A DNA stretch of 33,762 nt from positions 1 through 33,762 of the forward strand of contig JADGDY010000039.1 of assembly GCA_016744655.1 (NCBI GenBank). Reading direction: 5' to 3'. Shown here one piece after another: positions 1-33,762 of this stretch. Under the pieces are notes generated by a model. It searched no databases, was not told the origin of the DNA, and saw only the letters and a program-made list of their open reading frames with translations. The translations under genes and the position numbers were made by a program. Numbering within the stretch: the first letter of the stretch is position 1; each line of letters opens with the position of its first letter. Source of the stretch: Bacteroidales bacterium (GTDB lineage Bacteria; Bacteroidota; Bacteroidia; Bacteroidales; UBA12170).

Positions 1-1037
1 GAAGTATACTGCGTATAAATGGCTTTTAATTCTTCATTTGCCATCATTTGAGTATACAAAGGCCTTGCCTCTCCATGACGAGCCCAATCATATATGTCTC
101 TTGTTTTCCAATCCCTACCCATCCAATCAATTCCAAGTGTATTGTCTAAATCGTAAGGGATGTACTCCATCCTTTCTGAAGAAGTATTATAATAGAGGTA
201 AAAATTATTTTTATTATATAGAGGACCATCCCAATTACCAAGGAATACATCTGTAGCAATCACTCTTAAATAGTCATATACATTGAACACTTCTTGAATT
301 TCACAAGCAAACACTTCGTCTGATAATTGGTTTAAATCCGTGATAAAATTGGCAATATCAGTATAGTTATCCTCAGCCACATTGGTTTTCAAATCATAAA
401 CTCGTCTATCGCCTTGCTCATGTTTGTAGCTATCTTGTGAACTACCGCGATAATCTAAATCGGCAGGATATAAACATTTATAGAGGTTTCCATTCTTATT
501 TTCGAAGCGGGAATCCACAAATTCTTCATCAATATGTTCCACCTGAATATAAAGTCCATAATAATTACCATTGATATAAACTTCAACATGATTTGCTCTA
601 GAACCGGGTATTCCAAAGCTATTCATTAAATCCCAACCAATTTTAGATCTTATTACTGAAGGATCGTTATGTTCTCCATTTAGATTTATTTTTTCTAAAC
701 CATAGAAATCTCTACCCGATTCAAAGGTATTAAAAGAGAGTTTGAAAGATTTTTTCCATGAATTTCTTGAAGTATTCCCTCTTAAACGAAAACCAACATT
801 ACTTAGTGTTTCTTGCAAGGTATCTGTAGTGAATTTAAACTCACAACGAAACTCAATATAGCTGTCTACATTTTCATAAATCCAATCTAATGTATCTTGA
901 TCGATGGTAATATCTACACGAGGTACCATATCGTCTCTAAATACAGGTCCTAATTCAGGGAATTCGGCTTGGGATTTTAGAGTAATCGAAGTAAAAAGTA
1001 AAAGCAGACTAAGTAAAAGGGTAGTAATACGGTTCAT
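1..1037 (-). CDS. CotH kinase family protein, 3' part cut by window edge
   Basis: The reading frame starts at the ATG at 1037-1035 and stays open for 345 codons to the window edge, so the C-terminus is missing. Residues 1-23 form a signal peptide (ending near KSQA), so the protein is exported. The rest matches the CotH fold, an atypical kinase family: an RLRGNTS motif near 84-90, GNWDGPLYNKNNFYLY near 267-282 with the candidate catalytic Asp270, and YIPYDLDNTLGIDW near 292-305 with the candidate metal-binding Asp296. WARHGEARPLYTQMM near 318-332 is also typical. CotH of Bacillus phosphorylates spore-coat proteins; exported homologues in Bacteroidota have no settled substrate and often carry extra surface domains, which could lie beyond the edge. 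The gene is followed upstream by tpx in the same direction but separated by the tpx terminator, so it is probably its own unit. The family call is firm; kinase activity is inferred. Confidence 0.88.
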   Translation of the reverse strand, partial: MNRITTLLLSLLLLFTSITLKSQAEFPELGPVFRDDMVPRVDITIDQDTLDWIYENVDSYIEFRCEFKFTTDTLQETLSNVGFRLRGNTSRNSWKKSFKLSFNTFESGRDFYGLEKINLNGEHNDPSVIRSKIGWDLMNSFGIPGSRANHVEVYINGNYYGLYIQVEHIDEEFVDSRFENKNGNLYKCLYPADLDYRGSSQDSYKHEQGDRRVYDLKTNVAEDNYTDIANFITDLNQLSDEVFACEIQEVFNVYDYLRVIATDVFLGNWDGPLYNKNNFYLYYNTSSERMEYIPYDLDNTLGIDWMGRDWKTRDIYDWARHGEARPLYTQMMANEELKAIYTQYT

Positions 1038-1172
1038 ATTCTTGGTTGTAAGTTGTGTTTTGTAAATAGTAAAATCATATAACCATAAAAATGGAAACAA
1101 TTAAAAACTAAGGCATTTCATATTAAATTTTTACAAAGATAATTGTTTTTAAGAAATGATATACAGTCGTAT

Positions 1173-1212
1173 AAAAACAAAAAGCGCCAGAAAACAAAAG
1201 TTTTGCAGCGCC
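1173..1212 (-). terminator. Rho-independent terminator of tpx
   Basis: On the minus strand GCGC (1211-1208) pairs with GCGC (1187-1184), and inside it AAAAC pairs with GTTTT around a TTTT loop, with two G-U pairs and one mismatch between the stems. A T-rich tail (TTTTTGTTTTT) follows directly. It lies about 40 bases after the tpx stop codon. Confidence 0.75.
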
Positions 1213-1251
1213 TTAATTAGAATATTTTATTATTACCTTAATCCAAAGGTA

Positions 1252-1749
1252 TTACAAAGCAGCTAATGCTTTTTCGTAATTTGGTTCGTCTACAATTTCA
1301 GGAACTTGTTCAGTATATACTACTTTACCAGTCTCGTCAACTACAACAACCGCACGGCTCAATAAAGCTGCCAATGGTCCATCAGCTACTTCTACTTGAT
1401 AGTCTTTACCAAATGTTCCGTAACGGAAATCAGAAAGATTAATAACATCCTCTAAACCCTCAGCACCACAAAAACGTGCTTGAGCAAAAGGAAGATCTCT
1501 TGAAATACAAAGTACTTTAGTATTTTCTAATTTGCTAGCTTCGGCATTGAATTTTCTTACTGAAGCTGCACAGGTACCTGTATCTAAACTTGGGAAGATG
1601 TTTAATACTAATCTCACACCTTTATAATCTGCTAAGCTTTTCTCGCTTAAATCTACTGCTACTAATTTGAAATCGGAAGCTTGTGTTCCTACTTTTGGTA
1701 AATCTCCAACTGTGTTGATTGCGTTACCCTGTAATGTTATTTGTGCCAT
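1252..1749 (-). CDS. tpx: Thiol peroxidase, atypical 2-Cys peroxiredoxin
   Basis: A full-length 165-residue Tpx. It reduces hydrogen peroxide and alkyl (lipid) hydroperoxides using thioredoxin as electron donor. The peroxidatic cysteine is Cys60 in the SLDTGTCAAS motif, and the resolving cysteine is Cys94 in ARFCGAEG; their spacing of 34 residues is that of the Tpx subfamily, in which the two form an intramolecular disulfide. The conserved Arg that activates the peroxidatic Cys is in the SRAVVVVD segment near 131. There is no signal peptide, so the enzyme is cytoplasmic. The gene stands alone: a TAnnTTTG promoter box lies about 25 bases upstream and a terminator follows the stop. The intergenic region upstream consists of transposase and regulator debris, so an older promoter region may have been replaced. 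Confidence 0.97.
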   Translation of the reverse strand: MAQITLQGNAINTVGDLPKVGTQASDFKLVAVDLSEKSLADYKGVRLVLNIFPSLDTGTCAASVRKFNAEASKLENTKVLCISRDLPFAQARFCGAEGLEDVINLSDFRYGTFGKDYQVEVADGPLAALLSRAVVVVDETGKVVYTEQVPEIVDEPNYEKALAAL

Positions 1750-1774
1750 AATTTTATTTTTTTATTTGATGTGA

Positions 1775-1782
1775 CAAAAGTA
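1775..1782 (-). promoter_or_regulatory. Promoter -7 box of tpx
   Basis: The minus strand reads TACTTTTG, a perfect TAnnTTTG Bacteroidota -7 element, 26 bases before the tpx ATG. No convincing -33 TTTG at the usual distance was found. Confidence 0.5.
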
Positions 1783-1844
1783 AAACTTAAATCCCAAAGT
1801 AAATTTTAAAAAAATCATAAATTTTGGACTTTCAATACCTAAAT

Positions 1845-1934
1845 CTATCCAAATTTGCTGATTCTTTCTAATTCGAGTGGTTTTATTATCTCTATCATTC
1901 TTCCTTTTGTTGAGATGATGCCTTCGTCTTGAGC
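1845..1934 (-). pseudogene. C-terminal remnant of a Crp/Fnr regulator
   Basis: Read in the right frame, this 90-base stretch encodes 29 residues and a stop: it contains DEGIISTKGR and ends LELERISKFG. The intact Crp/Fnr protein at 17470-18156 has EEGIISTNGR and ends ELERISKFG. The DNA similarity continues past the stop codon (shared string acctaaatctatccaaattt in both places). Everything upstream of the helix-turn-helix wing is gone and is replaced by transposase debris. A longer open frame exists across this region in another phase, but it is a chance read-through of two fragments and not a gene. Confidence 0.7.
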
Positions 1935-1977
1935 TCGCTCGAATTTGCAATCCGGGTGCATATAACCAAAAAAACCA

Positions 1978-2079
1978 ACCATAAGTCATCAACTCAGGCG
2001 TTCCCCAAATAATATCCAACACACTTGGCAATTCAGCATAATTCCGTGCAGAACTAAACAAATATTCTTTAACTAGGCA
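1978..2079 (-). pseudogene. C-terminal remnant of a REP-associated (Y1) transposase
   Basis: The frame reads LVKEYLFSSARNYAELPSVL and then DIIWGTPELMTYG, the characteristic C-terminal tail of RAYT/IS200-related transposases of Bacteroidota (typically ..VExPEDYLYSSARNYA..). An in-frame stop precedes it, and the catalytic HUH and Tyr segments are absent, so it cannot be active. It abuts the Crp/Fnr remnant. REP-like palindromes lie just upstream, the usual companions of this transposase family. Confidence 0.6.
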
Positions 2080-2150
2080 TAGTTATTAGGATCGTGACTT
2101 TTGTATTTGTCTGACATAAAACAAAGATAGGGACTTTTTGTTTTGTTATA

Positions 2151-2204
2151 CGCACGAAAAATATTCTGATGTTACAATCAGTGGAACTTTCTGCGCTAGC
2201 AGGG
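2151..2204. repeat. REP-like palindrome, copy A
   Basis: Copy of a repeat with the plan CGCACG(G)AAAA - inner stem - GGAACTTTCnGCGCTAGCGGG. The inner stem is CTGAT / ATCAG with loop gttaca. It is related to the copies at 2271, 3883 and 17174. Confidence 0.65.
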
Positions 2205-2270
2205 TAGGAAGGACAAAGACATATTAATTCTTTTGAGTTATAGTACAAAAACCTCAAAAAGAAAGATCGA

Positions 2271-2321
2271 ACGGAAAACATACTATTATTACACTCTGTG
2301 GAACTTTATGCGCTAGTGGGG
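2271..2321. repeat. REP-like palindrome, copy B (degenerate)
   Basis: Shares ACGGAAAACATACT at the left and GGAACTTTATGCGCTAGTGGG at the right with the other copies; the inner stem is decayed. Confidence 0.6.
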
Positions 2322-2359
2322 ACAAATTTAATATGATTGGCTTAAACTACAGAAACATC

Positions 2360-3460
2360 CTAGCTAGGTCTAACAATCCTAAAGCCAGTAGTAACTGCAG
2401 ATCCCATTATTGAATAAATAAATTGCTCAGAATCCCTACTATAATATTTACAACCTTCTTCATCCCAAAACTCGGTATCTCCTCTTCTAACATAAAAAGC
2501 ATCTTCTATATTAGATGGAGCTTCAGGACCTTGGGGATTTAGTTCGGGACTAACAGAATAATAGTTGGCATCGTAAAAATCTTGACACCATTCCATTACA
2601 CCACCACTCATATCATAAATCCCTAATTCATTTGGTTTCTTCGATGCTACTTGATACCAATTGTACTGATCTAAAACGGCAACTTCGTTGACATCATTAC
2701 TACCACTGTAGAGATAATTTTGACTTTCATTACCCCCTCGGCAGGCAAATTCCCATTCTGCCTCTGTTGGTAACCTTCCGCCTAACCATTCTCCATAAGC
2801 CTGAGCTCCAGCATGAGTAATTGCTGGTATAGGTCTGTTTTCATATCCTGGATGAGCTTGATAAGGGAAAGTGTTTTCCACATAATACCTAATTATAATA
2901 TTGTCAAAATAATACCTTTCTCCATTTACCCATCCATCCAAAGGGCAGTTAATGTCATTTAGAAAGCATGCAAACTGACCAATGGTAACTTCGGTTTTCA
3001 TGATTTCGAATCCATCTAAAGTAACGCTATGCTCAGGACCTTCATCTTCTTCACCATTGTTTGAGCCCATGATAAATGTACCTCCTTCTACTCTAGCAAA
3101 GCTGATCTCGTTTACATATACCCAAAGCTTATTTTCCGACTGATTATCTTCTTCATCTGTAGCAATAATAGTAAAATGATGACGACCACTATCCACTTGG
3201 GCGGTATACCAATCATAGGATAAACTTGAACTTTGAGTGCTGTGTAATAATACACCATCCTCTAATAGCCTTAATTCCTTTACCCCAGCCTCATCTTCTG
3301 CAGTAATTTGGAATACAATGGTATCCCCTTTCATGGCTTGTGTTTCATTATACACATTTGAAAGGATTTTAATGGTTGGAGCTGTTTTGTCTTTTTGGCA
3401 AGATGTTCCTACAATTATTATAATGATTATAAGACTTGCCCATTTTGAAAATTTCTTCAT
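2360..3460 (-). CDS. Lipoprotein with Ig-like and SUMF1 (formylglycine-generating-enzyme-like) domains
   Basis: A 366-residue lipoprotein: a hydrophobic stretch of isoleucines leads to the lipobox IVGTSC, with lipid on Cys21. Residues about 27-116 look like an Ig-like domain (APTIKIL start, DDEAGV-type loops, ending WVYVNEI). Residues about 121-366 are a SUMF1/FGE-sulfatase domain: VEGGTFIMGS, DGFEIMKTEVTIGQFACFLN, GGRLPTEAEWEFACRGG, LGIYDMSGGVMEWCQDFY and the terminal GFRIVRPS. The usual VLRGGSW core is altered to VRRGDTEFW, and the paired active-site cysteines of genuine formylglycine-generating enzymes are not evident, so a structural or binding role such as in GldJ/GldK-type lipoproteins is likelier than sulfatase activation. 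Its neighbours are repeats and debris, so it is probably transcribed alone. Family certain, role unknown. Confidence 0.9.
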   Translation of the reverse strand: MKKFSKWASLIIIIIIVGTSCQKDKTAPTIKILSNVYNETQAMKGDTIVFQITAEDEAGVKELRLLEDGVLLHSTQSSSLSYDWYTAQVDSGRHHFTIIATDEEDNQSENKLWVYVNEISFARVEGGTFIMGSNNGEEDEGPEHSVTLDGFEIMKTEVTIGQFACFLNDINCPLDGWVNGERYYFDNIIIRYYVENTFPYQAHPGYENRPIPAITHAGAQAYGEWLGGRLPTEAEWEFACRGGNESQNYLYSGSNDVNEVAVLDQYNWYQVASKKPNELGIYDMSGGVMEWCQDFYDANYYSVSPELNPQGPEAPSNIEDAFYVRRGDTEFWDEEGCKYYSRDSEQFIYSIMGSAVTTGFRIVRPS

Positions 3461-3600
3461 TTTGGTAATTTTATTATGCTCTGCTAAAGTATATAATAAA
3501 TTGAAATTAAAAAATCAAAGTCCGAATAAAGGTTTAGATAAAAATCTAGCACAGGTATTCAATCTAAATTAATTTGCACTGATTTTTTATTACTTTTACC

Positions 3601-3711
3601 CTAGAACAACTTCAATGATATTCTCAGCAAATCTGCATAATTTTTAACTGAGCTAAACAAATAATCCTCTGGTTTTTCAACAAGCATATCCTGTACCGGT
3701 CTTGCCTTAGG
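3601..3711 (-). pseudogene. C-terminal remnant of a second REP-associated (Y1) transposase
   Basis: A 36-codon frame ending in a stop reads MLVEKPEDYLFSSVKNYADL near its middle, the signature tail of RAYT transposases. A stop codon lies just upstream and the catalytic part is missing. The N-terminal part should have lain toward 3.8 kb, where a REP-like palindrome (copy C) and an AACAAAGATAG string remain; the latter reads TATCTTTG on the minus strand, a plausible old promoter box. It is not a copy of the remnant at 1978-2079 but a diverged relative. Confidence 0.65.
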
Positions 3712-3808
3712 CTAGAGATGAATATAATTTAATTCTCATAAAAGAAGGCTTTACTGTAAATTACTTTAGTATGAGTAGTCAATGTTATGAAATAAGCTTT
3801 ATCTGGTT

Positions 3809-3888
3809 CGTGCGTTTTATATTTGTCGAACATATAACAAAGATAGAAATTTAACAAATTGATTGTCTGTCTTGTTAATAAACGCACG
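3809..3888. repeat. Inverted pair next to REP-like copy C
   Basis: CGTGCGTTT (3809-3817) is the exact reverse complement of AAACGCACG (3880-3888), enclosing about 62 bases. The left half also recurs in diverged form near 2094 beside copy A, which suggests a composite element rather than chance. Confidence 0.5.
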
Positions 3889-3935
3889 GAAAACATACTG
3901 AGGCTATACTCAGCAGAACTTTCCGCACTAGCGGG
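3883..3935. repeat. REP-like palindrome, copy C
   Basis: Best-preserved copy. The outer stem is CGGAAA with TTTCCG, and the inner stem is CTGAG with CTCAG around the loop gctata, followed by GCACTAGCGGG. It lies just after the last gene of the Rhs operon. Confidence 0.75.
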
Positions 3936-3944
3936 TTTGCATCA

Positions 3945-4754
3945 CTAATAATACATATACTCATAAACTACAAAAGGTTTTCGTGTAAGATAACCCAATT
4001 CGTTATACTCCCATTCTCCTGGTCTAGGTTTCGATAAAGCTGGTTCTTCTGTAGAGCCATCATTGTTATGTACTGTCCAAATGAGAGAATCATATTGATT
4101 AATTGATAAATCCTTCCTAAACAATAGCTGTTCATCAAAGCTCCAATTGCTATAAGCTTGCATTTTATCACTGTAGAAAAATTCATATTCAGAATTCAGA
4201 AGCTTTTCTGGATCATCATAATAATAGCTGAAAGCCACATTTCTATTTTCATCTAACTCATATAATTGTTGACTACTATATATTCCATCGTGATAAAAAC
4301 GGTATACTGAATTTTTATTGAGATATTCATATGTAACTCTTAAGACAGAATCCCCACTTGATTCTTCATCAACAATTACTTGAGTATAATTATTTATTAA
4401 CTGATTCTCATCATTATATTGTAGAATCCATTTATAGTATGTATTTTCAAACTTCCCTCTATCTCTAATCACTTCAGATAATCTATCATTCTCATCATAT
4501 ACCAACTCATATAGGTCACTAATAAAACCACCTTCATGTAATTGAACAGATATTTTAGTTAGCTGTTTTTTAGAATTGTACTCATAAGTGATATACTCTA
4601 CCACCCAAGCGTTTTCATATATATGCAGACTATCAATTTTATATACTGGCAAACACTTAGTGGGTTTTGCTATAACTGCCTCCTCTGTATTGTCTTTCTT
4701 GCATGATAATACAAAGAAGATAATCGCTGATAATGTGATAATTAGTTTTTTCAT
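3945..4754 (-). CDS. Lipoprotein, paralogue of the 6264-7070 lipoprotein
   Basis: A 269-residue lipoprotein with lipobox VLSC and Cys18-Lys-Lys-Asp, then about 230 residues of short tyrosine-rich beta motifs (YEYNSKKQLTKI, YELVYDENDRLSEVIRD, WILQYNDENQLINNYTQV) ending in YEYMYY. The repeats resemble loose YD/RHS-like strands and those of DUF4595-type proteins. It is last in the long minus-strand operon, 12 bases after the small membrane protein. It is clearly paralogous over its whole length to the lipoprotein at 6264-7070, and the similarity continues beyond both stop codons (taataatacatata). Each copy sits at the same place relative to an Rhs tip gene, so it belongs to the duplicated module. 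Its role is unknown; a part in surface anchoring or protection is possible. Confidence 0.85.
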   Translation of the reverse strand: MKKLIITLSAIIFFVLSCKKDNTEEAVIAKPTKCLPVYKIDSLHIYENAWVVEYITYEYNSKKQLTKISVQLHEGGFISDLYELVYDENDRLSEVIRDRGKFENTYYKWILQYNDENQLINNYTQVIVDEESSGDSVLRVTYEYLNKNSVYRFYHDGIYSSQQLYELDENRNVAFSYYYDDPEKLLNSEYEFFYSDKMQAYSNWSFDEQLLFRKDLSINQYDSLIWTVHNNDGSTEEPALSKPRPGEWEYNELGYLTRKPFVVYEYMYY

Positions 4755-4766
4755 TTGTTTTATAAT

Positions 4767-5150
4767 TTATCTAGGTACAATTTTCGTGTTGGGAATAGCA
4801 AAATAAAAAAACAAATAGCTTGATAGCAGTACATATCCAAGAACTAACACACTCCCAATAATTTTAATTGCTTTTTTTTCATTCTTAAACTTAACTAAAA
4901 TAGTTTCATATCTATCATTAAAAGAAAAGAGCAAATAATGAATAACAAGAATTGAAACAACAAAAATGATAAACATTTCTTTATTATAATCGAACACTTT
5001 TCCAGATAATTCAAGATATACTTTTATTGAAATAATATTAAAAAAGAATAACCAACTCATCGCCATTGTTGCTAAAAAATCAGGAATATCCTCATTAATC
5101 AATCTAAAAAACTGATATATTTTGATGTAAATATAATTATAAACAATCAT
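4767..5150 (-). CDS. Small membrane protein, candidate immunity protein for the orphan Rhs tip
   Basis: 127 residues with about three membrane segments (roughly residues 27-45, 58-76 and 95-117) and a basic C-terminal end. No family was recognised. It begins 11 bases after the orphan Rhs gene, so it is translationally close to it. In Rhs systems the gene directly downstream of a toxin tip usually encodes its cognate immunity protein, and the other Rhs gene here also has a small membrane-associated protein in that place. Immunity is inferred from position only; it could instead be an unrelated hypothetical protein. A multi-span protein would suit a toxin that acts at or reaches the inner membrane. 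Confidence 0.65.
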   Translation of the reverse strand: MIVYNYIYIKIYQFFRLINEDIPDFLATMAMSWLFFFNIISIKVYLELSGKVFDYNKEMFIIFVVSILVIHYLLFSFNDRYETILVKFKNEKKAIKIIGSVLVLGYVLLSSYLFFYFAIPNTKIVPR

Positions 5151-5161
5151 AAGAAAAAGGT

Positions 5162-6226
5162 TTAATATTCAAAAGCACCGTAGTTTATAGGGTTACACAT
5201 TTCTTCCATACCACGTTGAGTATTCCAATTAATTGTTTTTCCAGTAGGACTTTCCCAAAAAGCATTATTTGCTTCATTTAACAACTGTAATCCACCGACA
5301 ACAATAATTGCACTACTTATTTCAGGTATAAATAATGTACCAATTCCTAGACCAATATTTAATTTAAATTCATCTTTACTAATTGACCCATTTTCATAAT
5401 TGTAATAATCAACTAAAGCTCCTGCTGTAACTAAAGCAACATTTGCTTTCAAAAAAACATTAGTGTTTTTTACATATGGACTATAATTGAATATTTTAGA
5501 ATTATATACTTTATATTTTTTCGAAACAGTAGATTTACCAAGCCAATAACCTTTATCCTCAATATTCTGAAGAACTTTAGTCACGGCAAATGATGGTACA
5601 GTTATATTTATCTTTTCTTCTTCTGATAGACTCTCAGTACCCACCTTGTCATCCTTCCCAAATCCAGCTTGTAACTTACCAAATAAAGCTTCGTTTGCTG
5701 CATTTCTTTTTTCTATTTTCTCATCAGTAAATGCATGCTCTCGTAATTTAATGGGAGAATATTTATTTAGAGGGCTAATTTCATCATCATCTTGCCCTCC
5801 TTGAATAACAAACCCACTGGGGTCGGTATATTTTAATGGATTATTTAATACATAGGAATACCTATTGAAGTTTTGAGAGTATTCGGGCATTTGTAATACC
5901 GGGTCGGGGCTTAAAAAGCGGGCAATTACCGGATCGTAAACCCTACCATTCATATTAATAAGCTTAAACTCTTTTAAATGTTCATGCAGGGTATAACCTC
6001 TATCGAATATACAATCCTCAGGAACATTAGTATATGTCCAGTTAACCGGGTTACGTCTATTGCCCCAAGCATCAAAATTCATTTCTTCTATGGTATTTCC
6101 TGTTTTGTTCAAAATATAATTGATACTTCCAATGTGGTCTTTTAAAATATAGTTTAGGATATCGTTCCCATTACTATCTTTCACAACAATAGCAAATAAT
6201 CCGCTTGAGAATACCAATGAGCACAA
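5162..6226 (-). CDS. Orphan Rhs core fragment with alternative C-terminal tip
   Basis: 354 residues without a signal peptide. Residues 8 to about 144 reproduce the end of the Rhs core of the 2058-residue protein with only about six substitutions: DHIGSINYILN, NFDAWGNRRNP, RGYTLHEH, NMNGRVYDPV, RFLSPDP and the terminal YTDPSGF. After VIQGG the sequence diverges into a 210-residue tip that shares only an EALFGK linker with the main protein and then has its own sequence (a hydrophobic segment near 294-313 and a C-terminal CNPINYGAFEY). The first seven residues are not homologous to the main gene, so the frame was created by a break at the start of the shared block. This is the layout of an orphan rhs-CT module: a silent tip that can replace the expressed one by recombination. 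Whether this short protein is made or exported is unknown. Confidence 0.88.
   Translation of the reverse strand: MCSLVFSSGLFAIVVKDSNGNDILNYILKDHIGSINYILNKTGNTIEEMNFDAWGNRRNPVNWTYTNVPEDCIFDRGYTLHEHLKEFKLINMNGRVYDPVIARFLSPDPVLQMPEYSQNFNRYSYVLNNPLKYTDPSGFVIQGGQDDDEISPLNKYSPIKLREHAFTDEKIEKRNAANEALFGKLQAGFGKDDKVGTESLSEEEKINITVPSFAVTKVLQNIEDKGYWLGKSTVSKKYKVYNSKIFNYSPYVKNTNVFLKANVALVTAGALVDYYNYENGSISKDEFKLNIGLGIGTLFIPEISSAIIVVGGLQLLNEANNAFWESPTGKTINWNTQRGMEEMCNPINYGAFEY
5780..6205 (-). repeat. 426-bp direct repeat, orphan copy
   Basis: Nearly identical to 8111-8536 in the main Rhs gene, same orientation. The left limit is where the two tips diverge and the right limit is where the orphan frame begins. 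It encodes the conserved end of the Rhs core. Confidence 0.85.
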
Positions 6227-6263
6227 AACTTACCACCTATTACTCATTTTGAAACCAACTAAA

Positions 6264-7070
6264 CTAATAATACATATATTCATAAGCTACACCATAGTCT
6301 TTTGTAAGATAACCCAAGTCATTATATGCACGTACTCCTGGCCGTGGTTTTATTAGTTTTGGGTCTTCTGTGGTTCCATTATAATTATGCACTGTCCAAA
6401 TAAGGGAATCATTCTGGTTAATTGATAAATCCTTTTTAAACAATAGCTTTTGTTCAAAAGACCAATTACTATAGGGCTGCATTTTATCACTGCAGAAAAA
6501 CTCATATTCAGAACTCAGATACTTCTCTGTTCCATTATAATAGTATGCCATAGCAACATTTTTATTCTCATCTAATTCAAATGTGGCTCGTGAACCATAT
6601 ATTTCATCATACAAAACTCTAGAAGCTGTGTTTTCATTGGGATATTCATAAGTAAACAACAAACTAGACTCACCACTTGGCTCCTCATCTACAATTACTT
6701 GCGTATGATAATTTATTAATTGATTCTTATCATTATAATGTAGAATCCATTTGCCGTAAGAGTTTTCCAATTTCCCTCTATTTCTAATCACTTCTGATAC
6801 CCTATCATTATCATCATATACAAGCTCATAGGTATCTATTGATGAATAACCATCAACTAAGTCGACTACTATATTTGACAGCTGTCTATTTGAACTATAC
6901 TCATAAGTGGTATATTCAACCACCCAGCCATAGTGATCACTCTTTCGTATACTATCTATTTTGTAGAGAGGTAAACACTTAGTAGGTTTAATGAGCTCCT
7001 CGCTTTTATCTTTCTTGCAGGATAAGGCTAAGAATATAATTGCTGATAGTGTTATTATTAGTTTTTTCAT
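6264..7070 (-). CDS. Lipoprotein, paralogue of the 3945-4754 lipoprotein
   Basis: 268 residues from the ATG at 7070-7068. An upstream in-frame start 14 codons earlier exists but would overlap the preceding gene and spoil the signal peptide, so the inner start is chosen. It has lipobox ALSC and Cys18-Lys-Lys-Asp, followed by tyrosine-rich strands (YEYSSNRQLSNI, YELVYDDNDRVSEVIRN, WILHYNDKNQLINYHTQV), ending YEYMYY. It aligns from end to end with the lipoprotein at 3945-4754. The position, after the small gene that follows the main Rhs gene, mirrors that of its paralogue in the orphan module. Function is unknown; it resembles DUF4595-like Bacteroidota lipoproteins. Confidence 0.85.
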   Translation of the reverse strand: MKKLIITLSAIIFLALSCKKDKSEELIKPTKCLPLYKIDSIRKSDHYGWVVEYTTYEYSSNRQLSNIVVDLVDGYSSIDTYELVYDDNDRVSEVIRNRGKLENSYGKWILHYNDKNQLINYHTQVIVDEEPSGESSLLFTYEYPNENTASRVLYDEIYGSRATFELDENKNVAMAYYYNGTEKYLSSEYEFFCSDKMQPYSNWSFEQKLLFKKDLSINQNDSLIWTVHNYNGTTEDPKLIKPRPGVRAYNDLGYLTKDYGVAYEYMYY

Positions 7071-7086
7071 TTGTTTTTTTGAATAC

Positions 7087-7467
7087 TTATTTATTTTTAT
7101 TAATATTTTCACCTAGTATAAAATAATAAGTTTTTTCATATCTTATTATGTGCAATGTGTCAGATCCTCTTTTTTTGATAAGTGAATCTCCAATACGAAC
7201 AAAGCTATCCAAAGACCTTGGGGAATACATATAATTTCTTGAATTAACAAAGTATTTTTTTTGTTTATTAATGATCAAAAAGGATGAACCTTTCCAATGT
7301 TTCTTCTTTACTAATACACCAGCAAGAGAATCATTTAAAACAACTTCTTTGTATTCATTATACATACTTACATTATTATCAAAATCTATTAAATAAAATA
7401 TAAATACTACTAGAAAACTAAAAATCATTACAATGATCGCAATTGAAGTGTTATTATACTTTTTCAT
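7087..7467 (-). CDS. Small membrane-anchored protein, candidate immunity protein of the main Rhs tip
   Basis: 126 residues: one N-terminal membrane segment (about 9-27), then about 95 soluble residues predicted to be extracytoplasmic, with beta-rich stretches (GVLVKKKHWKGSSFLIINK, YYFILGENINKNK). No family was recognised. Its start codon lies one base after the Rhs stop codon, so the two are tightly coupled. By the rule that an Rhs tip is followed by its immunity gene, this is the best candidate to neutralise the main tip. Its topology differs from the three-span protein after the orphan tip, as expected if each protects against a different toxin. Position is the only evidence for function. 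Confidence 0.68.
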   Translation of the reverse strand: MKKYNNTSIAIIVMIFSFLVVFIFYLIDFDNNVSMYNEYKEVVLNDSLAGVLVKKKHWKGSSFLIINKQKKYFVNSRNYMYSPRSLDSFVRIGDSLIKKRGSDTLHIIRYEKTYYFILGENINKNK

Positions 7468-7468
7468 C

Positions 7469-10400
7469 TTATTCCCAAACTTTTGTAGATTTCCAAGTTA
7501 TCTGACCAGACACTGGTGATATAGAAACTCCAACACCACCCGTAATACTTACGCCAATTAGAAGACCACCATTTCCATCCTTTGAAACAGAATAATTCTC
7601 TCCAACTGTTAATACTTCTCCAACAGAAAAATTTCCATTTATGGCTCCATCCTTAAACGAATCAATTGTTAAGTTATTGATATCACCAATATAATAATAT
7701 GCCGTTAAGCTTCCTTCCAAACCAGCACCTACCCATCCACCTCCTATTCCTGCTGATGAAAAATTGTAATATTCGTACTTATCAGGGCCTTCTACAATAT
7801 ATAAGCCTCCCCAAGGAGTTGCATTTGAAGCCATCCAAGATTCCGCACCCCCTGAAAATTCAATAGAATAAGCAACTTGCTCCCCTAAATAAGCAGGATT
7901 TATATAGATGAAATCATCTAAGCTAGGCATTTCTCCTTCTTCTGACTCATGTTTAATTTTACTATCACTAGCAAAACTAATTTCATTTTTCCCAAACAAA
8001 GCTTCTTTTGTAGCAGAATAACCTTCATTTGCAGAGGTTCTGAAATTCTTTCCTAAATCAGATAAATAAGTTAACCACCAAGGGAAATTGGCATCGGCTT
8101 TTGGTTCATATTCATCATCATCCCCACCACCTTGAATTACAAAACCACTGGGGTCGGTATATTTTAATGGGTTATTTAATACATAGGAATACCTATTGAA
8201 GTTTTGAGAATATTCAGGCATTTGTAATACCGGGTCGGGACTTAAGAAACGAGCGACTACTGGATCGTAAACCCTACCATTCATATTAATGAGCTTAAAC
8301 TCTTTTAAATGTTCGTGTAGGGTATATCCTCTATCGAACATATAATCCTCAGGAACATTATTATAAGTCCAGTTAACTGGATTGCGCCTATTGCCCCAAG
8401 CATCAAAATTCATTTCTTCTATGGTATTTCCTGTTTTGTTCAAAATATAATTAATACTGCCTATATGGTCTTTTAAAATATAGTTTAAGGTATCGTTCCC
8501 ATTACTATCTTTCACAAAAATAGCAAATAAACCGCTAGGCCCTGCCAAATAATGCAAATGCTTAATGCTTCCATCTTCTTGTTCTATTTGCTCATAAAGG
8601 GTATTGAAATAGCGCTTGCGAGTATATGTATTTGCAACCGTATCTTTTATAGTTTGAATGAGCCTTTGCTGATTTAAATCGTAAGACATGTTTAGCTTAA
8701 AAGTGCCCTCGGTAATTTGAGCTATTTTCTTGAAGCTGGTATAGTTTATCTTTTGATCGAAATCGCTAATGGTGCTAGGATTTCTATCAATAGTGGTAAG
8801 AGCATGAGGTGGAGCACCATCTTCACCATAACTAAGCACACCCACATCCGATTTTAAAACTATATTGCCTAAAGCATCAAACTCCGATCGCAACTGTAAG
8901 TTTCCATTTACATAAATAGAATCTAATCTATTAAAACCATCGTAATTAAATGTTTCTGTTATGTTTTTGTTTAAATCGGCTCTGCTGCTTAAATTTAATT
9001 CTGGACTCCACAGATACTGATAATTTTGAATATTACTATAAGAGCCTCCCTTTCCGGCACTTATTGAGGTTATTTGCTGATCAATAGGATCGTATTCATA
9101 TTTGCTTTGTATTTCATCGCCTAGCTTGAAATCCTCCACCTTTCCAAATGCATTAATGCCATTGGTTTGATACAGATTCTCGCCTTCTTCATCAATAATA
9201 TTTATTAAAAAACCATAACCATTATAGCTTCTGTCTATTATATAACCATCGGGATAAGTAGTCATGCGTAAACGATTAAATGGATCGTAAGTATAATTAA
9301 ACTCCAGAGGATCTTGATCCACTTCTTGGATCTCTTTTTTAAGCAAGCCATTGTCATTATAAAAATAATGTCGGTTTTCGGCACTTACACTTTGGTTATT
9401 TACCAAATGATTAATTTCTGAAACTTGACCTATACCATAGGGTTTGGTATCATAAATCCATGTAGTGGTTCCATCAATATTAGTTCTGGTTTCTATTCTT
9501 CCTAGCTTGTCGTAGGTAAAGTTAAACAACCTATCCATAGCATCAGTTTCAAATACTTTCTCACCAAACGCATTGTATTGAAAGGTTCTTCGGCCCATAT
9601 CAGGATCAATAATGGTATCAAGCCTATCAAATATATCGAATGCTTGATAAATGCGAGTGGCATCATTCCCATTTACGGTCATTGATTTAGCCAAGCCATT
9701 ACTGTAATAGGTGTAATCTATGGTAGCAGTATTATTATCAATAATATTGACCAACCAGTTGGCTTCGTTATATGTTTTAGTTGAGGATTGACCATCTGCT
9801 TTATTAACTGTGATTTCATTTACGTTGTAGGAGTAGCTATCAATACTACCATTAGGATGTGTTTTTAATTCTAATTCTCTAATTTTATTATAGTTAAAAA
9901 CATAATAATATGCAGCTTCATCTGCTTTATAAGGAAGGCTTTGTTTTCTCAACAAACCTCTTGTACCATAAGAATTCGAATATACCTTGTCAACAAATAC
10001 TAAGGTATCCAGACCTGGGGTGACTTTTCTTAGTTCATTACCAAATTTATCAAAATAGGTCATTTCAAAGGGCTGCCCTGAGGTTTGAGTCCATGAATAA
10101 TATAGAGCAGAATCAGGTGCTAAAGGATTGCTTTGATAATCTTGAACCCATTGTAAAGCATTCATACGTAGCATACCATTTGGAAGGGTTTCCTTTTTCA
10201 CATTACCTATTCTATCATATTCGTAAGTAGTGGTAAAACCATTTGGATCGGTAACAGATTTTAACCAACCTGTGCTTTCGTAATATTGAAAGTTTGAAGT
10301 TTGGTTTTTATTGTTTGTTTTTGAAATAGTATATCTACCATTAGGATCGAATATTTGACTTTCGATACGGGCATCAAGACCATTTGCTAAAGTTTTACTT

Positions 10401-13400
10401 GTAGCTATATTTCCAAAATCATCATAAACATAGCTTTCCGTATAGCTTAGAGGATTACCTGGTTCAAAAACTATACTTTCTACTAGAGGTTTATCTGGAT
10501 AATAGTTGATTAGTTTTTGTTTAACTATATCTGACTGTCCATTTTTATGATATATAGTTTTAATAGAATCGGCTAGGCCAATATTATATCTGTTTCCATT
10601 GTCAATATTAATATATCTTATTTTTTGTGTTTCAGAAATATCATAAGCTCCCCCATTACCATAAGATTTTTTAATAACAGTTGGATTTCCGTAGCTATCA
10701 ATACTCTGTATTTCGTCAACAATTGTTGACTTTGAAACTCCATGAACATCAAAGCTTTCACTGCTTGTGGTTTTTATATATGGATAATATGATAAATCTC
10801 CAGAATCTAAATAGTCAAAATCATATGATGATTTTTTCACAAATTTAGTTTGATCATCGTATTGACTCACAAAGCTATTTGTATGCTCCATATTATTATG
10901 ATCTCCAATACTATAATAATCTATAGTTTTAGTTTTATTGTTCATATCATACTTAGTAACCAATTCATAGCCTAAAAACCCTTTGCCTGAACGGTGAATC
11001 AAAGGCCCATCATAATCATATACAGTAGAATAAGAAATATTATTGAAGCCATTTTCTTTAACTTCGTATACTACTCGATTAGTTCCCTTATAATGCGTAA
11101 CGGGAAAAGAAAAACTATTACTTGCTAAGTTAGGGTTTTTAAGATTAAGAGGACTATAAAAAACCTCCTTCTCAACTCCATATTCATCAGTTATTTTTAC
11201 AACATTTTTATTTCTAAATTGATTTAATTCTCCAGAAACTGAGAGGTGACAATAAATACTCATGTCTTGCCCTAAACCAGGGCTATTATGTCCGGAGATT
11301 AACTGGTTAGGATTTTTTCCATTAATGTTTGCAAAAGCAAATTGGAAATCATCAGTAAGATAACTACCTCCGTCACTTCCTGCTACTTCTGCAATTAAAT
11401 TATTTTGAAGAGCTATTTCTCGCACTTCAATTCCTAATTCTTTATTATTTGGATTTATTAGAAAATCTCTTCTGGTATATTCAATGCCTGGTTTTACTTC
11501 TTCTTTAGAATCATCTGAATAATCATTTCTTTTAATTAACATGACATCTGCAAAACCATCATGATTCAGATCTGTTACAACAATATCTCTATGATTTACT
11601 ACATTTATTGATTGTATACTTATAGAGTCTGAAAATATACCATTTCCCGCAGAGTAATAAAAATCCCAATTATAATTACTCTTATTTTTAAAGATAACCA
11701 CATCAGTTTTTCCATCCCCATTAAAATCGCCTGCTCCAAATTTCGACTGATAATCACTATTACTAAAAACATTTTTCGTGTTAATAAAATTGATAACTGT
11801 ATTATCAGAGTTCAAACTAATAATTTTACTTTCTTTGTCACCAAAGTTTTGGCAAAGAATGTCTAATTTCCCATCGCCATCAAAATCCCCTGATAATGTT
11901 TTACTTGGAATAAGAAGCATCCCATTACAGGTAGTAATAAGATTTACTTCATCTTCTCCAACAGAACTTTCCCAAATTCTGACATTACCTTTACTTCCTT
12001 CTCTGCTAATACACATTACATCAATTATTCCGTCTCCTGTATAATCCCCAATAAAAAACTCAGGATAATCGTATGAGCTTATATTAACGTTAAAATATAC
12101 TTTTCCTGGTATTATCTGATATCCATTTGTATTATAAATCTGCCCAATAAGATTTCCTCCAAACTTGTATACCATGAATAATTCCTCTAAACCATCACCA
12201 TTAAAATCTCCAGCTGAAATTTTTAAGATCTCACGACCTGTAAATTCAATTAAAGATTGATTTTGCCTAGTTAAGTTTAAGTCATCTGCTCCTGTAGTCA
12301 AGTTTAAATAAGCATTAAACCTATTATTAGTGACACTATTACCAGCGATTGACCATGTAATAATATCATCAGTATTATCATTACCAAAATCAATTTTAAT
12401 AATTTGAACCAAATGCTCATAATTAACTTGATTGCCAATAAAAACACTATCGGAAATGGTTTTTGGATTATAGGCTTGATTTCCCCACTCAAACCTTGTT
12501 CTGTTAAATATCGGAGGCACCTCTTCTTTTGAAGGATTATCAGTTTCACCCAAATAAAAGGATTTTAATTGCCAATCTCCAAATAGTGGGTCTACTTCCA
12601 TACCAAAACAATACTTATAAATTAGTTTCTGTTCTGGTATATAATTTACTTCTATATAATGAAGGAATTTGTCAGTTGATAAAAAATATTTAGCATTATT
12701 TGCTCCAGCAGAAAAAAATGATGGCGGATAGAAATTATAAGTCCAATAATTAAATTCAAGTTCATAAACAGGCTCTATTCCTAAAGCTTCATTTCCTGAA
12801 TACCGAATATACTTAATATTAAAAGTTCCTTCATCTCGATCATATACATACTCATATTCAATATAATTACCATTTGGATCTGTAATTTTAGATAAGTACC
12901 ATGCTATTGGATAATCATTATTTTGCAAATAATGACGTGTAGAAGTATCAATACCATATTCAAAAATTCTACCATCTTTTTTTATCACTCTAAAACCATC
13001 ATCAAAACTACTGCCTACCCTTGTTATTTTCTCGAAGCTTTCTACCTCAGTATGATATCTACCTTCATTTTCATCAAAGATTAAATAATTACCATCCAAA
13101 CTTAACTGATCATTACCACTAAATGATATGGCTTTGATAGAGTCGTTATAATATTTTGATCTAGGCACCCTTGTTATTCTCGATATACCGTAGATAGAGA
13201 ATCCGTATCCTAACTCTCCCCATCCTGCTCCACTCGTATAATTCAAACCAATATCGGGTTTGGAATTATTAATGCCATCTGGCAAAACAAAACCTACCTT
13301 ATAGTTTGCCGCACCTGAAGACAAAACATTGAATGAACTTTGTAATCTTCCTACTTGACCATGATCTCCATCTCCAGGGCCTCCAGTTGTATTATCGTCA

Positions 13401-13645
13401 GGTGGAAATACTAAATAGGGATCTATTCTGGCAACAAGGGAAAAGCTTGAATCATATGCGGTAGCGGTATATTCAAATCCATCAAGCATAATAATTGAAT
13501 CTCTGGCTACAAATTCCCTCTCACCTGTTATTGAAGCATCTAAAACTATACAAGACTGATGTGGCTCAACATATTGAGCATAAACATTTAAGCTAAAGAA
13601 AACTGCAATTATCGGGAATGTTATATATTGGTAAATATTTTTCAT
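7469..13645 (-). CDS. Giant SpvB/VCBS/YD-repeat Rhs protein (polymorphic toxin carrier)
   Basis: 2058 residues with a signal peptide (cleavage near VYAQ, residue 24). Domains in order: an SpvB-like N-terminal domain near 110-200 (GAANYKVGFVLPDGINNSKP, GYGFSIYGISRITRVPRS); FG-GAP/VCBS calcium-loop repeats near 465-720 (AGDFNGDGLEELF, GDYTGDGIIDV, SGDFDGDGKLDIL, GAGDFNGDGKTDV, TDLNHDGFADV); a TcdB-like middle (DEYGVEKEVFYSPL); many YD repeats; and the Rhs core near 1700-1835, ending YTDPSGF. The 223-residue tip (1836-2058) carries glycine-rich beta stretches and ends KSTKVWE; no toxin family was recognised. SpvB-VCBS-YD architecture is that of Tc-toxin BC cocoons, which encapsulate and release a C-terminal effector. 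It is third in its operon, between a T9SS-sorted protein and the candidate immunity gene. Toxin function is inferred. Confidence 0.92.
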   Translation of the reverse strand: MKNIYQYITFPIIAVFFSLNVYAQYVEPHQSCIVLDASITGEREFVARDSIIMLDGFEYTATAYDSSFSLVARIDPYLVFPPDDNTTGGPGDGDHGQVGRLQSSFNVLSSGAANYKVGFVLPDGINNSKPDIGLNYTSGAGWGELGYGFSIYGISRITRVPRSKYYNDSIKAISFSGNDQLSLDGNYLIFDENEGRYHTEVESFEKITRVGSSFDDGFRVIKKDGRIFEYGIDTSTRHYLQNNDYPIAWYLSKITDPNGNYIEYEYVYDRDEGTFNIKYIRYSGNEALGIEPVYELEFNYWTYNFYPPSFFSAGANNAKYFLSTDKFLHYIEVNYIPEQKLIYKYCFGMEVDPLFGDWQLKSFYLGETDNPSKEEVPPIFNRTRFEWGNQAYNPKTISDSVFIGNQVNYEHLVQIIKIDFGNDNTDDIITWSIAGNSVTNNRFNAYLNLTTGADDLNLTRQNQSLIEFTGREILKISAGDFNGDGLEELFMVYKFGGNLIGQIYNTNGYQIIPGKVYFNVNISSYDYPEFFIGDYTGDGIIDVMCISREGSKGNVRIWESSVGEDEVNLITTCNGMLLIPSKTLSGDFDGDGKLDILCQNFGDKESKIISLNSDNTVINFINTKNVFSNSDYQSKFGAGDFNGDGKTDVVIFKNKSNYNWDFYYSAGNGIFSDSISIQSINVVNHRDIVVTDLNHDGFADVMLIKRNDYSDDSKEEVKPGIEYTRRDFLINPNNKELGIEVREIALQNNLIAEVAGSDGGSYLTDDFQFAFANINGKNPNQLISGHNSPGLGQDMSIYCHLSVSGELNQFRNKNVVKITDEYGVEKEVFYSPLNLKNPNLASNSFSFPVTHYKGTNRVVYEVKENGFNNISYSTVYDYDGPLIHRSGKGFLGYELVTKYDMNNKTKTIDYYSIGDHNNMEHTNSFVSQYDDQTKFVKKSSYDFDYLDSGDLSYYPYIKTTSSESFDVHGVSKSTIVDEIQSIDSYGNPTVIKKSYGNGGAYDISETQKIRYINIDNGNRYNIGLADSIKTIYHKNGQSDIVKQKLINYYPDKPLVESIVFEPGNPLSYTESYVYDDFGNIATSKTLANGLDARIESQIFDPNGRYTISKTNNKNQTSNFQYYESTGWLKSVTDPNGFTTTYEYDRIGNVKKETLPNGMLRMNALQWVQDYQSNPLAPDSALYYSWTQTSGQPFEMTYFDKFGNELRKVTPGLDTLVFVDKVYSNSYGTRGLLRKQSLPYKADEAAYYYVFNYNKIRELELKTHPNGSIDSYSYNVNEITVNKADGQSSTKTYNEANWLVNIIDNNTATIDYTYYSNGLAKSMTVNGNDATRIYQAFDIFDRLDTIIDPDMGRRTFQYNAFGEKVFETDAMDRLFNFTYDKLGRIETRTNIDGTTTWIYDTKPYGIGQVSEINHLVNNQSVSAENRHYFYNDNGLLKKEIQEVDQDPLEFNYTYDPFNRLRMTTYPDGYIIDRSYNGYGFLINIIDEEGENLYQTNGINAFGKVEDFKLGDEIQSKYEYDPIDQQITSISAGKGGSYSNIQNYQYLWSPELNLSSRADLNKNITETFNYDGFNRLDSIYVNGNLQLRSEFDALGNIVLKSDVGVLSYGEDGAPPHALTTIDRNPSTISDFDQKINYTSFKKIAQITEGTFKLNMSYDLNQQRLIQTIKDTVANTYTRKRYFNTLYEQIEQEDGSIKHLHYLAGPSGLFAIFVKDSNGNDTLNYILKDHIGSINYILNKTGNTIEEMNFDAWGNRRNPVNWTYNNVPEDYMFDRGYTLHEHLKEFKLINMNGRVYDPVVARFLSPDPVLQMPEYSQNFNRYSYVLNNPLKYTDPSGFVIQGGGDDDEYEPKADANFPWWLTYLSDLGKNFRTSANEGYSATKEALFGKNEISFASDSKIKHESEEGEMPSLDDFIYINPAYLGEQVAYSIEFSGGAESWMASNATPWGGLYIVEGPDKYEYYNFSSAGIGGGWVGAGLEGSLTAYYYIGDINNLTIDSFKDGAINGNFSVGEVLTVGENYSVSKDGNGGLLIGVSITGGVGVSISPVSGQITWKSTKVWE
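8111..8536 (-). repeat. 426-bp direct repeat, copy in the main Rhs gene
   Basis: Counterpart of 5780-6205. It covers the end of the Rhs core up to the divergence point after VIQGG. Homologous recombination between the two copies would place the orphan tip onto the full-length carrier. Confidence 0.85.
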
Positions 13646-13669
13646 AATATGAATATTAAATCAGATACA

Positions 13670-14089
13670 TTATTTCTTGATAATTTTCCACGCTTTTCTT
13701 TCACTATTAATAAATAGAGTGAAGAAATAAACTCCAGTCGATAATTGCTCTAATTGTATTTCATCTCCACTATTAAGTGTACCTGATTTAACCAGAGATC
13801 CTTCTAATGTGAGAATTTGATATTCTAATGATTGTATAATATCGTATCCGTTTATTTCGAACTTCAAATAATTAGTCACAGGGTTTGGAAACACTTTAAT
13901 ATTTTTTTCGTGATCAGAAAACAATATCAATTCCTCTTTAGTTTTATTGGAATCATTACCATCAAGAATAATAACTTTACGTTCTATTCTCACTCCGTTT
14001 TCACTATACTTAAACTCCACAATTTCATTTTGAGAAATCGAAACAAAAGGAATGCAGAATAAGATGATGAGAAAATGTAGATTTTTCAT
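13670..14089 (-). CDS. Small T9SS type A sorting-domain protein
   Basis: 139 residues with a signal peptide (ending near VSISQ). Residues about 65-139 form a type A T9SS C-terminal sorting domain: KVFPNPVTNYLKFEI, QILTLEGSLVKSGTL, LSTGVYFFTLF and the basic end KAWKIIKK. Such a domain directs a protein through the type IX secretion system, with release or attachment at the cell surface. Only about 45 residues lie between signal and sorting domain, so this is almost a bare secretion tag. It sits 24 bases upstream of the giant Rhs gene, which has no sorting domain of its own; a role as an accessory in exporting or displaying the Rhs protein is possible but unproven. It is 22 bases downstream of the tail-fibre-like gene, so all are probably cotranscribed. 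Confidence 0.85.
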   Translation of the reverse strand: MKNLHFLIILFCIPFVSISQNEIVEFKYSENGVRIERKVIILDGNDSNKTKEELILFSDHEKNIKVFPNPVTNYLKFEINGYDIIQSLEYQILTLEGSLVKSGTLNSGDEIQLEQLSTGVYFFTLFINSERKAWKIIKK

Positions 14090-14111
14090 TTTTTAGGAAT
14101 TTGAACAATGA

Positions 14112-16574
14112 TTATTTATTTAAAGACTCTATTAATTCACCTTGTTTATTAATTTGTTTTTGTTGTTCAATTAATAACAAAGTCAATTCTTCAATTTTTT
14201 GAAGCAAAATTGAGTTCATTTCTCCAACATCTATCCCATTTGCCTTAACATCGGATTCAGTAGGAACACCAGGTAGATGTTTGTTAGTCTTAACATACTT
14301 TTCAAGTCGTTCTAAATCAGGCAAAACATAAGAATCACTAAACACATAATCAGGCCAAGACGTACTTAATTCGACCTTTATTTTCTTACAACCAATAGTT
14401 CCATTCACAGCTAGCTTGTATTCTAGTGGAGCGTTATCAATACCAATATTCACTCTACCATCCATATATGCAATAGTACCCATAGCATTAGGTACCCATA
14501 ATCCTGGAGTTGTAATTTCACTTATATCGACCCATTCAGCATTTCCATCATTATCAACAGATTTTAAGAGTTTATCAGGCCCTGCGTTTCCTGTCATTTG
14601 GAAGCCTGTAGTTCTTGTAGTCCCTTTTACATCTAACTCTGTATAAGGATTAGTATTCAAAATTCCAACATAATTATGTTCCCCATCTATTGTTAAAACT
14701 TCAACATCATAATCTCCTTTTTCTGATGATCTCCCAGATTTTATTGTACCCGCAGTATTAATAAGACTAAAGTCGCTGAGTACACCAGGTTCACCATACC
14801 TGATTGATCCATTTGGATTATTTAAACTAAGATATCCTTGAGTTACAATACTACCTGTAATATTTGCACTCCCATAGACTTCAAGACTATCTCTTATATT
14901 CACATCACCAGCCACATCCAATTGTACAGTTGGGTTTGATGTTCCTATTCCAATATTATCGGAATCATCAATGGTAAATATACTTTCTGTATTAATATTT
15001 GGATTACCAGTTCCTTTACTTGGATTATGTCTTGCTATCTGAAATTCACTAGTCGATGAATCCCCAAAAATAATTTTATTGATACCACCTACCATTTGAA
15101 TACCTCCCTCTGTTAATATAGTCCCATCAACATGAAGTTTTTCACCTGGTATATCTGTTCCGATACCAACATTACCATTTACTCTGTGAATATCACTTCC
15201 CGAAACAGTCCATACAGTTTTACCAGCACCAGTACTCCCGAAATCTAAATTTTCCTGTAGATAGTTCTGTAAAAGTGAAACTGGAGCCTTATTTATTGAT
15301 CTTCCATTAGAAAAGATAAAGAAATCCTGTGCTCTTAATGAGTCTTCCTCTTGCTGTTCAACTATTGCCGCAAGTGTTAGACTTGTTATGCCATTACTAT
15401 CTGAAACCACCTGCCCGCTAAGTTCATTGTGTTTAGTTATGTATCCTGCATTAGCATGGTTGCCCCATTTATAGGCTGCATTCCATTTGGTAGAGTTGCC
15501 ACCAGTTGCAGAAATAACGCCAACCACATGAAGTTTACTAGAGGGGCTTAGGGTACCTAGTCCCAAATCTCCTTTTGAAGTAAGAACCATTTCAATAAAT
15601 TCATTATTGAAGTCCTTACCATAGGCCCATGATAATTTATTGTTCTGATTTAAGCCATAAATCCAACTATTTGTATCAGTAGCAGAACTTTTAAATGCCA
15701 TAGCAGCCTCTCCTCCTGAACCAACATTCTCAAGCAGCAGACCGTCTAACCAACCTCCATGACCACCTCTTGTACTAGTTAATGTTAATTTGCTAGATGG
15801 ATTCTCGGTTCCTATCCCTATATAATCATTGCTAACAGCTATAGGGCTATCTTCTATTCCTGACTCGCTATTCCACTTTGGTATAAAACCAACTGTTCCT
15901 GATCCATTAATACCTCCATTTTGTGAAGTCAAATAACCTTCTTCCGCATGATCTCCCCAATTAAAAGCATCATTCCATTCTGTTGAGTTACCACCTGTTG
16001 CTGTTATCACTCCTTTAACTTGCAGCTTGGTGGTCGGAGTTAAAGTCCCTAATCCCAATTCACCATTAGCAGTCAAAACCATTTTAGTAATACTATTATT
16101 AAAACCGGTACCATAGGTCCATGATAATTTATCATTCTGATTCAAACCATAAATCCAGTAATTTGAATTGGTTGCTGATGTTTTAAATGAAATCGCTGAT
16201 TCACCGTTAGAACCTGTATTCTCAACAATAATCCCATCCTTCCATCCACCACTACCACCTCTTGTTCCAGAGATAGTAAATTTCCCAAAAGGACTAATTG
16301 TACCTATGCCTATTTTATTATCCATAGTATATATTGGACTATCCTCTAAAACAATACCTGAAAGGTCCCATTTAGGCACAAAACCTGCAGTACCCATACC
16401 ACTAACAACATCTTTGCTCTCACTTTTAATCCTATTGAATTCATCAGTAGCAAAACCACTTTCAGAAATAGAATTCGAACTTAATCTAGAATTTGTATCA
16501 TTTTGAATTATTTGAGCTGATAATGAAGAAAGAGTGAATAATAGGACGACACTAAATAATAGGTGATTTTTCAT
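14112..16574 (-). CDS. Tail-fibre-like repeat protein, first gene of the Rhs operon
   Basis: 820 residues with a signal peptide (cleavage near LSAQ, residue 21). The body has repeated units of the phage tail-fibre type: NIGIGTxxPxxKLxV occurs several times (IGIGTISPFGKFTI, LGLGTLTPTTKLQV, IGIGTENPSSKLTL, VGIGTDIPGEKLHV), alternating with ATGGNSTEWNDAFNWGDHA and GFVPKWD/GFIPKWN units. Two halves (about 65-215 and 220-375) are internal duplicates. The C-terminus has LEKYVKTNKHLPGVPTES, followed by a coiled coil of about 35 residues (EMNSILLQKIEELTLLL..) that likely trimerises. There is no T9SS sorting domain. Proteins of this type often precede Rhs/YD genes in Bacteroidota. It may form a surface fibre or adhesin that helps target cells or delivers the Rhs protein (inference). 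A promoter box and a 12-bp palindrome lie upstream. Confidence 0.85.
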   Translation of the reverse strand: MKNHLLFSVVLLFTLSSLSAQIIQNDTNSRLSSNSISESGFATDEFNRIKSESKDVVSGMGTAGFVPKWDLSGIVLEDSPIYTMDNKIGIGTISPFGKFTISGTRGGSGGWKDGIIVENTGSNGESAISFKTSATNSNYWIYGLNQNDKLSWTYGTGFNNSITKMVLTANGELGLGTLTPTTKLQVKGVITATGGNSTEWNDAFNWGDHAEEGYLTSQNGGINGSGTVGFIPKWNSESGIEDSPIAVSNDYIGIGTENPSSKLTLTSTRGGHGGWLDGLLLENVGSGGEAAMAFKSSATDTNSWIYGLNQNNKLSWAYGKDFNNEFIEMVLTSKGDLGLGTLSPSSKLHVVGVISATGGNSTKWNAAYKWGNHANAGYITKHNELSGQVVSDSNGITSLTLAAIVEQQEEDSLRAQDFFIFSNGRSINKAPVSLLQNYLQENLDFGSTGAGKTVWTVSGSDIHRVNGNVGIGTDIPGEKLHVDGTILTEGGIQMVGGINKIIFGDSSTSEFQIARHNPSKGTGNPNINTESIFTIDDSDNIGIGTSNPTVQLDVAGDVNIRDSLEVYGSANITGSIVTQGYLSLNNPNGSIRYGEPGVLSDFSLINTAGTIKSGRSSEKGDYDVEVLTIDGEHNYVGILNTNPYTELDVKGTTRTTGFQMTGNAGPDKLLKSVDNDGNAEWVDISEITTPGLWVPNAMGTIAYMDGRVNIGIDNAPLEYKLAVNGTIGCKKIKVELSTSWPDYVFSDSYVLPDLERLEKYVKTNKHLPGVPTESDVKANGIDVGEMNSILLQKIEELTLLLIEQQKQINKQGELIESLNK

Positions 16575-16614
16575 AATAGATAAATTAATTTATAGATAAA
16601 TACAGAATTTTCCA

Positions 16615-16622
16615 CAAACATA
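16615..16622 (-). promoter_or_regulatory. Promoter -7 box of the tail-fibre/Rhs operon
   Basis: The minus strand reads TATGTTTG (TAnnTTTG), 40 bases upstream of the first gene of the operon. It is the only good box found in this interval. Confidence 0.45.
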
Positions 16623-16665
16623 TACTCTTTTTTAATATATTACTAATATAATTACAACCATTTTG

Positions 16666-16677
16666 AGACAATTGTCT
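16666..16677. promoter_or_regulatory. Perfect 12-bp palindrome AGACAATTGTCT, possible operator
   Basis: The centre lies roughly 60 bases upstream of the start expected from the TATGTTTG box of the Rhs operon, a place typical for activator binding. The protein that binds it is not known. Confidence 0.35.
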
Positions 16678-16679
16678 GA

Positions 16680-17100
16680 ACCAGTAATTTTATTAGGTTT
16701 TATAAAGGTAAGGTATTACATTTTTCTTATGATTAATACTAATTTTAACAAAAACGTAACCCTAAAAATCAATATATTTTGTCACATTTTTCATAATTCA
16801 ATAATATCAACTATTAAATGAGTACTATTAACTCGCCAAGTTATTGTTACTATTCAAAAAATAGCTATTTTTTGTTAATTTTATTACTTTTAACCTTAAC
16901 TCCATTGCTTTCAAACACCATATAACTTTATTTAACATGAGCAATTCATTTATTTATACAATAAATTAACGGATTTATGTGCTGGTATTTTATAGTACAT
17001 TAACCTTATATTAGTATTTTAAATGCATTTTATATATGAGAAAGAAAACTCCCTCTAGTGTGAATTTAGATAAATTAGAGGTTCTTGTTTAGATACCAGA
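16680..17100. other. AT-rich intergenic stretch without a recognised gene
   Basis: No convincing reading frame was found. A short frame at 17036-17092 (start ATGAGAAAGAAAACTCCC) gives 18 residues before a stop and may be debris. The stretch separates the Rhs operon promoter from the repeat cluster at 17.1 kb. Confidence 0.4.
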
Positions 17101-17108
17101 TGATATAC

Positions 17109-17168
17109 TCACGCTTAGGTCAGCAGATCTATTCTGCTGAGTAGGAAATTAGCTTTTCGTACTAGTGT
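17109..17168. repeat. REP-like palindrome, copy E (degenerate)
   Basis: Contains an 8-bp hairpin, TCAGCAGA (17120-17127) with TCTGCTGA (17133-17140), followed by TTTTCGTACTAGTGTG, which resembles the TTTCCGCACTAGCGGG end of the other copies. Confidence 0.5.
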
Positions 17169-17173
17169 GATAA

Positions 17174-17225
17174 GCACGGAAAACATACTGAGGCACTGCT
17201 CAGCAGAATTTTTCGCACTAGTGGG
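17174..17225. repeat. REP-like palindrome, copy D
   Basis: Nearly the same as copy C at 3883: GCACGGAAAACATACTGAGG at the left, CTCAGCAGAA in the inner stem and TTTCGCACTAGTGGG at the right. The two are over 13 kb apart, flanking the Rhs operon on both sides. Confidence 0.72.
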
Positions 17226-17232
17226 TAAACCT

Positions 17233-17385
17233 AAGCCATTTATAGAAAATATGAAGGTTGCTCAAACAGAAGGACATGTTTCAAGAGCTGACAGATAGGA
17301 AATAAAATCTAAAACAGAAAAAATAGTTGTGACTTCTGAAAAATATTTAGAACTCAGAGAGAAGAAAAAACTTCATAAAAATTAA
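17233..17385 (+). pseudogene. Decayed gene end, possibly an antirepressor (BRO-N/DinD-like) C-terminus
   Basis: Reads in one phase for 51 codons with one internal TAG: KVAQTEGHVSRADR, stop, EIKSKTEKIVVTSEKYLEL, then a lysine-rich end and TAA. The pattern of a small-residue-rich helix, then E-xx-TGKKVV-like and S-x-NYL segments, resembles the C-terminus of phage antirepressor/BRO-N or DinD-like proteins. The match is from memory and weak. It directly follows REP copy D, so it is likely insertion-related debris. Confidence 0.3.
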
Positions 17386-17469
17386 TAAATCGTTTTGAGT
17401 ATTATTTTCACAATAAACTATACTAAGTTAAAATCAGTAGAGTATTCTAACCAAACAATTTACCTAAAT

Positions 17470-18156
17470 CTATCCAAATTTGCTAATCCGTTCTAATTCT
17501 TGTGATTTCAGAACCTCAACATTTCTCCCATTTGTCGAAATAATACCCTCTTCCTCAAATTGTTTCATTTGTTTCGAAACACTTTCTCTACTAATTCCGA
17601 TCAAATAAGACATTTCATTTCTAGATAAATGCAAACAAAAGCTATCAGATTTATATACTTTCTTTGAGAAATAAAGAAGAGCATCGGCTACCTTTCCATA
17701 TATTTTCTTTTGATGCTGGTTTACAAATCGATGATAGGTGTTTAAACTATCTCTACTCATGGTCTCTAGAATCTTTGAACTAAATTCCCCTTTTTCATAG
17801 AGTAGTTTTTTAAATACTTCCTTATTGAAAAAACATATATCCACATCTGTTAAGGCTTTATATGAACAATGATTGATGCTGTCTCCAAAGAGGGAATGTA
17901 ATCCCAAATATGCTTGTTCATTTATTAATTTGATGATGTATTCGCTATTGCCCGATTCGGTTCTCTGAAATTCTTTCACCAATCCTGATCTTAGATAAAT
18001 GATGTGTGAAGTCAAAGAGCCTTCCGACATAATCATCTCCCCAGCTTTAATACTCACTGCACTACAGGTTGAATTCAAAACTTCCAATTGACTTGGATTT
18101 AAATACAATACAGAGCTGGTCACTTTATCACAGTTTTCACATCCTGGATTCCTCAT
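17470..18156 (-). CDS. Crp/Fnr family transcriptional regulator
   Basis: 228 residues: an N-terminal cyclic-nucleotide-binding-like beta barrel (about 20-140; SIKAGEMIMSEGSLTSHIIY, LRSGLVKEF) and a C-terminal winged helix-turn-helix (about 150-225; LSRNEMSYLIGISRESVSKQ). The recognition helix has ESVSK where Crp and Fnr have E-x-x-x-R, so its DNA site may differ from the other two regulators here. The N-terminus has Cys6-x2-Cys9, and Cys31, Cys97 and Cys108 are further candidates, but the Fnr four-cysteine pattern is not reproduced, so an iron-sulfur cluster cannot be claimed. A 9-bp inverted repeat lies about 40-65 bases upstream, a possible autoregulatory site. A remnant of a close relative lies at 1845-1934. 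Target genes are unknown; the porin and sulfur genes nearby are candidates. Confidence 0.92.
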   Translation of the reverse strand: MRNPGCENCDKVTSSVLYLNPSQLEVLNSTCSAVSIKAGEMIMSEGSLTSHIIYLRSGLVKEFQRTESGNSEYIIKLINEQAYLGLHSLFGDSINHCSYKALTDVDICFFNKEVFKKLLYEKGEFSSKILETMSRDSLNTYHRFVNQHQKKIYGKVADALLYFSKKVYKSDSFCLHLSRNEMSYLIGISRESVSKQMKQFEEEGIISTNGRNVEVLKSQELERISKFG

Positions 18157-18197
18157 TTCGATTAGATTTTCGGATAATTACATAACAAACCAAATAT

Positions 18198-18221
18198 CGA
18201 TATGTATTTTTCTACATATCG
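18198..18221. promoter_or_regulatory. 9-bp inverted repeat upstream of the Crp/Fnr gene, possible operator
   Basis: CGATATGTA (18198-18206) and TACATATCG (18213-18221), spacer 6, perfect. It lies 42-65 bases before the start codon of the regulator at 17470-18156. Confidence 0.45.
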
Positions 18222-18330
18222 GTTTTCAATCGGCAAATTAAAATATATAATTACTCAAATCCTAATAGGTAATCAAATGATTTTTTTTAAATAATGGATG
18301 CTTTTAAAAAGAGAAGATGAATTTTAAAAC

Positions 18331-19023
18331 TTAACCAAATTTACTCACCTGAATCAATTTATCTTTATCTAAAATACTAATGGTTTTTCCATCTAAATCG
18401 ATAATTTTATCGTCTTTAAAGTCCTTTAAAATCCTTGTTGCACTTTCGTTTGACATGGCAGTTAATTCAGCAAGGTCTTTCCTTGACAGATTTACTGTGA
18501 AGGTATCTGACTGATAAACTCTCTTATGAAGACAAAGAATAATATCCGCCATCCGACCATGTAATTGTTTCATGGTTAAACTAAATAGGCGATCAAATGT
18601 AAGAACCTGATTTTGATTAGAATGAATTAGTAATTCATATGCAAATCCAGCATTTCTTTTTGCAATAACCTTAACAGCCTTCATATCGAAAAGACAAGCA
18701 TACACATCTTCTAATGCAGCTACAGAATAATGAAATACACTTTCGGTGGTAACGGATTGAATTCCTAGGATATTATTCGCAGGATTTACACATAATGTTT
18801 GAACATTATCATCCTCTTCTAAATATGATTTTGTTAGGCCTTCTTTTATATAGATAAGATGGTTGGCGAAAGATCCTTGCTTACAAATATTCTCGCCTTT
18901 ATTGTATTTTACCTCTACCCTGTTATCATTTAGTAATTGCTTATCTTCAGCATTTAACTCACCATGAGTAACATGCCCACAAAAAGCTTCTAAACATTCA
19001 TCTGTATTGATTGGTTTGGCCAT
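18331..19023 (-). CDS. Crp/Fnr family transcriptional regulator, paralogue of the one at 22691
   Basis: 230 residues: effector-binding barrel (about 30-145; KYNKGENICKQGSFANHLIY, IKEGLTKSYLEE), dimer helix (LHGRMADIILCLHKRVY) and winged HTH (about 165-225; LSRKDLAELTAMSNESATRI). The recognition helix keeps E-S-A-T-R, the Glu and Arg spacing that reads the GA of TTGAT-type half sites in Fnr/Crp. It is closely related to the divergently placed regulator at 22691-23386: same length, same KQGSFA, HGR-ADIILCL and DGK-ISILD-DKL motifs. N-terminal Cys10 and Cys15 could sense redox or metal, but this is speculative. It lies downstream of the OprO/P-type porin, separated by 433 bases that hold a structured element and an inverted repeat. 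Confidence 0.92.
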   Translation of the reverse strand: MAKPINTDECLEAFCGHVTHGELNAEDKQLLNDNRVEVKYNKGENICKQGSFANHLIYIKEGLTKSYLEEDDNVQTLCVNPANNILGIQSVTTESVFHYSVAALEDVYACLFDMKAVKVIAKRNAGFAYELLIHSNQNQVLTFDRLFSLTMKQLHGRMADIILCLHKRVYQSDTFTVNLSRKDLAELTAMSNESATRILKDFKDDKIIDLDGKTISILDKDKLIQVSKFG

Positions 19024-19083
19024 AACATTTCTTTCATTTCATCTCACTGGGTAAGCGAAATAATTCATACAAGGTAAAGACGT

Positions 19084-19110
19084 CTAGTATAAATTCCCCC
19101 TAAATACTAG
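19084..19110. promoter_or_regulatory. Inverted repeat CTAGTAT-N13-ATACTAG upstream of the Crp/Fnr gene
   Basis: Perfect 7-bp arms at 19084-19090 and 19104-19110, about 60-85 bases before the start codon at 19023. It may be an operator or a leader hairpin. It differs in sequence from the repeat at 18198. Confidence 0.4.
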
Positions 19111-19206
19111 TTCTAATATCCTTGTAAATATAGAAAAACTTAATTGATTTATGAAAAAAAAGCAACAGAAATGCATGTTCTGTTCCAGTTGACACACCTA
19201 TTTTTC

Positions 19207-19318
19207 AGCCCTTAGACAGCTCTAAGAAAATAGAGAAAGGGCTACTACTTAATCTTCAAATAAATAAGATTGATCGCGCTTAATTATGAAGTTATATCTT
19301 ATTAGGTTAGTAGCCCTT
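19207..19318 (-). ncRNA. Structured intergenic element with alternative pairings
   Basis: Three related arms: AGCCCTT at 19207-19213, AAGGGCTACT at 19237-19246 and AGTAGCCCTT at 19309-19318. The middle arm can pair with the outer right arm (10 bp) or with the left arm (7 bp), not both. Inside the long stem, AATCTT/AAGATT gives a further small hairpin. It lies between the porin stop and the next regulator. It could be an attenuator, a small RNA of the 6S kind, or a processed 3' end; the strand is assumed from the genes around it. Confidence 0.35.
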
Positions 19319-19456
19319 AATATTTTTGAATTATCTAATACTTTTTTTGAGAAAGTACTATTTGATCAATTTTATAATTATTCAAAAAACCTTCGAAAAA
19401 TTAAAAATCTGCTTCACTCTTAATTTTTTTTATTGTTGTTTCCTGTTAAATTCAAC

Positions 19457-20554
19457 TTAGAATTTAACCTGTACTTGCATTACAAAGAAATCGTTATCTA
19501 CTTCATGATAATTAGCATCAGTATCACCACTTTCTTCAGAACGATACACATAATTCAACTGTAAACGAGTCCACTCATTAAAGAAGTAATTAACACCGAA
19601 AGTAAGATCATTTTGTTTATTGTAATCAGCTTCTGTGTCAGGATCATAACTTTCGAATTTAACGATAGGTTGTAGGTTCCAAGGAGTCATATAACCAACT
19701 AAAGCCATATATCCGTTTCTCTTAGAATCTCCTTCAACAAGTGTTGGCTCTTCACCACAACCACCTCCTACCCAAGAGGATCCTTTGTCGCTGCCATCAA
19801 TATATTCCGCTTGGAATAACACGTTATATTTATCAAAAGATACATCTACTCCCCAACGAGACTTCTCATTTGGCACAGCATCATCTTCTGCATCTGTCGC
19901 TAACTCTTTTCCAAATTTATAAGAACCACCAACACTAATCCCTTCTACAGGAGTGATAATTAATCTACCAGTAAAGTCTTTAAATTTATCTGAGTCAAAT
20001 TTGTTTAAACCAGTTCCATTTGTAATAGCAAGACGGTATTGTATTAAGTCTTTTATAGGAAATAATTCTCCTGTAGAACCTAAAAACATAATACCTAAAT
20101 CGCGAAATGGGCTCGCTAATTCATTAACAACTCTAGATCGGTTAACTGTATGCAACGATTGGCAAGGAGTAGTTAATTCCAATCCAAATGGAGTTTTAAA
20201 TTGCCCCATAGAAACAGTCAAGTAAGGATCGAATCTTTTATATGAGATAAAAGCATCTAAAAGATAAGGGCCGCCTAGTGTAGGACTAAGTTCTGCCATT
20301 ACATAATACGAGAAGTCGTAAGGGATATTTCCAACTACACCAAGTCTGGCTCTGTTGAAATAAAAACTATTTGTTGAATTTAGTCCATGTAGAGGAGCTA
20401 CATCATCACCTAAAAATTGATATTCAAATTGTGGTTGAATATAACCTACCACTTTTACTCCATCTTCACTATCACCACCCATACATCCTTGTGCAAAAGA
20501 CAAAGAAGGAAGCATAACTGCTAAAGCTAAGATTGCTATATAAAATTTCTTCAT
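19457..20554 (-). CDS. Outer membrane porin of the OprO/OprP (phosphate-selective porin) family
   Basis: 365 residues with a signal peptide (cleavage near LSFAQ, residue 22). The body is a beta barrel: alternating strands such as VVGYIQPQFEYQF, FYFNRARLGVVGNIPYDFSYY, MGQFKTPFGLELTT, FLGSTGELFPIKDLIQYRLA and LTFGVNYFFNEWTRLQLNYVY, ending on the aromatic-type strand FFVMQVQVKF. The GQFKTPFG and SFYFNRARLG motifs are those of the OprO/P Pfam family, whose members pass phosphate, polyphosphate or other anions. Here the neighbourhood of rhodaneses and a tetrathionate-reductase-type cytochrome suggests uptake of a sulfur oxyanion (inference). It follows the four-domain rhodanese gene by 74 bases with a hairpin between, so the two may share a transcript. 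Confidence 0.9.
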   Translation of the reverse strand: MKKFYIAILALAVMLPSLSFAQGCMGGDSEDGVKVVGYIQPQFEYQFLGDDVAPLHGLNSTNSFYFNRARLGVVGNIPYDFSYYVMAELSPTLGGPYLLDAFISYKRFDPYLTVSMGQFKTPFGLELTTPCQSLHTVNRSRVVNELASPFRDLGIMFLGSTGELFPIKDLIQYRLAITNGTGLNKFDSDKFKDFTGRLIITPVEGISVGGSYKFGKELATDAEDDAVPNEKSRWGVDVSFDKYNVLFQAEYIDGSDKGSSWVGGGCGEEPTLVEGDSKRNGYMALVGYMTPWNLQPIVKFESYDPDTEADYNKQNDLTFGVNYFFNEWTRLQLNYVYRSEESGDTDANYHEVDNDFFVMQVQVKF

Positions 20555-20588
20555 TTTCGTATTTTTTATGATTTGAAATAATATGATT

Positions 20589-20617
20589 TAGAAGGGAGTT
20601 CGAGGATCTCCCTTCTA
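20589..20617 (-). terminator. Intercistronic hairpin after the four-domain rhodanese gene
   Basis: Perfect 10-bp stem TAGAAGGGAG / CTCCCTTCTA with a 9-base loop, 12 bases after the stop codon. No T-run follows, so it may be a weak terminator or an mRNA-stabilising hairpin that sets different levels of rhodanese and porin. Confidence 0.45.
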
Positions 20618-20628
20618 AAAATTATTCT

Positions 20629-22491
20629 TTATTTAGTTACTAAAGGAAAATCCATTGTTTCAGCACTTGAGAATTTATGAGACTCTAAGTTGTCATAAAT
20701 CATTCCATTTGTTCCGAATAATAAGCTCTTGCTATCGTAACCTAAAACCTTAAGGTAAGCAGTTAACATAGAAGATGTTTGTCCAGTCCAGCAATAAGAA
20801 ACTACTGCAGCATTTGGATTTAAGAATTGATATTCGTCACCTGCTAATGTTAGAGGCTTTACTCTACGTGCTCCAGTAATATTGCCATAATGTTCAACAT
20901 CTGCTACATCCCAGAAATTATTGATGAAATAATTAGTTGGTGTGGCCAATACATCTGCATTAGTTACTTTATTCATTCCACCTAGCAATACTTGAACCTG
21001 ATTTGCAAGGATAGCAGCACCATCAGTTAAATCTGTATCAATCAAAGGATCTCCATAATTAACATTCTCTACAATAGCACCCGGTGCAGCTGTCCAACTT
21101 TCACTTTCAGTACCAGCATTACCAATGTTATTTGCCCAAGAAGCAGAAGTAGCAGCATTCCAAGAGCTCATTCCCCATTTCATTAATTTAGCATCAGGAT
21201 ATCCACTTAAACGAAGTGCCATAACAGCATGTCCAGCAGTTTGTCCTGTGTAACAAGCTATAACAATAGTTTTACCATCAGCACCCTCAGCAGCAGTTAA
21301 TACATCTGCTAAAGTAGCATTTACAGCTGTTTCAATGTGACCTGTACTATAATCAGCTTCATTTCTGATATCAATGATATAATAGTCATTGGCAGCATCT
21401 GCATCTGTCATTTTTTCATTTACATCAGTAGAAGTTGTAATCCAACCTGAAGCTAAAACATCAGTAACATCCATTGAATTATCTATTAAATATTGTTTTA
21501 AAACAGGAAAACCATTAGTAACAGGATCAGATGTTTCTAATTCATATCCCATAATAGCAGCATCAGTATATTTGTGTGACTCTAGATTATCATAAATCAT
21601 TCCATTGGTTCCGAATAACAAACTCTTACTATCATACCCTAAAACTTTCAAATAAGCAGTAACCATAGAAGAAGTTTGTCCTGTCCAACAATAAGTAACA
21701 ACAGGCTGACTAGCATCTAAGTTTAAATATTCGCCATCAGCTAGTGTCAAAGGATTGATTCTATATGCACCTGCAACATGACCATAATGATTTACATCAT
21801 CAAGTGCCCAATAGTTATTTACAAAATAACTGCTTGGAGATGCTAACAGCTCAGAATTTGCTACCTTATTCATTCCACCAGATAATAAAGCAGAAACTCT
21901 CTCAGCTAAAATACCAGCTCCATCATCAGCACTAGTTGTAAGTGTAGGTACAGAAAATGTAGTGTTTGGTGTAATAGAAGCAGGAAGTGTCCAACTTGAA
22001 TTTCCTATAGCAGAAGAACCTGTATTATTTTGCCAAGAACCAGCAGTTGCAGCATTCCAAGAACTCATACCCCATTTTAACACCTTAGCATCAGCATATC
22101 CACTTAACCTCATTGCCATTACAGCATGTCCTGCAGTCTGACCTGTGTAACAAGCAACAATAATAGGTTTACCATTGGCATTTGCTGCCTCAGTAAGAAT
22201 ACCACCTAACGTTGCATTTACAGCACCAGGAATATGACCAGCAGCAAAATCATCTGCGTTTCTGATGTCAATAATATGATAAGTAGATAATTCTGGATAA
22301 ATTACATCCGCAGTTGTAATCCATGAACCTAGCATATCTGGCAAGTCCATTCCATTGTTTACCAAATATTCTTTTAAAACTTCAAAATTGTTTGTTGCCG
22401 GTACTGGAGCCGGCTCATCCTTTTTACATCCGCTTAATAAAATAATCGCGACCATTCCTATTAACAAGGATAACTTCATTAAATTTTTCAT
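20629..22491 (-). CDS. Exported lipoprotein with four rhodanese domains
   Basis: 620 residues with lipobox LLSGC (lipid on Cys22). The protein is an internal tandem duplication of a unit of about 299 residues, each with two rhodanese domains. Active-site loops keep their cysteine in all four: CYTGQTAGH at Cys114 and Cys413, and CWTGQTSS at Cys268 and Cys567. Other rhodanese marks are YHIIDIRNADDFAAGHIPGA and YYIIDIRNEADYSTGHIETA, each about 40 residues before the first cysteine of a unit. Rhodaneses move sulfane sulfur between thiosulfate, polysulfide or persulfides and thiol acceptors. Four intact sites in one envelope protein are unusual; usually one domain of a pair is inactive. It is divergent from a Crp/Fnr regulator with an FNR-type box between them, and precedes an anion-porin gene. 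A periplasmic or surface sulfur-relay or storage role is inferred. Confidence 0.93.
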   Translation of the reverse strand: MKNLMKLSLLIGMVAIILLSGCKKDEPAPVPATNNFEVLKEYLVNNGMDLPDMLGSWITTADVIYPELSTYHIIDIRNADDFAAGHIPGAVNATLGGILTEAANANGKPIIVACYTGQTAGHAVMAMRLSGYADAKVLKWGMSSWNAATAGSWQNNTGSSAIGNSSWTLPASITPNTTFSVPTLTTSADDGAGILAERVSALLSGGMNKVANSELLASPSSYFVNNYWALDDVNHYGHVAGAYRINPLTLADGEYLNLDASQPVVTYCWTGQTSSMVTAYLKVLGYDSKSLLFGTNGMIYDNLESHKYTDAAIMGYELETSDPVTNGFPVLKQYLIDNSMDVTDVLASGWITTSTDVNEKMTDADAANDYYIIDIRNEADYSTGHIETAVNATLADVLTAAEGADGKTIVIACYTGQTAGHAVMALRLSGYPDAKLMKWGMSSWNAATSASWANNIGNAGTESESWTAAPGAIVENVNYGDPLIDTDLTDGAAILANQVQVLLGGMNKVTNADVLATPTNYFINNFWDVADVEHYGNITGARRVKPLTLAGDEYQFLNPNAAVVSYCWTGQTSSMLTAYLKVLGYDSKSLLFGTNGMIYDNLESHKFSSAETMDFPLVTK

Positions 22492-22516
22492 AAGTAAATT
22501 CTTTTTGTTTATGTTA

Positions 22517-22524
22517 CAAATCTA
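22517..22524 (-). promoter_or_regulatory. Promoter -7 box of the four-domain rhodanese gene
   Basis: The minus strand reads TAGATTTG (TAnnTTTG), 25 bases before the start codon. The FNR-type box at 22602 would lie about 100 bases upstream of the resulting start. Confidence 0.45.
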
Positions 22525-22601
22525 TCTTTTGTTATTATGTTAACAGAGATATTGCTCTGGTAATTCCTTATGAAAAAACAAAATATTTCCGCGTTAAAAA
22601 A

Positions 22602-22615
22602 CTGATCTATATCAA
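22602..22615. promoter_or_regulatory. FNR/Crp-type box CTGATCTATATCAA between divergent genes
   Basis: Differs from the consensus TTGAT-N4-ATCAA in one base. It lies about 62 bases upstream of the start predicted for the regulator gene at 22691, the classic activator position, and within the divergent interval shared with the rhodanese gene. Confidence 0.55.
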
Positions 22616-22656
22616 GTTTTTATCTGTAAGAAAACACTTTAGCCTTATTTTTTTAT

Positions 22657-22664
22657 TATCTTTG
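22657..22664 (+). promoter_or_regulatory. Promoter -7 box of the Crp/Fnr gene at 22691
   Basis: TATCTTTG (TAnnTTTG), 26 bases before the ATG. Confidence 0.5.
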
Positions 22665-22690
22665 CTACTGTTAAATAAAACCTATTAGTC

Positions 22691-23386
22691 ATGCACAATG
22701 CCACAACCGCCCCTAGCTGTATCGTAAACTCAACCCACTTCGATTGTTTTGAACACCTAACAAAAGAAGAGGCCGAATTACTTGAAACTAACAAAAGAGA
22801 CGTAAAATTTAAAAAGGGAGAAATGATAGCTAAGCAAGGATCATTTGCTTCGCATGTCGTTTTTTTAAAGGAAGGCTTGGTGAAAGTTTATTTAGAAGGG
22901 AATCAAAAAGATCTTATTCTTAAAATTGTCCCAGACAATCATTTTTTGAGTCTTTCCTCTGTTTTTGATGGAAACAATACCTTTATATATAGTGTATCCA
23001 CTTATATGGATTCTACTGCTACTTTAATTAGTATTGATATTTTCAAACAATTGGTAAGAAACAATGCCAAGTTTGCCCATCAAATTATTAATGTACTAAA
23101 TACAAATACAGCTCAAATTTATGGCCGGTTCTATTGCTTGTCAAGAAAGCAATCACACGGAAGAGTTGCTGATATCATTTTATGCCTATCTGAAAATGTA
23201 TTTAATACAAAAAAGTTCAAACTGAATATTAGCAGAAACGACTTAGCTGATTTAACTGGGCTCTCATCGGAAAGTGTAAATAGAATTTTCAAAGAATTCA
23301 AAGAAGATAAATTAATTGATATTGATGGGAAATCAATTTCTGTTCTTGATTTTGACAAACTCCAAGAGATTAGTACTTACGGGTAA
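22691..23386 (+). CDS. Crp/Fnr family transcriptional regulator, likely local anaerobic/sulfur regulator
   Basis: 231 residues: effector barrel (about 35-150; KFKKGEMIAKQGSFASHVVF, LKEGLVKVYLEG), dimerisation helix (HGRVADIILCLSENVF) and winged HTH (about 170-228; ISRNDLADLTGLSSESVNRI). The recognition helix has E-S-V-N-R, matching the E...R pair of Fnr that contacts TTGAT half sites. N-terminal Cys10 and Cys19 are present, but not the four-cysteine cluster of Fnr. It is paralogous to the regulator at 18331-19023. It is transcribed away from the four-domain rhodanese gene and toward the octahaem cytochrome operon 0.9 kb downstream. FNR-type boxes are found in front of both, so it is the most obvious candidate for their regulator; Bacteroidota relatives respond to oxygen, nitric oxide or haem, and the signal here is unknown. 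Confidence 0.92.
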   Translation: MHNATTAPSCIVNSTHFDCFEHLTKEEAELLETNKRDVKFKKGEMIAKQGSFASHVVFLKEGLVKVYLEGNQKDLILKIVPDNHFLSLSSVFDGNNTFIYSVSTYMDSTATLISIDIFKQLVRNNAKFAHQIINVLNTNTAQIYGRFYCLSRKQSHGRVADIILCLSENVFNTKKFKLNISRNDLADLTGLSSESVNRIFKEFKEDKLIDIDGKSISVLDFDKLQEISTYG

Positions 23387-23504
23387 AATAGACCGATATC
23401 ATTTCTTCTCTTAAAACACAAATCATATATTTACCTTTTAAGAAATTTTGCATCTCTATATATTAAGGAGTATGTACAAAGTGAACGCACACTTTATTTT
23501 TTTC

Positions 23505-23534
23505 CGCAGATTATCGCAAATTAACACGAATTAG
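23505..23534. repeat. Three tandem 10-mers of the CGCAGATTAT type
   Basis: CGCAGATTAT, CGCAAATTAA and CACGAATTAG in direct succession, each differing in 2-4 bases. Similar short 10-bp tandem arrays are scattered in many Bacteroidota genomes. Confidence 0.5.
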
Positions 23535-23783
23535 AAACAATGATCAGCTTTGCTCACCTTTGTTTAAAAAATATCTATGGAAATTACTTTCAGTGAGCTC
23601 GTTTTGCTTCGGTTAGCGGAACCTGGGGATAGAATTTCTTTTTATTAAAATACATGCCGATTTCTAATACCTTTTAAATATCCGTATGATGGATAAATAA
23701 ATTGAAATAAGCAAAGCGATTCATTCACACCATAGAATATAATAAGAAGTGAATAATTATATTTTTCTTAATTGAGAAATAAA

Positions 23784-23878
23784 TTCTTTGTATAGCTATA
23801 GCTACGGAAATTATTTCTTTTGAAAAGCAAGAGAAATAGAACCGATTTATATCAATCAATATGGTATTTAAATGGTAT
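23784..23878 (+). repeat. 95-bp interspersed repeat, copy 1
   Basis: Matches the reverse complement of 33668-33762 with six mismatches over 95 bases. It contains the palindrome AGCTATAGCT between GAAATAAATT and AATTATTTC arms, so it can fold as a hairpin. Confidence 0.8.
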
Positions 23879-24187
23879 AAACATAAACTCAAAGTGGAAG
23901 TTTGCCCTAAGAGTATATACCGATAATTTAAAACTTAATGTAGAAATCTTTGTACAATAATATTCTTCTGACCTTAATAAAAAGACAAGTCAAATTTCTA
24001 CTTCTACTTTTTAGATTTTTTCTTTCAAATTTTTAAAATAGAATTGGACAACCCCTTCTTTTGTTTAATTATTCTTAATAACTATCCTTAAGCACTTAAT
24101 TACTGTGAATTATATAACAGAAAATATTTTTTCACCTCCTCTTTTCATTTTCAAATGCTTATAAAAAATATAATAACATTATTTTTC

Positions 24188-24222
24188 TTGATATAAATCA
24201 AGTTTTATTTGATATAATCCAA
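24188..24222. promoter_or_regulatory. Two FNR-type boxes upstream of the octahaem cytochrome gene
   Basis: TTGATATAAATCAA at 24188-24201 is a perfect TTGAT-N4-ATCAA site. TTGATATAATCCAA at 24209-24222 is a second, imperfect one, 21 bases or two helical turns further on, so both lie on the same face of the DNA. They lie about 95 and 75 bases before the start expected from the TAAATTTG box. Confidence 0.65.
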
Positions 24223-24276
24223 GTTTTTAAGTCAAAAATGCCGATGGGATAATTAGGAAGTCGCTTATTGCTTTTC

Positions 24277-24284
24277 TAAATTTG
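24277..24284 (+). promoter_or_regulatory. Promoter -7 box of the octahaem cytochrome operon
   Basis: TAAATTTG (TAnnTTTG), 24 bases before the ATG. No clear -33 element, as expected if an activator is needed. Confidence 0.45.
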
Positions 24285-24308
24285 TTGTGAATATAATAAC
24301 AAAAAAGT

Positions 24309-25904
24309 ATGAAGCGGATATTTTATGTAATTTTAATTTTGATTGTTCCGCAGATTATTGTGTTTGGTTACATAACCAATATCGATGAGGAGCAAGAAAA
24401 AGACATCAAACTGATCAACTACACTAAGAAAGCCGACAGGCTAGATAGAAAGGTAGTAGATCACACCAAATTTGAAGAACTTCAAAAAGATTTCGAACGT
24501 CCACAAGATGTGACTTTAGCTTGTTTAAGTTGTCACACCGAGAGACATGGAGAAATCATGGCCAACAACCACTGGACTTGGGACCGTAAAGAAAAACTAC
24601 ACGGTCGCGGTTTAGAATCAGTGGGTAAAACAAACATCCTCAATAACTTTTGTATTGGAGTTAGTGCAAGTGAGAAAACCTGTACTCGCTGTCATATTGG
24701 TTATGGATGGGAGGATCAAAGTTTTGATTTCTCAAAAGCAGAAAACATTGACTGTTTAGTTTGTCACGACAAGAGTGGTATGTACGAAAAGGCAAAAGGT
24801 GCAGCAGGATATCCTGTGGAAGGCCTTAATCTAAATGTGATTTCACAAAGTGTTGGTTCTCCAGGTAGAACCAATTGTGGTGTATGTCACTTCTGGGGAG
24901 GTGGTGGAAACAATGTGAAACATGGGGATTTAGATAAAGCCATGATCGACTGTTCAAGAGAAGTTGATGTACACATGACTACCGAAGGTGAAGACATGAG
25001 TTGTGTGGAATGCCACGTAACAGAAAATCACAACATCACCGGTAAATTGTACGCCCTTTCATCAGAAAACAAAAACAGAGTTACATGTGAGCAATGTCAT
25101 ACCGACGAACCTCACCAAGATAAAATACTTAATGACCACGGATATCGTATTGCTTGTCAAACTTGTCACATCCCTGAATATGCCAAAGCCAACTCCACAA
25201 AAATGATTTGGGATTGGAGTACTGCAGGTCGATTAGACGAAGACGGACATTCGACACATGAAAACGATGCGGATGGTAACCACAATTACTTAAGTATTAA
25301 AGGAACTTTCGTTTATGACGATCATGTTGTTCCTGAATATTTCTGGTTCAACGGATTAGCTGATCACATGCTAATTACAGATACTATTAAATCATTTCCT
25401 ATCCAGATGAATTCTCTATCTGGTTCTTACGATGATAAGAATGCAAATATTGAGTCTACAGGTAGTTCAAAGATATGGCCTGTTAAAGTACATAGAGGTA
25501 AACAACCTTATGATGTCGGGAATATGACATTAGTTCAACCTAAGCTTTGGTCGCCTGTTAAAGGCGACAGTGCTTATTGGGTAGACTTCGATTGGAATGA
25601 ATCCATTATAGCAGGAATGGGATACTTAGGCCTACCTTATAGCGGAGAGTACGATTTTGCTGAAACAGAAATGTATTGGCCTTTGAATCATCAAGTATCA
25701 CCTGCTGACAAATCATTACAATGTATCGATTGTCACACCAGTAGTCCTAAAGGTAGATTAGCTAATTTAAATGACTTCTATTTACCTGGTCGAGACCGTT
25801 TCGCTTTGATTGATAATATAGGAATCATCCTATTAGTATTAACCTTAGCTGGGGTAGTTATTCATGGTGGAATTCGAATTGTTTTAGGTCGTAATAATCA
25901 TTAA
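24309..25904 (+). CDS. Octahaem c-type cytochrome, tetrathionate reductase (OTR) family
   Basis: 531 residues with an N-terminal signal/anchor helix (3-21) and a C-terminal membrane helix (about 499-526). Exactly eight CxxCH haem sites: Cys72 (CLSCH), 125 (CTRCH), 149 (CLVCH), 190 (CGVCH), 232 (CVECH), 260 (CEQCH), 283 (CQTCH) and 472 (CIDCH). Seven lie in the first 290 residues and the eighth after a long domain, as in the OTR family of Shewanella. The family is related to hydroxylamine oxidoreductase and pentahaem nitrite reductase and in vitro reduces tetrathionate, nitrite and hydroxylamine; Lys is the distal ligand of its active-site haem. Here lysines are available (e.g. NSTKMIWDWSTAG), but the ligand cannot be assigned. 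It is first in an operon with a cytochrome b and two rhodaneses, pointing to a sulfur substrate. It acts in the periplasm, fed by the membrane cytochrome b. Confidence 0.94.
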   Translation: MKRIFYVILILIVPQIIVFGYITNIDEEQEKDIKLINYTKKADRLDRKVVDHTKFEELQKDFERPQDVTLACLSCHTERHGEIMANNHWTWDRKEKLHGRGLESVGKTNILNNFCIGVSASEKTCTRCHIGYGWEDQSFDFSKAENIDCLVCHDKSGMYEKAKGAAGYPVEGLNLNVISQSVGSPGRTNCGVCHFWGGGGNNVKHGDLDKAMIDCSREVDVHMTTEGEDMSCVECHVTENHNITGKLYALSSENKNRVTCEQCHTDEPHQDKILNDHGYRIACQTCHIPEYAKANSTKMIWDWSTAGRLDEDGHSTHENDADGNHNYLSIKGTFVYDDHVVPEYFWFNGLADHMLITDTIKSFPIQMNSLSGSYDDKNANIESTGSSKIWPVKVHRGKQPYDVGNMTLVQPKLWSPVKGDSAYWVDFDWNESIIAGMGYLGLPYSGEYDFAETEMYWPLNHQVSPADKSLQCIDCHTSSPKGRLANLNDFYLPGRDRFALIDNIGIILLVLTLAGVVIHGGIRIVLGRNNH

Positions 25905-25943
25905 TACTATTAAAACAGTTCACATCTGATAAAAAGAAAAATT

Positions 25944-27050
25944 ATGAAAGTATATATATATAAAATATTTGAGAGATTTTGGCACTGGATGCAAGCCTTC
26001 CTCATTCTATTCCTTGCTGTCACAGGTTTTGAAATACATGGATATTATGAGCTATTTGGATATAGAGAAGCCGTATTATTTCACGACAATGCAGCATGGG
26101 CATTTTTAGTACTTATTGTTTTCGCCATCTTTTGGCACTTCACCACTGGAGAATGGAAACAATATATTCCTACAACTAAAATGATTAAAGAACAAGCACA
26201 ATATTATATAACTGGGATATTCAAAGGTGCAGAACACCCTACAAACAAACTGGTTTATAATAAATTCAATCCTTTACAACGAATGATTTATTTAGGTCTT
26301 AAGATTCTAGTGATTCCTGTAATGGTATTGTCTGGTTTTGCTTATATGTATCTTAACTATCCAAATATGGCTTTTGAGTTAGCATCGTTGGATACCGTTG
26401 CTGCAATACATACTATGGGAGCATTTTTCCTCATCATATTTGTAATCGCTCACATTTACCTTACCACCACAGGTCATAAACCTGCTAGTAGCATGAAGGC
26501 TATGATAACAGGTTGGGAAGAGATGGATGAGAAGGAAGCAAAAGAGTTAATTGTAAGCTCTTTAGAACATAATCTGATAAAGACCAAAGAACAGTTAATT
26601 TCTAAGGAAGACAGCAGTAAATTCTTAGATGATGCTTTGGAAGCTACTGAGAAAAAGATGGGAATCAGCAAGGATCATAAATTCCGCGATGTGATTGCCA
26701 ATAGTGGAGCAGGATATTTTAAAATTAATGCCAAAGGAAACTTTGAGGAGGTTAATAATGCATGGCTTAAGCTATATAAATACAAAAATGCTGCTGACGT
26801 AGTAGGAAAACATTATAGTCTATCTCGTTCAAAAGAAGCATTAAAAGAGCTTGAAGATTCTTTTGCGAAGGTAATGAATGGTGATACCATTGAGCATGGT
26901 CTAGTGATGAGAAAATGCCAAGATGGTAGTGTAGGATATCACACCATAACAATGACACCTTGTACTAAAGATGGAATTATCAAAGGCGTTGAAGGATTCA
27001 TCTTAGATGTAGATGCAAAAAATGCTGCAGCTATGCAGTGGGACAAATAA
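25944..27050 (+). CDS. Membrane cytochrome b (b561-type) fused to a PAS domain
   Basis: 368 residues. The first about 180 form a four-helix di-haem cytochrome b of the thiosulfate reductase/hydrogenase/formate dehydrogenase gamma-subunit kind, with candidate axial histidines His14 (RFWHW), His47 or His65 (FWHF), His156 (AAIHTMG) and His170 (VIAHIYL). Such subunits oxidise menaquinol and pass electrons across the membrane. A linker (about 185-240) rich in charged residues follows, then a PAS domain (about 245-360: RDVIANSGAGYFKINAKGNF, VNNAWLKLYKYKNAADVVGK, TITMTPCTKDG, VEGFILDVD). No kinase, cyclase or HTH follows the PAS domain, so it probably senses a ligand or redox state and tunes the cytochrome itself. 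The gene follows the octahaem cytochrome by 39 bases and is its likely quinol-side partner. Confidence 0.92.
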   Translation: MKVYIYKIFERFWHWMQAFLILFLAVTGFEIHGYYELFGYREAVLFHDNAAWAFLVLIVFAIFWHFTTGEWKQYIPTTKMIKEQAQYYITGIFKGAEHPTNKLVYNKFNPLQRMIYLGLKILVIPVMVLSGFAYMYLNYPNMAFELASLDTVAAIHTMGAFFLIIFVIAHIYLTTTGHKPASSMKAMITGWEEMDEKEAKELIVSSLEHNLIKTKEQLISKEDSSKFLDDALEATEKKMGISKDHKFRDVIANSGAGYFKINAKGNFEEVNNAWLKLYKYKNAADVVGKHYSLSRSKEALKELEDSFAKVMNGDTIEHGLVMRKCQDGSVGYHTITMTPCTKDGIIKGVEGFILDVDAKNAAAMQWDK

Positions 27051-27078
27051 TTAATAGATAATAAGAAAAATCAAAATA

Positions 27079-27591
27079 ATGAAAAAGTCATATTTATTTC
27101 AACTGCTAGGATTATTAAGCATCGTTTTGATGGTTTCCTGCAGCGATAACACAAAGGTATACCAAAACGTAGATGAGATGATCGCTGAGCTTACACCAAG
27201 TGTTGACATGATTTCCGTAGAGGAACTACATACTTGGTTAGACACAGGAATTGTACTACTAGTTGACGTAAGAGAAGCAAACGAATTTAATCCTGGTTTT
27301 ATTCCTGGGTCAGTTAACATCCCTCGCGGATTAGTTGAATTTAAAATCGCAAAAGATCAATTTTGGGAAGATCAATTCTTATACCCACCTCTAAAAGAGG
27401 AAACCATCATCCTAATTTGTAAAAAAGGTCATAGAAGCATAATGACTGTAGAAGCTATTAATAAACTAGGATTTAAAAATGTAAAGGTATTAGATGGAGG
27501 TTTCAAAAAATGGGAATTATCCTATCCTCTTGAACAAGAGAAAAATTTAGATCAAGTTCATGATGGCGGTGGCGAAGTTGGAGGCTGCTAA
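27079..27591 (+). CDS. Rhodanese-domain lipoprotein with C-terminal GGC
   Basis: 170 residues with lipobox LMVSC (lipid on Cys21). A single rhodanese domain at about 43-155: VLLVDVREANEFNPGFIPGS, then the active loop CKKGHRS with Cys114, then VKVLDGGFKKW. The tail DGGGEVGGC ends the protein in Gly-Gly-Cys, leaving a free terminal cysteine that could carry a persulfide or a metal or form a disulfide. Located 28 bases after the cytochrome b gene, so part of the octahaem operon. It probably transfers sulfane sulfur in the periplasm, for example delivering or removing sulfur formed by the cytochrome complex (inference). Rhodanese identity is certain; substrate unknown. Confidence 0.92.
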   Translation: MKKSYLFQLLGLLSIVLMVSCSDNTKVYQNVDEMIAELTPSVDMISVEELHTWLDTGIVLLVDVREANEFNPGFIPGSVNIPRGLVEFKIAKDQFWEDQFLYPPLKEETIILICKKGHRSIMTVEAINKLGFKNVKVLDGGFKKWELSYPLEQEKNLDQVHDGGGEVGGC

Positions 27592-27636
27592 ACATCATAC
27601 AATCAAAAAAATTAAACAAGATAAAAACATAATATT

Positions 27637-28503
27637 ATGAAAAATACAATCAAAACATACACATTACTTATTGCCTTTTTATTTGTAGCAAGTTTCACGT
27701 TTGCTCAAGGCGATATCATGACAGCTAAAGATTTTAGCAAAGCCATAAAAGACAAAAACACTGTTGTAGTTTCAGCACAAACTGCAAAAAACTATGGAGT
27801 TTCTCATATCAAGGGAGCTATTCATGTTGACCATAAAAAACTTTATAAAGCAGGTAACCCAGAAGGTGTAATTTTATCACCAGAGGAGCTTGCAAAAGTA
27901 TTTGGTGACCTAGGTATTTCAAATACCAATACTATTGTTATTTATGATGGAGCAAAAAACAAATATGCTGGACGAGTTTATTGGATATTAAAGTATTTAG
28001 GCGCTGAGAACGTAACTATTCTTGAAAAAGATATGAAAGCTTGGAGAAGTGCTAGAGTGCCTTTAACAAAAGCTCCTGCTAAAGGGAAAGCTACAACTTT
28101 CACAGCAAATGTAAATAACGACATTATAGTTGATATGGCTTGGATTCAAGCTCATGCAAAAGATGCAAATGTTGCATTAGTTGATGTTAGAGATACTCAA
28201 GAATTCACTGGCGTATCAACAAAAAACCCTAGCCCAGGTCATATTACTGGCGCTATTAATTTAAATTGGGAAACTCTAGTTACCGAACAAGGTGTTTTAA
28301 AAGATAAAGCTACATTAGAGTCTTTAATGAAATCAGCTGGTATTACTGCAGACAAAACTATAGTTTTCTATTGTACCACTTCAGTTAGAGCTGGATTACC
28401 ATATTTGGTTGCAAAAACAATTTTAGGCTTCCCTAATGTAAAAGTATATGATGGTGCAATGAACGAATGGAAAGAAACTGCATCTAATCCAATAACGAAA
28501 TAA
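27637..28503 (+). CDS. Exported thiosulfate/3-mercaptopyruvate sulfurtransferase (two-domain rhodanese)
   Basis: 288 residues with a signal peptide ending near FTFAQ (residue 24), so it is periplasmic. Two rhodanese domains in the usual SseA/TST arrangement. The N-terminal one (about 28-145) has IYDGAKNKYAGRVY with Asp in place of cysteine and is catalytically silent, as normal for this family. The C-terminal one (about 165-285) has LVDVRDTQEFTG, GHITGAINLNW and the active loop YCTTSVRAG with Cys246. The loop differs from CRxGxR of thiosulfate-type and CGxGxT/S of mercaptopyruvate-type enzymes, so the donor cannot be read off. It is last in the octahaem operon, 45 bases after the GGC rhodanese, and is followed by a strong terminator. 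Confidence 0.93.
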   Translation: MKNTIKTYTLLIAFLFVASFTFAQGDIMTAKDFSKAIKDKNTVVVSAQTAKNYGVSHIKGAIHVDHKKLYKAGNPEGVILSPEELAKVFGDLGISNTNTIVIYDGAKNKYAGRVYWILKYLGAENVTILEKDMKAWRSARVPLTKAPAKGKATTFTANVNNDIIVDMAWIQAHAKDANVALVDVRDTQEFTGVSTKNPSPGHITGAINLNWETLVTEQGVLKDKATLESLMKSAGITADKTIVFYCTTSVRAGLPYLVAKTILGFPNVKVYDGAMNEWKETASNPITK

Positions 28504-28543
28504 AGATCTGCTTCATTCATTAAAATTTTTTTGATGAATATTC

Positions 28544-28571
28544 AAGAGGAGTCGTAATGGCTCCTCTTTTT
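28544..28571 (+). terminator. Rho-independent terminator of the octahaem operon
   Basis: AAGAGGAG (28544-28551) pairs with CTCCTCTT (28561-28568) around a 9-base loop and runs into seven T residues. Confidence 0.85.
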
Positions 28572-28577
28572 TTATGC

Positions 28578-28585
28578 TATATTTG
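28578..28585 (+). promoter_or_regulatory. Promoter -7 box of the porin gene at 28606
   Basis: TATATTTG (TAnnTTTG), 20 bases before the ATG and directly after the preceding terminator, so the porin would have a very short leader. Confidence 0.4.
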
Positions 28586-28605
28586 TTAGGCTATAAATCA
28601 AAATC

Positions 28606-29907
28606 ATGAAAAAACGAATCAATTTAATAGTGCTTTTTGTATTAATCACAAGCGCTCCCTTGTTTGCTCAATTCTCCATTAAAGCAGAACTCCGAAATAG
28701 AGTTGAATTGAATAATGGATTAATGACTTTGCCAACTGAAAGTTCAGAAGCGGCATTATTTGTCACCCAAAGAAGTCGTTTAAACCTCAACTATAAAAAC
28801 GATAAATTCACGGCTAAGTTCAGCATGCAAGATGTGAGGTTTTGGGGAGAAAACGATATCGCTACTAAAACAGGAATTCAAACCAGCACCAAAGGTTTTG
28901 GAATTGCAGAGGCTTGGTTCGATTGGAATTTCGCTAAAAACTGGGGACTAAAAACAGGACGCCAAATTTGGAATTACGATGACGGAAGGCTTTTGTCTCA
29001 TAGAAATTGGAACCAATATGGTTTATTCTATGATGCTTTCTTATTGCATTATGATAATGAAAACCTCAAAATTCATTTGGGTTCCTCAATTAGTAATACT
29101 TGGGCATCATTCAATAAAGATAGTTTTGATGCAGAAAATAATCCTTATGAAACACCATTAGGTTATCGAATAAAGTATTTCAATTTTTTGTGGATGAAAA
29201 TAAATATTTCCGAAAGGTTATCCATTAGCTTATCAGAATACATAAGTAACTACTTAGCGGCCAACACCTCCTCTACTGTATACACTTTAGCAACAACAGC
29301 GATACACTTCAATTATCATACTGACAAAACAAAAGTTCTAACTAACATCTTTTTTCAATATGGTAGTAAAGACTCCGAACTTAAAGAGAACTCATATATG
29401 ATCACTATGTTATGGAAACAAAAGTTCCATTCAATAGAAACAGGGCTTGGAGTTGATTTTATGACAGGCGACAATAAAAAATCTGGTGCTTTCGATATTT
29501 TATATGGAGCAAGACATAAATACAATGGTTGGATGAATTATTATGTAATCCCCGGTAGTACTAAGAATGGAGGTCTAGTCGACCTTAATGCCAATATTAA
29601 ATGGTCGATCAACAAACAGCATTCTATTTATGCTTCATTTCATCAATTTTGGCTAGAAACTGATTCCTACAATTACGAAATAGATACAGATAATTCTCAT
29701 TTAACTAATAATCTTGGTAATGAATTAGATCTGAGTTATATGTACAAGTTTAATAAATCATTCAATATTCAAGCCTTCTTTGCTTACTATTTTGCAACAG
29801 AAACCACAGAATACATTAAAGGTATTGCTGCAGGTAAAAGCACTTCTCCCTACTGGGCAAGTATAATGCTCACCTTTAAACCACAACTGTTTAAAACAGA
29901 TATTTAG
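28606..29907 (+). CDS. Outer membrane beta-barrel protein, alginate-export-like porin
   Basis: 433 residues with a signal peptide (ending near LFAQ, residue 22). The body consists of alternating barrel strands: SIKAELRNRVELNN, FVTQRSRLNLNYKNDKFTAKF, QDVRFWGEN, GIAEAWFDWNFAKNWGLKTG, GLFYDAFLLHYDNENLKIHLG and, at the end, YWASIMLTFKPQLF. RQIWNYDDGRLLSHRNWNQYG is the motif of the alginate-export (Alginate_exp) porin family (GRQ...GDQRL.G...W...GR.FDA). Members carry polysaccharides or other solutes; in respiratory clusters they often occur beside periplasmic reductases. Here it has its own promoter after the octahaem operon and precedes the molybdenum cofactor operon. It is a different family from the OprO/P porin at 19457-20554. 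Substrate unknown. Confidence 0.88.
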   Translation: MKKRINLIVLFVLITSAPLFAQFSIKAELRNRVELNNGLMTLPTESSEAALFVTQRSRLNLNYKNDKFTAKFSMQDVRFWGENDIATKTGIQTSTKGFGIAEAWFDWNFAKNWGLKTGRQIWNYDDGRLLSHRNWNQYGLFYDAFLLHYDNENLKIHLGSSISNTWASFNKDSFDAENNPYETPLGYRIKYFNFLWMKINISERLSISLSEYISNYLAANTSSTVYTLATTAIHFNYHTDKTKVLTNIFFQYGSKDSELKENSYMITMLWKQKFHSIETGLGVDFMTGDNKKSGAFDILYGARHKYNGWMNYYVIPGSTKNGGLVDLNANIKWSINKQHSIYASFHQFWLETDSYNYEIDTDNSHLTNNLGNELDLSYMYKFNKSFNIQAFFAYYFATETTEYIKGIAAGKSTSPYWASIMLTFKPQLFKTDI

Positions 29908-29953
29908 TCTTCTTTTGAATCAATCCTCTCAAAGATCTTATATTCAGATTTTA

Positions 29954-29985
29954 TTGACATTATTAAATAATTATTTTTACTTTTG
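29954..29985 (+). promoter_or_regulatory. Promoter of the molybdenum cofactor operon
   Basis: TTG (in TTGACA) at 29954-29956 and TACTTTTG (TAnnTTTG) at 29978-29985 give a near-ideal Bacteroidota -33/-7 pair. Transcription would begin close to 29990, just before the structured leader. Confidence 0.6.
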
Positions 29986-29996
29986 TGTCTCATTAA

Positions 29997-30147
29997 ACTC
30001 CGAGTTGATTTTCTAAGTATCTACTAGATATATGAATTGAAAACCAATGGGTTGTCTGGGAAACCATCAGCCTCCCGATATCTGACGATACTGTCAGATT
30101 GACTTTGGAAAGGAGTAAAGCAATATCATTCAGGTATTGTCCTTTCC
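29997..30147 (+). ncRNA. Structured leader of the Moco operon, candidate Moco riboswitch
   Basis: ACTCC (29997-30001) pairs with GGAGT (30112-30116) to close the element. Inside are TTGATTTTC with GAAAACCAA, a small TATCT/AGATA hairpin, a GGGAAACC...GCCTCCCG core and the perfect hairpin ATCTGAC/GTCAGAT (30080-30086, 30093-30099). The 3' arm overlaps GGAAAGGA (30107-30114), which can instead pair with TCCTTTCC (30140-30147), giving mutually exclusive folds as in riboswitch platforms. The CTCCGAG start and GCCTCCCG core resemble the Moco RNA motif (RF01055), which controls molybdopterin genes. The resemblance is from memory; no covariance search was possible. Confidence 0.6.
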
Positions 30148-30210
30148 GTATATTATAAAGTTTAGTGTAAATATTTTAGCAGCATTTTAGCTCTTAATAA
30201 AATACTTTGT

Positions 30211-31398
30211 ATGTTAAAAAAGATGACTCCATTAGGTAAAGCTTTGGAAATTGTTTTACAAGACGCTCAAGCAGTAGAAACTGAAGAGGTGAATATTCAT
30301 GAATCATTGAATCGATGTTTGGCTACGGATATTAAAACGGATACCGATGTTCCTTCCTTTTCTAAATCTGCCATGGATGGATATGCCATGAAGCAAGAAG
30401 ACTTGTTTAAAGAGCTCGAAATGATTGAACATATTCCTGCTGGAATTGCTCCTCAAAAAGTAGTTGAAAGCGGGCAGTGTAGTCGCATTATGACAGGCGC
30501 CATGGTTCCTGAAGGAGCCGACACGGTCATCATGATTGAACATACAGAGACTTTAGAAAATGGGAAAATCAAATTCCTGAAAGAGAAAAGCAAAAGCAAT
30601 ATCTTATACCAAGGTGAGGATAAAAAGAAAGGCGATGTGGTTCTTCAAAAAGGAATCATTGTGAATCCTGCTCATATTGGAATTATGGCCAATGTGGGAG
30701 CAGTAAAATTACACGTTCACAAATCGGTAAAGGTTGGCATTTTAGCCACAGGAACTGAATTAGTAGATCCATCTGAAGCCATTGTTCCTCCACAAATTAG
30801 AAATAGTAACTCTTATCAAATTCAAGCCCTTTGCCATAGGTTAGGTGCAGAAACTAATAATATAGGTGTAGTAGAAGATAACCCCGATGCTATTCTGGAA
30901 AAGATTAAATCGTTAATTCCAGATCATGACATCATCGTATTTACTGGTGGTGCTTCATTTGGAGATTTTGACTATTCTGAAAAAGTTCTTCGAGAACTTA
31001 ATGCAGAAATCTTACTCGAAAAACTCGCCATACAACCTGGCAAACCTATGCTATATGGTAAACTGGGTGAAAAGTATTTATTTGGACTTTCTGGTAATCC
31101 AGTGTCCTCCTCTATTCAATTTGAATTATTGACAAAACCATTAATCAACAAATTAATGGGCAAAAGTCAGGCTACAAGAATTTTCCAACTTCCAATTGGT
31201 AAGGATATGAGCAGAAGAGTTTGTGAAAGAGATCTGTTTCTACCTGTAGTGGTTGATGAAAAAATGGAAGTTAAGCCGGTAGAATACCATGGCTCAGCAC
31301 ATATAAATGCTTATGAAAATGCGGAAGCACTTGCTTGTTTTCCCATTGGAAAAAAAGAATTAAAAAAAGGAGATTTAGTCGATGTTAGATTCCTATAA
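30211..31398 (+). CDS. moeA: Molybdopterin molybdenumtransferase
   Basis: 395 residues, the full length of MoeA. It inserts molybdenum into adenylated molybdopterin to form the cofactor, in the cytoplasm. Signature stretches: SAMDGYAM near 54-61, CSRIMTGAMVPEGADTVIMI near 90-109, the MPT-binding domain KVGILATGTELVDP near 175-188, IIVFTGGASFGDFDYSEKVL near 240-259, AIQPGKPMLYGK near 272-283 and LFGLSGNPVSSSIQF near 289-303. The C-terminal domain IV follows. The family usually shows GGVSxGdyD; here it is GGASFGDFD, a common variant. First gene of the Moco operon; its last 17 bases overlap the start of moaA, so the two are translationally coupled. A structured leader upstream suggests control by cofactor level. 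Confidence 0.96.
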   Translation: MLKKMTPLGKALEIVLQDAQAVETEEVNIHESLNRCLATDIKTDTDVPSFSKSAMDGYAMKQEDLFKELEMIEHIPAGIAPQKVVESGQCSRIMTGAMVPEGADTVIMIEHTETLENGKIKFLKEKSKSNILYQGEDKKKGDVVLQKGIIVNPAHIGIMANVGAVKLHVHKSVKVGILATGTELVDPSEAIVPPQIRNSNSYQIQALCHRLGAETNNIGVVEDNPDAILEKIKSLIPDHDIIVFTGGASFGDFDYSEKVLRELNAEILLEKLAIQPGKPMLYGKLGEKYLFGLSGNPVSSSIQFELLTKPLINKLMGKSQATRIFQLPIGKDMSRRVCERDLFLPVVVDEKMEVKPVEYHGSAHINAYENAEALACFPIGKKELKKGDLVDVRFL

Positions 31399-32182
31399 AC
31401 GACCTATCACCTACTTGAGGATTTCGGTTACCGATCGTTGTAATCTCCGCTGCACCTACTGTATGCCGGAGGAGGGTATCGATTGGATTCCCCATCAAAA
31501 AATATTAAGCTTAGAAGAAATTGCGGAAGTGGCTCGAGTTGGAGCTCGTTTAGGAATTAAAAAAATCCGACTTACAGGTGGAGAGCCATTGGTTAGAAAA
31601 GGAATTGTAAACCTAGTGGAAGAAATTTCTGCAATCGAAGGAATAGAAGATATTGCCATGACTACCAATGGAATTTTACTTCCAGAATTCGCAAAGGATT
31701 TGAAAAAAGCTGGGCTACATAGAGTTAATATTAGTCTTGATAGTCTAGATGCTGAGAAATTTCAAAAACTAACACGAGTTGGGCAATTAGAAGAAGTTTT
31801 AGAAGGAATACAATCTGCCAAAGAAGCTGGATTAGAACCTGTGAAAATAAATTGCGTGGTTACTCCTAGCACTACAACTAAAGACAAGGAAGATTTAAAA
31901 ACTTTCTGCAACAAAGAAGGGTTAGAATTACGTTTCATTCAAGAAATGTCTCTTGAAAAAGGTGAGTTTTCAGTAGTTGAAGGTGGAGAAGGAGGTAATT
32001 GTAGTATTTGCAATCGTTTAAGATTAACAGCGCAAGGTGATATTATGCCTTGCCTATTTAGCTCGAGTGGATATAATGTAAAAGAATTAGGAATAGAGAA
32101 TGCTTATAACATGGCCGTGGCTTTAAAACCCAAAAGTGGCCATAGCAATAAAGTAGGTTCATTTTATAATATTGGAGGATAA
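31382..32182 (+). CDS. moaA: GTP 3',8-cyclase (radical SAM), compact form
   Basis: 266 residues, against about 320-340 for usual MoaA. It converts GTP to 3',8-cyclo-GTP, the first step of molybdopterin synthesis. The radical SAM cluster motif is C20-NLR-C24-TY-C27, followed by LTGGEPLVRKG. The C-terminal cluster is also complete: C207-SI-C210-NRLRLTAQGDIMP-C224. The conserved Gly-Gly end is kept (FYNIGG). About 55 residues normally present between the HFMRxIELM-like strand (here LRFIQEMSLE) and the second cluster are missing, replaced by the short GEFSVVEGGEGG link. Both metal clusters and the GG tail argue that it is functional. The start overlaps moeA by 17 bases, and its stop shares a base with the moaC start (TAATG). 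Confidence 0.94.
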   Translation: MLDSYKRPITYLRISVTDRCNLRCTYCMPEEGIDWIPHQKILSLEEIAEVARVGARLGIKKIRLTGGEPLVRKGIVNLVEEISAIEGIEDIAMTTNGILLPEFAKDLKKAGLHRVNISLDSLDAEKFQKLTRVGQLEEVLEGIQSAKEAGLEPVKINCVVTPSTTTKDKEDLKTFCNKEGLELRFIQEMSLEKGEFSVVEGGEGGNCSICNRLRLTAQGDIMPCLFSSSGYNVKELGIENAYNMAVALKPKSGHSNKVGSFYNIGG

Positions 32183-32631
32183 TGGAAGCATTAAGTCATA
32201 TTAACGACGAGGGAAAAGCCAGCATGGTAAATGTTGGACACAAGCCTATACAAAAGCGTACAGCCAAAGCAAAAGGATTTATAAAATTGGAGGAGGCTAC
32301 CGTAGAATTAATTACCCAAAACGAAATGAAAAAGGGTGATGTGATAACAGTAGCTGAGTTGGCCGGTATACAAGCAGCCAAACAAACGCCTTACCTCATT
32401 CCTCTATGTCATAACCTATTGCTTTCGAAAATAGAAGTAAAATGCCATTTGCGAGATAATGGTGTAGAAGTCTTTACCATGGTACAATGCCAAGGACAAA
32501 CCGGTGTAGAAATGGAAGCTTTAACAGCAGCTTCTGTGGCTCTTTTAACCATTTACGATATGTGTAAAGCCGTGGATAAAAACATGGTATTAGAAGCTGT
32601 TCAATTAATAGAAAAAACCAAAGAAAACTAA
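32182..32631 (+). CDS. moaC: Cyclic pyranopterin monophosphate synthase
   Basis: 149 residues, slightly shorter than the usual 155-160. It turns 3',8-cyclo-GTP, the product of MoaA, into cyclic pyranopterin monophosphate. Conserved parts: LSHINDEGKASMVNVGHK at the start, GIQAAKQTPYLIPLCHNL near 62-79 with the catalytic-site His of LCHNL, VQCQGQTGVEMEALTAASVA near 102-121 and IYDMCKAVDKNM near 125-136 with the catalytic Lys. The gene starts on the last base of the moaA stop codon and is followed by one base before the next start, so it is tightly coupled on both sides. Confidence 0.97.
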   Translation: MEALSHINDEGKASMVNVGHKPIQKRTAKAKGFIKLEEATVELITQNEMKKGDVITVAELAGIQAAKQTPYLIPLCHNLLLSKIEVKCHLRDNGVEVFTMVQCQGQTGVEMEALTAASVALLTIYDMCKAVDKNMVLEAVQLIEKTKEN

Positions 32632-32632
32632 G

Positions 32633-33568
32633 ATGGAAAAATTCAAAGTCATATCAGTTAATATATCTGAGAAAAAAGGAATTGTGAAAAAACCTGTCGA
32701 TAAAATAGAACTTTGCGACGTAGGTATTAAAAACGATGCACACTCTGGGAAATGGAATCGCATGGTGAGCCTTTTAGGTACGGAGAGTTTCGACAAGTTT
32801 TCTAAAGATGCAGGAAGAACTATACAATATGGAGAGTTTGCTGAAAATATCACCACAGAAGGAGTAGTTCTTTACGAAACATTGCCATTGGATCGTTTTG
32901 TTGGTGACCAAATCGAATTAGAGGTGACTCAAATTGGCAAAAAATGCCATGGAAGCAGTTGCGCAATCTTTCAAGAAGTAGGTAGTTGCGTAATGCCAAA
33001 AGAAGGTATTTTCGTGAGAGTTGTTAAAGGTGGTGAATTAAAAGCAGGAGAGTCTTTTGAATATCATCCAAAAGTGATAAAGATTGGAGTAATCACTCTC
33101 AGCGACCGTGCTTCGCAAGGACTATATAAAGATGCCAGCGGAATGGAAATCCAAAAGCTTATGGGTGACTTCTTTGAAGATAAAAAGAGACCTATTGAAT
33201 TTGATTACCAATTGATTCCTGATGATGCAGAATTATTAAAAAGTACCCTCCTCAAAATGACCGAGGAAAAATGTGACATCATTGTAACTACTGGAGGAAC
33301 AGGAATTGGTCCAAAAGATCTTACACCAGATGTAGTTCTTCCAATGTTGGATAAAGAAATTCCTGGAATCATGGATTTAATTCGCATGAAGTATGGAGAG
33401 ATCCATCCTTCTGCATTAACAAGTCGCTCAGTTGCTGGTGTTATAGATCAAAGTTTGGTTTATTGTTTACCTGGCAGCCCAAGAGCGGTAAAAGAGTATT
33501 TAGAAGAAATTAAAAAGACATTAATGCATTCTATCTATATGATCCATTCTTTGGATTTACATGGCTAG
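32633..33568 (+). CDS. MOSC domain - MogA/MoaB fusion protein
   Basis: 311 residues in two domains. Residues 1 to about 146 are a MOSC domain, a sulfur-carrier fold found in Moco sulfurases and YiiM-like proteins: GIKNDAHSGKWNRMVSLL, YGEFAENITTEGV and IGKKCHGSSCAIFQ with the conserved cysteine, then GIFVRVVKGG. Residues about 147-311 are a MogA/MoaB molybdopterin adenylyltransferase: IKIGVITLSDRASQGLYKDA, CDIIVTTGGTGIGPKDLTPD and YCLPGSPRAVKEYL. The second domain adenylates molybdopterin before MoeA inserts the metal; the MOSC part may sulfurate the cofactor or handle sulfur. The same fusion occurs in other anaerobes. Last gene of the operon, one base after moaC and 29 bases before a strong terminator. 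moaD, moaE and moeB are not in this window. Confidence 0.93.
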   Translation: MEKFKVISVNISEKKGIVKKPVDKIELCDVGIKNDAHSGKWNRMVSLLGTESFDKFSKDAGRTIQYGEFAENITTEGVVLYETLPLDRFVGDQIELEVTQIGKKCHGSSCAIFQEVGSCVMPKEGIFVRVVKGGELKAGESFEYHPKVIKIGVITLSDRASQGLYKDASGMEIQKLMGDFFEDKKRPIEFDYQLIPDDAELLKSTLLKMTEEKCDIIVTTGGTGIGPKDLTPDVVLPMLDKEIPGIMDLIRMKYGEIHPSALTSRSVAGVIDQSLVYCLPGSPRAVKEYLEEIKKTLMHSIYMIHSLDLHG

Positions 33569-33597
33569 AATATAAGATATTTCTATTGGTATTATTT

Positions 33598-33624
33598 AGC
33601 GGCAGATATTCTGTCGCTTTTTTT
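33598..33624 (+). terminator. Rho-independent terminator of the Moco operon
   Basis: AGCGGCAGA (33598-33606) pairs with TCTGTCGCT (33610-33618), one G-T pair, loop TAT, followed by a run of seven T residues. Confidence 0.9.
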
Positions 33625-33667
33625 GTGGATACTAACCAGCATAATTAAAGCCACAAAATCAAGAATA

Positions 33668-33762
33668 ATACCATTTAAAAACCATATTGATTGATATAAA
33701 TCGTTTCTATTTCTCTTACTTTTCAAAAGAAATGATTTCCGTAGCTATGGCTATGCAAAGAA
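33668..33762 (-). repeat. 95-bp interspersed repeat, copy 2, reaching the window edge
   Basis: Reverse complement of 23784-23878 with six mismatches in 95 bases. The match runs to the last base of the window, so the element may be longer than seen. Confidence 0.8.

What the first reader, a model, noticed from the sequence alone, without database searches (positions are those of the whole stretch)
3945..13645. Duplicated Rhs tip - small membrane protein - lipoprotein cassette
Seen: the main Rhs gene is followed by a 126-residue membrane-anchored protein and a lipoprotein. An orphan Rhs core-plus-tip is followed by a 127-residue membrane protein and a full-length paralogue of the same lipoprotein. 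Known: Rhs systems keep silent toxin-immunity cassettes downstream of the expressed one. New here is that a third gene, the tyrosine-rich lipoprotein, is duplicated with each cassette. The tips and small proteins differ while the lipoproteins stay alike, so the lipoprotein may be a shared accessory, for example for surface display or delivery.
Basis: partly seen in the sequence, partly recalled or inferred. Interest (0 to 1): 0.78.

Follow-up and report, generated by a model that had tools for sequence, protein, structure and literature searches.

The report
Rhs toxin cassettes with paired lipoproteins
A bacterium's Rhs toxin locus keeps a spare toxin cassette behind the active one, and in both copies the toxin tip and its probable membrane-bound antidote are followed by a related lipoprotein, most likely a second protective protein, seen so far only at this one locus.

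Summary
A 2058-aa signal-peptide Rhs (7469-13645, minus) is followed by small membrane protein 1, lipoprotein 1, an orphan Rhs core plus a different tip, small protein 2 and lipoprotein 2, with gaps of 1 to 37 bp. The cores are 91% identical over 426 bp, the lipoproteins 75% (67% aa); the tips share at most a weakly similar linker, the small proteins nothing significant. This is the known main-plus-orphan Rhs arrangement. The small proteins are good immunity candidates: protein 2 is a sub-threshold Bfi1-family match, protein 1 has a homologue directly after an Rhs gene in another genome, in both cases without this lipoprotein. No full-length relative of the lipoprotein was found elsewhere; four other Rhs cassettes of the same genome and a partly syntenic locus in a congener lack it. 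So it is no general Rhs accessory. Both copies are under purifying selection and weakly resemble YD/DUF4595 lipoproteins, a kind that includes the published Bacteroides fragilis T6SS immunity protein Bti1. Best reading: a silent cassette whose cargo is tip, membrane immunity protein and a second, envelope-side protective lipoprotein. New variant of a known kind; modest interest.

The parts
7469..13645 (-). Main Rhs protein, 2058 aa: signal peptide (read by eye), SpvB-like N-terminus, FG-GAP repeats, TcdB_toxin_midN, RHS repeats, Rhs_assc_core to about aa 1834
7469..8125 (-). Tip 1 (218 aa), glycine-rich, no family match in Pfam, PHROGs or PDB sequences
   Evidence: three weak hits in the order lie in proteins without an Rhs core match
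8111..8536 (-). Core segment repeated in the orphan (426 bp, 91.3%; longest identical run 65 bp; copies a multiple of 3 apart)
7087..7467 (-). Small protein 1, 126 aa, one hydrophobic N-terminal helix; candidate immunity protein 1
   Evidence: homologue directly after an 1873-aa Rhs in L076
6264..7070 (-). Lipoprotein 1, 268 aa, lipobox ...LALSC followed by KKD, tyrosine-rich, YD-like motifs
5162..6226 (-). Orphan Rhs core fragment plus tip 2 (354 aa; DNA homology to the main core begins at 6205)
   Evidence: (TIGR03696 E 3.5e-16)
5162..5794 (-). Tip 2 (210 aa), no credible family match
4767..5150 (-). Small protein 2, 127 aa, membrane protein by hydropathy, sub-threshold NCBIfam NF053699 Bfi1 family immunity protein (45.7 bits vs cutoff 100)
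3945..4754 (-). Lipoprotein 2, 269 aa, lipobox ...FVLSC followed by KKD, paralogue of lipoprotein 1
13670..14089 (-). Small protein with T9SS type A sorting domain, 24 bp upstream of Rhs
14112..16574 (-). 820-aa protein with tail-fibre-like matches, first gene of the apparent operon
3884..3936 (-). REP-like hairpin element 8 bp after lipoprotein 2; 89% copy at 17174-17226 upstream of the operon
3601..3936 (-). REP plus remnant of a Y1-transposase (RAYT-like) gene, related to elements between cassettes in congener L058

Best explanation
This is a signal-peptide Rhs polymorphic-toxin locus with one displaced, normally silent cassette. Each cassette carries a toxin tip, a cognate inner-membrane immunity protein and a lipoprotein. 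The lipoprotein is most likely a second, envelope-side protective protein of the YD/DUF4595 general type (the kind to which Bacteroides Bti1 belongs) that travels with its cassette. Recombination between the 426-bp core copies would fuse tip 2 in frame to the main Rhs and remove tip 1, small protein 1 and lipoprotein 1 together, so the lipoprotein would be exchanged with the toxin. Shown: gene order, homology blocks, frame, selection on the lipoproteins, sub-threshold family link of small protein 2, occurrence of small-protein relatives beside Rhs genes elsewhere. Inferred: toxicity, immunity, silence of the orphan, location of the lipoprotein, its protective role, the recombination.
For: Core copies 91% over 426 bp, 2331 bp apart (a multiple of 3), with different tips behind, the layout shown experimentally for main and orphan Rhs in Salmonella (PMC3967940, passages). 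Gaps of 1, 16, 37, 11 and 12 bp join the six genes. Small protein 2 matches NF053699 Bfi1 immunity at E 5.6e-12, under the cutoff; of 11 places found in 296 genomes, 5 lie directly after an Rhs core or tip ORF, including L009 of this genome. Small protein 1 homologue (E 2e-14) directly after an 1873-aa Rhs. Lipoprotein copies under purifying selection, dN 0.22, dS 0.91 by NG86 (ratio 0.24; LWL85 0.30, YN00 0.09). YD-like motifs, 2 and 3 seen vs 0.012 and 0.015 expected in shuffles. A DUF4595 domain is reported in the B. fragilis T6SS immunity protein BF9343_1936 (Bti1) and its lipoprotein orthologue (PMC11854122, passages). Lipoprotein-like genes directly follow Rhs core ORFs in relatives: 10 of 46 by a lipobox rule, e.g. 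L054, an Ntox23 tip (E 1.4e-36) with five mutually similar lipoproteins around it (29-61% identity).
Against: No full-length relative of the lipoprotein elsewhere, so no co-occurrence test. Membership in DUF4595 is not met: no PF15283 match; hhalign 39% and 69%, the latter mostly signal peptide; pairwise shuffles z 0.1 to 3.3, while two unrelated lipoprotein controls gave z -0.6 to 2.0. The motif regex was written after seeing the sequences. The two lipoproteins are alike although the tips differ, which fits a tip-specific antidote poorly. Small proteins 1 and 2 each have relatives beside Rhs genes with no such lipoprotein. Small protein 1 does not match the 141-aa membrane protein of congener L058 (E 0.15). 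AlphaFold models of lipoprotein 2 and tip 1 are useless (mean pLDDT 37 and 34). Toxicity and immunity untested.
Confidence: 0.5

Rival explanations
1. Hitchhiker: the lipoprotein was the gene next to an ancestral Rhs and was copied with the cassette; it has its own unrelated envelope function, or served as a downstream homology arm.
For: Core and lipoprotein are the two conserved blocks either side of variable cargo. The FGE-sulfatase gene that flanks the locus here lies right behind an Rhs cassette in congener L058, showing that locus neighbours can end up behind a cassette. Lipoproteins are alike while tips are not.
Against: Only 75% DNA identity, which by general knowledge is poor for homologous exchange now; the repeat matches the ORF almost exactly (3944-4761 and 6263-7077); both copies kept intact with dN/dS about 0.24.
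Confidence: 0.25
2. Shared accessory: the lipoprotein binds the conserved Rhs shell or linker and helps surface display or delivery.
For: Lipoproteins alike with different tips; YD-like motifs recall Rhs repeats; lipobox followed by KKD is near, but not equal to, the surface export signal C-X-K-(D/E)2-X (PMC5080379, passages).
Against: Absent from the four other Rhs cassettes of this genome and from congener L058; no full-length relative in the 60, 395 and 393 genomes searched (overlapping sets, own genome apart); lipoproteins have diverged more than the core they would serve. One shared accessory would not need a copy per cassette.
Confidence: 0.2
3. The lipoprotein is the only immunity protein and the small membrane proteins do something else.
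For: Lipoprotein-like genes directly follow Rhs tips in several relatives.
Against: Small proteins sit directly behind the tips (gaps 1 and 11 bp), differ with the tips, and small protein 2 lies near a named immunity family.
Confidence: 0.05

Closest known systems
Rhs main/orphan toxin-immunity cassettes (Salmonella LT2, PMC3967940)
   Same: Full-length main Rhs, downstream core fragment plus other tip plus immunity gene candidate; there a 522-bp region of 95% identity is thought to recombine, here 426 bp of 91%
   Different: Signal peptide and T9SS-tagged neighbour; each cassette has a third gene, a lipoprotein
Bacteroides fragilis Bfe1/Bfi1 T6SS pair (BF638R_1988/1987, table in PMC7604300)
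   Same: Small protein 2 is a distant match to the Bfi1 family directly after a putative toxin
   Different: Below the family cutoff; partner is an Rhs tip; no T6SS looked for or shown here
Bte1/Bti1 pair (BF9343_1937/1936; PMC11854122, PMC7604300)
   Same: Lipoprotein with reported DUF4595 domain as immunity protein in Bacteroidota
   Different: DUF4595 match not met by our lipoproteins; resemblance is weak
Two immunity genes for one toxin: Bti2a,b for Bte2 (listed in a table of PMC7604300), Tdi5a/b for Tde5 (PMC13392607)
   Same: Two different genes next to one toxin; both shown protective for Tde5
   Different: No sequence relation tested; here one of the two partners is conserved between cassettes with different tips

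Membership tests
Rhs polymorphic toxin with orphan cassette | RHS repeats and Rhs_assc_core followed by variable C-terminal tip | tested here: met
   PF05593 E 1.8e-22, TIGR03696 55.8 (main) and 59.5 (orphan) bits vs 32.5 cutoff
Rhs polymorphic toxin with orphan cassette | Displaced core fragment homologous to the main gene, different tip, in frame | tested here: met
Rhs polymorphic toxin with orphan cassette | Tip toxic, neighbour protects | not testable with these tools
   needs expression tests
Bfi1 family immunity protein (NF053699) | Score above curated cutoff 100 | tested here: not met
   45.7 bits, E 5.6e-12, profile 1-123 of 131; 0 of 296 genomes searched exceed the cutoff
Bfi1 family immunity protein (NF053699) | Encoded directly next to a toxin | tested here: met
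   11 bp after orphan tip, a toxin by position only; of 11 places 5 directly after an Rhs core or tip ORF, 2 within about 400 bp of a core fragment (in L074 the fragment lies downstream), 4 not
DUF4595 (PF15283) | Match over gathering score 34.2 | tested here: not met
   no match up to E 1 for either lipoprotein; no hit in own genome
Lipoprotein | Signal peptide with lipobox cysteine | tested here: met
   MKKLIITLSAIIF..LSC in both, read from sequence and by a simple lipobox rule; no dedicated predictor available
T9SS-exported cargo | C-terminal sorting domain on the Rhs itself | tested here: not met
   no Por_Secre_tail on Rhs up to E 1; found on the upstream 139-aa protein

The most novel reading that the evidence does not exclude
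The lipoprotein is a core-bound rather than tip-bound partner: a cell-envelope guard that recognises the shared Rhs shell or linker and protects kin against any tip carried by this shell, so each cassette brings both a specific antidote and a refreshed copy of a general one.
Probability: 0.12. Interest if true: 0.65.

Novelty: new variant of a known kind. Interest (0 to 1): 0.35.

Why it matters
If the lipoprotein protects, it gives a two-layer immunity module (membrane protein plus lipoprotein) that moves as one unit in Bacteroidota Rhs loci, and links T6SS-type immunity families (Bfi1, perhaps Bti1-like) to signal-peptide Rhs toxins beside T9SS-tagged proteins. If it is a hitchhiker, it shows how non-immunity genes get trapped in toxin cassettes.

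Tried and rejected
Searches for lipoprotein relatives: 1 of 60 genomes (own only); 3 of 395 in the phylum (own plus two whose match covers only profile positions 1-61 of 270, in 469-aa lipoproteins); 10 of 393 in the order (own plus nine partial hits covering about 32 to 114 of 270 positions, five including the signal region and four internal; eight of these nine loci were read, G630 was not; one, L092, runs off its contig, so its full length is unknown); two genome-contig scans, 53 and 441 pattern stretches, none a relative; viral contigs, plasmids and phages none. The genome sets overlap, the pattern scans find close relatives only, and the own assembly is 86.8% complete.

AlphaFold of the lipoprotein from two rows and of tip 1 alone: mean pLDDT 37 and 34; no fold search was run on them. 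Three tip 1 hits in the order lie in large secreted-looking proteins without an Rhs core match and were dropped. Similarity of tip 1 to the L076 Rhs end (E 0.008, composition correction off) and to an L058 tip (E 0.11) is too weak to use. Two small protein 1 hits (L077, L078) have no Rhs core match beside them. One of the 11 Bfi1 places (G233) lies inside a 729-aa unrelated ORF. Terminator and promoter scans were near chance (80 vs 78.8; 9 vs 6.1). PADLOC gave nothing. The stretch 3855-3960 does not fold better than shuffles (z -0.9); its repetition, not its energy, marks it as an element.

Full report
What is there. On the minus strand the window holds an apparent operon running 16574 to 3945 with gaps of 1 to 37 bp: an 820-aa protein with tail-fibre-like matches, a 139-aa protein with a T9SS sorting domain, a 2058-aa Rhs, small protein 1, lipoprotein 1, an orphan Rhs core plus tip, small protein 2, lipoprotein 2. 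The next gene is 484 bp away. The main Rhs has a signal peptide (read from sequence), SpvB, FG-GAP, TcdB_toxin_midN, RHS repeats and an Rhs_assc_core. The orphan fragment also has the core (TIGR03696, 59.5 bits).

The duplication. Two blocks repeat: 426 bp of core at 91.3% and the whole lipoprotein gene at 74.9%. The core copies lie 2331 bp apart, in frame, with a longest identical run of 65 bp. As proteins the tips match only weakly near their starts (E 0.003) and the small proteins not significantly (best E 0.34). Core: 130 of 136 residues identical, dN 0.019, dS 0.47; lipoproteins: 179 of 270 alignment columns identical, dN 0.22, dS 0.91 by NG86 (LWL85 gives dS 0.65, YN00 2.2). Thus the lipoproteins are constrained but older or less homogenised than the cores; the core may be kept alike by gene conversion (inference).

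Small proteins. Small protein 2 matches the NCBIfam Bfi1 immunity family over nearly its full length but under the curated cutoff. That family was sought in 296 genomes of the phylum: 10 had a match, none above cutoff. Of the 11 places, 5 are directly behind an Rhs core or tip ORF: this cassette, L009, L072, L073, and L071, where the ORF in front starts with the end-of-core motif FIDPDGE (label recalled) behind two core ORFs. Two are within about 400 bp of a core fragment (L074, L075) and 4 are not beside Rhs (L068-L070, and G233, a hit inside an unrelated 729-aa ORF). L009, L071, L072 and L073 score E 6.7e-7 to 6e-5 on their own. Small protein 1 has a full-length homologue (E 2e-14) directly after an 1873-aa Rhs in L076; 4 of 296 genomes, own included, had a match, and the other two are not beside an Rhs core. 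None of the other-genome places has our lipoprotein next to it. This supports the small proteins as immunity proteins; it was not tested at the bench.

Lipoproteins. In the assembly (273 contigs, 86.8% complete) the family has these two members only. It is absent behind the other Rhs cassettes of the genome: two on contig C181 (L009) and two on C144 (L010). Searches in 60, 395 and 393 genomes (overlapping sets) and in five collection scans found no full-length relative, with the limits told under Tried and rejected. Both copies carry a lipobox followed by KKD; the Capnocytophaga surface-export signal is K-(D/E)2 or Q-A-(D/E)2 (PMC5080379, passages), so surface exposure is undecided. YD-like motifs occur 2 and 3 times against about 0.01 in shuffles (regex chosen after inspection). 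Links to DUF4595 lipoproteins are suggestive only: no Pfam match, hhalign 39% and 69%, shuffle z 0.1 to 3.3 against -0.6 to 2.0 for two unrelated lipoprotein controls and 1.5 to 1.9 for Rhs repeats. Pfam describes DUF4595 as having a porin-like fold; three DUF4595-like proteins of relatives also match RHS_repeat weakly and, as a profile, Rhs chains in the PDB, so the YD style is common to both.

Comparison with relatives. Contig C1 of congener G009 (L058) is partly syntenic: its FGE-sulfatase gene is 83% identical in DNA over 860 bp to the one behind lipoprotein 2 here, and RAYT-like elements at 74 to 86% match the remnant at 3601-3936. There, Rhs cores are followed by a 148-aa or a 141-aa membrane protein without our lipoprotein, and a 196-aa ORF right behind a core ORF (another frame) is followed by a 135-aa lipoprotein. 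In L054 an Ntox23 tip is surrounded by five lipoproteins of 231-241 aa, 29 to 61% identical to each other, resembling the polyimmunity loci described in PMC3482391 (passages). Over 46 core ORFs with a 3' end, in the window and 28 other fetched stretches (not all fetched loci; ORFs with an open 3' end dropped), the first gene downstream is lipoprotein-like in 10, the second in 6, and the order membrane protein then lipoprotein occurs in 3: the two here and L058, where the lipoprotein is the FGE gene (simple lipobox rule, some false calls likely).

Mechanism. The most economical account is the known main/orphan Rhs scheme (PMC3967940, passages) with three-gene cassettes. Immunity lipoproteins and double immunity both have precedents: Bti1 with DUF4595 (PMC11854122, passages), Bti2a,b (PMC7604300, table passage), Tdi5a/b (PMC13392607, abstract and passages). 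That the lipoproteins resemble each other while the tips do not is the main point against a tip-specific antidote; it would fit a guard against a shared step, a shared linker, or plain hitchhiking. I give dual protection about one half, hitchhiking a quarter, shared accessory a fifth.

Novelty. Orphan Rhs cassettes and lipoprotein immunity are known. I did not find in print an Rhs cassette that carries both a membrane immunity protein and a conserved lipoprotein; this rests on the listings in an open-access library only.

Noticed in passing
window 13670-14089: A small protein with T9SS type A sorting domain is encoded directly upstream of the signal-peptide Rhs, which lacks such a domain. The same order is seen in 5 of 8 full-length Rhs loci of relatives with over 400 bp upstream (L050, L051, L054, L055, L056; not L049, L052, L065; a ninth, L063, had only 146 bp). 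It may help export of the Rhs in trans.
   Followed up: partly
window 3884-3936, 17174-17226, 2083-2203: REP-like elements in the same orientation bracket the operon; 11 matches in the genome, four on contig C38. RAYT-like Y1 transposase sequences lie between Rhs cassettes in L058, so REP/RAYT elements may help shuffle cassettes.
   Followed up: partly
L054 2447-7082: Ntox23 Rhs tip with five similar lipoproteins of 231-241 aa, a probable lipoprotein polyimmunity array.
   Followed up: partly
L009 1214-8509 and L010 1-3359: Other Rhs loci of the same genome: a 2431-aa SpvB/TcdB-type Rhs without obvious signal peptide, orphan cassettes and a Bfi1-like protein.
   Followed up: partly
window 20629-22491: Internal repeat of about 710 bp at 70% within a rhodanese-domain protein gene.
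   Followed up: no
window 23784-23878 and 33668-33762: 95-bp inverted repeat at 94%, one copy at the very end of the contig.
   Followed up: no
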